Assembly: GCA_027486845.1 (NCBI GenBank)
Contig: JAIXOL010000042.1
Location: 1 to 64,000 of the forward strand
Length of the DNA stretch: 64,000 nt
Origin: Cytophagaceae bacterium
GTDB taxonomy: Bacteria > Bacteroidota > Bacteroidia > Cytophagales > Spirosomataceae
Direction of reading: 5' to 3'
Positions 1 through 64,000 of the stretch are shown here, piece by piece (the stretch's first letter is position 1; every line of letters starts with the position of its first letter). The position numbers were made by a program, and so were the translations under genes. A model generated the notes under the pieces. That model was not told the DNA's origin. It saw nothing but the letters and a program-made list of their open reading frames with translations, and did not search any database.

Positions 1-70
1 CTTTATTAGTGAGGTTTGAATTTTCGGTGAAAAATTGGGTTTCGTTACATTTTATCGCATTCTCAGTCAT
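1..70 (-). CDS. Possible 5' end of a gene running off the window
   Basis: Reading the minus strand from an ATG at position 70 gives 23 codons without a stop up to the window edge, beginning MTENAIKCNETQFF. The start lies in an AT-rich stretch that could hold a promoter. Nothing in the short peptide identifies a family. It could be the start of a real gene transcribed away from the rest of the window, or chance in AT-rich DNA. Confidence 0.3.
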   Translation of the reverse strand, partial: MTENAIKCNETQFFTENSNLTNK

Positions 71-213
71 TTTCTTACGTAAAATCAATAAAAAAATAAA
101 AGTTTAAACAGCTTCATTATAAATAGTGCAAAAAATAAAAAAGTATAACTAATTATTTCACTTACAGTTTCAAAATCATTTTTACGCATTTTCGTACTTT
201 TAAATATAGAAAA

Positions 214-470
214 ATGAAAAATACATTAAAATATTTAATCCTTGTTTTTTCCCATTAACTATTCAAGCACAAAAGACTTTCTTGGTAACAATACAATTCC
301 CCAAGAATATAAATACTGAAAACATAAGAATTAGTTACGAAAATGGTAAAGAAAGAATAGGTTTTCCAACAAAGTTCATTGAGAACAAAATTATTGTGTC
401 GGGGACTTATTATTCAAAACATCTAATAGTTTTACGAAAAATTTACGTATCTATTTGTAATTTTTCTTAG
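214..470 (+). pseudogene. Frameshifted remnant of a small secreted protein
   Basis: An ATG at 214 opens MKNTLKYLILVF and then stops at once. If the run of six T at 245-250 had one more T, the frame would continue as a complete signal peptide ending FPLTIQAQ, followed by a beta-strand-rich segment (KTFLVTIQFPKNINTENIRI) down to the stop at 470. The joined product would be about 85 residues. The signal peptide style matches the other secreted proteins in this window, so a single-base loss or a homopolymer sequencing error is the simplest explanation. The mature part recalls the N-terminal domain that precedes thioredoxin-like TlpA domains in Bacteroidota, but no thioredoxin domain follows, so the gene would be truncated even with the frame restored. 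That family guess is weak. Confidence 0.5.
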
Positions 471-533
471 CTAACCAAGTAAGTATGACTAAATAAAAAA
501 CAGTTTCCACTATCAAAATTAAAAACACTTTTT

Positions 534-3389
534 ATGAAAAAAGCTATTATTAACACTCAGGCAATACTTTGCCTATTATTGCTTGCGTGCGGGGCTACGT
601 TTGCTCAAAATCCAGTTCGAATAAACATCAAAGGTACGGCCATTGATTCGAGCAATGCCGTAATGCCCTTCGCCACTGTTATGCTACTGACCCCAAAGGA
701 CTCTACGCTCGTTAATTTTGGTAGAACGGACGAAAAAGGGGGTTTTGAGTTCAAAAACGTAAAAAACCTTAATTATTTATTAAAAATTTCGTCGGTAGGA
801 TATTTGCCTTTTCAGGAAGAGATAAAACCAAGCGATAAAGCTATCAATGAATTGGGGAATCTGAAACTCAAACCAATTGCCAAAGAATTGATGGAAGTTG
901 TAATCAGAACCGCACGTGCTCCGCTGAGTATTAAAGGCGATACGATAGAATATAATGCCGCCTCCTTTAAAGTACCACCAGGCTCTACTGTGGAAGATTT
1001 ACTCCGAAAACTCCCAGGTGTTCAGATTGACCAAGAAGGAAATATCAAGGCTCAAGGCCAAGATGTAAAAAAAGTAACCGTTGATGGAAAGCAGTTTTTT
1101 GGAAGTGACCCTAAATTAGCAACAAAAAATCTTCCTGCTGAAGCAATTACTAAGATTCAGGTTTATAATGACAAAACTGAACAATCGAAAATAACGGGTA
1201 TTGATGATGGAAAAAAAGAAAAAACTATGAATCTGGAGCTAAAGGAAAGTTTCAAAAAAGGTGGTTTTGGTAAAGCAACGGTTGGTGCCGGAACTGACCA
1301 AAGAGCGGAGTTTAAGGGAAACTACAATAAATTTGACACTAAACAGCAATTTGCCTTTATTGGTAATATGAATAATACGAATCAAGGTGGAATTTCGTGG
1401 GATGATTATCAAGATTTTAAGGGCAGTAGTGCCTTCAACTGGGGCGATGATTCTGACTTTGGTTTCAGCAGCGGGCGAAGATTTGTCTATTTTGGTGACG
1501 AAGACGAAGGTGTGAGTATTTCGCCAGGTGGTGGTGGCAATCGTAATCGTGGCTTTTCGTCGAATGGTTCGGCTGGCCTTAACTACAACTACGACACTAA
1601 AAAAACTAAGTTTACCTCAAGCTACTATTACAACCAAGTCCGTAGCCTAATGGATTCTTATGCGTTTCGTAGAACTTTCTTACAAAACAACGAATCTTTT
1701 GATACGAAAGATACAAGCAACAGAACGAGTTTTAGTGGAAATCACCGTGTGAATCTAAGATTCCAGAAGGAAATCGACTCGCTCAATACCTTGATTATTA
1801 TCAGCAATAGCCGCTTTACGGATGCAAACGATACTTATGGAAGTAACCAATATTTTTACAGAAATAATCTATTCAGAAGCGGTACCGAAATTGATAATAA
1901 TGGCGGTAAAAACTCTTACGGAACTGTAAACTCGGCTATTTTTCGCCATAAATTCAAGAAAAAAGGCAGAAGCTTTGCCATAAGTGCTGGCTACAACATG
2001 AATCAAGGTGATGCCAATGCACGACAAGTTTCGTTGAATAACTTCTTGAATGCAACAACCGTCAATGATGCAATAAGGAATATTCGTCAACTCAATACTA
2101 CCAATAGCACAACAAATTTGTATAAAGGAAGCTTATTATTTGTTGAACCGTTGAGTAAGAAACTTTTCTTAGAAACATTCTATAATACAAGTTTGCAGAG
2201 CAGTACGGTAAATCGGGATGTGGACAGTATTTATATTAAAAATGAAAAAGAAGCTTACAGCATCGTGAACGAATTGAGCCGAAATTATTTGAATGAAATC
2301 ACGTACAATCGCGTTGGAACGAGCCTACGATATTCATCAAAAGGTTTGAATCTTTCGGGAGGTTTAGCATGGCAACATTATAACCTAACGGGTGAATTTA
2401 TCAATAATAAACTAACGCAACAAAAAGGAATAGTAAGCAGAAATTTTTCGGCATTTGCACCGAATGTTTCGCTTAATTATGATTTAAAAAACAATCGCTA
2501 TTTATACGCAGAATATAATGTAGGTGTGCAAGAACCAAACATTCGAGACTTACAACCAATTGTAGATAATAGTAATCCACGTTATATTTCGGAGGGAAAT
2601 CCTGACCTTTTGCCGCAAGTAACCAAAACTGTTAGTGGTGGTTTCAATAAATTTGACCCAGCAACATTTATTAATTTATACATCAATTTCAACTTTGATT
2701 CGTACACCAATCAAGTTGTTTATAATCAAACAGTTGATGATAATTTCATTACTCGCACAAAGCCTGTTAATATCTCTGGAGGTTGGTCGGCTGGGCCTTA
2801 TTTGGGTTTTGGTTTTCCTTTGAAAAAAACAAAAGCAACCATGAATGTCAATAGTAGTGCTTTTTATAGCAAAAACTTATCGTATATCAACGGCATTTTG
2901 AATAATACCAACAACGACAATTATAATATCGGTGTCAGACTCGACCTCACTCCACTTGATTGGTTTACGTTTTATGCAAATGCTAATTTTGGCATCAGTA
3001 ATACCAAATATTCGATTAATTCTGAGCAAAATCAGCAAGTATTTAACAATAATTTTGGTGGCGACATGAATATTAAATTTCCGAAAGGAATTTATTTCAA
3101 TACTAAATTTAATTATAGAGTTTATAAAAACGAGCGTTTTGGTTTCGACCAAAAGATTCCTTTGATGAATATGTCGGTCTATAAAGTTGTAGGCAAAGCC
3201 CAAAAAGCAGAGATTCGTTTTACGGCCTATGATGTTTTCAAACGTAACCTCGGCATCACGCAATCGGCTAATCAAAACTTTGTTTCACAAGAGCGTGTTC
3301 AGACGCTTTCAAGATATTTTATGTTGAGTTTTACGTATAATATGAGAGGTGTAAAAGCCCAAATTCGTAAACGTAATTCGTGGGATTGA
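534..3389 (+). CDS. Outer-membrane beta-barrel protein with carboxypeptidase-regulatory-like domain
   Basis: A 951-residue secreted protein. Residues 1-25 are a signal peptide ending TFAQ. Residues 27-110 look like a carboxypeptidase-regulatory-like beta-sandwich (FATVMLLTPKDSTLVNFGRT, then GYLPFQEE). Residues 130-225 are plug-like (LLRKLPGVQIDQEGNIKAQG, VDGKQFFGSDP). The rest is rich in alternating aromatic/polar strands and ends with the barrel-like SRYFMLSFTYNMRG. This is the architecture of the TonB-receptor-like outer membrane family typical of Bacteroidota, related to but distinct from SusC: it lacks the SusC plug signature and has no SusD partner. The next gene encodes a GLPGLI protein, a frequent neighbour of this family. 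The substrate cannot be read from sequence; export or uptake of a peptide or metal complex is possible. Confidence 0.85.
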   Translation: MKKAIINTQAILCLLLLACGATFAQNPVRINIKGTAIDSSNAVMPFATVMLLTPKDSTLVNFGRTDEKGGFEFKNVKNLNYLLKISSVGYLPFQEEIKPSDKAINELGNLKLKPIAKELMEVVIRTARAPLSIKGDTIEYNAASFKVPPGSTVEDLLRKLPGVQIDQEGNIKAQGQDVKKVTVDGKQFFGSDPKLATKNLPAEAITKIQVYNDKTEQSKITGIDDGKKEKTMNLELKESFKKGGFGKATVGAGTDQRAEFKGNYNKFDTKQQFAFIGNMNNTNQGGISWDDYQDFKGSSAFNWGDDSDFGFSSGRRFVYFGDEDEGVSISPGGGGNRNRGFSSNGSAGLNYNYDTKKTKFTSSYYYNQVRSLMDSYAFRRTFLQNNESFDTKDTSNRTSFSGNHRVNLRFQKEIDSLNTLIIISNSRFTDANDTYGSNQYFYRNNLFRSGTEIDNNGGKNSYGTVNSAIFRHKFKKKGRSFAISAGYNMNQGDANARQVSLNNFLNATTVNDAIRNIRQLNTTNSTTNLYKGSLLFVEPLSKKLFLETFYNTSLQSSTVNRDVDSIYIKNEKEAYSIVNELSRNYLNEITYNRVGTSLRYSSKGLNLSGGLAWQHYNLTGEFINNKLTQQKGIVSRNFSAFAPNVSLNYDLKNNRYLYAEYNVGVQEPNIRDLQPIVDNSNPRYISEGNPDLLPQVTKTVSGGFNKFDPATFINLYINFNFDSYTNQVVYNQTVDDNFITRTKPVNISGGWSAGPYLGFGFPLKKTKATMNVNSSAFYSKNLSYINGILNNTNNDNYNIGVRLDLTPLDWFTFYANANFGISNTKYSINSEQNQQVFNNNFGGDMNIKFPKGIYFNTKFNYRVYKNERFGFDQKIPLMNMSVYKVVGKAQKAEIRFTAYDVFKRNLGITQSANQNFVSQERVQTLSRYFMLSFTYNMRGVKAQIRKRNSWD

Positions 3390-3404
3390 TTCAATTATCA
3401 TAAT

Positions 3405-3435
3405 TGGCACATTGTTTTTCAAGGGCAATGTGCCA
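3405..3435. other. Perfect 10-bp stem-loop between the barrel gene and the GLPGLI gene
   Basis: TGGCACATTG at 3405-3414 pairs with CAATGTGCCA at 3426-3435 across an 11-base loop. There is no T-run after it, so it is more likely an mRNA stability or partial attenuation element than a strong terminator. It overlaps a possible TTG start at 3404, which supports the downstream ATG at 3452 as the true start of the next gene. Confidence 0.6.
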
Positions 3436-3451
3436 CCTAAATTCAAGACAG

Positions 3452-4204
3452 ATGAAAAAATACAATATTCTATATGCAAGCATTTTGTTGTTTGTAGCTT
3501 CGCTTACCTTTGCTCAAAAAGATGAGGGCATTATCAATTTCGAGCGAGTGGTGCATTACCCTAAAATCATTGCACGGTTGCCTTACTTGAGTCAAGAAGA
3601 AAAAGACCGTGTAAAACTCACTTGGGGTAGTGATGATGATTGGAAAGAAAAAATGAAACTTGTTTTTAGTCCAACTAAAAGCTTATATACTTACCTCAAC
3701 GACCAAGGAGAAAGCGAAGACGGCACTTGGGCGTGGCGAAATGACGAATTGGTTATTACCAGAGATTTTGAAAAAGAAAAGAAAACTGAAGTAATAGAAA
3801 TGCTCGGCAAAACCTATATTGTGGACGATTCGCTGCACACACCAAAATGGAAAGTGATGAATCAGATTAAGGATGTGGCAGGCTATATTTGCATGAAAGC
3901 AGTGACTGAAGATACTGTAAAGAAACAGAAAATTACCGCATGGTTTGCAGGAGATATTCCTGTTTCAGCTGGTCCAGAACGTTATTTTGGCCTTCCTGGT
4001 GTAATTTTAGAGTTAGATATTAACGAGGGAGATGTGGTAATTACAGCAACAAAAGTTGAGTTCAAAAAATTGGATAAAGAATTGATTATGCCAAAAACGA
4101 AAGGTAAAAAGATTAAAGATGCAGATTACGATGCTTTGCTTCGTAATCACCTAAAAGATAGCATCAAATCGCAACGAAATCCTTATTGGGCAATTAGATA
4201 TTGA
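3452..4204 (+). CDS. GLPGLI family secreted protein
   Basis: 250 residues from the ATG at 3452. That start is preferred because it begins directly with a signal peptide (MKKYNILYAS to TFAQ, residues 1-22) and lies after the stem-loop at 3405-3435. The family-naming motif appears as YFGLPGVILEL around residues 178-188, and the central WKVMNQIKDVAGYICMKA segment is also typical. GLPGLI proteins are Bacteroidota-restricted, exported, and of unknown biochemical role. They commonly sit beside the type of outer-membrane barrel encoded just upstream, as here, so the two probably form a functional pair. Charged lysine-rich strands dominate the C-terminal third. Confidence 0.85.
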   Translation: MKKYNILYASILLFVASLTFAQKDEGIINFERVVHYPKIIARLPYLSQEEKDRVKLTWGSDDDWKEKMKLVFSPTKSLYTYLNDQGESEDGTWAWRNDELVITRDFEKEKKTEVIEMLGKTYIVDDSLHTPKWKVMNQIKDVAGYICMKAVTEDTVKKQKITAWFAGDIPVSAGPERYFGLPGVILELDINEGDVVITATKVEFKKLDKELIMPKTKGKKIKDADYDALLRNHLKDSIKSQRNPYWAIRY

Positions 4205-4224
4205 AACAAAGATTTGATAAAAAA

Positions 4225-4259
4225 AATCACAAACCTCGTTTTTGACTTGGTTTGTGATT
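4225..4259 (-). terminator. Stem-loop in the convergent GLPGLI/TetR gap
   Basis: AATCACAAACC at 4225-4235 pairs perfectly with GGTTTGTGATT at 4249-4259. The A-run at 4219-4226 becomes a U-run on the minus-strand transcript, so this works best as a terminator for leftward transcription, although it lies close to the end of the rightward gene. The 348-base gap 4205-4552 also holds a small GGTTGA/TCAACC dyad near 4268-4283 and several GGTAC repeats near 4318-4365. I see no gene in it. Confidence 0.5.
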
Positions 4260-4552
4260 CATACTGATGGTTGAAATATCAACCTACTATTATTTAGTCA
4301 CAGAATTAAAAGTATTTTGGGTACATTGGGTACTGCTACGGTACTTTTCGACAAAAACAAGGTACTTTGTCTCAAAGCTATTCGAATAAAACTCATCAAT
4401 AACTATGATAAATAATATCAATTCATTAGTTTTTATTATTAAAGTTGCGGCAACATTTTTAATATTGGATTATAATATATTTTGCTAAAAAGTACAGACT
4501 TAAGATTTATCAATTGCCTGAACGGCTTATTTTTTTAGACTTTTGAAAGTCA

Positions 4553-5137
4553 TCAAATAAAACAAGCCCCCTTTTCAGTACAGATTCCTCTTATGTAAGC
4601 AACTAAAGTATTTTGCATCAAAACATTTGGTGAATAGTCTAGCTCTTTTAATTTACTATTACGAGTAATATTTGTGTACAAAATTATCATTGTTTCGAAT
4701 ACGCTATCAGCTTTCAACTCACTTCTAAAAAAGCCTTCTTCTATTCCTTCGGAAACTATACTTTTCGTTTTAATCATGCTTTTTAAAAAAAACTTTTCAA
4801 CGAGTAAATCCTGTAATTTTGGATAGTAGTAATTTAAATCATGATAAAATATATGACTGGTGCCAAAGTCAAGTTTAAATCCTTCGTAAAAAAACAATAG
4901 AATACTTTCCACTGGATTTGAATACGCTTTCTCTAAAAAAATAAACCTTTCTGACAATTCGGAATAATGCAAAAATAAACACTGCATTAGGAGGTCTTCT
5001 TTATCAGCAAAATATTTATAAAACGTTTTGGTGGAAATCCCTAAAGGCTCAATTAGCTTTTGAATAGTCATTTGCTTAATACCATGTTCCAAAAACTGCT
5101 GCAACGAAACTTCAATTATTATATCTTTTTGGGTCAT
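4553..5137 (-). CDS. TetR/AcrR family transcriptional regulator, copy A
   Basis: 194 residues. The N-terminal helix-turn-helix is clear (residues 7-50: IIEVSLQQFLEHGIKQMTIQ, then PLGISTKTFYKYFADKEDLL). The all-helical C-terminal half would bind a ligand and dimerise. It is a tandem duplicate of the gene at 5423-6031; about three quarters of residues match by eye, and the similarity continues at the DNA level into the upstream operator and the downstream flank. In copy A the last residues differ because the frame is shifted near the end: it stops after GACFI, while copy B reads through a longer LISFNDFQKSKK tail. The efflux or membrane gene that usually accompanies a TetR gene is absent. Ligand unknown. 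Confidence 0.85.
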   Translation of the reverse strand: MTQKDIIIEVSLQQFLEHGIKQMTIQKLIEPLGISTKTFYKYFADKEDLLMQCLFLHYSELSERFIFLEKAYSNPVESILLFFYEGFKLDFGTSHIFYHDLNYYYPKLQDLLVEKFFLKSMIKTKSIVSEGIEEGFFRSELKADSVFETMIILYTNITRNSKLKELDYSPNVLMQNTLVAYIRGICTEKGACFI

Positions 5138-5175
5138 TATCTTAAAAAAACTCTACAAATATAGCTATTTTTTTT

Positions 5176-5211
5176 AAATGGAAAATATTTTTCAATAAAT
5201 ATTTTCCATTT
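5176..5211. promoter_or_regulatory. Palindromic operator upstream of TetR copy A
   Basis: A 15-bp arm at 5176-5190 (AAATGGAAAATATTT) is matched perfectly by its inverse at 5197-5211 across six bases. It sits 38 bases before the start codon of copy A. The same arms recur at the same distance before copy B. The position and symmetry fit a TetR-type autoregulatory operator; binding is inferred. Confidence 0.7.
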
Positions 5212-5422
5212 AAAGCATTGAATTTCCTATTAAATCCATTTCTCACACAGAATAATTTAAAATACTCTTTAATTAGTTATAAATACTTAAGTACAGACAC
5301 GAAACAAATCGACAAAAATGTTTTAATCAATTTTCTGATAATCAATCTTTTATCGCTCTTTTATAGTTGTAGCGAACCGTCTCGAATTCCATTTCTCGTT
5401 TCTTACTTCTCAGTACTTAATA

Positions 5423-6031
5423 TCATTTTTTAGACTTTTGAAAGTCATTAAAAGAAATGAGCCCCTTTTCAGTACAGATTCCTCTTATATAAGCATCTAA
5501 AGTGTTTTGCATCAAAACATTTGGTAAATAGTTTAGCTCTTTTAATTTACTATTACGAGTAATATTTGTGTACAAGAGAGTAAATGTTTCAAATACAACA
5601 TCTCCTTTCAACTCACTTAAAAAATAACCTCCTTCTATTCCTTCAGCAATTAAATTTTTGATTTTAATCATGCCTATTAAAAAAAACTTTTCAATAATTA
5701 AATCCTGTAACTGTGGATAATAGTAATTTAAATCATGATAAAATGTTTGACTTGTACCAAAATCAAGTTTAAAAACCTCATTATAAAACATTAGAACACC
5801 ATCTACTGGATTAGACATCGCTAATTCTAAATTAGGAAATTTTTCATACAATTCGGTGTAATGCTTAAATAAACACTGCTTTAAGAGATCTTCTTTATCA
5901 GCAAAATATTTATAAACTGTTTTGGTGGAAAGTCCTAAAGGCTCAATGAGCTTTTGAACAGTCATTTGCTTAATTCCATGTTCCAAAAACTGCTGCAACG
6001 AAACTTCAATTATTCTCTCTTTTTGGGTCAT
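5423..6031 (-). CDS. TetR/AcrR family transcriptional regulator, copy B
   Basis: 202 residues, with the same HTH (residues 7-50, VQKLIEPLGLSTKTVYKYFA) and ligand-domain core (FKLDFGTSQTFYHDLNYYYP) as copy A. The conserved core between the copies suggests a shared ligand class, while changes such as SNPVDGVLMFYNE versus SNPVESILLFFYE suggest early divergence. Its C-terminus (NDFQKSKK) is probably the ancestral one, because copy A encodes the same bases out of frame. It is transcribed from an operator matching that of copy A, so the two regulators could cross-bind each other's promoters. No target gene other than the regulators themselves is visible nearby. Confidence 0.85.
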   Translation of the reverse strand: MTQKERIIEVSLQQFLEHGIKQMTVQKLIEPLGLSTKTVYKYFADKEDLLKQCLFKHYTELYEKFPNLELAMSNPVDGVLMFYNEVFKLDFGTSQTFYHDLNYYYPQLQDLIIEKFFLIGMIKIKNLIAEGIEGGYFLSELKGDVVFETFTLLYTNITRNSKLKELNYLPNVLMQNTLDAYIRGICTEKGLISFNDFQKSKK

Positions 6032-6069
6032 TCTCTTAAATCCTTTACAAATAAAACTATTTTATTTCA

Positions 6070-6105
6070 CAATGGAAAATACTCTTTAACAAATATTTTC
6101 CATTG
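6070..6105. promoter_or_regulatory. Palindromic operator upstream of TetR copy B
   Basis: CAATGGAAAATA at 6070-6081 is inverted as TATTTTCCATTG at 6094-6105. The 36-base span and the distance to the start codon (38 bases) equal those before copy A, and the TGGAAAATA/TATTTTCCA core is identical. The left arm has diverged slightly at its inner end. Confidence 0.7.
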
Positions 6106-6320
6106 AGAATATTGTACTTTCTGAAAAATACATTTTTTAAACAGAATAATTTAAAATACGCTACAAATAGTTATTTATGCTTATTTTTTCTTTATATTGT
6201 TCAATATATACTTAGAATATTTTTATAATAAAATAAGGATTACGCTATTAATTTTTTTAGGATTTATTATTGGGGGCGTTAATTTTTACTTGAAATTCAA
6301 CTTTCACAAAAATTTCCCTA

Positions 6321-6364
6321 AAAAAGTGCCACACCTATCTATCACTGATATCAAGGTGTGGCAC
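6321..6364 (-). terminator. Intrinsic terminator of glgB
   Basis: On the minus strand an 11-bp stem (GTGCCACACCT at 6326-6336 with AGGTGTGGCAC at 6354-6364) is followed by a U-run from 6325-6321. It lies just after the glgB stop codon and is a good rho-independent terminator. Confidence 0.8.
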
Positions 6365-6381
6365 AGCATTTTAATGCTTTT

Positions 6382-8400
6382 TTATTTTAACTTTAACACA
6401 ATCGCACCCAAGGGTGGAAGTGTTAGTTCGATAGAGTTTTCTTTTCCGTGAGAAGCAATTGCTTGGGTGTTTACTTCACCGTTTAATGCTCCGCTTCCCC
6501 AATATTCTTGCTTATCGCTATTAAAAACTTCTACATAAGTTCCTGCGGTTGGTATTCCGATTCGGTAGTTTGGGTGTGGAACAGGTGTAAAGTTTAGCAC
6601 TACAAGCAAGTTTTCTTTTTCGTTGAAACCTTTACGTGCGTACACAATCACGGCGTTTTCACGGTCGCTAGTATCAATCCATTCAAAACCATCGGGACTA
6701 AATTGTTTATCAAACAACGCACCTTCTGAGCGATAAAGTTTATTTAAGCCCTTCACGCACGCTGCCATGCCATTGTTTGGTTGGTTTTCAAGCAAATGCC
6801 AGTCGAGACTTTTCTCAAAGTTCCATTCAGCAAATTGAGCAAATTCACAACCCATAAAGAGCAACTTTGTACCTGGATGAGTAAACATATAAGTGAACAT
6901 CAAACGCAAATTGGCAAATTTACGCCATTCATCACCTGGCATTTTTTCGATTAATGAGCCTTTTCCATAAACAACCTCATCATGCGAAAATGGCAACATA
7001 AAGTTTTCAGAAAAAGCATAAACTAAACTAAAAGTAATATCGTTTTGGTGCCATTTGCGGTACATTGGGTCTTTAGCAAAATAGCGAAGAGTATCGTTCA
7101 TCCAGCCCATCATCCACTTCATACCAAAGCCAAGTCCACCTGTATAAACTGGACGAGAAACGCCTGGGAATGCTGTAGATTCTTCGGCAATCGTCTGAGT
7201 ATCAGGAAATGAGCGATATATTTCTTCGTTCAACTCTTTAAACAGTGAAATCACCTCAAGGTTTTCACGGCCACCAAAAGCGTTTGGCACCCACTCGCCT
7301 GCATTACGAGAATAATCACGGTAAAGCATCGAAGCAACGGCATCTACACGCAAGCCATCCGCATGAAAACGGTCGAGCCAAAATATAGCATTACTTATCA
7401 AAAACGAGCGTACTTCGTAGCGACCATAATTAAAGATATAACTTTTCCAATCTGGGTGATAGCCTTCGCGAGGGTCTTCGTGTTCGTAAAGGGCGGTTCC
7501 ATCAAATTTGAATAATCCATGAGCATCGCCAGGATAATGTGAAGGTACCCAGTCGAGTATCACACCAATACCATTCATGTGGAGTTGATCAATCAAATAC
7601 ATAAACTCTTGTGGCGTACCAAAACGGCTACTTGCAGCAAAATATCCAGTGATTTGATAACCCCAAGATGGCTCGTACGGATGCTCCATGATTGGCATAA
7701 ACTCTACGTGTGTAAAGCCCATTTCTTTTATATAAGGCACAAGTGTATCGGCAACTTCGCCGTAGCTCAAACACCTTTCTGGATTCGATGGGTCACGTTT
7801 CCACGAACCAAAGTGCAACTCATAAATCGAAGTCGGAGCATTGAGATTATTGGCCGCACGGCGGGTTTTCATCCAATTTTGGTCTTTCCACTCATACCAA
7901 GTATCCCAAACTACTGAAGCAGTTTTTGGCGGATGTTCCCAACGTAATGCATAAGGGTCGCCTTTTTCGATATCAGCACCCGTATTCGAGGCAATAAAAT
8001 ATTTATAAACTGCTCCGTTTCCTACATTCGGAATCCAACCTTCCCAAATCCCCGAACCGTCCCACCGAAGATTGAGCGAATGTTCGGCACGATTCCAGCC
8101 ATTAAACTCACCAATAACAGAAACGTATTTGGCATTTGGAGCCCAAACGGCAAATAAAGTTCCTGTAACCCCATGATTTTGAACTACATGAGAGCCGAGT
8201 TTTTCATATAATCTAAAATGTTTTCCCGAACGAAAAAGAGAAATATCAAAATCTGTAAGTAAGCTGAAAGCCTCAACAGAGCGACGTTCCGTATTATTAA
8301 TAGTTGGAGTTAGTGCAGCTTCTTGGGATTCAGTTTTTGAAATATCTTGTTCTGTACTTGTTGTTTTTTCTTTTTTTGTAGAAACTGCTTTCTTTGCCAT
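6382..8400 (-). CDS. glgB: 1,4-alpha-glucan branching enzyme
   Basis: 672 residues; transfers alpha-1,4-glucan segments to make alpha-1,6 branches in glycogen. After a Lys/Thr-rich extension of about 45 residues comes a CBM48-like module (TLFAVWAPNAKYVSVIGEFN, 81-100) and the GH13 barrel. Catalytic residues by family motif are D353 in DGLRVDAVA, E406 in TIAEEST and D474 in SHDEVVYGKGS. The C-terminal beta domain (VVLNFTPVPHPNYRIGIP) is intact. The length is slightly below the E. coli enzyme because the additional N-terminal module is missing, as in many bacterial GlgB proteins. No other glycogen genes are next to it; it is a single-gene unit with its own terminator. The start is the ATG at 8400. 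Confidence 0.95.
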   Translation of the reverse strand: MAKKAVSTKKEKTTSTEQDISKTESQEAALTPTINNTERRSVEAFSLLTDFDISLFRSGKHFRLYEKLGSHVVQNHGVTGTLFAVWAPNAKYVSVIGEFNGWNRAEHSLNLRWDGSGIWEGWIPNVGNGAVYKYFIASNTGADIEKGDPYALRWEHPPKTASVVWDTWYEWKDQNWMKTRRAANNLNAPTSIYELHFGSWKRDPSNPERCLSYGEVADTLVPYIKEMGFTHVEFMPIMEHPYEPSWGYQITGYFAASSRFGTPQEFMYLIDQLHMNGIGVILDWVPSHYPGDAHGLFKFDGTALYEHEDPREGYHPDWKSYIFNYGRYEVRSFLISNAIFWLDRFHADGLRVDAVASMLYRDYSRNAGEWVPNAFGGRENLEVISLFKELNEEIYRSFPDTQTIAEESTAFPGVSRPVYTGGLGFGMKWMMGWMNDTLRYFAKDPMYRKWHQNDITFSLVYAFSENFMLPFSHDEVVYGKGSLIEKMPGDEWRKFANLRLMFTYMFTHPGTKLLFMGCEFAQFAEWNFEKSLDWHLLENQPNNGMAACVKGLNKLYRSEGALFDKQFSPDGFEWIDTSDRENAVIVYARKGFNEKENLLVVLNFTPVPHPNYRIGIPTAGTYVEVFNSDKQEYWGSGALNGEVNTQAIASHGKENSIELTLPPLGAIVLKLK

Positions 8401-8776
8401 GAGATTGGATATTAAACAAGATTAAGTATTTGTTTGTAAAAATAGTTTTTAAAAATTGAAAAGCAAAAAATGGTTTATATTTGAGGAAGTAATGATGTAT
8501 AATGATACCAAATAAAATTGAAAATATCCCACTTTGCCAAGCAATTAGTGAATTTTTAGAAATGCTGGAAAATAAAGGGTGTATAATCGTTGATAAAAAA
8601 TCAGTGATTATCATTTTCATGAACTATCTTTCAAAGTTAGTTGTAAAAAAATGGAAAGTATTTCTAATAATCATGCTTAAATAATAAATAAAAATGGCTC
8701 TTTTCTTTGTAAATGTCATTGGAGTTTAATTGAAATAGTTTGAAAATTGGCTACCTTCTAAAAATCAATCCTTAAT
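8401..8776. other. Divergent intergenic region between glgB and rarA with a weak small ORF
   Basis: 376 bases. A TATATTTG box at 8476-8483 matches the Bacteroidota -7 consensus on the plus strand. An ATG at 8502 follows, opening 60 codons (MIPNKIENIPLCQAISEFLE onward, to 8684) that end in a hydrophobic, Lys-rich tail. The ORF matches no family I know and is rich in AT-driven residues, so it may be chance. The region must also hold the glgB promoter on the minus strand. Confidence 0.3.
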
Positions 8777-10039
8777 ATGTCAGCTCCACTCGCCGAAAGA
8801 TTACGCCCCAAGAAATTAGATGAATATATCGGGCAAGAACATATTTTAGGCAAAAACAAGCCTCTTCGTACCGCGATTGAAGCCAATCTTGTGCCTTCGA
8901 TGATTTTGTGGGGGCCACCTGGCACTGGCAAAACTACGCTCGCTTTGCTCATTGCCGAAGCTACCAAACGCCAGTTTCAGCAACTCAATGCCGTGAGTTC
9001 GGGTATAAAAGAATTGCGTGAAGTTATCAGCAAGGCTTCGGGTCTCTTCCCTCCTATTGTATTTATCGACGAAATTCATCGTTATAATAAATCTCAACAA
9101 GATTCATTGCTGACGGCCGTAGAAAAAGGTCATATCACCCTCATTGGAGCAACGACCGAAAATCCATCTTTTGAACTAAATAGTGCAGTACTTTCTCGGT
9201 GTCAGGTTTATATTCTAGAGGCTTTCGGTGAAAAAGAACTAAAAGAATTGACCGATAGGGCTTTGCGAGAAGATATAATTTTGAGAGAAAAAAACATCAA
9301 ATTAGAGTCGTATGAGGCACTTATGCGGGTTTCGGGAGGTGATGGACGGAAATTGCTAAATCTTTTGGAATTAATCACATTTTCATATCCACCTAATACT
9401 GAAATTATTATAAATGATGATTTGGTTGAAGAAGTTGCTCAACGCAATATTGCTCGTTACGACAAATCTGGAGAACAGCATTATGATATTATTTCGGCAT
9501 TTATCAAATCATTGCGTGGCTCTGACCCTAACGCCGCACTTTATTGGATGGCTCGCATGATAGTTGCAGGCGAAGACCCCGAATTTATTGCTCGAAGAAT
9601 GTTGATTTTGGCCTCGGAAGATATTGGCAATGCTAATCCAACGGCCGTAATTATGGCCAATAATTGTATGCAGGCCGTGAAAGTAATTGGCTATCCAGAA
9701 TGCCGAATTATCCTTTCGCAAACGGCTATTTATTTGGCTACTTCTCCCAAATCAAATGCGTCTTATTTGGCGATTGATGCGGCCATCGCCTTGGCCGAAA
9801 AAACTTCTCATTTGTCAGTTCCGTTGGCTCTCCGAAATGCTCCAACAAAGTTGATGAAACAGATTGGTTATGGCAAAAACTACCAGTATTCACACAATTC
9901 CGAAGGAAATTTTGCAAAACAGAACTTTTTGCCCGATGAACTAAAAGGCACAAAACTATACGAACCAAGCAATAATGCCCGTGAAAATGAAATCAGAAAG
10001 CAACTGCAAACTTGGTGGGCTGAGTGGTATAGGTATTAG
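8777..10039 (+). CDS. rarA: Replication-associated recombination protein A (AAA+ ATPase)
   Basis: 420 residues, the usual RarA/MgsA/WRNIP1 size. It acts at stalled replication forks and is related to the clamp-loader ATPases. Visible motifs are Walker A GPPGTGKT (46-53), Walker B VFIDEIHRYN (95-104), sensor-1 GATTENPSFE (124-133) and the SRC arginine-finger region (140-142). The C-terminal family-specific segments are also present (SEDIGNANPTAVIMANNCMQ, then SHLSVPLALRNAPTKLMKQI). The ATG at 8777 begins the conserved MSAPLAERLRPKKLDEYIGQ. It is transcribed alone. Confidence 0.95.
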   Translation: MSAPLAERLRPKKLDEYIGQEHILGKNKPLRTAIEANLVPSMILWGPPGTGKTTLALLIAEATKRQFQQLNAVSSGIKELREVISKASGLFPPIVFIDEIHRYNKSQQDSLLTAVEKGHITLIGATTENPSFELNSAVLSRCQVYILEAFGEKELKELTDRALREDIILREKNIKLESYEALMRVSGGDGRKLLNLLELITFSYPPNTEIIINDDLVEEVAQRNIARYDKSGEQHYDIISAFIKSLRGSDPNAALYWMARMIVAGEDPEFIARRMLILASEDIGNANPTAVIMANNCMQAVKVIGYPECRIILSQTAIYLATSPKSNASYLAIDAAIALAEKTSHLSVPLALRNAPTKLMKQIGYGKNYQYSHNSEGNFAKQNFLPDELKGTKLYEPSNNARENEIRKQLQTWWAEWYRY

Positions 10040-10139
10040 GTAGTCATCGGTCAATAGTCGGCAAGTCCGCTTATGATAATAATTTTATGGACAGATATTT
10101 AGCGGTTTGCAAATTTGTCGATTAATATTATCCTATTTC

Positions 10140-11189
10140 TTAATTAAAAACTGAACTTTTTCTTACTACCATTTCTGTAGAAATCTTAATAGTTTGAAAT
10201 TGCTCAATATTTTGAGACTTTCTTTCTATCGAATCTAATAATAATTCGGCTGCAGTTTGACCTATTTCAAAGGCAGGTTGAACAATCGTACTTAAAGATG
10301 GTGCTAATAAGTGAGCGACTTTTAGATTCGTAAAGCCAATGAAAGAAAGTTGCTCAGGAATCAAAATGCCTTGCTCTTTAATAGCAGAAAAACAGTCTAA
10401 AGCTAATCTATCACTTGTAGTAAAAATAGCATCGGGCTTTTGATTTTCAATTAAATCTTCGACTAGTTTTTTAACTTCCTCTGAACCAAAACCGCAATAT
10501 TTCACCAATGATTCATCATAGAAAATACTATATTTTTCGAGTGCAGCTTTATAGCCTGCCAAACGCTCTTTAGTTATTGATAGCAATGAAGGGCTTGTGA
10601 TATGAGCAATCCGTCGGCGACCCGATACAATCAAATGCTCGGTTGCTTTAAATGCCCCATCAAAATTATCAGCAACCACTTTATGGGCTTCAATTTTATC
10701 AGAAACTCTATCAAATAATACTAAAGGAAGCTTTTTTTGTTGAATTTCTTGAAGGTGTATGACATCGTTTGTTTGGCCAGAAAGAGAAATCAGTAATCCA
10801 TCAACTTTTCGAGCAATGATATGCTGAATGTTTGTTACTTCACGCTGATACGACTCATGACTTTGAAAAATAACTACGTGATAGCCTCGTTTATTGGCCA
10901 CATCTTCGATACCATTGATGGCTTGCGAGAAAAAATGATTGGCAATTTCGGGCACAATTACACCAATAGCTCGACTCTTGTTTTCTTTCAAACTAAGTGC
11001 AATCGGATTAGGCGAATAATTAACTTTTTCGGCATATTCCATCACCAATCGCTTCGTTTCGGTGTTGATTTCATAACTGCCTCGCAAAGCCCTCGATACA
11101 GTCGAAGTAGAAAGGTTTAATGCTTTTGCAATATCTTTTATCGTAACTGTTTCCAATCTCCTTATCTTATTAAAGTACAATTTCACCAT
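10140..11189 (-). CDS. LacI family transcriptional regulator, probable pectin-locus regulator
   Basis: 349 residues. The N-terminal HTH (VTIKDIAKALNLSTSTVSRA, residues 15-34) and hinge (YSPNPIALSLKENKSRAIGV) are followed by a periplasmic-binding-protein-like effector domain with the usual VDGLLISLS and PDAIFTTSDRLALDCF segments. The start used is the ATG at 11189, preceded by a GGAAGAGGAG ribosome-binding stretch; a TTG at 11156 just before ETVTIKD is possible but badly spaced from its AAGGAG. The gene is divergent from kduD, with a candidate operator in the gap, so it most likely represses the pectin locus until a KDG-type or uronate intermediate binds. That role is inferred from position. 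Confidence 0.85.
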   Translation of the reverse strand: MVKLYFNKIRRLETVTIKDIAKALNLSTSTVSRALRGSYEINTETKRLVMEYAEKVNYSPNPIALSLKENKSRAIGVIVPEIANHFFSQAINGIEDVANKRGYHVVIFQSHESYQREVTNIQHIIARKVDGLLISLSGQTNDVIHLQEIQQKKLPLVLFDRVSDKIEAHKVVADNFDGAFKATEHLIVSGRRRIAHITSPSLLSITKERLAGYKAALEKYSIFYDESLVKYCGFGSEEVKKLVEDLIENQKPDAIFTTSDRLALDCFSAIKEQGILIPEQLSFIGFTNLKVAHLLAPSLSTIVQPAFEIGQTAAELLLDSIERKSQNIEQFQTIKISTEMVVRKSSVFN

Positions 11190-11282
11190 CTCCTCTTCCT
11201 ACACAATATACACATAAAAATAAGCGATTTAAACCAAATATCAAAGTATAATTGATTCAGAATAATTCAAAACTGGATTTTG

Positions 11283-11304
11283 GCAACGTTCCCGATAACG
11301 ATTG
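11283..11304. promoter_or_regulatory. Candidate LacI-type operator between the regulator and kduD
   Basis: CAACGTTCCCGATAACGATT, at about 11284-11303, contains CGTT and AACG arranged symmetrically around a six-base centre, with partial outer symmetry (GCAA/TTGC). It is the only G/C-rich dyad in an otherwise AT-rich 265-base divergent gap, which is where a LacI-family protein would bind. Confidence 0.5.
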
Positions 11305-11454
11305 CATAAAGATAGTCGGAAAAATACTTGCTCATAAAATATTCTTATTGCATCTTAGAAAAGTCAAATATAAACAACATTAGATACTAAAAAAGACTTT
11401 TCAAGGAATTTTACATATTTTAGTCATTAATACACAAAAAAATAAAAACGATAA

Positions 11455-12210
11455 ATGTTTAGCTTAAAAGGAAAAATCGCACTCGTAACGGGCTGCAGTA
11501 AAGGCATTGGAAAAGCTATAGCTATCGGTTTGGCCGAAGCAGGTGCCGACATCATTGGGGTTTCGGCAAGTATCGAGCTAAATGGTAGTGAAGTAGAGAA
11601 AGAAGTAATAGCACTTGGTCGAACCTTCAAAGCCTATCAAGCTGATTTCAGCGACCGTGATAGCCTCAAGATATTTATTGAAAAAGTGAAAAATGATTTT
11701 CCTATAATTGACATTCTGATTAATAACGCCGGCACAATCATGCGTATGCCAGCCGCCGAGCATCCTGACGAGTATTGGGATAGAGTAATGGCCATTAATA
11801 TTGATTCACAGTTTATTTTGGCTCGTGAAATCGGGCGTGATATGATTGCCCGTGGTTCAGGAAAAATCATTTTCACTGCATCATTACTAACTTTTCAAGG
11901 TGGAATCAACGTACCAAGCTACGCAGCCAGTAAAGGAGCAATAGGTAGTTTAGTAAAAGCATTGGCCAACGAATGGGCAGGAAAAGGCGTAAACGTCAAT
12001 GCAATTGCTCCAGGCTACATTGCCACTGACAATACAGAAGCACTCAGAAACGACCCCGAACGCAGTTCTTCCATTTTGGCTAGAATTCCAGCAGGCCGTT
12101 GGGGTGAAACACAAGATTTCAAAGGCCCAGCAGTATTTTTGGCCTCATCAGCATCAGATTATGTACATGGAACAATCTTGACCGTTGATGGCGGTTGGAT
12201 GGGGAGATAA
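11455..12210 (+). CDS. kduD: 2-dehydro-3-deoxy-D-gluconate 5-dehydrogenase
   Basis: 251-residue short-chain dehydrogenase/reductase. It interconverts 2,5-diketo-3-deoxygluconate and 2-keto-3-deoxygluconate using NAD(H), in the cytoplasm. Seen: nucleotide-binding TGCSKGIGKAIA (12-23), NNAG (90-93), and the catalytic Tyr156 and Lys160 in SYAASKG. The length and the C-terminal LTVDGGWMGR are typical of KduD. The assignment over other SDR enzymes rests on the adjacent kduI, with which it forms the classical unsaturated-uronate pathway, and on the pectinolytic genes that follow. It is the first gene of the rightward pectin operon. Confidence 0.92.
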   Translation: MFSLKGKIALVTGCSKGIGKAIAIGLAEAGADIIGVSASIELNGSEVEKEVIALGRTFKAYQADFSDRDSLKIFIEKVKNDFPIIDILINNAGTIMRMPAAEHPDEYWDRVMAINIDSQFILAREIGRDMIARGSGKIIFTASLLTFQGGINVPSYAASKGAIGSLVKALANEWAGKGVNVNAIAPGYIATDNTEALRNDPERSSSILARIPAGRWGETQDFKGPAVFLASSASDYVHGTILTVDGGWMGR

Positions 12211-12320
12211 AGCCCAGTGGCGTCGAACTTCCCTAGTCCTTAAAAGTGTGCTAAATGCCACTTAACAATAATATTAAATAGTTTATCAATAAAAAGTCCC
12301 ACTTTAGGGCTTAGAAGTTT

Positions 12321-13151
12321 ATGCAAACAAGATACGAAAGTAGTCCAAAAGAAACAGCAGGAATGAATACTGCCGAATTACGTAATAATTTTTTGATGGA
12401 AACATTGTTTTCCTCTAATCAAATCCATCTAACTTATTCTCACTACGACCGCATGATTTTGGGCGGAATAATGCCAACAACTGAAACCTTAACACTTGGT
12501 ACTTACGAAGATTTAAAGTCAGAATATTTTCTTGAAAGAAGAGAACTGGGTATCATCAATGTAGCAGGCGATGGAAAAATAACAGTTGATGGTCAAGAAT
12601 ATCTTGTAAAGAAATTAGATTGTTTGTACATAGGTCGTGGTGCAAAAAATATAACATTTAGTAGCATCAATGCCGAAAACTCGGCTAAATTCTTTATTCT
12701 TTCTTGCCCAGCTCATAAAGAATATCCAACTCAGTTAATGACAAAAGAGGCTTCTACACCTGCCCAAATGGGAGCAGTAGAAACGGCCAATCAGCGTACA
12801 ATATATAAATACATTCATCTTGATGGAATCAAAAGCTGTCAATTGGTGATGGGGCTTACTGTTTTACAAAACGGAAGTGTTTGGAATACGATGCCGTCGC
12901 ATACACATGACCGCCGGATGGAAGTTTACTGCTACTTCGATGTACAAGAAGGACAAGGCGTGCTGCACTTAATGGGCCAACCACAAGAAACTCGTCATTT
13001 ATGGGTGAGCAATCATCAAGCTATTATTTCTCCTCCGTGGTCGATTCACTCAGGATGCGGCACTACCAACTATTCGTTCATCTGGGGTATGGCTGGCGAA
13101 AATCAGTCATTTGCTGATATGGATTTTGTAGCGATTAATGAATTAAGATAA
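12321..13151 (+). CDS. kduI: 5-dehydro-4-deoxy-D-glucuronate isomerase
   Basis: 276 residues, full family length. This cupin-fold zinc enzyme converts 5-keto-4-deoxyuronate, released by pectin lyases, into 2,5-diketo-3-deoxygluconate, the substrate for KduD. The metal ligands expected for the family are visible as H194 and H196 (MPSHTHDRRM), E201 (MEVYCYF) and H243 (PWSIHSGCG). The opening MQTRYESSPKETAGMNTAEL is diagnostic. It lies 110 bases after kduD. The 149-base gap to susC carries an imperfect 10-bp dyad (13193-13229) that may be an attenuator or processing site. Confidence 0.95.
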   Translation: MQTRYESSPKETAGMNTAELRNNFLMETLFSSNQIHLTYSHYDRMILGGIMPTTETLTLGTYEDLKSEYFLERRELGIINVAGDGKITVDGQEYLVKKLDCLYIGRGAKNITFSSINAENSAKFFILSCPAHKEYPTQLMTKEASTPAQMGAVETANQRTIYKYIHLDGIKSCQLVMGLTVLQNGSVWNTMPSHTHDRRMEVYCYFDVQEGQGVLHLMGQPQETRHLWVSNHQAIISPPWSIHSGCGTTNYSFIWGMAGENQSFADMDFVAINELR

Positions 13152-13300
13152 GTTATATTTTATTTAACATACAATTACTTATTATTGATTTTGATAGGTT
13201 TTAGGCGAAGATTTCAAGCAAAATCTATCTTTAGGTCAATCGTTGAGATTTTATTTCTTTATTTTTTAAAATCACCTTAAAAACCTTTTGTTACTTTACA

Positions 13301-16300
13301 ATGAAAAAAATATTTATTCTACTGCTCTTAATGACCGTACAGGTGGTTATGGCACAAGCCCAAAAAATTTCGGGTAAGGTGACTGACTCCAAAACAGGTG
13401 AAGGTTTGCCGAGCGTTTCAGTTATGCTCAAAGGTACTAAAACAGGTACTACTTCGAACGCAAAAGGAGAATTCACATTGTCAACTGACAAAAAGAATGG
13501 TTCTCTAATTATAACATTAATAGGTTATACGGTTAAAGAAGTTTCGATTGGCAACCAAACCAACATCGAAATCCAACTTGATGAAGATACTCAAACGCTC
13601 AATGAAGTAGAGGTTGTAGCTATCGGCTACGGTGATGGTATTAGCCGTCGTGACCTCACGAGTTCGGTTTCATCGGTTGGTTCAAAACAACTTAAAGATA
13701 TTCCGATTACGAATGCGGCTGAGGCTCTTACGGGGCGTTTAGCAGGTGTGCGTGTAACTACCTCCGAAGGTGCTCCGGGTGCTGACATTCAGATTCGTGT
13801 ACGTGGTGGTGGTTCAATCACACAAGATAACTCTCCAATATATGTAGTTGATGGTATTCAAGTTGAAAATGCTCTTTCGTTTATTTCTCCGCAAGATATT
13901 GAAACAATTGACGTACTAAAAGATGCTTCTTCGACTGCTATTTATGGTGCAAGAGGAGCCAATGGTGTTGTGATTATCACAACAAAATCAGGTAAAGGTG
14001 GCAAAACAACTGTCAGTTATAATGGCTCGGTGGGTGTGCGTGAAATTTTCAAAAAACTCAATGTAATGAGTCCGTATGACTTCGTACGTTGGCAATATGA
14101 AAGAGGCCGTGGTGATGCTAATGCCGAAACAAGTTTTGCAAATCAGTATGGTGCTTGGGAAAACATCAATCAATACAAAACCGTAACACCAATCGACTGG
14201 CAAGAAGAAGTATTTGGACGTCAAGCTAAATACCAAAACCACAATTTGATTGTAAACGGCGGAAATGCCAATACAAGTTACAATCTTAGTTTAACTGCCA
14301 ATAAAGAAGATGGCGTATTGCTCGAATCAGGTTTTGACCGTTATTTGGCTACTTTCAAAATGGATCACAAAGCTACCGATAAACTTAAACTTGGCTTCAA
14401 TGTTCGTTATACTGATCAAGTTATTAGTGGTGCGGGAACATCAGGTAGTGGCACAAAATCGACCAACCGATTGCGTCACTCGGTGCAGTATCGTCCGTTA
14501 TTGGTTGGAGTTAATCCAGAAGTAGATGATTTTGATGAAAACCTTTACATTTCGTCAGGAAACTTAGTAAATCCTATCTTAATGACCCAAGCCGAATATC
14601 GTAAGGCTTATACAAAAGCAATCAACCTTAGTGGTTATTTCAGCTATAATGTCTTAAAAAATTTGGTTTTCAAATCGACCGTTGGTATTGATAACAATGA
14701 TGCAAAAACAAATCAGTTTTATAGCAAAATCACTGGAACTGCCCGCAACTTTGCCTCACTTCCAGTTGCTTCGATTTTCCAACAAAATGCAATTACTATC
14801 AACAACTCTAATACACTTCAGTTTACGAAGAAATTCAATAAAGTTCATGATTTCAGTGCATTGGTTGGACAAGAGATTTATCAGTACGTTTCTAAAAGCA
14901 CTACTATTGAAACTCGATACTTCCCTGCAGAGATTGCTGCTGAGCAAGCATTGGCAAACATGGGTCTTGGTTCACCGCCAACAGGTGCTACACAAGCTCG
15001 TCCAACTTCAAATGAAACTCCTCCAAACCGTTTATTCTCGTTATTTGGTCGTGTTACTTATGGATACTCTGATAAATATTTAGCTACGGTTTCGTTGCGT
15101 TCTGACCGTTCGTCAAAATTCAATTATGCCAATGGTGCATTAGTTTTCCCTTCGGGAACTTTGGCTTGGCGTTTTTCTGAAGAAAACTTCTTGAAAGGAA
15201 ATAAGTTTATAACTGATGGAAAGTTAAGAATAGGTTATGGCGTGGCAGGAAATAACCGTATAGGAGATTTGCTTTATCAACAACTCTACGGCGTAACGGG
15301 TGAATATGCTCTCAACCACAACGTTTTGCCAGGATACGCTCCAGTAGCATTATCTAATCCTGATTTGAAATGGGAATCGAATATTTCCCAAAATATTGGT
15401 TTAGATTTGTCGTTCTTAAATAATCGTTTCCAATTGACGCTCGACGCTTACCAAAATAAAGGTCAAGACCTGCTTTTGGCGGTGGCTATCCCTCCTACTT
15501 CGGGATATTCTTCTCAAATCAGAAACTTGGGTTCAACCACCAACAAAGGTGTAGAATTGCAATTAAATGCTTATATCATCAAGAAAAAAGACTTGACTTG
15601 GAATGCTAACTTCAATATCTCAAATAATAAAAATACAGTTACAAGTCTCGGAACAGTTTCACAACTTACTCGTAACTCAGGATGGCAAGGCTCTGACGGT
15701 ACTGATGACTACTTAGTAAAAGTGGGTCAACCAGTAGGCTTGATGTACGGTTTCGTCACTGATGGCTATTACAAAATCGAGGATTTTACTTATAATCCAA
15801 ACTCGACAACTCCAACTGGATTTTATACATTAAAATCAGGTATTGCTGTAAACTCTGTCTACGGAACGCCACAGCCTGGTATGTTGAAATGGAAAGATTT
15901 AGATGGTGATGGACTCGTAACGGCAGACAAAGACCGCACAGTAATTGGCAATGCGAACCCTAAATTTATGGGCGGCTTGAACAACCAAGTTGCTTACAAA
16001 GACTTCGATTTGAGTGTTTTTGTAAACTGGGTTGTAGGAAATGACATCTATAATGCCAATAAAATTGAAATGACTGACGGTGCCTTTCCAAGTTTGAATT
16101 TACTTAAATTTATGGAAAACCGTTGGACAAACATCAATGATAAAGGTGTAGTAATAACCGACCCAATAGAATTAGCAGCTATTAATGCAAATGCTAATAT
16201 TTGGTCGCCTGTGCGTGTACAACGCTATTGGTTACACTCATGGGCAGTAGAAGATGGTTCGTTTTTGAGAATCAACAATATTACTTTAGGATATTCTTTA

Positions 16301-16501
16301 CCTAAAAATATCTTACAAAAACTAAGTTTATCTAGATTTAGAATTTATGGCACGGTCAACAATTTAGCGACATTCACGAAGTATTCGGGCTACGACCCAG
16401 AGGTAAATACTCGTCGCTCTGACCCACTCACACAAGGAGTTGATTTTGCAGGATATCCTCGTGCAAAAACATGGGTAGCAGGTATCAATCTAACTTTCTA
16501 A
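13301..16501 (+). CDS. SusC/RagA-like TonB-dependent receptor of the pectin locus
   Basis: 1066 residues. Signal peptide at 1-20; carboxypeptidase-D-regulatory-like domain at about 22-95 (ISGKVTDSKTGEGLPSVSVM); TonB-box-like EVEVVAIGYG at 102-111. The plug domain ends with the SusC signature (YVVDGIQVENALSFISPQDI, then VLKDASSTAIYGARGANGVV and IITTKSG). A large barrel closes with the C-terminal aromatic LTF. It would form the energised outer-membrane pore that imports oligosaccharides captured by the SusD partner 36 bases downstream. Genomic context makes oligogalacturonides or rhamnogalacturonan fragments the likely cargo, which is an inference. Confidence 0.93.
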   Translation: MKKIFILLLLMTVQVVMAQAQKISGKVTDSKTGEGLPSVSVMLKGTKTGTTSNAKGEFTLSTDKKNGSLIITLIGYTVKEVSIGNQTNIEIQLDEDTQTLNEVEVVAIGYGDGISRRDLTSSVSSVGSKQLKDIPITNAAEALTGRLAGVRVTTSEGAPGADIQIRVRGGGSITQDNSPIYVVDGIQVENALSFISPQDIETIDVLKDASSTAIYGARGANGVVIITTKSGKGGKTTVSYNGSVGVREIFKKLNVMSPYDFVRWQYERGRGDANAETSFANQYGAWENINQYKTVTPIDWQEEVFGRQAKYQNHNLIVNGGNANTSYNLSLTANKEDGVLLESGFDRYLATFKMDHKATDKLKLGFNVRYTDQVISGAGTSGSGTKSTNRLRHSVQYRPLLVGVNPEVDDFDENLYISSGNLVNPILMTQAEYRKAYTKAINLSGYFSYNVLKNLVFKSTVGIDNNDAKTNQFYSKITGTARNFASLPVASIFQQNAITINNSNTLQFTKKFNKVHDFSALVGQEIYQYVSKSTTIETRYFPAEIAAEQALANMGLGSPPTGATQARPTSNETPPNRLFSLFGRVTYGYSDKYLATVSLRSDRSSKFNYANGALVFPSGTLAWRFSEENFLKGNKFITDGKLRIGYGVAGNNRIGDLLYQQLYGVTGEYALNHNVLPGYAPVALSNPDLKWESNISQNIGLDLSFLNNRFQLTLDAYQNKGQDLLLAVAIPPTSGYSSQIRNLGSTTNKGVELQLNAYIIKKKDLTWNANFNISNNKNTVTSLGTVSQLTRNSGWQGSDGTDDYLVKVGQPVGLMYGFVTDGYYKIEDFTYNPNSTTPTGFYTLKSGIAVNSVYGTPQPGMLKWKDLDGDGLVTADKDRTVIGNANPKFMGGLNNQVAYKDFDLSVFVNWVVGNDIYNANKIEMTDGAFPSLNLLKFMENRWTNINDKGVVITDPIELAAINANANIWSPVRVQRYWLHSWAVEDGSFLRINNITLGYSLPKNILQKLSLSRFRIYGTVNNLATFTKYSGYDPEVNTRRSDPLTQGVDFAGYPRAKTWVAGINLTF

Positions 16502-16537
16502 AAGCCTCAAGAAGTATTTCAAAATAGATTTAAGAAA

Positions 16538-18331
16538 ATGAAAAATATATTCAAAAAACTAACCATTCTCATCTTATCGCTTTCGCTGACCGGCGTGGCA
16601 ATAAGCGGCTGTAAAGACTTCTTGGAAGTACAGCCAAAATCTCAGATTAGCATTTCAGATGCCTTCTCAAATTTAGCAAATGCCACTAACTCAGTAATTG
16701 GTGTTTATGACGAACTCATGGGCGATAATGGCTACGGAATCCGTATTAACATGTATTATCCTTATGATTCTGACGAAATAATTGTTTCAGGAAACATCGA
16801 TAATGGTCGTCGTGGAATTGGTCGTTATCAATTATTATTGACAAACGCCGAACTTCGTAACCCATTTTTGCAGCTTTATCGTGGTATCGAAAAGGCTAAT
16901 CTTTGTATTGAGCAGATTCCGCTTATGGCTGCTTACACCAATGGAAGTGATGCTGATAAAAAAGAATTGCGTCGTTTGCACGGCGAAGCCTTGACACTCA
17001 GAGCTCAATTTTTATTTGAACTAATCAGAAACTGGGGTGATGTGCCTGCTCCTTTTACGCCCGCTTATAAACAAACGGATTTGTTTATTCCGCAAACAAA
17101 CCGTGACGAAACTTATGCGAAAATAATCGAAGACCTAAAAGTAGCCACTGACCTCGTACCTTGGAGAACCGAAGCGGGTGCAAGAAATGAACGAATCACA
17201 AAAGGTGCAGTAAAGGCTTTGCGTGCAAAACTAGCCATGTTTAGAGGTGGTTATGCTCTCAGAAATAGTGGAAAAATGGAGCGTAACGCCGATTATTTAA
17301 CATTTATAAAAATAGCTCGTGACGAATGTGCAGATTTATTGGCCAAAAGAGGCGAACACACACTCAACCCAAGTTATGAAGATATTTGGCGAAAACTAAC
17401 TTCATTTGTTTATGACCCGCAGGGCGAAATTATTTTTGAAGTAGGTGCTGGTGGCTCTAATTCAAACTCTGATAGCCGTATGGGCAACTATAATGGTCCA
17501 TCGGTAAATGCTGCTTCTCGCTTCGGAACTGGTGGTGGTGGTTTATTAGCATTGCCAAACTATTTTTATGCTTTTGACTCAACCGATACTCGCCGTGATG
17601 TAACAGTTACAAACTATGCGATTGCAGCTACTAACATCAAATCGCCAAGAAGATTAGGTGAATTAACTGATGGAAAATTCAGAAAAGATTGGCGTGTGCC
17701 TTTGTTGCCAGGAACGGCTCTCAACCCAGGTTACAATTGGCCAATGATTCGTTTTTCGGATGTTTTATTAATGTTTGCTGAGGCTGAAAATGAAATTAAT
17801 GGTAGCCCATCAGCAGCGGCAATTTTAGCTTTTGAAGAGGTTCGTAAAAGAGCATTTACCAATAAAAGCAACCCTGCAATTGGTAAAACACCGACAACAA
17901 AAGATGCTTTCTTTAATGCAATCGTAAATGAGCGTTTCTTAGAATTTGGTAGCGAAGGAATCCGTAAGTTTGACTTAATTCGTTGGAATCTTTTGGCAAC
18001 TAAAATTGCAGAAACTCGTGTAAAAATCGCAGATATGAAGGCAAGAAAAGGAGCTTTTGCAAATGTTCCACAATATCTTTTCTGGAGAAATAATGGGGAA
18101 GAAATACAATTCTTAAATTCATTCTATAAAGCCAATACCACAACAACCGCACCAACAGGCTGGACAAGACTTGATTGGGCTCAACATCTAACAGGAAATT
18201 TGATTGATGGTGTGGCACTCGACCAAGGTATTGCAAGATTCTTTGTAACAGGTAAAAGTGAACTTTTCCCTTATGATCAAGCAACGGTTGATGCTTATCA
18301 AGGAAAATTGAAGCAAAACGCTGGGTATTGA
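16538..18331 (+). CDS. SusD/RagB-like surface glycan-binding lipoprotein
   Basis: 597 residues. A lipoprotein signal ends in AISGC with Cys25 as the lipidation site, followed by the SusD-typical KDFLEVQPKSQIS. TPR-like helices follow (LHGEALTLRAQFLFELIRNW), as does the C-terminal half with RFSDVLLMFAEAENEING and NERFLEFGSEGIRKFDLIRW, both hallmarks of the family. It caps the SusC pore and binds glycan at the cell surface. It directly follows susC with 36 bases between them. A strong stem-loop after it probably sets the level of the enzyme genes behind it. Confidence 0.93.
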   Translation: MKNIFKKLTILILSLSLTGVAISGCKDFLEVQPKSQISISDAFSNLANATNSVIGVYDELMGDNGYGIRINMYYPYDSDEIIVSGNIDNGRRGIGRYQLLLTNAELRNPFLQLYRGIEKANLCIEQIPLMAAYTNGSDADKKELRRLHGEALTLRAQFLFELIRNWGDVPAPFTPAYKQTDLFIPQTNRDETYAKIIEDLKVATDLVPWRTEAGARNERITKGAVKALRAKLAMFRGGYALRNSGKMERNADYLTFIKIARDECADLLAKRGEHTLNPSYEDIWRKLTSFVYDPQGEIIFEVGAGGSNSNSDSRMGNYNGPSVNAASRFGTGGGGLLALPNYFYAFDSTDTRRDVTVTNYAIAATNIKSPRRLGELTDGKFRKDWRVPLLPGTALNPGYNWPMIRFSDVLLMFAEAENEINGSPSAAAILAFEEVRKRAFTNKSNPAIGKTPTTKDAFFNAIVNERFLEFGSEGIRKFDLIRWNLLATKIAETRVKIADMKARKGAFANVPQYLFWRNNGEEIQFLNSFYKANTTTTAPTGWTRLDWAQHLTGNLIDGVALDQGIARFFVTGKSELFPYDQATVDAYQGKLKQNAGY

Positions 18332-18370
18332 TTTTAATGTAAAATGAAGACGGAGTCCCCCCAGCGATTT

Positions 18371-18408
18371 AGAATTAAGAATGAGGAAACTTATTCTTAA
18401 TTCTTTTT
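18371..18408 (+). terminator. Stem-loop with T-run between susD and the pectate lyase gene
   Basis: AGAATTAAGAAT (18371-18382) pairs perfectly with ATTCTTAATTCT (18393-18404) and is followed by a run of T. It fits an intrinsic terminator or attenuator that lets susC/susD be expressed above the downstream enzyme genes. Confidence 0.65.
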
Positions 18409-18452
18409 CATTCAATCAGAAAAATACCTAATTTATTTGGTTTACTCAAAAA

Positions 18453-19547
18453 ATGCCTAAACTAACTCCAATGCCTTTAAAATTATTTATTTTAACCGCC
18501 TTTTTGGCAAGTTTGGCATTTAGTTGTCAAGCAAAAGAAGTAATTCAAACTGTTACGCCAAAAAATACTCCTGCGGTTGTAATTACAAAAGATTCAGTAG
18601 CCGAACGAATGTTGATTTACCAACGCAACAATGGTGGTTGGCCACAGCCTGGTGGCAATGCTATTGATTATTCAAAAACTCTTTCAGAAACATTAAAAGT
18701 CACTCTAAAATCAGAAAAAAATAAACTCGATGCTTGCATCGACGATAAAGCTACAACTACCGAAATAAAAACCTTATTTTCAACGTATAAGAAAACTAAT
18801 AACTCAGAATACTTAAAAGCAGCCGAAAACGGCGTTAAGTATTTACTCACTGCTCAAAATTCCGCTGGTGGCTGGGGACAATTCTTTCCTGACACTAGCA
18901 GTTACCGCAAACACATCACTTATAACGATAACGCTATGATTGATGTAATGTGGGTAATGAAATACGCTTCAGAGGGCACAAATGATTTTGAAACGATTGA
19001 TAAAACGCTCGTTCCACAAGCAAAATTGGCCGTTGAAAAGAGTATTAACTGTATTTTGAAAACACAATACGTACAAAATGGAAAACTCACCGCATGGTGT
19101 GCTCAACATGACCGAGTAACGCTCAAACCCACCAAAGCTCGTGCATTTGAATTAGCCTCAATCAGCGGTAATGAAAGTGTAGGGATTTGTACTTTTCTAA
19201 TAAGCTTGAATAACCCTTCAGCCGAAATAAAAAAGTCGGTCAACGCGGCTGCCGCTTGGTTAGAATCAGTGAAAATTGTAGGAATTAAAGTACAAGACAT
19301 TGCTGACCCAAATCAGCCATCAGGCAAAGATAAAGTTGTGGTTTCCGACCCAAATTCTATAATATGGGCAAGGTTCTACGACCTCGAAACCAATAAGCCC
19401 TTCTTCACAGGGAGAGATAGTATCGCCAAACCAACTTTGGCCGAAATAGAAAACGAGCGTCGCATTGGTTATGCTTATTATGGTACTTGGCCAACCAAAT
19501 TCCTTTCAACTGATTATCCTACATGGCTTGCAAAATGGGGAAAGTAA
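18453..19547 (+). CDS. Pectate lyase, polysaccharide lyase family 10
   Basis: 364 residues. It cleaves polygalacturonate by beta-elimination, giving unsaturated products that feed KduI. PL10 features are the N-terminal MLIYQRNNGGWPQP (about 50-63), the repeated (alpha/alpha) helical segments LKAAENGVKYLLTAQNSAGG and WGQFFPDTSSYRKHITYNDN, the central LTAWCAQHDRVTLKPTKARA, and the C-terminal GYAYYGTWPTKFLSTDYPTW. The leader has a lipoprotein-like Cys25 (LAFSC), so the enzyme may be membrane-anchored. Two ATGs (18453 and 18471) could start it; the shorter choice gives a more standard signal peptide. The gene is part of the rightward pectin operon. Confidence 0.88.
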   Translation: MPKLTPMPLKLFILTAFLASLAFSCQAKEVIQTVTPKNTPAVVITKDSVAERMLIYQRNNGGWPQPGGNAIDYSKTLSETLKVTLKSEKNKLDACIDDKATTTEIKTLFSTYKKTNNSEYLKAAENGVKYLLTAQNSAGGWGQFFPDTSSYRKHITYNDNAMIDVMWVMKYASEGTNDFETIDKTLVPQAKLAVEKSINCILKTQYVQNGKLTAWCAQHDRVTLKPTKARAFELASISGNESVGICTFLISLNNPSAEIKKSVNAAAAWLESVKIVGIKVQDIADPNQPSGKDKVVVSDPNSIIWARFYDLETNKPFFTGRDSIAKPTLAEIENERRIGYAYYGTWPTKFLSTDYPTWLAKWGK

Positions 19548-19551
19548 TTCA

Positions 19552-19601
19552 ATTATCAGTGAATAATTATTATCAAAACCTTTACACAAATCACTGATAA
19601 T
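19552..19601 (+). other. Long-loop stem between pectate lyase and methylesterase genes
   Basis: ATTATCAGTGA (19552-19562) pairs with TCACTGATAAT (19591-19601) across 28 bases. No T-run follows, so an mRNA processing or stabilising element is more likely than termination. Confidence 0.45.
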
Positions 19602-19625
19602 CAACTTATTACTAAATATACTTTC

Positions 19626-20654
19626 ATGAACAAGTTAATCCTAATTTTATTCTTTCTCCTAACTAACACCGTTTTTGCTCAAAAAATAACAGTTGCCCAA
19701 GATGGTTCCGGAAAATATAAAACGATTCAAGAAGCTATTAATAGTCTTGATACAGTTTCGACCAATCTACGCACCATTTTCATCAAAAATGGTGTTTATC
19801 GTGAGAAATTAATAATAACAAAGTCATTTTTGAAACTACAAGGCGAATCAGAGGATGGTGTAATTATCGTGATTACACTCCCACGTGATGTTTGGCGTTG
19901 TGAAAATCCAGACGATTTTGGTGCGGCGACCATCAACGTAAAAGCCCATGATTTGATATTCGAAAAACTTTCTGTAATAAATGATTATGGTTTCAATACC
20001 AAGAAAGACATGACCATAGTCTGCAATAACGAAGCTGGCAACAGCCAAACTACATTACCGAGAGAAGAAGGTGAAAAAAACGGCAAGAAAATCGTAAGAA
20101 AAGACGGACATCAGTTTGCTTTTCGTTCATTTCTTAATGCTACTCGTCTGAGCTTTATCAACTGCACCTTTAGAGCTGGTGGCGGCGACACCGTAAGTCC
20201 ATGGGACGTTGAAGGTGGTTTGTATTATTTCAAAAATTGCACAATGGAAGGTCACGTAGACTTTTACTGTCCAAGAGGCTGGGCTTATGCCGAAAACTGC
20301 AAATTTGTTTGTCACAACATGAATGCCGCTATATGGCACGATGGCTCAAATTACGAATCTTCAAAAACCGTCCTAAAAAACTGTACTTTTGAGGGCGATG
20401 AAGGGTATAAACTAGGTCGTTTTCACCGTGAAGCACAATTTTATTTGATTGACTGCAAGTTTGATGAAAACATGGCCGATGCCGAAATTTATCAATCATC
20501 AACTACACAGCTCAAATGGGGCAAAAGAGTATATTATTACAATTGTCATCGCAAAGGAAATGACTATATTTGGTATGCAAATAACCTTAAAATCGACCCG
20601 AACGCAATTACCATTAATTGGACTTTTGATGGAAAATGGAATCCTTTAAAATAA
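19626..20654 (+). CDS. Pectin methylesterase-like protein, carbohydrate esterase family 8
   Basis: 342 residues with a signal peptide (1-19, TNTVFAQ). The start of the beta-helix is classical CE8: ITVAQDGSGKYKTIQEAINS and FIKNGVYREKLIITK. It would remove methyl esters from galacturonate so the lyase can act. The active site is divergent. The expected Gln-Asp-Thr segment reads GGGDTV (candidate acid D188), and the nucleophile segment reads GHVDFYCPRG (D212) instead of the usual VDFIFG-type. Both aspartates are kept, so activity is plausible, possibly on acetylated or branched pectin. The stop codon lies 20 bases before the next start, implying co-translation with the CE12-GH28 gene. Confidence 0.82.
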   Translation: MNKLILILFFLLTNTVFAQKITVAQDGSGKYKTIQEAINSLDTVSTNLRTIFIKNGVYREKLIITKSFLKLQGESEDGVIIVITLPRDVWRCENPDDFGAATINVKAHDLIFEKLSVINDYGFNTKKDMTIVCNNEAGNSQTTLPREEGEKNGKKIVRKDGHQFAFRSFLNATRLSFINCTFRAGGGDTVSPWDVEGGLYYFKNCTMEGHVDFYCPRGWAYAENCKFVCHNMNAAIWHDGSNYESSKTVLKNCTFEGDEGYKLGRFHREAQFYLIDCKFDENMADAEIYQSSTTQLKWGKRVYYYNCHRKGNDYIWYANNLKIDPNAITINWTFDGKWNPLK

Positions 20655-20674
20655 ATAAAATTCAGATTTTACGC

Positions 20675-23035
20675 ATGAAAAATAAAACCCTATACCGTTT
20701 ATTGCTATTTACTGCCCTATTTTGGGCAAACTCGGCATTTAGTCCGACCGAAGAAAAACCCCGTATTTTCTTAATTGGCGACTCGACTTGTGCCAACAAA
20801 AATCCTTATGATGCACCCGAAACTGGCTGGGGACAAGTGTTGCCCGAACTATTTACTACTGCTGTAGAAATTCAAAATCATGCAGTAAATGGACGCAGTA
20901 CAAGAAGTTTCCGTAATCAAGGACTTTGGAGAAAAGTGCATGACCAACTACACAAAGGCGACTACGTTTTCATTCAATTTGGGCATAACGACCAAAAAGA
21001 ATCAGACACTACTCGCTTTGCAGCCGCACAAACTGATTACCGAAAAAACTTGATTAGATATATCGAAGAAACACAAGCCAAAGGAGCAACACCTGTATTG
21101 TTCACTCCAGTGATGCGTAGAAAATTTGATGAGAGTGGTAAGTTCGTTGACCAACATGGCGAATATCCAATAGTAGTGCGTGAAATAGCCAAACAATACA
21201 ACATTATGTTGATTGATATGCACACCTCAAGCCAAAAAATAATTGAGCAACATGGCGTTGAAGGTTCGAAGAAAATTTTCATGAATGTTGCGGCTGGTAT
21301 TTATCCAAAATTCCCTAAAGGTATTGAGGATAATACGCATTTTACGACTTATGGAGCAAGATTGATGGCAAATTTGGTGGCAGATGGCCTTGTGATCACA
21401 GGAAATCCACTAAGAAATTTCTTGAAAAAGACCGAGTTTAACGATAAATATGCCTATGAATTACCGCTTACTTATCGTCCGGTTTTCCGAAAAGATACTT
21501 TCAATATTGTACGATATGGAGCAAAAGCCGATGGTCTGACAGTGAATACAAAAGCTATTAATCAAGCAATTGAACTTTGTAATACCGCTGGTGGCGGAAC
21601 GGTTATCATACAAAAAGGACTTTGGGTAACTGGCCCAATTGTATTGAAAAACAATGTAAACCTTCACCTCGAAAAAGGTGCTTTGTTACAATTCAGCAAA
21701 AACTACGATGATTATCCAATCGTATTAACCACATGGGAAGGACAAGATTCTTATCGTTGTCAAGCACCGATTTGGGGAGTTGATTTAGAAAATATTGCTA
21801 TTACGGGAGAAGGCGTACTTGATGGTGGTGGCGATGTCTGGAGAGCTATCAAAAAAGAAAAACAAACGGCTGGCCAATGGGCAAATTTGATAAAATCGGG
21901 CGGTGTTACAGATGAAAAACAAAACAACTGGTATCCATCAGAAAAATCATTGAAAGGAAATATGATTCCGAATGCGGGTAGAATATTGAATGGTGTAAAA
22001 CCTACGCCTGAAGAATTGGCTTCGTACAAAGACTTTCTTCGTCCGAATATGTTGAGTCTGACTCGTTGCAAAAACATCATTATTGAAGGCGTAACTTTCC
22101 AAAACTCACCCGCTTGGACAATGCACCCGCTTCTTTGCGAACATATTTCCGTAAAAAATGTAACGGTCAAAAACTATTGGTATGCCCAAAATAGTGATGC
22201 GATTGATTTAGAATCATGCCGAAATGGCATTTTAGAAGGCTGTACTTTCGATACTGGCGATGATGGAATTACGATAAAATCGGGTCGTGACGAACAAGGC
22301 CGAAAACGTGGCATTCCAACCGAAAACTTTATCATCAAAAATTGCATCGTTTATCATGCACATGGTGGTTTTGTGATTGGCTCAGAAATGTCGGGCGGTG
22401 TAAGAAATATGTTCATATCGGACTGTACTTTCATGGGTTCGGATGTAGGTTTACGTTTCAAAACTGCTCGTGGACGTGGCGGAGTTGTTGAAAATATCTA
22501 TGTAAATAACATTAATATGACCGAAATTCCAGGCGAAGCGATACTTTTTGACATGTATTATGCAGCAAAAGACCCTGTTCGTGCGGACGGAAAAGAAAAC
22601 GAATTACCAACTATCAAAGCTGAGCCTTTAAACGAAGGCACGCCACAATTCAAGGATTTTTATATAAAAAATATTGTTTGTAAAGGGACCGAAACAGCGA
22701 TTTTGATAAGAGGTTTACCCGAAATGGCCATCAAAAATATCAACATAGAAAACGCTATAATTGAGTCAAACAAAGGTTTGGTGTGTGTCGAAGCAGAAAA
22801 TATTTCTTTGAAAAACGTTACGCTATTGACCAACGATAAAACTGTTATGCAAGTACAAAACAGCAAAAACGTTATCTTGAATAATATCCAATATGGTGCT
22901 AACAAAGATGTATTACTGAAGGTAATGGGCGATAAATCTGATGGCGTTAAATTGCTAAACACAGATTCGAAAAAAGCAAAGAAAGATATTGAACTCGGCC
23001 TTGGTGTGAAGAGCAAAGTTGTGAGCAAAAAATAA
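20675..23035 (+). CDS. Two-domain rhamnogalacturonan acetylesterase (CE12) and polygalacturonase (GH28)
   Basis: 786 residues from the ATG at 20675, where a signal peptide begins; an in-frame ATG 39 bases upstream overlaps the previous gene. Residues 30-245 form an SGNH esterase: S37 in IGDSTCANKN, G73 in VNGRSTRSF, N105 in FGHNDQK, and D219/H222 in DNTHFTTYGARL. Residues 275-760 are a GH28 right-handed beta-helix: FNIVRYGAKADGLTVNTKAI, then D508 in NSDAIDLES, D529/D530 in DTGDDGITIKSG, and H563 in HAHGGFVIGSEMSGG. One polypeptide would therefore deacetylate and hydrolyse the galacturonan or rhamnogalacturonan backbone, outside the cytoplasm. Both catalytic sets are complete. Last gene of the operon. 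Confidence 0.9.
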   Translation: MKNKTLYRLLLFTALFWANSAFSPTEEKPRIFLIGDSTCANKNPYDAPETGWGQVLPELFTTAVEIQNHAVNGRSTRSFRNQGLWRKVHDQLHKGDYVFIQFGHNDQKESDTTRFAAAQTDYRKNLIRYIEETQAKGATPVLFTPVMRRKFDESGKFVDQHGEYPIVVREIAKQYNIMLIDMHTSSQKIIEQHGVEGSKKIFMNVAAGIYPKFPKGIEDNTHFTTYGARLMANLVADGLVITGNPLRNFLKKTEFNDKYAYELPLTYRPVFRKDTFNIVRYGAKADGLTVNTKAINQAIELCNTAGGGTVIIQKGLWVTGPIVLKNNVNLHLEKGALLQFSKNYDDYPIVLTTWEGQDSYRCQAPIWGVDLENIAITGEGVLDGGGDVWRAIKKEKQTAGQWANLIKSGGVTDEKQNNWYPSEKSLKGNMIPNAGRILNGVKPTPEELASYKDFLRPNMLSLTRCKNIIIEGVTFQNSPAWTMHPLLCEHISVKNVTVKNYWYAQNSDAIDLESCRNGILEGCTFDTGDDGITIKSGRDEQGRKRGIPTENFIIKNCIVYHAHGGFVIGSEMSGGVRNMFISDCTFMGSDVGLRFKTARGRGGVVENIYVNNINMTEIPGEAILFDMYYAAKDPVRADGKENELPTIKAEPLNEGTPQFKDFYIKNIVCKGTETAILIRGLPEMAIKNINIENAIIESNKGLVCVEAENISLKNVTLLTNDKTVMQVQNSKNVILNNIQYGANKDVLLKVMGDKSDGVKLLNTDSKKAKKDIELGLGVKSKVVSKK

Positions 23036-23043
23036 TACAAACT

Positions 23044-23076
23044 TTGTAGGAACGTCCAAATTAGACGTTCCTACAA
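23044..23076. terminator. Stem-loop in the convergent gap after the pectin operon
   Basis: A perfect 13-bp stem (TTGTAGGAACGTC at 23044-23056 with GACGTTCCTACAA at 23064-23076) and a 7-base loop. It lies just after the CE12-GH28 stop and before the end of the leftward GH127 gene, so it can serve both strands. No strong T-run. Confidence 0.55.
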
Positions 23077-23169
23077 GTAAAACCATCAAAATTAAATTCT
23101 TTAATCACTACTTTCTTTATAAAAAACAATAGCTGCTTTCTTGGCAACCATTTGTTTTTTTGTTCATTT

Positions 23170-25194
23170 TTACTCGGTCAAAATTTCCAAGTTTTTAATT
23201 CTTGTCGGAAACCAAATTCTCATTTCTCCTTGGCCACGATTCGAGCGAGCGTAGTACGGTATCAAAACCAACGGTTGAATTTGTGTTGAAATTGACGAAC
23301 TATTTTCAATTTTAAAAGCATTCGCCGAGCCTCTGAGAGTCATAACTCCATTTAATAAATTTGTCTGAAATTCTGAGGAAAAATTCTGATTTTCAGGCAC
23401 TACCAAGTTAGAGGTAAGTCCGTTATTATCGACAAATTCGGCACAATAAACAATTGGTCCACGCTCTATGGCTATTTTACCGATATTGTCTTTTACTTTT
23501 TCGTTGGCCACAACTTGTTTCACTTTCATCGGAAATCTCATCATTACTTTATCGCCTTTTTTCCAAGCACGGTTTATGATAGCGTAGCCATTTTCAATAG
23601 TATATTCAAGAATCTGCCCATTTACTTCGATTGAAGGTTTATCAGATATTTTATCTTTATAACGATACAAATCAGTCGGAAAAGCCTCATCTCTCGCCCA
23701 ACCTGGAATTCTGACATTAAGTGAAAATTTCAAACCATTTTTATTGGTTGGGTCAACCGAAATTACGACCAGCCCCTGCCACGGATATTCAGTATTTTGC
23801 GAAATCGTTACGCTTTCTTTTGGCAAAACCTCCAAAGTAGTAGAATTCGACATAAACAAATTCACATATACTTGATTGTCCTTTTGAGCATACACATAAC
23901 TCGGAATTGAAGGCATAAAACGGCAAATATTTGTCGGGCAACACGAACACCCAAACCAAGGAGACCGCTTGTTCTCTCCGCTCAATTTGCCTTTTTGCAT
24001 CGTATATTCCATCGGATTTTCGTAGTTGAATGTTTTTCCATCAAGTCCAATACCACTGATGAGTCCATTATAAAGTGTACGCTCCAAAATATCAATATAT
24101 TTTGAGTCGCCGTACATCATAAACATTCGGTGATTCCAGTAAACACTCGAAATAGCCGCACAAGTTTCGCAATAAGCCGCATGATTCGATAATTCATAAT
24201 CAGGGCCAAAACCTTCCCAATTTCCTGCTTGTCCTAATCCCCCTGTAATATAAGTTTTCTTCGAGAAAGCATTGTCCCAAATTTTGTTGAGCGAAGTCAG
24301 ATATTCCAAATTATTGGTCATTGAAGCAACATCGGCCATTCCAGCATACAAATATCCAGCACGAACCGAGTGTCCGAGTGCTTCCGTTTGTTGCGTTACA
24401 GGAACATTATCTTGCCAGTAAGCCCCTGTCTGCCAGACAGTTGCATCTTTTTCACCTGTTTTCTTTTCATATTTTCGTTGTCCTCGACAATCAATAAAAA
24501 ACTTCGATAAATCAAGATATTGCTGATTACCCGTTACTCGATAAAGTTTTCCCAGTCCAATCTCAATTACTTGATGTCCAGGGGCAACAGCTTTTTTGTT
24601 TGGTCCAAAAACAGTCAGAAGATGATCAGCATTTTTAATGGCAATATCTAACATATTTCGCTTTTTTGTGGCCAAATAATGTGCAGTAGCTGCTTCGTAA
24701 AAATGCCCCATATTATAAAGTTCATGACTCAATTCATGCTCTTTTTCGTAGCGAGTTTTTCCAATCCACGGGTGAGTTGTATCGCCCATTGTGCGAGTGG
24801 TATAAAGATAGCCATCAGGTTCTTGGGCTTTGCCGATAAGCGTAATGAGCGAATCAAGATAAATATCAAGTTTAGCATCGTACTTTACGTGCAGCGAGTA
24901 TGCCGCCCCTTCAATGATTTTATATACATCGGAATCATCAAAAGGATAAGTTGTGCAGAGTTTACCAGTATGGGTAACCGCCTGCTCAAAGTTTTTGATA
25001 CGACCAGTTTCTTTTGATTTCTGAAAAGACCACGGAATCGTGACGGTTCGGTTGATTTCAAGTTTTGGTAACCAAAAATTATCGCTGAGTTTTACTTGCG
25101 TAAATGGTACTCCACGATAAGGATAATCTTTTTGGACTTGTGCTGTCAAGACAAGAGAGATGTGACAAAAGACAAGAGACAGAAAACGTTTCAT
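23170..25194 (-). CDS. GH127-type beta-L-arabinofuranosidase
   Basis: 674 residues with a signal peptide (1-18). It should release beta-L-arabinofuranose from pectin side chains or hydroxyproline-rich glycoproteins. The (alpha/alpha)6 domain and the unusual zinc-cysteine active site of the family are visible: E343 and C345 in YCETCAAIS, and adjacent C418/C419 in FGCSCCPTNICRF, with E327 in GNWEGFG as candidate acid/base. The beta-sandwich C-terminus contains NVRIPGWARDEAF and IERGPIVYCAEF. GH146 enzymes share these features, so the exact family number is less sure than the activity class. The signal-peptide codons lie in a degenerate GACAAGAGA-type micro-repeat. It converges on the pectin operon and fits its substrate range. 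Confidence 0.87.
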   Translation of the reverse strand: MKRFLSLVFCHISLVLTAQVQKDYPYRGVPFTQVKLSDNFWLPKLEINRTVTIPWSFQKSKETGRIKNFEQAVTHTGKLCTTYPFDDSDVYKIIEGAAYSLHVKYDAKLDIYLDSLITLIGKAQEPDGYLYTTRTMGDTTHPWIGKTRYEKEHELSHELYNMGHFYEAATAHYLATKKRNMLDIAIKNADHLLTVFGPNKKAVAPGHQVIEIGLGKLYRVTGNQQYLDLSKFFIDCRGQRKYEKKTGEKDATVWQTGAYWQDNVPVTQQTEALGHSVRAGYLYAGMADVASMTNNLEYLTSLNKIWDNAFSKKTYITGGLGQAGNWEGFGPDYELSNHAAYCETCAAISSVYWNHRMFMMYGDSKYIDILERTLYNGLISGIGLDGKTFNYENPMEYTMQKGKLSGENKRSPWFGCSCCPTNICRFMPSIPSYVYAQKDNQVYVNLFMSNSTTLEVLPKESVTISQNTEYPWQGLVVISVDPTNKNGLKFSLNVRIPGWARDEAFPTDLYRYKDKISDKPSIEVNGQILEYTIENGYAIINRAWKKGDKVMMRFPMKVKQVVANEKVKDNIGKIAIERGPIVYCAEFVDNNGLTSNLVVPENQNFSSEFQTNLLNGVMTLRGSANAFKIENSSSISTQIQPLVLIPYYARSNRGQGEMRIWFPTRIKNLEILTE

Positions 25195-25272
25195 GCGATG
25201 TAGGGGTTGAAGATTTTTTGCTAAAAATAAGAAATATTTTCTCGTAATTTACTCAAAAAACCTTCTAAAAAT

Positions 25273-25563
25273 ATGAAACCGAAAATTACACTCGAATACT
25301 GCCCAAAATGCCATTGGCTATTACGTTCAGCATGGATGGCACAAGAATTATTGACAACATTTGAAGCTGAACTCGGCGAAGTAAGCCTTCGACCAAGTGA
25401 AATTGCAGGAAGTTTTAAAATTTTGCTCAACGAAGAAATAATTTTTGACCGTAAGCTTGCAGGCCATTTTCCCGAAATAAAAGTATTGAAACAGTTGGTG
25501 CGAGATTTGGTCGCTCCTGAAAAATCATTGGGGCATAGTGATAGAAAAAAGATAGGAGATTAG
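25273..25563 (+). CDS. Rdx (SelW/SelT/SelH-like) family thioredoxin-fold protein
   Basis: 96 residues. The N-terminal ITLEYCPKCHWLLRSAWMAQ carries the CxxC redox pair (C10, C13) at the position where selenoprotein W has Cys-x-x-Sec, and a typical GSFKILLNEEIIFDR strand pair follows. Members are small cytoplasmic redox proteins of uncertain partner. It is divergent from the GH127 gene and separated from it by 78 bases. Its last codons lie inside a 12-bp inverted repeat that probably terminates it. Confidence 0.87.
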   Translation: MKPKITLEYCPKCHWLLRSAWMAQELLTTFEAELGEVSLRPSEIAGSFKILLNEEIIFDRKLAGHFPEIKVLKQLVRDLVAPEKSLGHSDRKKIGD

Positions 25564-25596
25564 ATGTTTTGTCATATATAATCGAATCTCCTATCT
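25550..25596. terminator. Stem-loop overlapping the end of the Rdx gene
   Basis: AGATAGGAGATT (25550-25561) and AATCTCCTATCT (25585-25596) are perfect inverted repeats around 23 bases. The left arm includes the Rdx stop codon, and the right arm lies just before the end of the leftward cytochrome gene. No T-run; a convergent-gene structure rather than a classical terminator. Confidence 0.45.
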
Positions 25597-25608
25597 CGAA
25601 TCCAGTAT

Positions 25609-26679
25609 TTACCTCATCGCCTTTATCCATTCTTTGATGAGTTCTACACCTTCTCTATGTGTAGTTTTTCGCCCCACTTCAGGCATCATGATTCCTGGGT
25701 CGGTCGATTCCATCCGATAAACAATGATTGACTCATCGGGCTTTCCTCTCACGATATCATAATTTCTATTGCCCGAACCTCGCCCAGCCGCTACCGGAGT
25801 TTTCAAGATTCCGTAAGCAATTGGTTCGGTTTCATGGATGCTCAAATTCAAACCTGATGTTTGGGCTGGACCTCCTTTTCGGTGGCAATGAGCACAATTA
25901 ATATCCAACCAAATTCTGGCTCGCTCATCAAGGCTTCCACTTTCAGGCTTGTTCCAAACTGCAGCTTTTGGTACAGTTTCAATGGCTGGTAGGTTTGTTA
26001 AAACTCCTAATTTTTGCCAGTTAATCAATTGATTATCAGTACTTTTTATTGAAGACTGCTCACCGCCCACTGAAGACTGAAAAACGCCATTGAGTTGCCT
26101 TGCCGAAGGCCCAATCGGTGTCATTTTTTCATTTCGATTATGACACCCTTTGCATTGATTGATATTCGGTATGCCATACTCATGCTTTTTCTTTTTGCCG
26201 TTGGCATCAATATAACTCACTTCTTTTGTATCGCCCGCTACTTCCAAATAGGCCTCGGTTTGTTCATCATTCCAAACATATTCTAAAGCCTTCCAGCCAT
26301 CTTCTTCGTGAATTAGCAGTCGAGTCTCAATTAGTTTTCTTCCCAATTCGGGTTTTCGGAAATCATTCGGATAATAAAAAGTTTTAATGATAGTTGAACC
26401 AACAGGAAAATCAAAAACTTCGGTAGCATTATACGCAACTGTCTGATTATCAGGTAGTTTTACAAAGCGTAGCTTTTCGGCATAATCAGTAAATAAAGGT
26501 GTATTTAATGAATAAGGCAGTACACCCCTTGTCGGTATTTGCTCTGAACCATTCCCTTCAAAAAACTGATAATCAGATAATTTCTCTTTTGGCATACTTG
26601 CCTCATTATCAGACTTTTGATAAAAGGCCGATAAAGCAAAAATGCTAATGGAAATGAATAATAAAAATACTTTTTTCAT
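25609..26679 (-). CDS. SO2930-type diheme c-type cytochrome
   Basis: 356 residues with an N-terminal signal/anchor segment (1-20). Two c-type heme motifs are clear: CKGCH at 176-180 and CAHCH at 262-266. Family-typical segments include IPTRGVLPYSLNTPLFTDYA and FDFPVGSTIIKTFYYPNDFR near the N-terminus, and a C-terminal IVYRMESTDPGIMMPEVGRK. It should be exported and carry electrons or oxidise something in the periplasm; the substrate is unknown. The stop codon of the beta-helix gene immediately precedes its start, so the two are co-transcribed. In other bacteria this family regularly accompanies such beta-helix proteins. The c-hemes depend on a maturation system like the ccm genes at 38.3-40.9 kb. 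Confidence 0.85.
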   Translation of the reverse strand: MKKVFLLFISISIFALSAFYQKSDNEASMPKEKLSDYQFFEGNGSEQIPTRGVLPYSLNTPLFTDYAEKLRFVKLPDNQTVAYNATEVFDFPVGSTIIKTFYYPNDFRKPELGRKLIETRLLIHEEDGWKALEYVWNDEQTEAYLEVAGDTKEVSYIDANGKKKKHEYGIPNINQCKGCHNRNEKMTPIGPSARQLNGVFQSSVGGEQSSIKSTDNQLINWQKLGVLTNLPAIETVPKAAVWNKPESGSLDERARIWLDINCAHCHRKGGPAQTSGLNLSIHETEPIAYGILKTPVAAGRGSGNRNYDIVRGKPDESIIVYRMESTDPGIMMPEVGRKTTHREGVELIKEWIKAMR

Positions 26680-27843
26680 CTATTTACAAACAACTTTACT
26701 CTTATCGCGTGAAATATTCTTAAAATTATGCTCGATGTCCATGTTAGCAAACGATTCATTTTTGTTGTTTTTGATACAAATCACGGGGTTTGGATTTTTA
26801 TCATCTACGATTCCATCCCATAAAATATGCGGTACATTTTTGCCAAAACGTAGCTTAAATTGATAAATTTGTCCGAATCTACCTTTATGAGTTGCTTTTA
26901 CTTTTTGACGCTCAAAATTATTGTCACGAATCGTAATCGCCTCCGAGTATGGATAATATTCTTTGTCTTTAATTTTATTTTCGGTTGTGAAATAACTAAT
27001 AACCCCCACACCCATTGATTTATTGTTAATTATCTGATTATCAAATATATCCACATGATTGGCAGCTAATATCAATACGCCTGTTCCATCTGGAACTTTA
27101 GCGACAATATTGCCTTTTGGGGCAAAGTTCGGGAAGTTATTATGATGTATATTGTTCTTATAAACCTTCGTGTTTCCTCCTTTTTTCAAAATCAAATCGG
27201 GTAAATCAAATACCAAAATACCGCCTGTATTTTCTGTAGATTCATTTTCATAGACTTCGGCATTGATTGAATTTTCAATCTCAATCCCCGCTACATTATG
27301 ATAGGCTCTTGATTTTCTGACGATTATATCTTTCGATTGCCCCACATATATGCCCGCATCTGATGCCCCGATAGCTTCACAACCCTCAATTAGCACTTTC
27401 TCGCATTGAACAGGGTAAAGTCCGTACGAACCATTTGAGGCTTTTGGTTCGCCAAGCCATTCGGTTTTTATATTGCGGAAAGTAATACCTGTTACGTTCA
27501 TTGTTTTCACAGCATCGCCTTTGCTATCTTGCACCGTTAAATCTTCAATGATAATGTTTTCGGCATTTGAAACCCTGATTCCTTCTGCCCCGTCGGTTTG
27601 TCCTCTGAAAGATAGAATCGTTTTGTCTTTACCTTTTCCTCTAATTGTAATGTTCTTTTTACCTTCGAGCGAAAGACTTGCCGTAAATGTAAATGAGCCT
27701 TCATCAAGCAGAATAGTAGAGCCATTTTCGGCCATGATGAATTGGGTTTGTATTTTTTTCTGAATGTCTTTTTGGGCAAAAATATAGCCCCCCGACCCCC
27801 AAAGGTGGAATAAAAAGACCATGGTTAAGCTTATTTTTTTCAT
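26680..27843 (-). CDS. Parallel beta-helix repeat secreted protein
   Basis: 387 residues from the ATG at 27843, chosen because it opens a signal peptide (MKKISLTMVFLFHLWGSGGY, then IFAQ). A longer reading frame begins upstream without a signal. The body is a right-handed beta-helix: repeated turns such as NIIIEDLTVQDSKGDAVKTM, KVLIEGCEAIGASDAGIYVG and IIVRKSRAYHNVAGIEIENS. The fold is shared with pectinases, but no GH28, PL1 or CE8 catalytic set is visible, so it is probably a binding or carbohydrate-modifying protein of unknown activity. It is coupled to the diheme cytochrome gene. Codons 13-20 coincide with a G/C-rich dispersed repeat (27785-27812), which gives the signal peptide an odd Gly/Trp-rich end. 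Confidence 0.8.
   Translation of the reverse strand: MKKISLTMVFLFHLWGSGGYIFAQKDIQKKIQTQFIMAENGSTILLDEGSFTFTASLSLEGKKNITIRGKGKDKTILSFRGQTDGAEGIRVSNAENIIIEDLTVQDSKGDAVKTMNVTGITFRNIKTEWLGEPKASNGSYGLYPVQCEKVLIEGCEAIGASDAGIYVGQSKDIIVRKSRAYHNVAGIEIENSINAEVYENESTENTGGILVFDLPDLILKKGGNTKVYKNNIHHNNFPNFAPKGNIVAKVPDGTGVLILAANHVDIFDNQIINNKSMGVGVISYFTTENKIKDKEYYPYSEAITIRDNNFERQKVKATHKGRFGQIYQFKLRFGKNVPHILWDGIVDDKNPNPVICIKNNKNESFANMDIEHNFKNISRDKSKVVCK
27785..27812. repeat. G/C-rich dispersed palindrome arm inside a signal-peptide coding region
   Basis: The plus strand reads TAGCCCCCCGACCCCCAAAG and then GTGGAATA. It matches the first arm of the element at 38991-39050 with only a few changes, and also the inverse of that element's second arm. 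Here it is read on the minus strand as HLWGSGGY within the beta-helix protein leader. Confidence 0.6.
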
Positions 27844-28041
27844 ATTACAAAGAGGTTGAAAAGTTTTGAAAATCAAAATAGCACTATTTTCTTGAAATAA
27901 GTATTTGATAAATGTCAAATTGCTATTTATTTACAATACAAAAACTTTATTAATATTTATTCATTAAACATACCTTTCATTCTCTTCATCCTCAAAAAAT
28001 ACAAAATTTCGCTTTTTTAACTATATTATGTTCAAATTCAT

Positions 28042-28049
28042 TATATTTG
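28042..28049 (+). promoter_or_regulatory. -7 promoter box upstream of ftsK
   Basis: TATATTTG matches TAnnTTTG. Transcription would begin about 28055-28060, after the first in-frame TTG (28047) and before the ATG at 28083, which supports the latter as start codon. Confidence 0.5.
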
Positions 28050-28082
28050 TCTTTAAAATACATTGCTTTCTTACTTATAACG

Positions 28083-30626
28083 ATGCCCGACAACAATAAT
28101 ACTTTTCGCAAAAAGCAACCTCCCAAAAGCCCAAATGTTCCCCGAAATACTTCGAGTAGCAAAAGTGGTGGCACTCAAACTTCGCTTAATTTTAATGTCA
28201 GTAAAGAAAGCTATCAACTAGCATTGGGCATTTTTTTAATGCTTTTTTCCTTAATTCTATTACTTTCGTTCGTTTCATATCTCTTTACAGGCGATGCCGA
28301 CCAAGATGTAGTACAACGTACATTTTGGACTTCTATCAAGCAAGGCGACAAAAAGGCAGCTAATCTTATTGGCTTGCTAGGAGCAAAACTCTCTCATTTT
28401 TTTATCTTTGAATGGTTTGGACTTGCGGCTTTTGGATGGATTCCTGTAACGACTTGGGCAGGATATTGGTTAGTAAGCAAAAAAGATTTACTACCATACA
28501 GTTTCAATCGTTTCACGTTTTCAAGTATTTTTTATATCATTTGGACAAGCATATTTTTAGGATATTTCATCACGGTTTTCGATGCTTCAGGCAGTACAAT
28601 TTGCGGCGGTCTGGGCTATTCTGTCAATCAATTTTTCCAACAGGCAATGGGCTGGGGAGGTATTTTTATTATTATCTTGCTTTTAGCCGGTTGGCTGATT
28701 TTCTTTCATGGTTATACCGAAATCGACGATTGGTTTTTTGCCAAATATTTCAAGCGTGACACTCATGAAGACTTAGCCACCGAACGCATCCGCAAAGCAA
28801 TACAAGTTGAAGAAGATGATTTTTTTGAAGAAGAAAAAGACAATTCTTTCAGACATACGCCAGTTACTGAGCCAATTGTACAGAAAGAAGAAGCAAAAAT
28901 TGATTTCTTAAAAATCAGCCGAGAAGATATTGACGTACCAAAACCTTTTGAAGAAAAAAACCTTTCGCTTGAAATTGATGAGAAACCAAAAAGTGCATTG
29001 CCAAATGAGCCATTCAAGGGTAATCCAACTCTTATTATCGAAACGAATCAAGAAGAAGTTGATACTTTTGAAGATGATTTAGATACCGATGATGTCAACG
29101 AAAAAGTACTGAAAGACTTTGGCTTGTTCGACCCAACACTTGATTTGGGCAATTATCAATATCCGCCAATTTCACTTTTAAGCGAGTACGGCAATACTGG
29201 CACGAAAGTAACTGAAGAAGAACTCGAAGCCAATAAAAATAATATCGTAGAAACGATGCGAAACTTCCAAATCGGAATTGCGAGCATCAAAGCTACGATT
29301 GGACCAACCGTTACGCTCTATGAAATCGTACCCGAGGCAGGTATTCGTATCTCAAAAATCAAGAATTTAGAAGATGATATTGCCTTAAATTTGGCGGCAT
29401 TGGGTATTCGTATTATTGCTCCAATGCCAGGAAAAGGCACGATTGGCATAGAAGTGCCGAACAAAAATCGTGAAATGGTGACGATGAAATCGGTCATTGC
29501 GAGCGATAAATTCCAAAAATCAAACTTTGATTTGCCGATTATTCTTGGAAAAACAATTTCAAACGAAATCTTTGTGACCGACTTAGCCAAAATGCCTCAC
29601 TTGCTTATGGCGGGTGCGACTGGGCAAGGAAAGTCAGTTGGCTTGAATGTTATTTTAGCTTCGTTACTATATAAAAAACACCCAGCCCAAATCAAATTTG
29701 TGCTAGTTGACCCTAAAAAAGTGGAACTTACGCTTTATAACAAAATCGAGCGACACTTCTTGGCGATGCTTCCAAATGCAGAAGAAGCCATAATTACCGA
29801 TACAAAAAAAGTTGTTTATACGCTCAACTCGCTATGTATCGAAATGGATAACCGCTACAATTTACTTAAAGATGCAGGTGTGCGAAACTTGAAAGAATAC
29901 AACGCAAAGTTTATTCAACGCAGACTAAACCCCGAAAAAGGACACCGTTATTTACCATACATTGTATTAGTAATTGACGAGTTAGCCGACTTAATGATGA
30001 CAGCAGGCAAAGAAGTAGAGCAACCAATTGCCCGTTTGGCTCAGTTGGCTCGTGCTATTGGTATTCACTTAATTGTTGCAACCCAACGCCCGTCGGTCAA
30101 TGTAATAACAGGTTTGATTAAGGCCAATTTCCCGGCTCGTTTGTCGTTTAAAGTTACTTCAAAAATCGACTCACGTACAATTTTGGATACTGGAGGCTCG
30201 GAGCAATTGGTAGGTAACGGTGACATGTTGCTTTCAATGGGTTCGGATATGATACGTTTACAATGTCCATTCGTAGATACGCCCGAAGTTGAAGACATTT
30301 GTGAGTTTATTGGTTCACAAAGAGCGTATGAGTCTGCCTATTTATTGCCAGAATTCTACGGTGATGAAGAAGGCGAAACAGCAGAGTTTGATGCTTCCGA
30401 GCTCGACTCAATGTTTGATGATGCCGCTCGATTATTGGTTTCTCATCAACAAGGAAGTACATCGCTCATTCAACGAAAAATGAAATTAGGCTATAACCGT
30501 GCAGGCCGTATCATCGACCAACTCGAAGGTGCAGGCATCGTTGGGCCATTTGAAGGCAGCAAAGCACGTGAAGTTTTGGTAAAAGACATCGAGCATTTGG
30601 AAGAAATATTGAGAAAATTGCGATAG
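28083..30626 (+). CDS. ftsK: FtsK/SpoIIIE-type DNA translocase
   Basis: 847 residues from the ATG at 28083. Four membrane segments at about 46-68, 105-130, 146-166 and 190-208 anchor it at the septum. An acidic linker (EEDDFFEEEKDN, DTFEDDLDTDDVNEK) follows, then the RecA-like motor with Walker A GATGQGKSVG at about 511-520, Walker B YIVLVIDELADLMMT, and the C-terminal gamma winged helix (LLVSHQQGSTSLIQRKMKLG) that reads KOPS-like DNA. It pumps DNA for chromosome dimer resolution during division. The length is normal for Bacteroidota FtsK. The next gene is a LolA-like carrier, an arrangement common in the phylum. Confidence 0.95.
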   Translation: MPDNNNTFRKKQPPKSPNVPRNTSSSKSGGTQTSLNFNVSKESYQLALGIFLMLFSLILLLSFVSYLFTGDADQDVVQRTFWTSIKQGDKKAANLIGLLGAKLSHFFIFEWFGLAAFGWIPVTTWAGYWLVSKKDLLPYSFNRFTFSSIFYIIWTSIFLGYFITVFDASGSTICGGLGYSVNQFFQQAMGWGGIFIIILLLAGWLIFFHGYTEIDDWFFAKYFKRDTHEDLATERIRKAIQVEEDDFFEEEKDNSFRHTPVTEPIVQKEEAKIDFLKISREDIDVPKPFEEKNLSLEIDEKPKSALPNEPFKGNPTLIIETNQEEVDTFEDDLDTDDVNEKVLKDFGLFDPTLDLGNYQYPPISLLSEYGNTGTKVTEEELEANKNNIVETMRNFQIGIASIKATIGPTVTLYEIVPEAGIRISKIKNLEDDIALNLAALGIRIIAPMPGKGTIGIEVPNKNREMVTMKSVIASDKFQKSNFDLPIILGKTISNEIFVTDLAKMPHLLMAGATGQGKSVGLNVILASLLYKKHPAQIKFVLVDPKKVELTLYNKIERHFLAMLPNAEEAIITDTKKVVYTLNSLCIEMDNRYNLLKDAGVRNLKEYNAKFIQRRLNPEKGHRYLPYIVLVIDELADLMMTAGKEVEQPIARLAQLARAIGIHLIVATQRPSVNVITGLIKANFPARLSFKVTSKIDSRTILDTGGSEQLVGNGDMLLSMGSDMIRLQCPFVDTPEVEDICEFIGSQRAYESAYLLPEFYGDEEGETAEFDASELDSMFDDAARLLVSHQQGSTSLIQRKMKLGYNRAGRIIDQLEGAGIVGPFEGSKAREVLVKDIEHLEEILRKLR

Positions 30627-30817
30627 GAATGCGAATCAATTAAGATAATAAAGATTTTTGCAGAGACCGTCGCTCGCTAATTTTTGTATCAATCAATGCG
30701 GTAAAAACGTGTTTTGAGTGAACAAAAAAGTTTTTGTCAACTCAGACTGATTCAATAAGGATAAAAAAGACTGTAATTTTATCTAGATTTTCATATCATT
30801 CTAACGTCCAATTGAAT

Positions 30818-30825
30818 TAATTTTG
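30818..30825 (+). promoter_or_regulatory. -7 promoter box upstream of the LolA-like gene
   Basis: TAATTTTG matches TAnnTTTG and lies 82 bases before the start codon at 30908. The 281-base gap after ftsK otherwise shows no gene. Confidence 0.4.
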
Positions 30826-30907
30826 GGTATACATTGTTTTAGCAAGTATATAATACCTAAATCCATGTAAATAAAAACACATCTAAAGAAAATTAACTAT
30901 TATAAAG

Positions 30908-31555
30908 ATGAAAAAAATACTTATTTTAACTACGATTTTATTGGTTGTTAGTAGTTTGGTGATGGCTCAAAAAGACAAAAAAGCAACAGCTATTTTGGAC
31001 GAAATGAGCAAAAAATACCAAACAATGAAGTCGTTTAGTGCGGCGTTTACTTACGGAATTGAGGGAACAAACGCAAAATTGACCGAATCATATAAAGGTG
31101 ATGTAACAGTAAAAGGAGCAAAATTCCGCTTAAAAATGCTTGGCCAAGAGGTTTTTACAAACGGTAAAGAACTTTACAGCTACACCAAAGAAACAAACGA
31201 ATGTCAAGTTTCGGAGTTTAATCCTACCGAAATGGATGCACTTTCGCCAACAAAAATTTATAGTATTTACAAAAAAGGTTATAAATATGTTTTCTTGGAA
31301 GAAGTAAAAGAAGGCAGCCAATTGTACGAAGTAATCGAACTTTCTCCAGAAGATAAAGGAAGTAAAGTTGCGAAAGTACAAATCAAGGTTGATAAAAAAG
31401 ACAAATCAGTAAAATCTTGGAAAGTTTGGGATAAAAATGGCAAACGTACAGTTTTCCGTGTTGATAAGTTCATGCCAAACTCCCCTGCTGACGATAAAAT
31501 CTTTACGTTCGATAAAAACAAATACCCAGGTGTAGAAGTTGTTGATTTGCGATAA
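30908..31555 (+). CDS. LolA-like outer-membrane lipoprotein carrier
   Basis: 215 residues with a signal peptide (1-20, VMAQ). The fold signature is LolA-type: ILDEMSKKYQTMKSFSAAFT at the start, a KGDVTVKGAKFRLKMLGQEV strand pair, and the VFRVDKFMPNSPADDKIFTF ending. It would chaperone lipoproteins across the periplasm to the outer membrane, which matters here because SusD proteins and many enzymes are lipoproteins. It follows ftsK and has its own promoter box and a strong terminator. Confidence 0.85.
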   Translation: MKKILILTTILLVVSSLVMAQKDKKATAILDEMSKKYQTMKSFSAAFTYGIEGTNAKLTESYKGDVTVKGAKFRLKMLGQEVFTNGKELYSYTKETNECQVSEFNPTEMDALSPTKIYSIYKKGYKYVFLEEVKEGSQLYEVIELSPEDKGSKVAKVQIKVDKKDKSVKSWKVWDKNGKRTVFRVDKFMPNSPADDKIFTFDKNKYPGVEVVDLR

Positions 31556-31569
31556 TCTCATACCCAATA

Positions 31570-31608
31570 AGAGCCCTGTTTTAATCCAAAACAGGGCTCT
31601 TTTGTTTT
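31570..31608 (+). terminator. Intrinsic terminator of the LolA-like gene
   Basis: AGAGCCCTGTTT (31570-31581) pairs with AAACAGGGCTCT (31589-31600), followed by a T-rich stretch. A strong rho-independent terminator. Confidence 0.85.
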
Positions 31609-31647
31609 TCAAAATTTTCCAATCCTTGTAGATAAATATTTATATCT

Positions 31648-32226
31648 ATGCTTTTACTAACTCTCGCTTGGTTACTTTACGGAGCAATTCACAGCTTCAT
31701 GGCAAGCAATTTTTTTAAAAATTTTGCCGAAAAAATATTGGGCAAATACTTCCGTTTCTATCGTCTCATTTACAATATTTTGGCGTTTGCTTTGCTCATT
31801 CCTATTTTTTCGGTGCAATTTTCAATCTATAAAGAAGCTCTTTGGCAAGTATCTATTTATCAATCCATTATCGGAAAGTTTATTGCTATTTTTGGCGTCC
31901 TTCTGATCTCAAGAGCTTTACAAGGCTATGATTTGCGAGAATTTAGCGGTACTGATTTCAATAAAAGCCAAGAAAAAAACGAATTCAAAAGTGATGGATT
32001 ATTAAAATACATGCGTCACCCGATTTATTTTGGAATTTTGATTTTTGTTTGGGGAATGTTTGTTACGGACGCCTCCACGAGAAGTCTGACCAGTGCCGTT
32101 GCAGTAACGATTTATTTGTTTGTGGGTATATATTTTGAAGAGAAAAAGCTAATTGAAGTTTTTGGAGAAAAATATAAAAAGTACCAACATGATGTACCAA
32201 TGTTGATACCTTTTCTAAAGTTTTGA
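31648..32226 (+). CDS. Isoprenylcysteine-methyltransferase-like / NnrU-like membrane protein
   Basis: 192 residues with about five hydrophobic segments. The C-terminal half has the family signature LLKYMRHPIYFGILIFVWGM (119-138) with the RHP motif at 123-125, and EEKKLIEVFGEKYKKYQ before the PMLIPF ending. This pattern is shared by the ICMT/PEMT methyltransferase superfamily, which methylates lipids or prenylated substrates using SAM, and by NnrU-related proteins. The substrate is not predictable. It stands alone between a terminator and a convergent gene. Confidence 0.75.
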   Translation: MLLLTLAWLLYGAIHSFMASNFFKNFAEKILGKYFRFYRLIYNILAFALLIPIFSVQFSIYKEALWQVSIYQSIIGKFIAIFGVLLISRALQGYDLREFSGTDFNKSQEKNEFKSDGLLKYMRHPIYFGILIFVWGMFVTDASTRSLTSAVAVTIYLFVGIYFEEKKLIEVFGEKYKKYQHDVPMLIPFLKF

Positions 32227-32245
32227 CTTTATTCTGAGAAACCGC

Positions 32246-32974
32246 TTAATTCTTCTCAAATTTTGGTGATTTACTGTCGAATTTAAAGTATTTTCCAACT
32301 ACTGATGCGGCATTTCCAAAACCGCAATCGTAAGCTTCATTTAAATAAATTATGGATGCCCCACCCTCAAAAAAAGATATTTTAAGTAAGCATTTACCAA
32401 ATTCATTATTTTCATAAATAGCTTCGTTTCTTACTAATTTTAACGTTTTTTTTTCAATGATTGCCTGACTATAACTCGGTGGGCCTTTTACGGCCTGAAT
32501 CTCCAAGATAATTTTATCTTTTGCTATCTGCTGCACATACATATTGCCTGTGCCACCATCTTTGCCAAAACTATATGCATACGATCCGTTTGCCGATTTT
32601 AATTCTGGCTTTTCAATTTCGTTCGAAGCCGTTTTTGTGACATTGAATTTCATTTCTTTTCCATTCGGACTCGACCAAATACCACTTATTTCATCACCCT
32701 TTTTTGTTCCAGAATACAAACCCGTGATTTCGGTTTTTTCACCAAATTCATGCAGCGAAAACTCATCGCCTTCGAGCGAACCGATAACCTTGATAGGTTG
32801 CCCGACTCTTTTATACAATAATGTTCCATAAACTAAATTTGCATCGAAGGTCAAAGTAAGGCTAATCGGAAACTTATTAATAAAGCCTTCGTAAGTCTTT
32901 TGAGAAAGCTTTGTTTGGGCGAAACTAAAACCTTCTATTAATAAAAATACGACCAATAAAAAGATTCTCTTCAT
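32246..32974 (-). CDS. Secreted protein of unknown function
   Basis: 242 residues with a clear signal peptide (MKRIFLLVVF to FSFAQ). The body alternates short strands (PISLTLTFDANLVYGTLLYK, FSLHEFGEKTEITGLYSG, ISGIWSSPNGKEMKFNV), suggesting a beta-sheet sandwich or lipocalin-like fold. A second half around KIILEIQAVKGPPSYSQAII repeats the pattern. Two cysteines (CLLKISFF and CGFGNAA) could form a disulfide. I do not recognise the family. It is transcribed alone, convergent with the methyltransferase-like gene, with 19 bases between the stops. Confidence 0.7.
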   Translation of the reverse strand: MKRIFLLVVFLLIEGFSFAQTKLSQKTYEGFINKFPISLTLTFDANLVYGTLLYKRVGQPIKVIGSLEGDEFSLHEFGEKTEITGLYSGTKKGDEISGIWSSPNGKEMKFNVTKTASNEIEKPELKSANGSYAYSFGKDGGTGNMYVQQIAKDKIILEIQAVKGPPSYSQAIIEKKTLKLVRNEAIYENNEFGKCLLKISFFEGGASIIYLNEAYDCGFGNAASVVGKYFKFDSKSPKFEKN

Positions 32975-33140
32975 GCTATTTCTTATAAATTTAGGAAAAT
33001 TGTTACATTTAACAACTGCAATGCGTTCTAAAAATTAGCAAAATCACAATATTCAATCAAATCATATCCAAAGATAAAGATTTTCGCTTTTCTTTGTAAA
33101 AAAATATTCTTCTATAACCAAACTTTAACACTAATACGGC

Positions 33141-33743
33141 ATGAAACTTAAATTAAGTCTCTCGTTATTCATTTTATTATTGCTTTCGGTGGCGACTTTC
33201 GCTCAGAAAAAACAAACTCTCTTTAATGGTAAAGACCTAACAGGTTGGAAAATTTATGGTACCGAAAAATGGTTCGTTGAAGATGGTCTTTTGGTATGCG
33301 AAAGCGGTCCCGACAAAGAATACGGCTATTTGGGAACTGAACAAAAATTTAAAAATTTTGAGCTTACATTGGAATTTAAGCAAGAAGCCAATGGCAATAG
33401 TGGTGTGTTTTTTCATTCATCAATCGAAGGCACAAAAATTGCAGGCTGGCAAGCCGAGGTTGCACCTCCTGGTAGCTCAACAGGTGGAATCTATGAGTCT
33501 TATGGACGTGGTTGGTTGATAAAACCTGAACCAGAAAAAGACAAAGCCTTGAAAATGGGAGATTGGAATAAAATGACAGTAAAAGTTGTAGGCAATGTTG
33601 TGACTACATATTTAAACGGAACGCAAATGATAACACTAGATGATGTAAAAATTGGTGAAAAAGATGGCTGTATTGCTCTACAAATCCATAGTGGTGGTGG
33701 AATCAAAGTAAAATGGCGTAAAATTAAAATCAAGCAATTATAA
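33141..33743 (+). CDS. DUF1080 (3-keto-disaccharide hydrolase-like) secreted protein
   Basis: 200 residues. After a signal peptide (1-21) the mature protein is one concanavalin-like jelly-roll domain. Family marks are TLFNGKDLTGWKIYGTEKWF, LLVCESG, NFELTLEFKQEANGNSGVFF, and the WQAEV ... GGIYESYGRGWL segment. DUF1080 proteins are widespread in Bacteroidota and Planctomycetota. Some act on 3-keto-glycosides and others appear to be carbohydrate-binding partners. A transporter gene follows within 100 bases in the same direction, so an imported sugar or related metabolite is plausible. Confidence 0.88.
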   Translation: MKLKLSLSLFILLLLSVATFAQKKQTLFNGKDLTGWKIYGTEKWFVEDGLLVCESGPDKEYGYLGTEQKFKNFELTLEFKQEANGNSGVFFHSSIEGTKIAGWQAEVAPPGSSTGGIYESYGRGWLIKPEPEKDKALKMGDWNKMTVKVVGNVVTTYLNGTQMITLDDVKIGEKDGCIALQIHSGGGIKVKWRKIKIKQL

Positions 33744-33841
33744 TTATTTGAGTACATAGTGTATCAGTGTTCCACCTTACAATAGCTGTAGACTATTTAA
33801 ACCGTGAACTACATATACAATCCTAAACCTAGAAACTATCT

Positions 33842-35101
33842 ATGAATCAAGAAAAAACTACTTTTCAGCATCTTTTTAGCTTGCCCGTAATTGTAGCAGC
33901 ATTAGGCTATTTTGTTGACATTTATGACCTCCAACTCTTCGGAATCGTGCGAGTTCAGAGCCTTGAAAGTCTTGGGCTTACGACCAAAGAAGAAATTTCA
34001 TCAATCGGCACAACTATCATTAATTTTCAGATGATTGGCTTACTTATTGGCGGAATTTTTTGGGGAGTTTTAGGAGATAAAAAAGGCCGACTTTCGGTAC
34101 TTTTCGGTTCAATTATTACTTATTCATTGGCAAATATTTGCTGTGGAATGATTCCACACATTGAGTTTATGGATAAAATAGAAGCCTACAAATGGCTACG
34201 TTTTATTGCAGGAATAGGCCTTGCTGGTGAATTGGGTGCAGGAATTACGCTCGTTTCTGAAATTTTGCCCAAACAATTACGTGCTATTGGAACATCGCTC
34301 GTGGCAGGCATTGGTCTGCTTGGTGCGGTAGTTGCCACTTTTACAGTAAAACTTTCAGGCGATTGGACAATTGCTTATTTTATAGGTGGAGGCTTGGGCG
34401 TAGCATTGTTGCTGCTTCGGGTTGGTGTAATTGAGTCAGGTATTTTTAAAGATGTAGTTGGCAAAAAACATATTGAAAGAGGTAATTTCTTGGCATTTTT
34501 TACAAATTGGGAGCGTTTTTTCACGTATATGAAGTGTATCGGAATCGGAATTCCGCTTTGGTTTTGTATCGGAATTTTGGTTTATTTAAGCAATGAATTT
34601 GGCGAAGCCTTAGGAATTACCGAAAAAATCGACCCAGGTTTATCAATCATGTGGGCGTACGTAGGTATTTCAGTAGGCGATTTTCTGAGTGGTTTTTTTA
34701 GTCATGCTCTGCGTTCTCGTAAAAAAGCTATTGGCTTTATGATGTCATTTGCTTTGATATGTATGCTTATTTTATTATTTTCGGGAATAATTAAAAGTGC
34801 ATCTTTGTTTTATACATTGTGCTGTCTATTAGGTTTTGGCAATGGATTTTGGGCAATGTTTGTAACTGTTGCTGCCGAGCAATTTGGTACAAATCTACGG
34901 GCAACAGCCGCCACAACTATTCCAAATATGGTACGAGGTTCGGTTGTTTTAATGACAATATCGTATAAGTTTTTCAAGCCTACACAAGGTATAATAATGG
35001 CTGGTGCAATTGTAGGTTTAATCTGCTTTGCGATTGGTTTTTATTCAACACTCACTATCAAAGAAACCCATAATAAAGATTTAGATTTCTTGGAGGAGTA
35101 A
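33842..35101 (+). CDS. Major facilitator superfamily transporter
   Basis: 419 residues with about 12 membrane helices. MFS signature A appears as GGIFWGVLGDKKGRLSVLFG between helices 2 and 3, and the WLRFIAGIGLAGELGAGITL segment is typical of helix 4-5 in the sugar- and aromatic-acid-transporting branches. It resembles metabolite:H+ symporters with the LRAIGTSLVAGIGLLGAVVA motif. The substrate cannot be assigned; the DUF1080 neighbour hints at a carbohydrate derivative. It ends with a strong bidirectional terminator. Confidence 0.85.
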   Translation: MNQEKTTFQHLFSLPVIVAALGYFVDIYDLQLFGIVRVQSLESLGLTTKEEISSIGTTIINFQMIGLLIGGIFWGVLGDKKGRLSVLFGSIITYSLANICCGMIPHIEFMDKIEAYKWLRFIAGIGLAGELGAGITLVSEILPKQLRAIGTSLVAGIGLLGAVVATFTVKLSGDWTIAYFIGGGLGVALLLLRVGVIESGIFKDVVGKKHIERGNFLAFFTNWERFFTYMKCIGIGIPLWFCIGILVYLSNEFGEALGITEKIDPGLSIMWAYVGISVGDFLSGFFSHALRSRKKAIGFMMSFALICMLILLFSGIIKSASLFYTLCCLLGFGNGFWAMFVTVAAEQFGTNLRATAATTIPNMVRGSVVLMTISYKFFKPTQGIIMAGAIVGLICFAIGFYSTLTIKETHNKDLDFLEE

Positions 35102-35122
35102 AACTGAAATAACTATATAACA

Positions 35123-35155
35123 AAAGAGCGATGGTCAATCATCGCTCTTTTTTTT
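35123..35155. terminator. Bidirectional terminator between the MFS and GroES-like genes
   Basis: AAAGAGCGATG (35123-35133) pairs with CATCGCTCTTT (35140-35150) around six bases, with T after and A before the stem, so it can stop transcription from both sides. Confidence 0.85.
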
Positions 35156-35530
35156 CTACAAATCTTCAAACCTCTCCAGCATTAAAATTGCCGCTTGCGG
35201 AAGAATCACATATTTTTCGCCTTCATATTGAACTTCAATGGCGTGGCGTTGCAGATAAATTGCCAAATCTCCTTCTTGAGCTTGAAGTGGCATATATTTT
35301 ACTTTTTCTTCCGTTTCTTTCCACGGTTCATCTTCTGTTTGGGTTGGCAAAGGATAACCTGGCCCTACTTTAATGATGTATCCGCTCTGAATTTCTTCTT
35401 TTTCGGTAACGGTTGGAGGTAAATACAACCCCGAATTTGTTTTGTCCGATGGATTTTTAGGCTTTACTAAAATCTTATCGCCTACTACAATTAATCTTTT
35501 CAATTTATTATCTGATGTTACGCCGAGCAT
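35156..35530 (-). CDS. Stand-alone GroES-family co-chaperone-like protein
   Basis: 124 residues. The chaperonin-10 core is visible: LIVVGDKILVKPKNPSDKTN then SGLYLPPTVTEKEEIQSGYI and IKVGPG at the start, and ATG-independent strand YEGEKYVILPQAAILMLERF at the end. An insert of about 25 residues (PLPTQTEDEPWKETEEKVKY) makes it longer than the usual 90-100 residues. No groEL follows, so it is not the housekeeping groES operon. It may serve a different chaperonin surface or have another role. Its tail is packed against the bidirectional terminator. Confidence 0.8.
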   Translation of the reverse strand: MLGVTSDNKLKRLIVVGDKILVKPKNPSDKTNSGLYLPPTVTEKEEIQSGYIIKVGPGYPLPTQTEDEPWKETEEKVKYMPLQAQEGDLAIYLQRHAIEVQYEGEKYVILPQAAILMLERFEDL

Positions 35531-35678
35531 AATCTAATGAGTGAATGAATGAATGCCGCAATGGACATTGAATGTCGAATAAATAACCTCAATACAAATC
35601 TATACCTTATAAATAAAGAACTTCACTTTAACGCATCTCAAATCTCTTTTCATTTGTCTAATATCTCTTGTCTAAAAT

Positions 35679-37787
35679 CTAGCTCAAAATCTGATAAACC
35701 ACAAAAGCCGATACATACGCTAATACTGACATATAAACCAACTGAATGATTGGCCATTTCCAACCTTTGGTTTCTCGATAAACTACCGCCAGTGTACTCA
35801 TGCACATCATCGCAAAAACATAAAATATCAATAATGAAAACGAAGTTGCCACCGAAAATGTTGGCTTTTCAGTTTCAGCATTTATTTCATTTCTGAGACG
35901 TTCTTTGATGGTTGTTTCATTTTCGGCGTCTGCTCCGATACTATAAATTGTCGAGACTGTTCCGACAAAAACCTCACGTGCCGCAAACGATGTAATGAGT
36001 GCAATTCCAATTTTCCAATCATAACCCAATGGTCTGATGGCTGGCTCTATGAATTTTCCAAAATGCCCTGCATAAGAATTTTCAAGACGAACCGACGCAA
36101 TTTTTGAGTCAAGTTGACCTTTTTCGAGCGTTGGATTTTGTGCAATAATTGCCTTTTCTGCCCTTTCTATTTTATCTCCTGGTCCATAAGAAGCTAACAC
36201 CCACAAAACAATTGAAATAGCCACAATCACTTTTCCTGCTTCAAACACAAAGGTTTTTACTTTCTCCAAAATCGTAAAGCCTACTTGTTTCCATCGTGGT
36301 TTTTTGTAGGTTGGAAGTTCCATGATAAAGTAACTTCTTTCACTTGATTTTAGCATAAATTTCATTATCCAACCTGACAATAATGCCGAAAAGAATCCTA
36401 ATAAATAAAGCCCCATCAAGGCTACACCTTGCATATTGAAGAAACCCAATGCCTTGGTATTTGGCACAACAAGGGCAATCAAAATCGTATAAATGGGCAA
36501 ACGTGCCGAGCAACTCATCAACGGCGTAACCATAATGGTGATTAACCGGTCTTTCCATGAGCCAATTGTGCGAGCCGACATAATGGCTGGCACTGCACAA
36601 GCCATGCTTGAAATTAGCGGTACGACTGATTTTCCACTCATGCCAAATTTCCGAATGAGTTTATCCATCAAAACTACTACACGAGCCATATAGCCCGATT
36701 CCTCAAGAATTGAGATAAAAGCAAACAAAAAAGCAATTTGTGGAATAAAAATCAGTACACCACCAATACCTGCAATCAAACCATCGGTAAGCAAGCTAAC
36801 TATTTGATTATCAGGAAGATTTGATTTCAAAAAATCATTTACCATGGCAACTCCTTGGTCAATTAAGTCCATTGGAGCTTCGGCAATTGTGAAAACTGAC
36901 TGAAAAATCATGAACAAAATACCCAAGAAAATAACGTATCCCCAGATTTTATGGAGTAAAATATGGTCAATTTTCTCGCTAATAGTTTCCTTTTTTATAC
37001 CCTCTTCAATAACTACTTCTGACAATGTACTACTAATATCACGATAGCGTTCGATGGTTTCGGTTGATTGAAATTTATCGGCGTTGAAATTATGTTTTTT
37101 AACAATTTCTTCTAATTCTTTTTGTTGATTTTCGCCCAAAAACATCAATTTTTGAGCTTGTGCAGCGTATTGAAGTGCTAAGTATTTATTTTCAACACCA
37201 AATTTTGTTTTTACTTCTTCAAAAACGGTTTCCGTTTTTTTATCAAAACTTGGTGGATTAATATGCGTTTTTTTATGTTGAAGCTGATTAAAAATAGTGT
37301 GTTTCAAACCTTCAATTCCTATGCCTTCTCGGGCATTAAGCTCAACAACTGGAATACCAAGAATCTTTGAAAGTTTGCCTGAATTGATGGAAATTCCCGA
37401 TTCTTCGGCCACATCGAGCATATTAAGTGCCAAAATTGAAGGCACACCCAAATCACTAATTTGCTCAAAAAGCAGCATGTTTCGTTTTAAATTTGATGCG
37501 TCGGCTACAACGACGGCCAAATCAGGATAATCAGGATTTTGTGGATTGGCCAACACTTCGAGTACCACTTGCTCATCAAGTGAATTCGGATAAATGCTAT
37601 ACGTGCCAGGAAGGTCAAGAATCTCAACGTCCATACTTCCGCTTAAGCGACAAAACCCTACTTTTTTATCAACTGTTACTCCAGGGAAATTTCCTATTTT
37701 TTGACGCAACCCAGTGAGTTGATTAAAAAGTGAGGATTTGCCTGAGTTTGGATTGCCAAGAAGTGCAACAACTTGTTTATTTTTCAC
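35679..37787 (-). CDS. feoB: Ferrous iron transport protein B
   Basis: 702 residues, typical FeoB length. The N-terminal G domain has G1 GNPNSGKSS (11-19), switch region GNFPGVTVDKK, G3 DLPG (58-61) and G4 NMLD (122-125). The membrane part carries the two paired gate regions (SILEESGYMARVVVLMDKLI with GMSGKSVVPLISSMACAVPA; and later AAREVFVGTVSTIYSIGAD). It imports Fe2+ across the inner membrane, powered or gated by GTP hydrolysis. FeoA is encoded 114 bases upstream on the same strand, so the pair probably forms one operon. That gap holds a small AGCC-TTC-GGCT hairpin. The downstream end carries TCTCTTGTCT-type micro-repeats. Confidence 0.95.
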   Translation of the reverse strand: MKNKQVVALLGNPNSGKSSLFNQLTGLRQKIGNFPGVTVDKKVGFCRLSGSMDVEILDLPGTYSIYPNSLDEQVVLEVLANPQNPDYPDLAVVVADASNLKRNMLLFEQISDLGVPSILALNMLDVAEESGISINSGKLSKILGIPVVELNAREGIGIEGLKHTIFNQLQHKKTHINPPSFDKKTETVFEEVKTKFGVENKYLALQYAAQAQKLMFLGENQQKELEEIVKKHNFNADKFQSTETIERYRDISSTLSEVVIEEGIKKETISEKIDHILLHKIWGYVIFLGILFMIFQSVFTIAEAPMDLIDQGVAMVNDFLKSNLPDNQIVSLLTDGLIAGIGGVLIFIPQIAFLFAFISILEESGYMARVVVLMDKLIRKFGMSGKSVVPLISSMACAVPAIMSARTIGSWKDRLITIMVTPLMSCSARLPIYTILIALVVPNTKALGFFNMQGVALMGLYLLGFFSALLSGWIMKFMLKSSERSYFIMELPTYKKPRWKQVGFTILEKVKTFVFEAGKVIVAISIVLWVLASYGPGDKIERAEKAIIAQNPTLEKGQLDSKIASVRLENSYAGHFGKFIEPAIRPLGYDWKIGIALITSFAAREVFVGTVSTIYSIGADAENETTIKERLRNEINAETEKPTFSVATSFSLLIFYVFAMMCMSTLAVVYRETKGWKWPIIQLVYMSVLAYVSAFVVYQILS

Positions 37788-37901
37788 AAATGAATGATAT
37801 TTTGCTATCGGCTTTCGGAGGTTAGCCTTCGGCTTCTTTTAATTTTAATTAGTATTCACGAAAATAAAAAACACCGATTGCTAAAAACCGACTATCGAAG
37901 T

Positions 37902-38129
37902 TTATTTAATTACAATTGTTGCAGCCTCTCTCTTACGCAACGAAAGATGATAACCCGCTACCGTAATGCCTACTGGACACCCCAAGGGAGCAATAAAGTC
38001 AAGCATTACCTCTGTATCGGGTAAACAACCCATTTCAAGCAATTTTAATGACATAGCATCATCTTTAAAATTATTGATAATCCCCTTCTCTCCTATCTTT
38101 AAATCGGCAACAGTTTTTTCGGCTTGCAC
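37902..38129 (-). CDS. feoA: Ferrous iron transport protein A
   Basis: 75 residues forming one SH3-like FeoA domain: MSLKLLEMGCLPDTEVMLDF, then APLGCPVGITVAGYHLSLRK ending in REAATIVI. A small cytoplasmic partner that regulates or stabilises FeoB. It is first in the leftward feoAB unit and divergent from the ccm operon; the gap of about 200 bases should contain its promoter and any iron-responsive site. No clear Fur box is visible to me. Confidence 0.92.
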   Translation of the reverse strand: MQAEKTVADLKIGEKGIINNFKDDAMSLKLLEMGCLPDTEVMLDFIAPLGCPVGITVAGYHLSLRKREAATIVIK

Positions 38130-38283
38130 TTTATATTTTATTTAGACTGATTTCAAATAAACGTAAAATTACCTTATTTGGTTCTAAAATAAAAATGATT
38201 TTCGTCAGTTATTATATCAATTTAAAAACATAAAAATTATAGAAAAAGAATCAATATCATAAAAATTCTAATTTTTTGAGTAG

Positions 38284-38291
38284 TATATTTG
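38284..38291 (+). promoter_or_regulatory. -7 promoter box of the ccm operon
   Basis: TATATTTG matches TAnnTTTG. Transcription would start near 38298, so the correct ccmB start is the ATG at 38331 rather than an upstream in-frame codon at 38289. Confidence 0.5.
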
Positions 38292-38330
38292 TACATCCGA
38301 ACGATTCTAGAGAACCGCTCCACTTTAAAA

Positions 38331-38993
38331 ATGCAAGAACTAAAAGCACTTATCGAAAAAGAAATCAGACTGGAATGGCGACAACGCTACGCCCTCAACA
38401 GTATGATTCTCTATATCGTAAGTACGGTTTTTGTATGCTATATGAGTTTTGCTCTGAAAACCAAAGGCATGGAACCTATCACTTGGAACACCCTACTTTG
38501 GATAATTTTGCTTTTTACGGCCGTTAATTCAATCACGAAAAGTTTTACGCAAGAGCGAGCAGGCCGACAACTTTATTATTATACTTTGGCAAGTCCACAA
38601 GGAATTATTATTTCGAAAATCATTTACAACATAGTTTTGTTATTAGCTCTTTCGCTAATCGGCTTGTTTATTTATATTGTTTTTTTGGGAAATCCAGTAC
38701 AGAATTTATTGATGTACCTGACGGCAGTAGTACTCGGAGCAATTGGTTTTTCTTCGACCTTGACTATGGTAGCGGGAATTGCTTCAAAAGCTGAAAATAC
38801 TTCTACTTTGATGGCAGTTTTGAGTTTTCCAATTATACTTCCAATGCTTTCGATGCTAATTAGGCTCTCCAAAAATGCAATGGATGGCTTAGAATGGAAC
38901 ACTAGTTACGACGAAATTTTGATTTTACTGGCAATTGATGCCATTGTTATAACAATTAGTTATTTACTCTTTCCTTTTTTGTGGAGGAGTTAG
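38331..38993 (+). CDS. ccmB: Cytochrome c maturation ABC transporter permease
   Basis: 220 residues from the ATG at 38331, beginning MQELKALIEKEIRLEWRQRY as CcmB proteins do. About six hydrophobic helices follow. The motif VNSITKSFTQERAGRQLYYY is characteristic, as is the C-terminal FPIILPMLSMLIRLSKNAMD. CcmB works with the ATPase CcmA, which is not in this window, in releasing holo-CcmE from the CcmC complex. Its stop codon TAG is the first base triplet of a G/C-rich palindromic element. Confidence 0.9.
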   Translation: MQELKALIEKEIRLEWRQRYALNSMILYIVSTVFVCYMSFALKTKGMEPITWNTLLWIILLFTAVNSITKSFTQERAGRQLYYYTLASPQGIIISKIIYNIVLLLALSLIGLFIYIVFLGNPVQNLLMYLTAVVLGAIGFSSTLTMVAGIASKAENTSTLMAVLSFPIILPMLSMLIRLSKNAMDGLEWNTSYDEILILLAIDAIVITISYLLFPFLWRS

Positions 38994-39050
38994 CCCCCTA
39001 ACCCCCAGAGGGGGAATAGAAAAAAAACTCTCCTTTGGGGCGGGGGGCTT
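38991..39050. repeat. G/C-rich palindromic repeat element between ccmB and ccmC
   Basis: Outer arms AGCCCCC (38992-38998) and GGGGGGCT near 39042-39049 bracket an inner CCCCC-AGA-GGGGG hairpin (39002-39014) and a second G-rich block. It is strikingly G/C-rich in an AT-rich genome. A partial copy is found at 27785-27812. It resembles REP-like intergenic palindromes known from Bacteroidota and may act as a processing or attenuation site within the operon. Confidence 0.7.
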
Positions 39051-39057
39051 TTATTTT

Positions 39058-39717
39058 ATGAAAAAAACTTGGTGGAAAATTTTGTGTGTAGTTATACTTC
39101 TCTACACAATTATTCAGGGACTTGGTGGAATTGTGCCACGCCAGCCTATATTAAATGAAACAATTCGCAATGTGTATTTCCACGTCCCGTTGTGGTTTGG
39201 AATGATGACATTAATGACCGCTTCTATGTGGTTTGCGATAAAGTATTTACGCAATGGAAACATCTCAGATGATGAATATTCAGTCGAATTTGCCAATGTT
39301 GCTATCTTTTTCGGCATTTTGGGCTTTATGACTGGTTCGCTTTGGGGACAATTTACTTGGGGTGATTGGCTTCCGAAAGACCCAAAAATCATTGCTGTTG
39401 AAGTTGGACTTTTGATATACTCTTCTTATTTCATTCTAAGAAGTTCGTTTGAAGATGAACAGCGAAGAGCTAGATTATCAGCCATTTATAACATTTTTGC
39501 TTTCGCGACATTCATTCCATTGGTTTGGATTTTACCAAGACTCACTGATTCCCTTCACCCAGGAAACGGCGGAAATCCAGCTTTCGGAAAATACGACATG
39601 GACAGTGCAATGCGAATGGTTTTTTACCCTGCTATAATCGGTTGGACGCTTTTGGGCGTTTGGATTACGAGTTTACGCATTCGCCTGCGAGTTATCGAAC
39701 GATTGAGTTCAAACTAA
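39058..39717 (+). CDS. ccmC: Cytochrome c biogenesis heme-handling protein CcmC
   Basis: 219 residues with six membrane helices. The region LWGQFTWGDWLPKDPKIIAV contains the WGxFWxWD-type tryptophan-rich heme motif, here as WGQFTWGDW. Candidate axial histidines are in NVYFHVPLWFGMM and LTDSLHPGNGGNPAF. CcmC loads heme onto the chaperone CcmE in the periplasm. The gene lies after the palindromic element and before ccmD in the same direction. Confidence 0.9.
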   Translation: MKKTWWKILCVVILLYTIIQGLGGIVPRQPILNETIRNVYFHVPLWFGMMTLMTASMWFAIKYLRNGNISDDEYSVEFANVAIFFGILGFMTGSLWGQFTWGDWLPKDPKIIAVEVGLLIYSSYFILRSSFEDEQRRARLSAIYNIFAFATFIPLVWILPRLTDSLHPGNGGNPAFGKYDMDSAMRMVFYPAIIGWTLLGVWITSLRIRLRVIERLSSN

Positions 39718-39748
39718 ATTTTACTTTATCCGTTAAATTTCAATAATA

Positions 39749-39952
39749 ATGAAAAAAATTATATCGTTTTTAGTAGTAATTCTTACGTCATTCAATTTGT
39801 TTGCTCAAGAAGAAGTACAAATGGCCGACCAAATGCGTGCCGATGGCAAAATTTGGGTAGTTGTTGCCGTAATCGCCATCGTATTTGTCGGAATTATTGC
39901 CTATTTAGTTTTGTTAGATAGAAAGATAAGTAAGATTGAGAAAAGTCTATAG
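39749..39952 (+). CDS. ccmD: CcmD family small membrane protein
   Basis: 67 residues. A signal-like segment (1-19, NLFAQ) is followed by one membrane helix (IWVVVAVIAIVFVGIIAYLV) and a basic tail (DRKISKIEKSL). The size, single helix and position between ccmC and ccmE match CcmD, which holds CcmC and CcmE together. Bacteroidota CcmD proteins are short and poorly conserved, so the position is the main evidence. Confidence 0.8.
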   Translation: MKKIISFLVVILTSFNLFAQEEVQMADQMRADGKIWVVVAVIAIVFVGIIAYLVLLDRKISKIEKSL

Positions 39953-40048
39953 TCGGCAGTCAATGGTCGATAGTATAAACAAGATTTGCAACATTATTTT
40001 CAACAAAAACTATTGTCTGTGGTCAATTGATTGTAGACTTTCAAAAAT

Positions 40049-40495
40049 ATGAAAAAATCACATATAATAGCACTAGGCGTCATTGCCGTTGCGATTGCAA
40101 TCATCATTTCAACGGTTGGTGATGCCAGCACTTATGTAGGTTTCAATGAAGCCGAGCAAGTTGCCAAAGAAGGTAGCACGAAATCAATGCACGTAGTGGG
40201 GACTTTAAAAAAAGACGCTTCTGGCAACTATTTAGGAATGGTTTACGAACCTTCGGTTGACCCAAATCATTTTGAATTTACGATGATAGATTCACTAAAT
40301 TATGAATCGAAAGTAGTTTATAATCAGCCTAAACCAGCCGATTTGGATAAATCTGAAAAATTGGTAGTTGTTGGTAAAATGGATTTAGCAAATAAATGTT
40401 TCAAAGCAGAACAAATTTTATTGAAATGCCCATCGAAATACAATAATAATGAGCTAAAAGCAGAAGAACCTGCAAAAGCGGTTTCGATGAAGTAA
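40049..40495 (+). CDS. ccmE: Heme chaperone CcmE, CXXXY type
   Basis: 148 residues: an N-terminal membrane anchor (6-22) and a periplasmic OB-fold domain. CcmE covalently carries heme between CcmC and the CcmF ligation complex. In E. coli the heme is bound by a histidine in a HxxxY motif near the C-terminus. Here that position reads CPSKY (C127 to Y131), the cysteine variant described for some deltaproteobacterial and archaeal CcmE proteins. The rest of the family pattern is present (MHVVGTLKKDASGNYLGMVY; KLVVVGKMDLANKCFKAEQI). The start of the DCC-protein gene overlaps its stop codon. Confidence 0.87.
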   Translation: MKKSHIIALGVIAVAIAIIISTVGDASTYVGFNEAEQVAKEGSTKSMHVVGTLKKDASGNYLGMVYEPSVDPNHFEFTMIDSLNYESKVVYNQPKPADLDKSEKLVVVGKMDLANKCFKAEQILLKCPSKYNNNELKAEEPAKAVSMK

Positions 40496-40914
40496 TGTTT
40501 AAGGAAGTAAAAATGACTATTCTATTCGACGGTGTTTGTAATTTTTGTAATGCTTCTATCAATTTCATCATCGACAGAGATAGTAAAGGCATATTCAAAT
40601 TTGCGGCCTTACAGTCGGAAGTTGGTCAAGAATTACTCAAAAAATTTAGATTAAAAACCAACGATTCGGAAAGTCGCACTTTTGATAGTATTGTAGCAAT
40701 AAAAGGCGATAAAGTTTATCAAAAATCAGATGCAGCTCTCGAAATTGCTCGTAGAATGGATGGAATTTGGAAGATTTTTTATGTTTTCAAAATCATTCCA
40801 GCCTTTTTAAGAAATCCTGTTTATGATTTGGTTGCAAAAAATCGCTACCGAATTTTTGGCAGAACTGATGCTTGCCGAATTCCAACACCAAAGTTGAAAG
40901 CAAGGTTTTTATAA
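40495..40914 (+). CDS. DCC-family thiol-disulfide oxidoreductase-like protein
   Basis: 139 residues. It has the motif that names the family, FDGVCNFC (11-18, with the Asp-Cys-x-x-Cys arrangement), and the typical downstream FKFAALQSEVGQELL, YQKSDAALEIARRMDGIWKI and YDLVAKNRYRIFGR segments. Such thioredoxin-like proteins probably act on thiols. Its position at the end of the ccm operon suggests a link to heme or apocytochrome thiol chemistry, though that is inference. The ATG at 40495 overlaps the ccmE stop; ATG 40513 is an alternative. A strong terminator follows. Confidence 0.85.
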   Translation: MFKEVKMTILFDGVCNFCNASINFIIDRDSKGIFKFAALQSEVGQELLKKFRLKTNDSESRTFDSIVAIKGDKVYQKSDAALEIARRMDGIWKIFYVFKIIPAFLRNPVYDLVAKNRYRIFGRTDACRIPTPKLKARFL

Positions 40915-40925
40915 GATATTTCAAC

Positions 40926-40956
40926 AAAAAATCCAGCTAGGTTCGCTGGATTTTTT
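40926..40956 (+). terminator. Terminator of the ccm operon
   Basis: AAAAAATCCAGC pairs with GCTGGATTTTTT around seven bases, ending in a T-run. It can also act leftward because of the matching A-run, serving the toxin remnant on the other strand. Confidence 0.85.
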
Positions 40957-40957
40957 G

Positions 40958-41235
40958 TTATTCATAAACTTCTTTACGGTGAGCGATTTTAGCAACAGTT
41001 ATGGTAATAATATTATCTTGAATCACACAAACCTATTGTGTAATCCCCAACCCTGATTCTTTAAAGTGGTTAAACTTTAAGTTAGGTACTTTAAAATTAG
41101 TAAGTCTTTTGTAGCCGTGTGGTCTTGGATTATCTCCCAGATTCTGTACTTTTTCAAAAACTTATCCTGTACATCGGCTGGCAACTTTCTAATTTCTCTT
41201 TCAGCACTTGCCGTAAATATTATTTGATATTTCAT
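40958..41235 (-). pseudogene. Decayed RelE/ParE-superfamily toxin
   Basis: On the minus strand an ATG at 41235 opens MKYQIIFTASAEREIRKLPA and continues DVQDKFLKK, a good RelE N-terminus. The frame is then lost. In the next frame come VQNLGDNPRPHGYKRLTNFK and VPNLKF, which are typical RelE core residues. A third frame restores DNIITITVAKIAHRKEVYE and a stop at 40958, the usual RelE C-terminus. The region that should read YRIRVGDYRIIY is damaged. At least two indels are needed to explain this, so no active toxin can be made. Its ATG overlaps the stop of the antitoxin (ATGA). Confidence 0.8.
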
Positions 41236-41444
41236 CTACCTACACGTTGTGCTAAAATTTCTTTCTTGATTTCCTCAAAAGGCTTTGTTGGCTCGTCTTG
41301 TCTCTCAAATACGGTTAGTGTATCTATTAAATCTTCAAACAAATCTTGCATTTGTTGATTTCTTAAATCGAATTGTACAGCAACTTTTTGTCCTTTTGCA
41401 TCTGTCAAAAAGCTAATATTTCTTTTTAATGTTGCGACAGTCAT
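41232..41444 (-). CDS. Antitoxin-like protein of a broken type II toxin-antitoxin pair
   Basis: 70 residues: MTVATLKRNISFLTDAKGQK at the start and TKPFEEIKKEILAQRVGR at the end, with an intervening acidic helix. The size, the N-terminal strand preceding helices and a C-terminal tail able to wrap a toxin fit a RelB/Phd-like antitoxin. The decisive evidence is the overlap of its TGA with the toxin ATG. It is intact while the toxin is broken, so it is an orphan antitoxin, perhaps still autoregulatory. Confidence 0.7.
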   Translation of the reverse strand: MTVATLKRNISFLTDAKGQKVAVQFDLRNQQMQDLFEDLIDTLTVFERQDEPTKPFEEIKKEILAQRVGR

Positions 41445-41507
41445 ATTTTTATCATTTTATTCTAAACAGATATAAAACTTAATTTTTATATTTTCTCATT
41501 TCTTCAT

Positions 41508-43811
41508 CTATTCAACAATTCTCAACTTCGCAAAACTCAATAAAAGCGTTTTCTCACCTTGTCCTTGAGCATCAAATTTGATAGTTGCTTTACGGTCATT
41601 TCCATTTACATCCATTTTCGTGACAGTTCCATAGCCAAATTTTGGATGTTCTACTTTATCGCCTTGCTTTAGTACAGAAGTATCACTTGCCACAAAATCG
41701 CCCGTTGGAATATGATTTACTGGTGTAGCTTTTGCAACAGGTTTTAGATTAGAAATAATGCTTTCTTTCTTAGAAAAAGGTAAAACTGGTTTAGTTGAAC
41801 TCGGAGCTGGGCGATCGTTTCGAGTTTCACTATTTCCGTAGGAAATCACCCTACTTTTTGAAATTTGCAGGTATTTTGGGTCAATTTCTTCTAAAAAACG
41901 ACTTGGTTCGCAGTAATTCAGACGTCCATAATTATAGCGACTTTCGGCATAACTCAGCGTTAATTTCTTTTCAGCACGAGTGATAGCCACGTAAAACAAA
42001 CGGCGTTCTTCTTCTAAATCAGTACGTTTTGAGAGCATCATTTGCGATGGAAAAAGATTTTCTTCCAAACCAACAATATAAACATACTTAAACTCCAAAC
42101 CTTTTGCTCCATGAATCGTCATGAGGGTCACGCGATCGTGGTCGCCATCTTCATCCTCTTGGTCGGCGGTGGTCATAAGCGTAACCGTCTGCAAAAAAGC
42201 ACTTAGCGTAATTTCTTCATTCTCAGGATTATCAACAAATTGCTTAATCGAGTTTAGTAATTCTTGAATGTTTTCGTAACGAGCCAATCCTTCGACGGTT
42301 TTATCATCATACAATTCTTTCAAAAGTCCCGAAGTTTTGGCAATGTATGAAGCTACTGCATGAGCATCTTTACCTTCTTCAATTAGCAAGCCATAACTTT
42401 TAATCAGCGTCGCAAAATCATCAATCGTTTGAGCGGCACGTCCAGCAATATATTGGCCAATATTGCTCACAACTTCCCAAACCGACTTATTATTTTCAGC
42501 CGCAGTTACCACAATTTTTGCAACGGTTGTGTCGCCAATACCTCTTTTGGGTAAATTAATGATACGTTTGAAAGCCTCGGTATCGCTCTGATTTATAGTA
42601 AAACGCAAATACGCCAACAAATCTTTGATTTCCTTACGTTGGTAAAACGACAATCCACCAACGATTCTGTATTTAATATTGAGTTTTCTTAAAGCCTCTT
42701 CAAAAGCCCTTGATTGAGCATTTGTGCGGTAAAGAATAGCAAAGTCAGTATTTTTTAAACTATTATTATTCTTTTCTTCAAAAATATTGGTAGCAATTAA
42801 TCGACCTTCTTCATTATCTGAAGCTGCTTTTATGACATCAATCTTACTTCCTTCTTCGTTTTCAGAGAAAACATTTTTCTCCAATTGTTCTTTATTTCGT
42901 GCAATGACCGAATTGGCAGCATTAACAATATTTTGGGTCGAACGATAATTTTGTTCGAGTTTTACGGTTTTCAAATCAGGATAATCTGACTTAAAATTTA
43001 ATATATTTTGAATATTTGCCCCACGGAACGCATAAATACTTTGTGCATCATCGCCCACTATACAGATATTCTGATGCACCGACGAAAGTTTTCGAGTAAT
43101 CAAGTACTGCGATACGTTTGTATCTTGAAACTCATCAACCATTACATGCTTAAACTTATGCTGATATTTGTTCAAAACATCCAAATGATCACGAAAAAGT
43201 ACATTTGTATTATACAACAAATCATCAAAATCCATAGCATTTGCTTGAAAACAACGCAAGACAAACATTTTGTAAAGACGACCAATTTCGGGCATTCGGG
43301 CGGCTTTATCATCTTCCATATAAATTGGATTTGTAGCATAAGCCTCCCAAGAAACCAAAGCATTTTTGGCACTCGAAATCCTATTTAGCACGTAATTAAC
43401 TTTGTAAGTTTTATCATCCAAAGCCAATTCTTTGATAATCGACCGCATCAACGATTTTGAATCATCAGTATCATAAATCGTAAAATCGGACGTGTAACCA
43501 AGTCTTTTTCCTTCAAAACGTAAGATTTTGGCAAAAACTGAGTGAAAAGTTCCCATCCAAAGATTTTTGGCATCGCTCCCAATCACTGACTCAACACGTT
43601 GACGCATTTCTCCGGCTGCTTTATTGGTAAACGTCAACGACAAAATATTAAAGGGATCAACTCCTTGCTCAATCAGCCACGCAATTCGATAGGTAAGCAC
43701 ACGAGTTTTACCCGAACCGGCACCCGCAATAATCATCAATGGGCCTTCGGGGTGCGTTACTGCGTCACGTTGTGGTTGATTAAGTTTCTCTAAATAATTA
43801 TCTTTTGCCAT
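41508..43811 (-). CDS. UvrD/PcrA-type superfamily 1 DNA helicase
   Basis: 767 residues. All SF1 motifs are visible: Q motif LNQPQRDAVTH, motif I AGAGSGKT (29-36), Ia LTFTNKAAGEMRQRV, II VDEFQDTN, III VGDDAQSIYAFRGA, IV KLEQNYRST, V VTLMTIHGAKGLEFKYVYIV, and VI VAITRAEKKL. A C-terminal Tudor-like domain (HPKFGYGTVTKMDVNGNDRK) may contact RNA polymerase, as in PcrA. A 3'-5' helicase for excision repair and replication-transcription conflict. The gene is transcribed alone, leftward. Confidence 0.95.
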   Translation of the reverse strand: MAKDNYLEKLNQPQRDAVTHPEGPLMIIAGAGSGKTRVLTYRIAWLIEQGVDPFNILSLTFTNKAAGEMRQRVESVIGSDAKNLWMGTFHSVFAKILRFEGKRLGYTSDFTIYDTDDSKSLMRSIIKELALDDKTYKVNYVLNRISSAKNALVSWEAYATNPIYMEDDKAARMPEIGRLYKMFVLRCFQANAMDFDDLLYNTNVLFRDHLDVLNKYQHKFKHVMVDEFQDTNVSQYLITRKLSSVHQNICIVGDDAQSIYAFRGANIQNILNFKSDYPDLKTVKLEQNYRSTQNIVNAANSVIARNKEQLEKNVFSENEEGSKIDVIKAASDNEEGRLIATNIFEEKNNNSLKNTDFAILYRTNAQSRAFEEALRKLNIKYRIVGGLSFYQRKEIKDLLAYLRFTINQSDTEAFKRIINLPKRGIGDTTVAKIVVTAAENNKSVWEVVSNIGQYIAGRAAQTIDDFATLIKSYGLLIEEGKDAHAVASYIAKTSGLLKELYDDKTVEGLARYENIQELLNSIKQFVDNPENEEITLSAFLQTVTLMTTADQEDEDGDHDRVTLMTIHGAKGLEFKYVYIVGLEENLFPSQMMLSKRTDLEEERRLFYVAITRAEKKLTLSYAESRYNYGRLNYCEPSRFLEEIDPKYLQISKSRVISYGNSETRNDRPAPSSTKPVLPFSKKESIISNLKPVAKATPVNHIPTGDFVASDTSVLKQGDKVEHPKFGYGTVTKMDVNGNDRKATIKFDAQGQGEKTLLLSFAKLRIVE

Positions 43812-44895
43812 TCGTTTCTCTTTTTGGACTGCAAATTTAGCAGTATATTCTCAAAAAGCATCATAAATGAAAAATTGAGATTTGGATATAAAGTTATACT
43901 ACCCCCTAAAAACCTCTAATACAATTTTTAATCTTTGTTATTTTCTTAATTTTGGAGGAAATTACTTAACACAATACTCATAATATATCCAAACTTGCTC
44001 TAAACTTATTAAGGAAAAAATAAACTCAAGCCCACTTTTTGAGATTTGAGAAATTACTGATTTATAAAAATTCTTGAAACCAAGAATATATAAAGTGAAA
44101 TATAATCTAATTTTTAATCGAGAACTCCACTTTATCAACAAAACTTTAAATCAATCAACAAAATGAAGTTTAAGAATTTTTTTGAAATTTGAATGTTGCA
44201 TGATAGTACAGGATAGTACGCAAAAAGATATCTTATTAATTGCATAATAAATAGAATAAATATCCTTATTTTTGTTTTTTAATACATATTCTTAAGTAAA
44301 ATGAATTAAAGGTTTAGGTAATTTAAAAGTATTGTTTTTATTATGGATATTGACTCTAAATAAACCATAAGACTAGTTATCAACCTTCAAACGCATTTTT
44401 GCTTAAATCAAAATACTATTTTAAGTGTTGGAATATAAATCATTCATTAAAAAAATCCATCATTGGGTCGTTTAACAAGATAAGGCGACTTTTAAAGAAT
44501 AAATCGTTATTAGACTTTATTATGTTGTTTTATTTGTAAATATTGACATTCCATAGGTTTTTAGTCTTTTTACTTTACGATTTCTGTTCTTTCAATTATT
44601 TTTCATAGAGTGGTTTATCTCAATAGCCATTATCCACAAGTTAAGCATTATTAGGTGCTTGAAGTACAATAAAGAAAGTATCTGTTGAATAATTTTCAGA
44701 AACTTTGGTCTTTATGTTCAACACAAGAAAATGTAATTCTTTGCTATGAGAGTATTAATTATGTGAATTTAAAACCGCCTATGATGATTTTAGTAAATTA
44801 GACCAATGTTTGTTTTTTTAAACGAAACCAAATCTATCAAACTGTAGCAGTTTTTAGTTAAATTTTTTTTCATTTAACCCTGATTAATCTATTGT
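43812..44895. other. 1.08-kb AT-rich intergenic region before the SusCDCD cluster
   Basis: I see no convincing gene on either strand in this stretch. A TATTTTTG box at 44267-44274 fits the plus-strand -7 consensus and would leave a leader of about 600 bases before the SusC start at 44896. A direct repeat GATAGTAC occurs twice at 44201-44219. No anti-sigma, AraC or hybrid two-component regulator gene lies near the cluster, so control would have to act in trans or through the leader. Confidence 0.4.
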
Positions 44896-47800
44896 ATGAA
44901 CTTTTACTTCTATACTCGTTTGCTAAGGCTAATGGCCATGCGGGCATTGGGGGTTGTTCTGTTTTTTAGCTTGTTTACCACCTACGGAAACAGCCCATAC
45001 AACGTCCTAATTGAACCCCTACCTTCAAACAATTACATGCTTTTTCACTCTATTGCCGACCGAACCGTGAAAGGCACAGTAACTGACGAAAATGGCGAGG
45101 TCTTGCCAGGTGTTACGATTATTTTAAAAGGACTTCAACGTGGGACTACCACTAATAATGCCGGACAATACCAAGTCAGTGTACCAGATAATATCAATGA
45201 GCTTATTTTTAGCTATGTAGGTTATCTTTCAAAAGAAGTAACGATTGGTAACAAAACGGCTATAAACGTAGTATTACAAACTGACGAAAAATCGTTGGAA
45301 GAGGTCGTGGTAGTTGGGTATGGCACTCAAACTAAACGTGAACAAACAGCGGCTATTAGCACCATTGGAGGCGATGAAATCTTAAAAGCCCCTGTTGCAG
45401 ATGCTACCAACGCCCTCATAGGTCGAGTATCGGGTTTGTTTGCTCAGCAACTTAGTGGACGTCCTGGATTGAGTTCTGCAAACATTACTATCCGAGGTAG
45501 GGCTTCTACCAATTCGGCAGCCCTGATTATTGTCGATGGAGTTGAACGTCAGACTTTTGGTGATATTGACCCAAATGAGATTGAATCGATTTCAGTACTA
45601 AAAGATGCCTCTTCTACTGCTCTATTTGGAATAAAAGGGGCTAACGGGGTTATTATCGTAACTACAAAATCGGGCAAAAGTGGCAAGTCGAAAGTCTCGT
45701 ATTCGGGAAACGGGGGTCTAGTGAATTTTACCCAAGTTCCTGAATTTCTTGATGCTTATCCTAGTGCCATGCTTCACAACGAGGGCGAAGAAAACCTTCT
45801 TAAATATGGCCTTGTACCAGCTAGTTTTCAGAAAGTATTTACGGCTGAGGATTTGCAGATATACAAAGATGGTACTGGCGACCGCCTACTTTATCCTAAC
45901 ACCAACTGGTTCAAGGCCGTTACCAAGCCCAACTGGTCCAGAACCCAGCACAACCTTAACTTTAGTGGTGGCTCCAAAGCCATTAAGTATTTTGTATCGA
46001 TGGGATATTTGTTTGAAGATGGCGGTTTTAAGGATTTCAAAACCCCATCAGGCTACAAGACCAACCCTTCTTACACCCGTTATAACTTTCGATCAAACCT
46101 GGATTTTAACCTAACACCAAGCACCATACTCAGCTTGCGACTAGGCGGACGATTAGAGGGTCGATATTCCTTTCAAGCCAATGGTGGTCAAGGTGATTTG
46201 CGTCAGCGTTTCGATACTGGACCGGAGTATTTGCTAACCCGTATGTATGCCATTCCTGCTTGGATTATTCCATTTTATCCTGAATATACAAACCCCAAAA
46301 ACCCTCAGGATCAATTATTAGACAACACCCTAAACCAGATTGAAGATTTTGGGCGGGCTGGTGTCAACACGTTTAATCCATATGCTGTTATCAAACGAAA
46401 TGGCTATGTCGATTACCGGAATAATGCTATCGAAAGTGTGTTTGTGTTGGATCAAAAACTGGACTTTATTACCAAAGGACTAAGCTTTAAAACCACATTT
46501 GGTTATGATGCCTACATTGCTGGAGTTCGAGCACAAGGTGGAGCCTATGCAGCCTACAATGTAAACCGGACAACCAAAACCCTCGAGCTCGCTCGTGGCT
46601 CGTTTGAAGACCCACTTGGTGGGGTAACGGCTCAAAACTACGGCTATGTAAAAACCAACCTGCAACTATCCCTAAACTACGCCCGTTCGTTTGGCAAGCA
46701 CAACGTATCGAGTGTGGCTGTGGCACAGCGAGAATTACGTGGGTCTGATGGTGTGGCAGCTCCGTTTGCTAACGAAGGATTGGTTTTGCGAGCAACCTAT
46801 AATTATAACAGCCGTTATTTTATTGAACTTAATGGAGCCTATAATGGCTCCGAAAACTACCCTAAATCTGAGCGATATGGCTTATTCCCAGCCATTTCAG
46901 CAGGATGGACTATTAGCGAAGAGAAGTTTCTAAAAGGAGCTAAATGGATAGATTATCTTAAAATTCGAGGGTCTTATGGCTTAATTGGTTTTGGAAATGT
47001 GACTAGTACCCGGTTTTTGTATTTAGATGAATACTCTAACGGGGGTGGTACGCCTGGAACTAGCTCTAATTCCGTAATAAACAATCGGGTTTTGTTCGGC
47101 ACGGCCAGTACCAATGTATCAAATCCAGTAGTATGGCATAGCCGCTCGGGCAACCCCGATGTAACCTGGGAAAAGTCAATCAAACGTAATTTTGGTATAG
47201 AGGCCGCTTTTTTGCGTAACAGGTTGTCGGTAACTGCGGATATTTTCGACGAGAAACGTTACGATATTTTATTAGCCCGTAATAACTCTTCACTTGCGAT
47301 ATTTGGCGAGTCTTTGCCACAGAGCAACTATGGTGAGAACTATAACGGTGGTTTTGAAATTGAAGCCAGTTTCAAAGATGCTAAAGGAAATTTTCGATAC
47401 GGCATTAGTGGGCAATTTACTCATGCCAAGAACCGCATTGTCCGAACCGATGAGCCAATCAACCTCCCAGAAAATCAGAAAGTTACTGGTCAGGCTATCG
47501 GGCAGTTTCGAGGCTATCAAGTACTTGGTTTTTATCAAAGCTTGGAAGAGATTGCCGCAAGCCCGGCAAGTCTAATCAACGGTAGAGTGATTCCTGGCGA
47601 TTTTAAATTTGCTGATATAAACGGTGATGGTATCCTTGACGATCAAGACCGCACACCTATTGGCTATGCCGACATACCTCAGAATGTGTTTGGGATTGAG
47701 CCGAATTTTGGCTACAAAGGCTTTACAGTGTCGGCTCTTTTTCAAGGTGTCACAAAAGTAAACTCAAACGTATTTTTTGCTGGTGGGAATTATTACTCTG

Positions 47801-48162
47801 AGATGCTGAATCGCTGGACACCTGAAAATGCACAGAACGCCACATGGCCATCTATTCGGCCGCGTGGAACAGCCTCACCCAGTTACTCCACCAACGATTA
47901 CCTGCTACAGGATGCAAGTTATCTGAAGCTCCGTAATGTCGAGATAAGCTATGCTGTGCCTGCTGCCTTTGCCAAACGACTGAATATGGAAACTATTCGC
48001 GTGTTTCTGACCGGACAGAATCTGTTTACTTGGACAAAATTCGTAGGCCTCGACCCCGAAAATAATCAGACTAGTGCAGTGCAAGGTTCTTTCTTTTCGG
48101 GGCCCAACAACGCCATGCCTATTACTCGAATATTTAACTTAGGTGCAAATATCCAATTCTAA
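44896..48162 (+). CDS. SusC/RagA-like TonB-dependent receptor, first of the tandem cluster
   Basis: 1088 residues. A long N-terminal region of about 55 residues (hydrophobic stretch MAMRALGVVLFFSLFTTYGN) precedes the carboxypeptidase-regulatory-like domain (VKGTVTDENGEVLPGVTIIL). A TonB-box-like EEVVVVGYGTQTKRE follows, then the plug with VDGVERQTFGDIDPNEIESI and KDASSTALFGIKGANGVIIV, then the barrel. The G+C content is visibly higher than in the pectin SusC. It imports a glycan with the SusD encoded six bases downstream. Linked GH20 suggests amino-sugar glycans. Confidence 0.92.
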   Translation: MNFYFYTRLLRLMAMRALGVVLFFSLFTTYGNSPYNVLIEPLPSNNYMLFHSIADRTVKGTVTDENGEVLPGVTIILKGLQRGTTTNNAGQYQVSVPDNINELIFSYVGYLSKEVTIGNKTAINVVLQTDEKSLEEVVVVGYGTQTKREQTAAISTIGGDEILKAPVADATNALIGRVSGLFAQQLSGRPGLSSANITIRGRASTNSAALIIVDGVERQTFGDIDPNEIESISVLKDASSTALFGIKGANGVIIVTTKSGKSGKSKVSYSGNGGLVNFTQVPEFLDAYPSAMLHNEGEENLLKYGLVPASFQKVFTAEDLQIYKDGTGDRLLYPNTNWFKAVTKPNWSRTQHNLNFSGGSKAIKYFVSMGYLFEDGGFKDFKTPSGYKTNPSYTRYNFRSNLDFNLTPSTILSLRLGGRLEGRYSFQANGGQGDLRQRFDTGPEYLLTRMYAIPAWIIPFYPEYTNPKNPQDQLLDNTLNQIEDFGRAGVNTFNPYAVIKRNGYVDYRNNAIESVFVLDQKLDFITKGLSFKTTFGYDAYIAGVRAQGGAYAAYNVNRTTKTLELARGSFEDPLGGVTAQNYGYVKTNLQLSLNYARSFGKHNVSSVAVAQRELRGSDGVAAPFANEGLVLRATYNYNSRYFIELNGAYNGSENYPKSERYGLFPAISAGWTISEEKFLKGAKWIDYLKIRGSYGLIGFGNVTSTRFLYLDEYSNGGGTPGTSSNSVINNRVLFGTASTNVSNPVVWHSRSGNPDVTWEKSIKRNFGIEAAFLRNRLSVTADIFDEKRYDILLARNNSSLAIFGESLPQSNYGENYNGGFEIEASFKDAKGNFRYGISGQFTHAKNRIVRTDEPINLPENQKVTGQAIGQFRGYQVLGFYQSLEEIAASPASLINGRVIPGDFKFADINGDGILDDQDRTPIGYADIPQNVFGIEPNFGYKGFTVSALFQGVTKVNSNVFFAGGNYYSEMLNRWTPENAQNATWPSIRPRGTASPSYSTNDYLLQDASYLKLRNVEISYAVPAAFAKRLNMETIRVFLTGQNLFTWTKFVGLDPENNQTSAVQGSFFSGPNNAMPITRIFNLGANIQF

Positions 48163-48168
48163 ACCATT

Positions 48169-49875
48169 ATGAAATTCATTTACTATACACTCCTTATTGG
48201 TTTCCTTTTGCTAGATGTTTCCTGTGACAAAGACTTTCTGCAAAGAGACCCTGGTGTTGCCATCACAGAAACCAACGTTTTTACTGACCCTGTTTTAGCC
48301 ACCCGATTTGCAGATAATACCTATAACTTTTTATTAGATGAATATGGCCGACTAAGTTCATTACAGAGCCACAAAGGCACTACTGGCCAGTTTTCCGATG
48401 AGGCAATTTTTGGCGAAACCAGCTTAGGACATGGTATCCTGACTATGAATCAAGGAAAGTTTTTAGATGACTTCTCTACCGACGTTAGGGTCACTTATAC
48501 TCGGATGTATCAAGGTATTCGGAACGCCAACGTAATGCTGGCCAACGTGGATAACGTAAAATGGACAGCCGCCGAAAATGGCCCTCTCATCAAAGCTCAA
48601 CAGCTGTTTCTACGAGCTTTTTTTTACTTTGAACTCGTGAAACGTTATGGTGGGGTTATTCTGCTGGACAAACCCTTAGCTCAGACTGATAACTTCGATT
48701 TACCCCGAAATACATACGATGAAACTGTAGCTTTTATACTGAAAGATTTGGCTGATGCTGAGGCCATTCTAATAAAAGAAACTTGGGGGACTTTTTATAA
48801 TCCTTCAACCGACTGGAACGCAGGAAACGGTGGACGAGCTACTGTTGGGTCGGTTAGGGCATTGCGTTCTCGCTTATTGCTTATGGACGCCAGCCCCCTT
48901 AATAACCCAACTGGCGACGCTACCAAATGGCAACGAGCCGCAGATGCTGCTAAATCTATTATTACATCGGGTAGATACTCATTGCATCCAGCCTACGGAA
49001 CCTTGCTTAACCAGCCCACTTCACCTGAATACATTCAGATTAAAGTGCGGGCACCTCGTTCAGGTAATGGTGGATTCCTAGGCGATTTTATCATTCCGCC
49101 TTCTTTTGGGGGGGCACAGAGTCAGTTGAATCCCACCCAAAATCATGTTGACCTTTACGAAATGAATAACGGAAAACCTATCACCGACCCCACCTCTGGC
49201 TATAGACCGCAAGAACCCTACATAGGTCGAGACCCTCGGTTTTATGCCAACATTATTTATAATGATCAAACTTGGCAGGGTCGAAAAGTGGCAGTGTGGG
49301 TTAATAACGCCACAACACCTGCATCGTTCGGTGCTGATTTTCAACCTGCTTCCACTACATCTACCCGTACTAGATATTATACCAAAAAACTATGGCCAGA
49401 GTCGGTTCGTGGCGGAACAGGAGGAGCATCTGCCATTCTAAACTATATCTTTTTCCGGTATGGAGAGGTGTTGCTCAACCACGCCGAGGCACTTAATGAA
49501 GCCCAAGGACCAGTAACAGATGTGTATGCGTCGATTAACCAAATAAGAAAGCGAGCCGGTATGCCTGACCTACCTACTGGATTGACCAAAGCCCAAATGA
49601 GGGATCGAATTCACAATGAACGAGCCGTAGAATTGGCATTTGAAGAGCATAGGTGGTGGGACATTCTGCGATGGAAAAAGGGTACTGAGATAATTCCAAA
49701 AACCATCACAGGTATTGATGTGGAGCGGATTACGGCAACAACCTTTAAATATACAGTGATTCCGTTGCCGGCTGTATATCAGCGAGTTTTTCAAGACCAT
49801 ATGCACCGCTATCCTATTCCTCGCAATGAAATTTTCAAAAGTAACGGTATCTTGAAACAAAATCCAGGCTGGTGA
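48169..49875 (+). CDS. SusD/RagB-like lipoprotein, first of the tandem cluster
   Basis: 568 residues. Lipobox near LLLDVSC with Cys19, followed by KDFLQRDPGVAITE. Family landmarks: LIKAQQLFLRAFFYFELVKR, VGSVRALRSRLLLMDASPLN, FFRYGEVLLNHAEALNEAQG, and the C-terminal NERAVELAFEEHRWWDILRW with MHRYPIPRNEIFKSNGILKQ. It is close in layout to the second SusD of the cluster and shares its NNPTGDATKWQRAADAA segment, so the two pairs probably arose by duplication. Surface glycan binding is expected. Confidence 0.92.
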   Translation: MKFIYYTLLIGFLLLDVSCDKDFLQRDPGVAITETNVFTDPVLATRFADNTYNFLLDEYGRLSSLQSHKGTTGQFSDEAIFGETSLGHGILTMNQGKFLDDFSTDVRVTYTRMYQGIRNANVMLANVDNVKWTAAENGPLIKAQQLFLRAFFYFELVKRYGGVILLDKPLAQTDNFDLPRNTYDETVAFILKDLADAEAILIKETWGTFYNPSTDWNAGNGGRATVGSVRALRSRLLLMDASPLNNPTGDATKWQRAADAAKSIITSGRYSLHPAYGTLLNQPTSPEYIQIKVRAPRSGNGGFLGDFIIPPSFGGAQSQLNPTQNHVDLYEMNNGKPITDPTSGYRPQEPYIGRDPRFYANIIYNDQTWQGRKVAVWVNNATTPASFGADFQPASTTSTRTRYYTKKLWPESVRGGTGGASAILNYIFFRYGEVLLNHAEALNEAQGPVTDVYASINQIRKRAGMPDLPTGLTKAQMRDRIHNERAVELAFEEHRWWDILRWKKGTEIIPKTITGIDVERITATTFKYTVIPLPAVYQRVFQDHMHRYPIPRNEIFKSNGILKQNPGW

Positions 49876-49909
49876 CCAGCCGCGTTCCCTCACTTGTTAA
49901 AAGTGAGGG
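49867..49909 (+). other. Two adjacent stem-loops between SusD and the second SusC
   Basis: GGCTGGT-G-ACCAGCC at 49867-49881 overlaps the SusD stop codon. CCCTCACTT-GTTAA-AAGTGAGGG at 49887-49909 follows. Both arms pair perfectly and no T-run follows, so this is likely an RNA processing or stability structure within one transcript that can set different levels for the two pairs. Confidence 0.6.
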
Positions 49910-49926
49910 TTAACTTACCAGACAAT

Positions 49927-52900
49927 ATGAAACGATTTATACAATTTCTTTTTGGGCTATGGCTCATCGGCACTACTGAGGCTTTTGCTCAGACAAAAAT
50001 CTCCCCGACGACTAATGTTTCAGGGGTAATAACAGACCTTAATAATATTCCTTTAGTAGGTGTTTTAATAGCTGTACAAGAGACTCGCACACAAGTTTCG
50101 ACAGATACTCAAGGGCGTTTTGTTATTAAAGCATCACCAGGCGATGTGCTGGTAATTAGTAAAAATGGATATCTAGCACAGACTAAAATAGTAAGTGATA
50201 TTACTGACTTCAAGACATCACTTAACCCTGCACTTACTGATGCAGGGGACGATGATTTGGTTCCTATTCCGTTCGGGATTCGTAAGAAACGGGAGCTTAA
50301 TATGGCTATTTCTACATACAGTACAAAGAATTTACCCCAAATCCCAGTAGCTTCAGCTAATGCTACGTTTGCTGGGCGTATTCCAGGTTTGTATGTGCAA
50401 CAAACAGGTACAGCACCTGGCTTAGATGGAGCCTTTTTCCAGACTCGAGGTTTGTCAACATTCGGCCCAAATAGCTTACGTACGCTTGTCGATGGTGTAA
50501 CTCGCCCACTTAACGATGTTGATATCAACGAGATTGAGAGTATTACTGTACTGAAAGACGCGGCATCACTAGCATGGTATGGGCTTCGCTTTGGTAGTGG
50601 GGTCATGCTGATTACCACCAAAAAAGGAAGTGCAACCCGAAATAATATTCATTTAGATGTGCAAACAGGGGTTCAGTCGCCGGAAAAAATGATTAAGCCA
50701 TTAAACTCCTACGATTTTGCCAAGCTTTATGATGAAGCGTTAATGAACGATGGATCACAGCCCATTTATAATGAGGCAACACTGAGTGCTTACCAAAATG
50801 GTTCCGATGCGTTTCGTTTCCCTAGTAATAACTATATAGAATCATTTTTAAAACCGCAGTCGCCTTCGCAAAGATATGTATTATCGACCGATGGGGGAAG
50901 TAACAATGTTCGATATTTTGCATTGTTGGGTTATTTTACGCAGGATGGCTTGTTCAAAAATGCCAAAACTGATGACTATAATGCCAATATAGGTTATAAT
51001 CGCTTCAACTTTCGTGGAAATGTAGACTTTGATGTAAATAAGAACCTAACTATTGGTCTTAATGTGTCTGGTCGGTCGGAAGGGCAGCGTCAACCAGGTA
51101 ATTTAGAGGTAGGTACATTATTGAGTTCTCTATATAACACCCCGCCTAATGCCTTCCCAATTCAAAATCAAGACGGTTCATACGGAGGCACTGCCTTGTT
51201 CCAGAATAACCCAATGGGACTTTTGCGTGACCGCGGTTACACAAGCTTCGTAACGCGAGTTTTGATGGCGACCATCGACCTCCGCGAGAAACTAGACTTT
51301 TGGGTACCGGGGCTTTCTGCCAACATCAACTATAGTTATGATGTACAAGGGACTTATTCTTCTGGATTGAACCGCGATTTTCAGGTGGTCGATGCCTCTG
51401 GAGCCACTCCACTGATTTATCGAAATCAAACTCCCTTGGCCTACAGGTCAGCAGGTTTTGGAGCCACTGCACAACGCAACGAAGGCTGGGCTGGATTTGA
51501 CTATGATCGTAGATTTGGCAAGCATCAAATCAACGCATCAGCACGAGCACAACGTAATGTAGCTTACTCACCTTCGCAACTTGATTTTAGAGGACAAGGG
51601 CTTGCCACAAGACTTGATTATGGCTATAATGATCGCTATTATCTAGGTTTCGTAGGAGGGTATTCTGGCTCTGAAAACTTTCCTCCTAATAAAAGATACG
51701 GCTTTTTTCCTGCCGTTTCGGGTGGTTGGGTAGTTTCCGACGAAGCTTTTATCAAACCCAACAAATTCCTCAGTTATCTGAAACTCCGAGCCTCCTACGG
51801 TAAGGTAGGTAGCAGCGACATTGGTGGCAGTCGCTTCCCGTTTGAACAGTTTTTTGCACGTAACACAGGCGGGGGTGGTTACACCTTTGGCACTGGCTTT
51901 TCAGCTACAACATCAGCAAACGAAGTATCCATTTCTAATCCCAATATTACTTGGGAAACTCTTACTTCGTTGAATATAGGCACTGATTTTCATCTATTTA
52001 ATCATGCCCTTACTGGCTCAGTAGATTACTTTGTGAATAATCGTTCAGGCATTCTTACACCATCAGCTATCCCCAGTATTCTGGGTAGAACACTGGTTGT
52101 TAATGAAGGTGAGGTGACAAGCAAAGGTTTTGATTTTGCTCTGAACTATGAAAAGAAAATCGGCCAAGTATCACTCTCTCTCTATGGAAACGCTACGATA
52201 GCCGATGACAGAATAATATCCGAGAATGGTCAGGCTGGTTTACCAGATTACCAAAGTACCGTAGGTCGTGTTGTTGGCAGTCGTTTGGTATTTGTTTCAG
52301 ATGGAATTTTCCAAAATCAAGCTCAGATTGATAATAGTCCACGTCAAGTTTTATCTGGGAGGGTGATACCAGGTGACATAAAATATAAGGATATTGGTGG
52401 TATTAATGGCATACCCGACGGGGTTATTGATAACCTAGATCGAGTGCGGGTCGATGACAGAGACAGGCCTAAGGCGTTCTTTGGATTCGGTTCGGTGATA
52501 CGATATGGTATATTTGATCTATCGGCACATTTTCAAGGAGTCGGAGGACGAGTAATTGATACTCAAGGCATTGTGAATTCTGGGCCATCTAATTTTAACC
52601 AAGAGAGCCTAAACCGCTGGACACCAGCCACCGCCAATACTGCCGTTTACCCACGTTTGGGTATTTCTGACCGAGCTAATAACACTTCGGCATCTGATTT
52701 CTGGTTGACTTCTGGAGATTATGTTCGACTTAAAAATCTGGAATTAGGTGCTACCTTACCTAAAGGTTTCATTTCGAAATATGCCTTGAAAAACACCCGT
52801 TTATACGTCGGGGGGTTCAACCTTTTCGTATTCGACAAACTAAAACTTGACATCGATCCTGAAATACCTGGAGCCGGTAGAGGAAGTGCATATCCATATG

Positions 52901-52938
52901 TAAAAACCATTTATGCGGGCTTACGGGCATCATTCTAA
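49927..52938 (+). CDS. SusC/RagA-like TonB-dependent receptor, second of the tandem cluster
   Basis: 1003 residues from the ATG at 49927, which opens a signal peptide (MKRFIQFLFGLWLIGTTEAF); a longer frame from a TTG would run through the upstream stem-loop. The carboxypeptidase-regulatory-like domain (VSGVITDLNNIPLVGVLIAV) is followed by a plug whose signature is less standard: LVDGVTRPLNDVDINEIESI, then KDAASLAWYGLRFGSGVMLI and TTKKG. The typical TonB box is not obvious before the plug (PFGIRKKRELNMAIST). It is slightly shorter than the first SusC and may have a different cargo or partner preference. Confidence 0.9.
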   Translation: MKRFIQFLFGLWLIGTTEAFAQTKISPTTNVSGVITDLNNIPLVGVLIAVQETRTQVSTDTQGRFVIKASPGDVLVISKNGYLAQTKIVSDITDFKTSLNPALTDAGDDDLVPIPFGIRKKRELNMAISTYSTKNLPQIPVASANATFAGRIPGLYVQQTGTAPGLDGAFFQTRGLSTFGPNSLRTLVDGVTRPLNDVDINEIESITVLKDAASLAWYGLRFGSGVMLITTKKGSATRNNIHLDVQTGVQSPEKMIKPLNSYDFAKLYDEALMNDGSQPIYNEATLSAYQNGSDAFRFPSNNYIESFLKPQSPSQRYVLSTDGGSNNVRYFALLGYFTQDGLFKNAKTDDYNANIGYNRFNFRGNVDFDVNKNLTIGLNVSGRSEGQRQPGNLEVGTLLSSLYNTPPNAFPIQNQDGSYGGTALFQNNPMGLLRDRGYTSFVTRVLMATIDLREKLDFWVPGLSANINYSYDVQGTYSSGLNRDFQVVDASGATPLIYRNQTPLAYRSAGFGATAQRNEGWAGFDYDRRFGKHQINASARAQRNVAYSPSQLDFRGQGLATRLDYGYNDRYYLGFVGGYSGSENFPPNKRYGFFPAVSGGWVVSDEAFIKPNKFLSYLKLRASYGKVGSSDIGGSRFPFEQFFARNTGGGGYTFGTGFSATTSANEVSISNPNITWETLTSLNIGTDFHLFNHALTGSVDYFVNNRSGILTPSAIPSILGRTLVVNEGEVTSKGFDFALNYEKKIGQVSLSLYGNATIADDRIISENGQAGLPDYQSTVGRVVGSRLVFVSDGIFQNQAQIDNSPRQVLSGRVIPGDIKYKDIGGINGIPDGVIDNLDRVRVDDRDRPKAFFGFGSVIRYGIFDLSAHFQGVGGRVIDTQGIVNSGPSNFNQESLNRWTPATANTAVYPRLGISDRANNTSASDFWLTSGDYVRLKNLELGATLPKGFISKYALKNTRLYVGGFNLFVFDKLKLDIDPEIPGAGRGSAYPYVKTIYAGLRASF

Positions 52939-52949
52939 GTTCTTAAATC

Positions 52950-54581
52950 ATGAAAAAGACAATTTTATTTCTTCTATTAATCAGCTTGATAGCTTGCAAA
53001 GATGACTACCTATCTTTTAATTTTACCGATGGTAATATCAGAGATGAGGCAGACATCTGGAAATCAGATCGTAATGCACGAGGCTTTCTTAGCAACGTAT
53101 ATTTTGGTATTTTCAATCGGTATAATCTTGATGGAAATGGTTCTATGCTTTCCCATGCTAGTGATGAGGCCCTTAATTCGAACCTCAGTTCAAACATTAA
53201 TGTTTTTAACAATGATACTTGGGGATCGCTACGCACAAATGACGATCAATATGCTAATCTTTATGACTATTTGCGACGTGCCAATATATTTTTAGAAAAA
53301 TCTCCCGGTAGTGCTATCTCACCTGCCAGCGATATTCGCATTTTGCGAGGAGAGGCTTTCTTTTTAAGAGCCATGTTTCATTTTGAACTAATGCGACGAT
53401 ATGGGCCAATTGTGCTCGCAACTCGGTCTTACACAATTTCTGATGATCTCGATTTACCTCGTAACTCAATCGAGGAAGTTGTGGCTCATATCGTAAGAGA
53501 TTGTGATTCAGCATCAGTAATGGCTAGAGCGGGTGGTTTGGTAGATCAATCAGCTGGGGATAAAGGTAGTGTAAGTCAAACGGCAGCACTGGCACTGAAA
53601 GCAAGAACATTGCTTTATGCTGCTAGTCCACTAAATAACCCGACAGGCGATGTCACCAAATGGCAACGAGCGGCCGATGCTGCAAGAGCCATCATAGCAC
53701 TCAATAAACATTCCCTTTTGACCCAGGCTAACCTTCCTAATCTTTGGAACTACGGTACTCTAGCCTACAACTCTGAGGTGATTTTTGCGAGTCAAACCGA
53801 CAATAATAACACGCTTGAACTGAATAATGCTCCTATCAGTTTCGATGGTGCCCGTGGCCGTACCAATCCAACCCAGGAATTGGTTGATGCGTTTAATATG
53901 CGAACTAGTGGCAAACCAATTACTGACCCAACCTCGGGCTATGATCCGAATAATCCCTACAATAACCGCGATCCCCGCTTGGATTTGTTTATAATTCGGA
54001 ATAATTCAACATTTAAAGGAAGGGCTGTTGAAACATTTGAAGGAGGTAGAGATAACCTTCCGACGAACTTAAATAGTACCAAAACAGGATATTATATGCA
54101 AAAGTTCACTATCCAAACAGCCTTTTGGGGGGTTGGTGCAGCAATCAATGTGCGTCGTCCATGGGTGATTTTTCGCTATGCAGAGGTTTTGCTCAATTAT
54201 GCTGAGGCATTGAATGAAGCACAGGGTCCTGTAGCAGATGTATATAGTTCTGTGAATCAAATAAGAGCTCGAGTAGGGATGCCTGCTTTGCCTGCAGGTC
54301 TGAGCAAAGATCAGATGCGGGAGCGAATCCAGCGAGAAAGACAAGTGGAGTTATGCTTTGAGGATCATCGTTTTTATGATGTTCGTCGATGGAAGCTGGG
54401 AGAGCAATTGTTTAATCGGACGGTATCTGGAATGAAAATCACAAAAACAGGTACCGCATTTACATACACTCGATTCTCGGTAGAAAACCGCATTTTTAAC
54501 GAAAAAATGTACCGTTTCCCGATTCCGCAAGCTGAGCTTAACCGAGCACCAAAAAACTTAAAGCAGAATGCGGGTTGGTGA
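52950..54581 (+). CDS. SusD/RagB-like lipoprotein, second of the tandem cluster
   Basis: 543 residues with lipobox ISLIAC (Cys16). It shares RGEAFFLRAMFHFELMRRYG, VAHIVRDCDSASVMARAGGL, NNPTGDVTKWQRAADAARAI, FRYAEVLLNYAEALNEAQGP and ERQVELCFEDHRFYDVRRWK with the first SusD of the cluster. It lies 11 bases after SusC. A stem-loop with a T-run closes the four-gene unit before the GH20 gene. Surface glycan binding is expected; the ligand is inferred only from the nearby hexosaminidase. Confidence 0.91.
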   Translation: MKKTILFLLLISLIACKDDYLSFNFTDGNIRDEADIWKSDRNARGFLSNVYFGIFNRYNLDGNGSMLSHASDEALNSNLSSNINVFNNDTWGSLRTNDDQYANLYDYLRRANIFLEKSPGSAISPASDIRILRGEAFFLRAMFHFELMRRYGPIVLATRSYTISDDLDLPRNSIEEVVAHIVRDCDSASVMARAGGLVDQSAGDKGSVSQTAALALKARTLLYAASPLNNPTGDVTKWQRAADAARAIIALNKHSLLTQANLPNLWNYGTLAYNSEVIFASQTDNNNTLELNNAPISFDGARGRTNPTQELVDAFNMRTSGKPITDPTSGYDPNNPYNNRDPRLDLFIIRNNSTFKGRAVETFEGGRDNLPTNLNSTKTGYYMQKFTIQTAFWGVGAAINVRRPWVIFRYAEVLLNYAEALNEAQGPVADVYSSVNQIRARVGMPALPAGLSKDQMRERIQRERQVELCFEDHRFYDVRRWKLGEQLFNRTVSGMKITKTGTAFTYTRFSVENRIFNEKMYRFPIPQAELNRAPKNLKQNAGW

Positions 54582-54680
54582 AAGTAAAGAATTTTTATTC
54601 GAAATATAACCTATGAGGTTCCCAGATTACAAAGACTCATTAGACTTCCCTTAGAAATCACCAGGTAACGTTTTTAGGAA

Positions 54681-54720
54681 TGAAAAACCACTTCTTTATT
54701 GGAGTGGTTTTTCAATTTTT
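54681..54720 (+). terminator. Terminator of the SusCDCD unit
   Basis: TGAAAAACCACT (54681-54692) pairs with AGTGGTTTTTCA (54703-54714), followed by ATTTTT. The GH20 gene therefore probably has its own promoter. Confidence 0.8.
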
Positions 54721-54812
54721 GAGAAGCAGTTACTTAAAAAAGTTTACATTCTCCAAGTTAATAAAGCAATTTTATTATCAAATAACTTTCGAACTCACGT
54801 TATTTTAAGAAA

Positions 54813-54974
54813 ATGACTTTAAATATGGATGAAATTGATGAACCAAATCTAAAAAGCTATAAAAATTTTATAAAGTAATTCAAAAACATTAAACAAGTAT
54901 CTTCTAAATAAGAAAATAGCAAAGATTTAGAAAATAAGTTTAAACGCAATTTAGAAGAATATTTAAAATTATAA
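54813..54974 (+). pseudogene. Possible decayed small ORF
   Basis: An ATG at 54813 opens a 54-codon frame with two in-frame stops: MTLNMDEIDEPNLKSYKNFI, then K-stop; FKNIKQVSSK, then stop; then ENSKDLENKFKRNLEEYLKL and a final stop. The Lys/Glu/Asn pattern stays helix-like across the stops, which suggests a recently inactivated small protein, but AT-rich DNA can give this by chance. The rest of the 565-base gap 54582-55146 shows only the terminator. Confidence 0.25.
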
Positions 54975-55146
54975 CCTCAAAAAATCGCAAAAAAGTGTGG
55001 AATGCCAAGTACGCTATACTTTCTTTATATTTATTAAAATAATTTATTATTAGTAGAAAAATAAAAAAATATATTTTTATTTGCAATTATACCACGAAAA
55101 TCCGTATTTCGTTTTCATAAAAATTCAAAAAAACCTCCGAAGTTCC

Positions 55147-57483
55147 ATGAAGAAATTTTTTGGCGTAATTGGTCTCCTTGTTTTATCGTTTTGTAGTATT
55201 GCACAAAACAAATACGCAATCATTCCGAAACCTACACAACTCGTCCAAATGGCTGGCACATTTTTGGTAAATGCCCAAACTAAGATTTTGATTCCAAGAA
55301 ACAATCCAAATTTACGTCCATTAGCTGAAATGCTCGCCGAGCGTTTTCTGATTACTTCGGGCATGACTCTCAACATCGAAGAATTTGACCTTAAAGACTT
55401 TGCTCCAGCCAATACAAAAGCCATTATTTTTATGCCACTCAGCTCAAAATCGGGCGACCAAACATTGGGCGAAGAAGATTATACCCTAAAAGTAGAAGCA
55501 AATAGCGTGGCACTTTCAGCCTCAACGGCAAAAGGCGAATTTTATGCCTTACAAAGCCTTTTGCAATTACTTCCCACCGAAATTTACAGCAGTTCTGAGG
55601 CAAATGACGTAAAATGGAGCATTCCAAATTGCACGATTTATGACCATCCACAGTTTGGGTATCGTGGTTTGATGCTCGATGTAAGTCGTCATTTTTTCCC
55701 AGTTTCATTTATCAAAAAATATATTGATTTGTTGGCTTTGCATAAAATGAATACTTTACATTGGCACTTAACCGACGACCAAGGTTGGAGAATTGAAATA
55801 AAAAAATACCCGAAATTGACAGAAATTGGCTCAAAACGCAAAGAATCAATGGAAGGGCATTTCACCGACCAACGTTTTGACGGAAAACCTTACGGTGGAT
55901 TTTATACCCAAGAACAAATCTTGGAAGTAGTAAAATACGCCCAAAAGAAATTCGTAAACGTGATTCCCGAAATTGAAATGCCAGGTCATGCAATGGCAGC
56001 TTTAGCGGCTTATCCAGAATTAGGATGCTCGAAAGGCCCTTACGAAGTAGGGGTAAAATGGGGTGTTTATGATGACGTTTTTTGTCCGACTGAACAAACT
56101 TTTTCTTTCTTAGAAGATGTTCTGACGGAAGTAATCGCGTTATTTCCAAGTAATTATGTACATATCGGTGGCGATGAATGTCCGAAAGTTTCGTGGAAAA
56201 ACAGTCCTTTTTGTCAGGAATTGATAAAAAAAGAAGGCTTGAAAGACGAACACGAATTGCAAAGTTATTTCATCAAAAGAATTGACAAATTCTTGACCTC
56301 AAAAGGTAAAAAAATGATTGGTTGGGACGAAATTTTGGAAGGTGGAATTTCGCCAAATGCCACAATTATGTCGTGGCGAGGAATTGAGGGTGGAATCGAA
56401 GCAGTGAAACAAAACCACGATGCGATTATGACACCGGGAAGCTACTGCTATTTAGATGCTTATCAGTCAGACCCATCGTCAGAGCCAGTGGCGATTGGCG
56501 GATTTTTACCGCTTGAAAAGGTATATTCATACAATCCGATTCCTGCGGGAATCACGGCCGAGCAAGCCAAACATATTTTGGGCGTACAAGGAAATGTCTG
56601 GACTGAATATATCGCCACTCCACGTCATGCAGAATATATGATTTTTCCAAGAGCATCGGCATTGGCCGAAGTGGCTTGGGCAGCAAATAATAACAAAGAT
56701 TACAAAGATTTCACGAATCGCCTAAAAACGCACTTTGAGCGTCTTAGATTTTTGGCCGTTAATTATTCAAATGCGTACTATGATGTATCGGCGAGTTCGT
56801 CGGTAAATACCAAAAGTCAAGTGGCTGTAAAACTCAAAACAGCTGATAATGAAGCAGTTATCAGATATACGATTGATGGCACAGAGCCAATGTCAAGTTC
56901 GTTGGTTTATCAGCCAACGGGCGTAATCGTGACCAAAGATGCAACGGTTAGAGCAACGACATTTACAGCTAACGGACAGAAATTGGGTAAAGATATGAAC
57001 AAATTTTATTACATCAATAAATCGACTGGACGAAAATACACCTTAGCAAGCCAGCCAAAAAAATATCTTGGTGGCGAAACTTACGGCCTAACCAATGGTG
57101 TAAAAGGCGAAGCAGGAAACTTAGATACTTGGGTTGGTTTTGAAGGCAAAAACCTCGATGTAACAATTGATTTAGGAAAAGCATTGAACTTACAAACGGT
57201 TTCGTTTGCTTTCTTACGTTCGAGAGGTTCATGGATTATGCTTCCTCGTGAGGTAGAAGTTTTTGTTTCTGAAGATGGCAAGAAGTTTACAAGTGCCAAG
57301 AAAATGCAATTGGGTAACTTAGAAGGAGAAGAAAAAGTTGTACAACAATTAAATATAGGAATTGATGGTAAAAAAGGACGTTTTATAAAAGTTGTTGCTG
57401 AAAATTACGGCAAACTCCCCGAAAATCACCCAGGCAAAGGCAGCCCTGCTTGGTTATTTGTTGATGAAATTGGGATTAATTGA
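55147..57483 (+). CDS. Beta-N-acetylhexosaminidase, glycoside hydrolase family 20
   Basis: 778 residues from the ATG at 55147, which starts a signal peptide (MKKFFGVIGLLVLSFCSIAQ). The order is GH20 N-terminal domain (25-165), then catalytic barrel (YRGLMLDVSRHFFPVSFIKK; LHWHLTDDQGWRIEIKKYPK; IPEIEMPGHAMAALAAYPEL) with the catalytic pair D343-E344 in HIGGDECPKVSW. A chitobiase-type C-terminal module (AVIRYTIDGTEPMSSSLVYQ) and an F5/8 type C-like carbohydrate-binding sandwich (VTIDLGKALNLQTVSFAFLR) follow. It removes terminal GlcNAc or GalNAc from glycans using substrate-assisted catalysis. It follows the SusCDCD unit and probably belongs to the same locus. Confidence 0.93.
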   Translation: MKKFFGVIGLLVLSFCSIAQNKYAIIPKPTQLVQMAGTFLVNAQTKILIPRNNPNLRPLAEMLAERFLITSGMTLNIEEFDLKDFAPANTKAIIFMPLSSKSGDQTLGEEDYTLKVEANSVALSASTAKGEFYALQSLLQLLPTEIYSSSEANDVKWSIPNCTIYDHPQFGYRGLMLDVSRHFFPVSFIKKYIDLLALHKMNTLHWHLTDDQGWRIEIKKYPKLTEIGSKRKESMEGHFTDQRFDGKPYGGFYTQEQILEVVKYAQKKFVNVIPEIEMPGHAMAALAAYPELGCSKGPYEVGVKWGVYDDVFCPTEQTFSFLEDVLTEVIALFPSNYVHIGGDECPKVSWKNSPFCQELIKKEGLKDEHELQSYFIKRIDKFLTSKGKKMIGWDEILEGGISPNATIMSWRGIEGGIEAVKQNHDAIMTPGSYCYLDAYQSDPSSEPVAIGGFLPLEKVYSYNPIPAGITAEQAKHILGVQGNVWTEYIATPRHAEYMIFPRASALAEVAWAANNNKDYKDFTNRLKTHFERLRFLAVNYSNAYYDVSASSSVNTKSQVAVKLKTADNEAVIRYTIDGTEPMSSSLVYQPTGVIVTKDATVRATTFTANGQKLGKDMNKFYYINKSTGRKYTLASQPKKYLGGETYGLTNGVKGEAGNLDTWVGFEGKNLDVTIDLGKALNLQTVSFAFLRSRGSWIMLPREVEVFVSEDGKKFTSAKKMQLGNLEGEEKVVQQLNIGIDGKKGRFIKVVAENYGKLPENHPGKGSPAWLFVDEIGIN

Positions 57484-57505
57484 TGCAACAAAAACAAATT
57501 CTTCA

Positions 57506-57513
57506 TATTTTTG
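57506..57513 (+). promoter_or_regulatory. -7 promoter box of the tRNA gene
   Basis: TATTTTTG lies 13 bases before the first base of tRNA-Arg and matches TAnnTTTG, so the transcript would start just upstream of the mature 5' end. Confidence 0.5.
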
Positions 57514-57526
57514 TAGAAATATTGAA

Positions 57527-57598
57527 GGTTTCGTAGTTCAACGGATAGAATAAGCGTTTCCTAAACGTTTGATTCGGGTTCGATTCCCGACGAGACCA
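57527..57598 (+). tRNA. tRNA-Arg (anticodon CCT)
   Basis: A complete cloverleaf can be drawn. Acceptor GGTTTCG pairs with CGAGACC, including one G-T pair. The D stem is GTTC/GAAT. The anticodon stem AGCGT/ACGTT holds the loop TTCCTAA, so the anticodon is CCT and it reads AGG. The T stem TCGGG/CCCGA holds TTCGATT. The discriminator base is A at 57598, and the CCA end is not encoded. It is followed by a strong terminator. Confidence 0.93.
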
Positions 57599-57639
57599 CG
57601 TTTTCAGCATTTAATTTTAAAAATTTTTGATGCAGACAA

Positions 57640-57659
57640 ATTCGATTCCCAGCGAGGCC
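57640..57659 (+). repeat. Degenerate copy of the tRNA-Arg 3' end
   Basis: TTCGATTCCCAGCGAGGCC (57641-57659) matches TTCGATTCCCGACGAGACC of the tRNA at 57579-57597 at 16 of 19 positions, 62 bases downstream. It could be a leftover attachment-site half from an integration event, or the relic of a duplicated tRNA. No integrase is nearby. Confidence 0.55.
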
Positions 57660-57660
57660 G

Positions 57661-57706
57661 AAAACGGAGATAATCACTTGTAAATCAAGTAATTATCTCC
57701 GTTTTT
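57661..57706 (+). terminator. Long terminator hairpin after the tRNA gene
   Basis: AAAACGGAGATAATCACTTG (57661-57680) pairs with its inverse at 57686-57705 with one mismatch, then T's follow. One of the longest stems in the window. Confidence 0.85.
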
Positions 57707-57741
57707 ATTAAAAACAATATCAACCTCCTCTTCAACTCAAA

Positions 57742-58296
57742 ATGTCATATTGCACAGCCATAAAATCAATGTCGGGCGAAAGACAAGCCTTACATAAAGC
57801 CTACCACGACTACCAATACGGTTTTCCAATTCATGATGACAACGAACTTTTCTGCAGACTTATATTTGAAATCAATCAAGCTGGACTTAGTTGGGAAACT
57901 ATTTTGAGAAAAGAAACTACTTTTAGAGCAGCTTACGACAATTTCGATATTCAAAAAGTGGCTGCCTATGCCGAAGCAGACCGTGAGAGACTTTTAGCAG
58001 ATGCGGGTATTATCCGAAACCGACTCAAGGTCAATGCCGCTATCGAAAATGCAAAAACTATTCTGAATCTACAAAAAGAACATGGTTCGTTTGGGAATTG
58101 GTTGGATTCGCATCACCCAAAATCAAAAAATGAATGGATAAAGATTTTCAAGAAAACTTTCAAATTTACAGGCGGTGAAATTGTCAACGAATTTTTGATG
58201 AGTATTGGTTATTTGCCCGATGCCCACGACGAAAACTGCGAAGTAAATGCTAAAGTTTTGAAATCTCAGCCTAAATGGTTGAACTCACAGATGTAA
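57742..58296 (+). CDS. tag: DNA-3-methyladenine glycosylase I
   Basis: 184 residues, usual Tag size. It removes 3-methyladenine from alkylated DNA. Family features: the zinc-binding set is C4 (MSYCTAIKSM), H22 (AYHDYQYG), H162 and C166 (AHDENCEVN). The substrate-pocket helix IFEINQAGLSWETILRKETT carries E43, corresponding to the E. coli catalytic glutamate. ADAGIIRNRLKVNAAIENAK is the DNA-binding helical segment. Transcribed as a single gene after the tRNA terminator. Confidence 0.93.
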   Translation: MSYCTAIKSMSGERQALHKAYHDYQYGFPIHDDNELFCRLIFEINQAGLSWETILRKETTFRAAYDNFDIQKVAAYAEADRERLLADAGIIRNRLKVNAAIENAKTILNLQKEHGSFGNWLDSHHPKSKNEWIKIFKKTFKFTGGEIVNEFLMSIGYLPDAHDENCEVNAKVLKSQPKWLNSQM

Positions 58297-58719
58297 AATT
58301 TATTCTTTAACTTCTTAAAAAGCAACCAACACTTTTTTATTGACTTTATAAATGCCCATAAACACTTTTTTACTGCTGTGGTCATATATTTCGGTAAAGT
58401 ATCCAAGGCCATTACAACCTTACAAACTTTTTCGATGCGTTCGAGCATAAGCATTGATTCTTAACGAAATTCTTCATTACTATCCTGCAGTTTTTTCCGT
58501 ACATCCAATTGAGTATCTGCCAAGCGGCAATTCCTCCAATAGCAAATGCAACAAAAAAAGCAATAATTCCATATTTTTCAATGATGAATTAGTGAATGAA
58601 TAAATGAGTGAAAGAAATTAAGACTAATTTTGCAAATATGTTTCTTTTTTATCATTCCGATGAAATCTATTTTTGTCGTTCATAGATTCCTTTGAAACGA
58701 CACTTTTAATAAGCTACAA
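58297..58719. other. Intergenic region before miaA with a promoter box and an unstarted open frame
   Basis: 423 bases. A TATTTTTG box at 58668-58675 fits a -7 element for the miaA gene; a second TAATTTTG lies near 58625. On the minus strand from about 58580 down to 58425, one frame reads KYGIIAFFVAFAIGGIAAWQ followed by ILNWMYGKNCR, a membrane-helix-like peptide, but it has no standard start codon. GTGAATGAATAAATG-type micro-repeats lie at about 58590-58615. No firm gene. Confidence 0.35.
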
Positions 58720-59658
58720 ATGTCAATTTCTAAGAATCTGACTGAATACTGTAAAAAAAGTAACCTAATAATTATTGTCGGACCAACGGCGGTAGGTAAA
58801 ACCGATTTGTGTGTAAAACTCGCTAAGGAGTTTGATACAGAAATCCTCTCGTGCGATTCTCGACAATTTTATAAGGAATTAAGCATCGGTACGGCCAAAC
58901 CTACCACCCAAGAAATGTTAGGCGTGGCACATCATTTTGTTGATTCTCACGGTATCAATGAATATTACAGTGCAGGAGATTTCGAACGAGATGCCATCAA
59001 ATTACTCGAAAATGACATTTTTAAGCGGAAAAATATAGCAATAATGACTGGCGGCTCTGGACTTTTCGTAAAATCCATAACCGACGGACTCGACGAAATG
59101 CCCGAAGCACCACTCGCATTAAGAGAAGAGTTGATGCAAAGATTGGAAAAAGGCGAACTCGAAATAATGGCAGAAGAACTCCGAAAACTCGACCCCGCAT
59201 ATAGCGAAACAGCTGATTTACAAAATTCTCAAAGAGTAGTTCGGGCTTTAGAAGTTTGTTTGAGTACTGGCCGACCATTTTCTTCATTTCATAAAAAAAA
59301 TAATATCGAAAGAAGTTTCAATATTATCAAAATTGGTATCGAACGCCCACGTGAACAGCTTTACGAACGGATAAATCTCCGCATGGATTTGATGTTAAAA
59401 AATGGTTTGATAGAAGAAGTGAAGGGTTTGATAGATTACCGAAATCATAATGCTTTGCAGACTGTTGGCTATAAAGAAGTGTTTGAATTCCTCGATGGAA
59501 ACTACAATTTTGCCACAATGGTAGAGCTTTTGAAGCGAAATTCACGTCGGTATGCCAAACGCCAAATGACTTGGTTTAAGAATCAAGACGCTTTTGAATG
59601 GTTTTATGGCACTGATTTTGAAGAAATAAAGACACACATTCTCTCGAAATTACAATGA
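58720..59658 (+). CDS. miaA: tRNA dimethylallyltransferase, first MiaA paralogue
   Basis: 312 residues, normal MiaA length. It transfers a dimethylallyl group to N6 of A37 in tRNAs reading UNN codons. P-loop GPTAVGKT (21-28), the conserved Asp-Ser-Arg-Gln segment CDSRQFYKELSIGTAKPTT (45-63), HHFVDSHGINEYYSAGDFER, and the C-terminal NALQTVGYKEVFEFLDGNY and RNSRRYAKRQMTWF are all present. The compact form lacks the insert found in the second copy at 61138-62226. Its stop codon overlaps the ATG of the next gene (ATGA), so they are co-translated. Confidence 0.93.
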   Translation: MSISKNLTEYCKKSNLIIIVGPTAVGKTDLCVKLAKEFDTEILSCDSRQFYKELSIGTAKPTTQEMLGVAHHFVDSHGINEYYSAGDFERDAIKLLENDIFKRKNIAIMTGGSGLFVKSITDGLDEMPEAPLALREELMQRLEKGELEIMAEELRKLDPAYSETADLQNSQRVVRALEVCLSTGRPFSSFHKKNNIERSFNIIKIGIERPREQLYERINLRMDLMLKNGLIEEVKGLIDYRNHNALQTVGYKEVFEFLDGNYNFATMVELLKRNSRRYAKRQMTWFKNQDAFEWFYGTDFEEIKTHILSKLQ

Positions 59659-60434
59659 AATTCGTCATTTTAATGACTTTTTGCTGGTTTACTTTACAAA
59701 ATACATTCGGTCAGAGCTTTGAAGAAATGAAGCATTTGTCCGATGATAATACTGTATACAAACAATACCGACAGTTTTATTACAAGTACTATTTCCTTAA
59801 TGAAAGAGACACTTTACTAGTAAATCTATACACGAAACCCGAACACATTGCTCCTTTTGAATTGAGTTGGAAACTCGAACCTAAATCAAAACAAACTTTC
59901 GAGCAAGATTATACGACCATTCATTATTTGGCCATGACCGTAAAAGCGGGTGATTATTTCGGGCAAGCCTCGCTTTTACAATACGATTATTTAAGCAAAG
60001 AACGCCGAGGAATAAAACATGAACAAACTGGCTTGATAGAAGTTTGTAGCGATATTTCGATAATGCCACCCAAAGAAGGACATTTTCTAATTTCGGAGCT
60101 AAATCCACGTCTTGAAGTTCGTGAGCCGCTCGTAAAAGATAACACCTGGTATAGCACCCACACAACAAGCGATATTGGTGGTAGTAATAAGTGGAAAACT
60201 TGGCAAGGTGCGATTGAGGTTAACAGCAACTACCGAATCAAAGATATTCAGACCATCAAAACTAATATTGGCTTTCTGAAATGCTTCATTATCGATGCTA
60301 ACGCACAAAGTTCAGTAGGCCAAACTCACCTTGTGGCTTACTTTAATGAAGAATATGGCTTCATAAAACTCATCTTCACAAATGTTGATGGTAGTTATTT
60401 AGTGATGGATATTAATTCGGTGAAAAAGTTTTGA
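59655..60434 (+). CDS. Secreted protein of unknown function, coupled to miaA
   Basis: 259 residues with a signal peptide (MKFVILMTFCWFTLQNTFGQ). The mature part has an Asp/Tyr-rich start (DDNTVYKQYRQFYYKYYFLN) and several amphipathic beta segments (HYLAMTVKAGDYFGQASLLQ; LKCFIIDANAQSSVGQTHLV; AYFNEEYGFIKLIFTNVDGS). I do not recognise the family. It starts at an ATGA overlap with miaA, which is odd because MiaA is cytoplasmic and this protein is exported; simple gene packing is the likely explanation. A stem-loop separates it from the convergent DJ-1 gene. Confidence 0.75.
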   Translation: MKFVILMTFCWFTLQNTFGQSFEEMKHLSDDNTVYKQYRQFYYKYYFLNERDTLLVNLYTKPEHIAPFELSWKLEPKSKQTFEQDYTTIHYLAMTVKAGDYFGQASLLQYDYLSKERRGIKHEQTGLIEVCSDISIMPPKEGHFLISELNPRLEVREPLVKDNTWYSTHTTSDIGGSNKWKTWQGAIEVNSNYRIKDIQTIKTNIGFLKCFIIDANAQSSVGQTHLVAYFNEEYGFIKLIFTNVDGSYLVMDINSVKKF

Positions 60435-60446
60435 AAAAATATTTTT

Positions 60447-60481
60447 TAAGGTCGGCGAGCTACAAAATCTTGCCGACCTTA
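60447..60481. terminator. Stem-loop between convergent genes
   Basis: TAAGGTCGGC (60447-60456) pairs with GCCGACCTTA (60472-60481) in the 51-base convergent gap. It lacks a U-run on either strand. Confidence 0.5.
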
Positions 60482-60485
60482 AGCC

Positions 60486-61094
60486 TTACTTCCAATAATC
60501 ATACTGAATATAGGTAGCCGTATCAACCGCAGCGGCTTCACCATGAAGTTTTGAAACTACGTACAACGACATATCAATCCCTGCCGAAACACCAGCCGAC
60601 AAAATAATTCTACCATTATCAACCCAACGTTTTTCTGGGAAAATTTGGGTATTTGGTGCAGCCTCTTGCATTTGTTCAACGGCCTTAAAGTGAGTTGTAG
60701 CCGAAAGACCATCGAGTAAACCTGCTTTTGCTAAGATTAATGAGCCTGTACAAACCGATAGCAATAATTCTACTTTATCATTCATTTCTCGCACCCAATC
60801 AAGCAATTTTTGATTATTTACTTCACGACGAGTACCAAGAGGTGTACCATCGGGACGAAATCCGCCACCGCCTGGAATTAATAAAATATCGGGTATAGGA
60901 CAGTTTTCAAAAGTATATGTTGCTTCAATGATTAAGTTATTTCGAGCGGCAATTTTTGGTTTTTCGGCAACGGTGAAAACTTCAAAAAGTCCTTCCCCAC
61001 CGTTTTGTCTTCCTGTAACTCCAAAAATCTCAAACGGACCTGCGAAGTCCAAAACTTCTACATCATCGAAAATAAAAATGGCTACTGTACGCAT
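60486..61094 (-). CDS. DJ-1/PfpI-superfamily protein
   Basis: 202 residues of the GATase-like fold. The nucleophile elbow is LLSVCTGSLILAKAGLLDG with C115, and the supporting acidic residue is in LDFAGPFEIF near the N-terminus. PDILLIPGGGGFRPDGTPLG and AGVSAGIDMSLYVVSKLHGE are typical of the isonitrile-hydratase/GlxA-type branch, but here without a C-terminal AraC domain, so it is an enzyme or stress protein rather than a regulator. Substrate unknown. Leftward, upstream of the miaA2 end. Confidence 0.87.
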   Translation of the reverse strand: MRTVAIFIFDDVEVLDFAGPFEIFGVTGRQNGGEGLFEVFTVAEKPKIAARNNLIIEATYTFENCPIPDILLIPGGGGFRPDGTPLGTRREVNNQKLLDWVREMNDKVELLLSVCTGSLILAKAGLLDGLSATTHFKAVEQMQEAAPNTQIFPEKRWVDNGRIILSAGVSAGIDMSLYVVSKLHGEAAAVDTATYIQYDYWK

Positions 61095-61137
61095 ATTTCT
61101 GAATAGATAATTAAAAATGAATAATGTTTTTATTCTT

Positions 61138-62226
61138 TTAATGATTAAGGGCGTCGAACAATTGAGTTGTCATTTCTTCAACTGTTTGCATTCCATCTAA
61201 CCAATTGATTTTGATACCTTTACGCTCCATACTTCTGAAAAAAGTCATTTGCCGTTTGGCATATTGGTGAATTGCTATTTCGAGGCGTTTGGTCATTTCA
61301 TCATAAGATAAATCACCAACTAAATATTCGGTAATAAACTTATATTCAAGGCCATAGAAAATTAATTTTTCGGCCGAAATTCCACTTTCGAGCAAAGATT
61401 TTACCTCTTCAATCAGCCCGTTTTCTAGTCGGTCGTGTAAGCGTTTGGTGATTCTTTCTCGGCGAATTTCTACTGAAATGGAAATACCAAAATTCTGAGT
61501 TCTGAATAGTCCGCCGTACGGTTCTGAACGGTCCGCCGTGCGGTTCTGAACAGTCCGCCGTGCGGTTTTGAACAGTTCGCCGTACGGTTCTGAACGGTCA
61601 ACAGTGCGGTTCTGCTTCTCGAATCTCGAATCTTGTATCTCGAATGCGGAACGCCGCCCGCCCACTTCTCGAGTCTTAAATTCTCCAATTTCTATCGCAC
61701 GAATCAATCTTTTTCGTGTCGAAATATCAGCATTTTGATTTACTAGGGCATATTTTTTTTGAAAAATCTTCTCTAATTCCTCATCAGTTTTCAGAGATAA
61801 TTCATTTCTAAAGTCCTGACTGATAGGCACTTGTGTATCTTCATAGTTTCGCAAAACTGCTTCAATATACATTCCAGTTCCGCCACACAAAATCGGGATT
61901 TTATTGTGAGAAATAATATCTTGATAAGCTTTCTGAAAATCTCTTTGAAAGAACGCCACATTGTAGCTATCTCCCGCTTCCACAATATCGATTAGATGTA
62001 CACCTTCAATGCCCGCTAACCAATCTTGATTTTGCTTAAAAAACGGCAAATATTCTTTATAATCTTTGCCCGTTCCGATGTTCATTCCTCGATAAACTTG
62101 TCGGCTATCGGCACTGATGATTTCGCCATTAATTTTTGATGCTATATTGACCGCCAACTTCGTTTTTCCCGAAGCTGTTGGGCCCAAAATCACAATTAAA
62201 GGTTGATTATTCTGTTTGTGTATCAT
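61138..62226 (-). CDS. miaA: tRNA dimethylallyltransferase, second MiaA paralogue with an in-frame repeat insert
   Basis: 362 residues, about 50 longer than the first copy. P-loop GPTASGKT (15-22), ADSRQVYRGMNIGTGKDYKE (39-58), CGGTGMYIEAVLRNYEDTQ and the C-terminal MTKRLEIAIHQYAKRQMTFF are intact. The extra length lies at residues 186-245, between RLIRAIEIGEFK and FGISISVEIRRERITKRL. It is encoded by a 22-bp tandem repeat (61499-61608) plus TCTCGAAT-type repeats. The inserted peptide has a 22-residue superperiod (NRTVDRSEPYGELFK versus NRTADRSEPYGGLFR). The insertion falls in a surface linker before the tRNA-binding part, so the enzyme may still work. Its start overlaps the end of the upstream gene by 20 bases. 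Confidence 0.87.
   Translation of the reverse strand: MIHKQNNQPLIVILGPTASGKTKLAVNIASKINGEIISADSRQVYRGMNIGTGKDYKEYLPFFKQNQDWLAGIEGVHLIDIVEAGDSYNVAFFQRDFQKAYQDIISHNKIPILCGGTGMYIEAVLRNYEDTQVPISQDFRNELSLKTDEELEKIFQKKYALVNQNADISTRKRLIRAIEIGEFKTREVGGRRSAFEIQDSRFEKQNRTVDRSEPYGELFKTARRTVQNRTADRSEPYGGLFRTQNFGISISVEIRRERITKRLHDRLENGLIEEVKSLLESGISAEKLIFYGLEYKFITEYLVGDLSYDEMTKRLEIAIHQYAKRQMTFFRSMERKGIKINWLDGMQTVEEMTTQLFDALNH
61499..61608. repeat. Five tandem copies of a 22-bp repeat inside miaA2
   Basis: Units at 61499-61520, 61521-61542, 61543-61564, 61565-61586 and 61587-61608, based on GTTCTGAACGGTCCGCCGTG plus CG, with a partial sixth start. Each unit contains the small palindromes GTTC-T-GAAC and often CCGTACGG. 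Because 22 is not a multiple of three, successive units are read in successive frames, and none brings a stop. Flanking 61616-61645 carries a shorter TCTCGAAT repeat. Confidence 0.93.
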
Positions 62227-63073
62227 CTTTCAATTTCATCAAAAACTTCCAATTTCCTGAATTGAAAACCTTGTTTTTTGTATTTTCATCGGCCAATTTT
62301 CTCGTAAAAGTCTCATTATCAATCCCAAAAGTCAGCGGAGGTGTTAATTCAATTCGCTCAAAACCAATTTTTTCGTAATTTGTTCCGTCTGACCAATCAG
62401 CGTCGGCGTAAGTCATAATATCGTCAGGGGCGTGTTCGTCTATAAACATTTTTAAGAGTTTATTCAGCCCACCAACGACCGTAAAACCTTTATAATTAGC
62501 AAATCGAATCAATTCATAAGAGCGATATTCTTGTCCTTCCCTAATGATTTTTTTGGCATTACTAAACGAAGCTACTGCTACCAAAAACGCCTCTTTATTT
62601 ATATTATCTTGCAAAACTTTTTCATTTTGAATCACCCTAAAATAGCGGCTGGGCAGAAACAAACCATACTTTAATTTGGCATTGACTTTGCTCTGTAAAT
62701 GATTATTTGTCAGAAACTTATCCATCATTGGTTTATCGATTCGTTGTACTTGGGTTAGTCGGGCAGGAATTGTTTCGCTCTTTCCAAACAAAGACATTAA
62801 TCTCGACTCCACAATGCCTCGTTTGGATTGCCAAATGTCTTCCCAAAGATGAATAACTCTTATATCTTTTTGGGTAAATAATTGACTAATTTTCTGAAAA
62901 AAAGTCGAATCATCAACCGCATTTTCTGAAAAAACACAATGTAAGACTAAGTTTTTTTCTGGAAAGAACAAATACCAAAAAGGCGTGTCAGGAAATCCAA
63001 CAGGGTTTTCGTCAATCACAAAATCAGTGTTTTGAGCTATAAAATTCTTTATATCAATGATGAATTTTTGCAA
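62207..63073 (-). CDS. Protein resembling phage homing-endonuclease-associated domains, next to miaA2
   Basis: 288 residues starting at a TTG (63073); no in-frame ATG with a better position is visible. The N-terminal third (LVLHCVFSENAVDDSTFFQK, then IRVIHLWEDIWQSKRGIVES) recalls the Vsr/restriction-endonuclease-like fold. The C-terminal part (FLTNNHLQSKVNAKLKYGLF; AFLVAVASFSNAKK; SYELIRFANYKGFTVVGGLN; MTYADADWSDGTNYEKIGFE) closely recalls the domain that follows the nuclease in many phage-encoded homing endonucleases. This is memory-based pattern matching, not a search result. It overlaps the start of miaA2 by 20 bases and is probably co-expressed with it. Whether it is an active nuclease is unknown. 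Confidence 0.65.
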   Translation of the reverse strand: MQKFIIDIKNFIAQNTDFVIDENPVGFPDTPFWYLFFPEKNLVLHCVFSENAVDDSTFFQKISQLFTQKDIRVIHLWEDIWQSKRGIVESRLMSLFGKSETIPARLTQVQRIDKPMMDKFLTNNHLQSKVNAKLKYGLFLPSRYFRVIQNEKVLQDNINKEAFLVAVASFSNAKKIIREGQEYRSYELIRFANYKGFTVVGGLNKLLKMFIDEHAPDDIMTYADADWSDGTNYEKIGFERIELTPPLTFGIDNETFTRKLADENTKNKVFNSGNWKFLMKLKDDTQTE

Positions 63074-63234
63074 TGGAAAATTGTTTTTAATGGTAAATAT
63101 TCAATAATTTCGTAATAAAATACGTTATATAAAATGTATCGAAACAATCATGAACCAAACACTATAATTTATTGAGATTCAAACCTTTATATTCGTTTAC
63201 TTGTTTAGTTTTTGGCTTAAATTTATCATAATTT

Positions 63235-63909
63235 ATGAAACTGCTTCGTTTTTTTACACTCAATTCTTGGATTATTTTTCTGCCTCTTGCAAGTAATGCC
63301 CAAGTATCTCGTGCGTATATGCTCGATGAAGCCGACACTTATTTCAAATCTGGACGTTATTGGGATGCCTTCTTCAAATACCGTGAATGTGCAATTTTAC
63401 CAGAATTTGAGGCCTCAAGCCAAATCAGCGAACAAATAAAAAATAGTTCGCATGCACTATATCTAACCAAAAAATTTAAGGATTATTTTGCTCTGCAAAG
63501 ATACGCACCTGCCAAAGAAAACCTATTGGAATTGGTAAGTATGAATCCTAACGACCCAAATCGTGGACAGATTGCTCATATTACATTGGCTCAAGGAACT
63601 GAATTACAGCGTTTGGCAATGCGTCAGCGTACACCAGCTGCTACGGCCGATATGCTCAAAAAAGCAATGTCTTATTATTATCAAGCCGCCAAAGAAGGTT
63701 TAATGGAAGAGTCGATTTTAGCCATTAAACAATGTGAATATTCGATCAAAGAAACAAAAGTTCCGATGGAAGAAACATCATCGCCGCTTCCAACAATGAT
63801 TGATAAAGATACAAAACAACCAAATATTCCAACCCAAACCACACCAACCGTAAAACATCCAAGAAAACCAGTTGAGGTTATTATAAATCCTAATCCTAAA
63901 GGGAATTAA
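63235..63909 (+). CDS. Secreted TPR-like helical protein of unknown function
   Basis: 224 residues. Signal peptide at 1-22 (PLASNAQ). The mature part is helical with TPR-like spacing: ADTYFKSGRYWDAFFKYREC, FALQRYAPAKENLLELVSMN, and AMSYYYQAAKEGLMEESILA. A low-complexity Pro/Thr/Lys tail (TQTTPTVKHPRKPVEVIINP) ends it, which may reach the cell wall or a partner. I do not recognise a named family; gliding and secretion accessory proteins of Bacteroidota have similar layouts. A strong terminator follows. Confidence 0.7.
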   Translation: MKLLRFFTLNSWIIFLPLASNAQVSRAYMLDEADTYFKSGRYWDAFFKYRECAILPEFEASSQISEQIKNSSHALYLTKKFKDYFALQRYAPAKENLLELVSMNPNDPNRGQIAHITLAQGTELQRLAMRQRTPAATADMLKKAMSYYYQAAKEGLMEESILAIKQCEYSIKETKVPMEETSSPLPTMIDKDTKQPNIPTQTTPTVKHPRKPVEVIINPNPKGN

Positions 63910-63946
63910 TATTGGTTATTGATTACTGGGAAACTGGTTTTGAAAA

Positions 63947-63990
63947 TTAAACGGCTGTCAATCCAAAATTGACAGCCGTTTAATTTTTTT
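63947..63990 (+). terminator. Terminator at the window end
   Basis: TTAAACGGCTGTCAAT (63947-63962) pairs perfectly with ATTGACAGCCGTTTAA (63968-63983) and is followed by seven T. It ends the transcript of the gene at 63235-63909. Confidence 0.88.
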
Positions 63991-64000
63991 GCTGAACCAA

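Follow-up and report, generated by a model that had tools for sequence, protein, structure and literature searches.

The window, that is, the whole stretch of 64,000 nucleotides that was analysed, carries two genes for MiaA-type tRNA dimethylallyltransferases, and tandem repeats lie within the coding sequence of one of them, miaA2. The features are as follows.

58720..59658, + strand: second MiaA paralogue, free of the repeat (ORF call and MiaA profile match)
61138..62226, - strand: miaA2, a tRNA dimethylallyltransferase-like ORF of 362 aa (ORF call and MiaA profile match)
61494..61507, - strand: ATTCAGAACTCAGA, two heptad units at the 3' end of the 22-bp array on the coding strand
61499..61614, - strand: 22-bp array of 5.3 units, the coding form of element 1 (a 7-bp repeat plus the 15-nt core ACCGCACGGCGGACC)
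61617..61645, - strand: second 7-bp array of 4.1 copies, ATTCGAG on the coding strand and TCTCGAA on the + strand (tandem-repeat call; heptad matches at 61618-61645)
61644..61661, + strand: element 2 core ATGCGGAACGCCGCCCGC, antisense to miaA2 (36 places in its own genome with up to three mismatches)

The product of miaA2 was identified as MiaA with the TIGR00174 equivalog profile (177.6 bits, cut-off of 148.65 passed) and aligns with MiaA homologues on either side of the insert. A tandem-repeat search of the window gave a period of 22, 5.3 copies, 85% matches and 0% indels at 61499-61614, in agreement with an earlier note on this DNA that had described an exact-length 22-bp repeat inside miaA2. 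The span given in that note, 61499..61650, is correct for the 22-bp array up to 61614 and not beyond, 61617-61661 being occupied by the second 7-bp array and the element 2 core. The units are translated in three frames in turn (NRTVDRSEPYGELFKTARRTVQ, then NRTADRSEPYGGLFRTQ) within the 362-aa ORF, also as described. Pairwise identity of the five units is 15-21 of 22 bases (1-7 differences). The claim that no frame holds a stop was not upheld: one of the three sense frames contains a single TGA, in the most diverged unit, and the antisense frames contain 1, 2 and 3 stops. An array of perfect consensus units is stop-free in all sense frames; alone, this is unremarkable because the same was found for 12248 of 20000 shuffled units.

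Over the 167 bp that start at 61499 the GC content is 57%, against 37.5% for the window. RNA folding of the whole insert was no stronger than that of shuffles (z -1.05; 32 of 200 shuffles folded as well), and an Rfam search of the window returned only a tRNA. AlphaFold2 models of the two MiaA proteins of the window had a mean pLDDT of 39.7, too low for use. Elsewhere in the window, a 3-mismatch match to the ATTCGAG heptad array was seen between two called genes (25581-25601, - strand).

Since 22 is 1 modulo 3, loss or gain of one unit shifts the frame, as the earlier note had stated, and truncates the product from 362 to 244 or 279 aa; a change of three units keeps the frame. In simple-sequence contingency loci, coding sequence likewise contains tandem units whose length is not divisible by three, and the note had proposed such a locus here, with single-unit slippage turning MiaA2 off and on and the other paralogue (MiaA1) as back-up. 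Exact runs of up to 15 nt common to adjacent units are in line with this proposal. The miaA2 units differ from those of contingency loci in being long and diverged rather than near-identical, with no known length variant, and the host is a conserved enzyme. No unit-number variant was found among the data, in which the array is known from one genome and each species of the genus is represented by one. The longest exact self-match in the array is 22 nt at a frame-preserving distance of 66 bp, compared with 15 nt at 22 bp, a faint hint of growth by a three-unit step and against single-unit slippage.

The MiaA2 loop in Emticicia genomes

The insert lies in the loop between the conserved RAIEI and FGI segments, which has 67 residues in the window's genome (G000) and 23-29 residues in nine of the ten other genus genomes (29 in G005; 27 in G010, G006 and G007; 26 in G008; 24 in G003; 23 in G001, G002 and G009). 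MiaA dimethylallyltransferases of solved structure (such as PDB 3d3q and 2qgn) have a short linker at this position. The repeat thus lengthens the protein, as had been noted, although by about 40 residues over the usual loop and not by about 50. The loop of G004 has 37 residues and contains heptads; one stretch of it matches the 22-bp unit at 21 of 26 bases, a score reached by none of 5000 shuffles (best shuffle, 18), and G004 therefore keeps a single decayed unit at this site. Apart from that unit, the 22-bp array is missing at the miaA2 site in all ten other genomes, so that the insert is not fixed in all relatives, a case that the earlier note had raised.

A tree was built from 498 columns of MiaA2 (263) and PrmC (235), with the loops and the ABC ATPase set (see below) left out. 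G000 pairs with G006, followed by G004, G010 and G005. Because the sister G006 is without the miaA2 element and the more distant G004 has a remnant, either the element was lost in G006 or it was gained twice.

The ratio dN/dS was estimated in seven genomes over the 292 codons that lie outside the loop; where G007 or G008 is a member of the pair, dS is above 1. For miaA2 of G000 it was 0.256 against the sister G006 and 0.109-0.131 against five other relatives; the remaining genome pairs gave 0.076-0.165. Purifying selection acts on the codons flanking the loop and is slightly relaxed at most. The value of 0.256, above the 0.09-0.13 of most other pairs, would be expected if the repeat were a scar in a decaying pseudogene, but the ORF is intact, its score exceeds the MiaA cut-off, the ratios against the five other relatives are low, and each of the 10 other genus genomes has retained the two MiaA genes. 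Decay of MiaA2 is accordingly very improbable. The retention of both genes also bears on the proposed role of the paralogue at 58720-59658 as a buffer for the loss of MiaA2: this repeat-free copy exists, and a pair kept in all of these genomes argues against its being a special buffer.

The repeat peptide could instead have been selected for an effect on MiaA2, for example on its hold on tRNA. A 61-residue stretch here contains 13 K+R and 9 D+E, and the repeat replaces a loop that adjoins conserved segments. The loop, however, varies freely within the genus, and in G005 it contains a different repeat-like segment, with a stretch containing GGGGAGGG that is similar to one in G005 PrmC. The repeat peptide NRTADRSE and its variants were moreover found in unrelated proteins (below). 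Selection for an arginine-rich loop is thus unlikely.

Elements 1 and 2 in other genes

Element 1 consists of a GC-rich palindromic core flanked by 7-bp repeats, (ACTCAGA)n. The units do contain small palindromes, as the earlier note had stated, and its suggestion of a dispersed family was borne out. With up to three mismatches to the 22-bp unit, the five array units and one further copy were found in the own genome (reversed-pattern control, 0), and copies occur in the genus: CCGTACGGCGGACTGTTCAG, searched in the same way in 11 genus genomes, gave 12 places (reversed control, 0), of which four are in the miaA2 array, one is in prmC of the own genome and four are in heptad-bearing ORFs of G004, G005 (two) and G006. 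The other three (G006:C4, G003:C1 and G005:C44) lie in ordinary genes without heptads and were taken as chance matches. An exact search of species genomes with CCGYACGGCGGACYGTTCAG, in a set that possibly excludes the own genome, returned four Emticicia records and one from a planctomycete, the last also read as chance. A further search for element 1 gave 38 places, and contexts were examined for 31, the other seven being in G001, G002, G003 and G009. Ten of the 31 were in miaA2, in prmC or at places covered by the previous search. In the other 21 contexts, 13 places were between genes (12 with the ACGGG core and one variant), three in heptad-bearing ORFs and five in heptad-free ORFs (L178, L186, L195, L198 and L206); these five were considered chance.

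The coding form of element 1 was found in five gene families: miaA2, PrmC (identified with TIGR03534), an ABC ATPase, a D-amino-acid-dehydrogenase-like protein (in G006; score below the cut-off of that model) and an unnamed ORF (in G004, G005 and G010) with no match in Pfam or NCBIfam. Each copy is in a loop, in frame and on the sense strand, and the host ORFs are open and conserved.

The PrmC loop has 25 residues in the window's genome and 21-23 in 10 relatives, all 10 without the element. The element has largely replaced the linker rather than simply being inserted, because the net gain is only 3 residues. For the ABC ATPase, the comparison covered G000, G004, G005, G006, G007, G008, G010 and EMPMRC01. 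The loop has 21 residues in G008, where it is short and element-free, 37 in G010, 50 in the own genome, 54 in G005, and 61 in G006 and EMPMRC01; G004 has heptads without the core, and no element was seen by eye in G007. CysN (at residue 211, just past its GTPase domain of residues 2-208) and a deaminase (close to its start) also contain heptads without a core. Three loops of G005 PrmC (L306) contain unusual segments, apparently of different repeat families as judged by eye; in two of these loops the extra length over relatives is clear. Loops that accept one repeat seem to accept others too.

These findings return to the proposed switch in miaA2. In the other enzymes element 1 is present as single copies, in which slippage is impossible, and its occurrence in loops of unrelated enzymes, the absence of the array from 10 of 10 other genomes, the 1-7 differences among 22 bases and the purifying selection described above all stand against a contingency locus, which we regard as improbable.

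The element 2 core was found at its 36 places against 1 for the reversed control. Among the 27 matches listed, 15 are inside ORFs, 1 is at an ORF start and 11 are between ORFs. Five of the seven listed matches with at most one mismatch are inside ORFs, in both orientations: miaA2, dihydropteroate synthase, two Uma2-type proteins and a TonB receptor. Compared with the best solved homologue, dihydropteroate synthase and LpxB have a few extra residues at element 2, as does NadA, in which the core match is weak. Some matches with 2-3 mismatches are probably chance, such as L290 (by eye a tryptophanyl-tRNA-synthetase motif) and L305. Many element-2-like cores (CAGCGGAACGCCGCCCGC), some closely paired, were observed at about 2.80-3.37 Mb of G003:C1, in a genome without ACTCAGA heptads.

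Heptad arrays and the intergenic form of the core

Three consecutive ACTCAGA heptads, with up to three mismatches, matched the own genome 63 times (control, 0) and occur in 7 of 11 genus genomes. These matches were examined as 37 distinct heptad arms, three of which are within called ORFs. With genes taken as mechanical ORF calls of at least 80 aa and a limit of 27 nt that was set after inspection of the data, 12 of the 37 arms have a start codon this close to their end (null, 2.6) and 14 have a reversed stop this close (null, 2.7); in both cases 0 of 2000 placements gave as many.

The intergenic form of the core, searched for as CCGCACGGGCGGCCCCGTC, was found at 111 places in all, and contexts were examined for 19 in the own genome and 27 others. 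The 19 were obtained with up to three mismatches (reversed control, 0), and 17 are clearly between called genes; of the exceptions, L113 overlaps a called ORF start and L249 lies within a called ORF, 13 codons from its start and closely followed by another ATG. At seven of the 19 places a start codon follows the end of the core at 12-27 nt (mean of the null, 1.26; no placement among 2000 reached this number), and at four a reversed stop follows at 8-16 nt (null, 1.28; reached by 65 of 2000 placements). Among 30 loci, three of them in the own genome, 24 are between genes; the remaining six, none of them from the own genome, are in called ORFs: two are exact G009 copies, three lie 6-13 codons from the ORF end, and one is a 3-mismatch match in an ordinary gene. 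The intergenic form is thus mostly outside genes, with exceptions. The exact G009 copies (L209:1501-1519 and L219:1501-1519) are in short ORFs adjoining a transposase-like ORF (named by eye), and by eye the transposase gene is interrupted at these copies.

At the following loci the intergenic core YCGCACGGGCGRCCCCGTC, in many cases with no ACTCAGA heptads beside it, was seen 11-19 nt upstream of the start codon; the genes concerned are unrelated.

Other Emticicia genomes: L211, L221, L223, L231, L234, L237
Own genome: L105, L242, L245, L246, L250

This placement could reflect a leader element or an insertion preference. No Rfam match was found in eight loci holding intergenic cores.

The core strings fold when taken alone. 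In 48 distinct contexts, bases 1 and 12 of the intergenic core were C-G in 25, T-A in 19 and C-A in 4, so that pairing was kept in 44 of 48; two subfamilies could account for this pattern without repeated change. By eye, the inner stem of the coding form is one pair shorter (ACGG/CCGT compared with ACGGG/CCCGT), and the coding string folded alone prefers a CCGC/GCGG stem. A core of 15 nt leaves the reading frame of the 7-bp array unaffected. Possibly, though with considerable doubt on our part, Emticicia has a single palindromic family with two sequence forms. One (YCGCACGGGCGRCCCCGTC) would be intergenic, with a tendency for its 3' end to adjoin start or stop codons. The other (ACCGCACGGCGGACC) would be the coding form, exactly 15 nt long, which could be gained or lost in a 7-bp array within a gene without change of frame. 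The coding form would then spread between genes as a preformed loop module, multiplied in miaA2.

Origin and meaning of the insert

The insert in miaA2 is probably an in-frame form of a dispersed selfish or neutral repeat, amplified in a variable loop that tolerates it. It would be a composite of two dispersed palindromic elements in a loop tolerant of length. Element 1 may have begun, whether by arrival or by formation in place, as a single coding-form unit with heptads, a state still seen in G004, and would then have been amplified to five units in this lineage, with element 2 and its own heptads alongside. The enzyme would thereby have a longer, presumably flexible loop joining two conserved segments. 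Element 1 would be kept in genes only in the sense orientation because the antisense array has stops in all frames, and only a frame-preserving total length would be kept because the C-terminal half is conserved. Most likely the insert is neutral or mildly costly and does not act as a switch.

Two known systems are similar in part. Rickettsia palindromic elements are described in PMC10969869 as dispersed palindromic repeats of about 150 bp, found between genes and in frame in unrelated conserved genes. By this description, the Emticicia repeats resemble them in dispersal and in location, both intergenic and in frame within unrelated conserved genes, and differ in consisting of 18-22-bp cores and 7-bp repeats, in having core forms that differ between genes and gaps, and in the tandem array in miaA2. 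The heptamer direct repeats of the TAACTGA type, as presented by MacGregor (2015; PMC4679880), form lineage-restricted 7-bp arrays, many just upstream of start codons and some inside ORFs, mainly at protein ends; they were reported also from five Bacteroidetes. The Emticicia arrays are alike in being dispersed, lineage-restricted 7-bp direct repeats just before start codons and in some ORFs, whereas their heptad is ACTCAGA, often in inverted pairs and joined to GC-rich cores, and their place in genes is within the loops of conserved enzymes, not mainly at the ends of proteins. In the open-licence literature, nothing was found linking miaA, a tandem repeat and phase variation, nor on heptanucleotide tandem repeats in Bacteroidetes beyond MacGregor (2015; PMC4679880); among the matches listed for Emticicia genome repeats, none concerned this repeat as judged by title and start of abstract.

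An out-of-phase repeat in a gene is thus not necessarily a switch. Outside Rickettsia, short dispersed repeats lengthen or replace the loops of several conserved enzymes in frame, and at corresponding sites sister species differ in whether the repeat is present. These paired states bear on how repeats enter coding sequence, on whether a coding-adapted form evolves and on what such loops cost.
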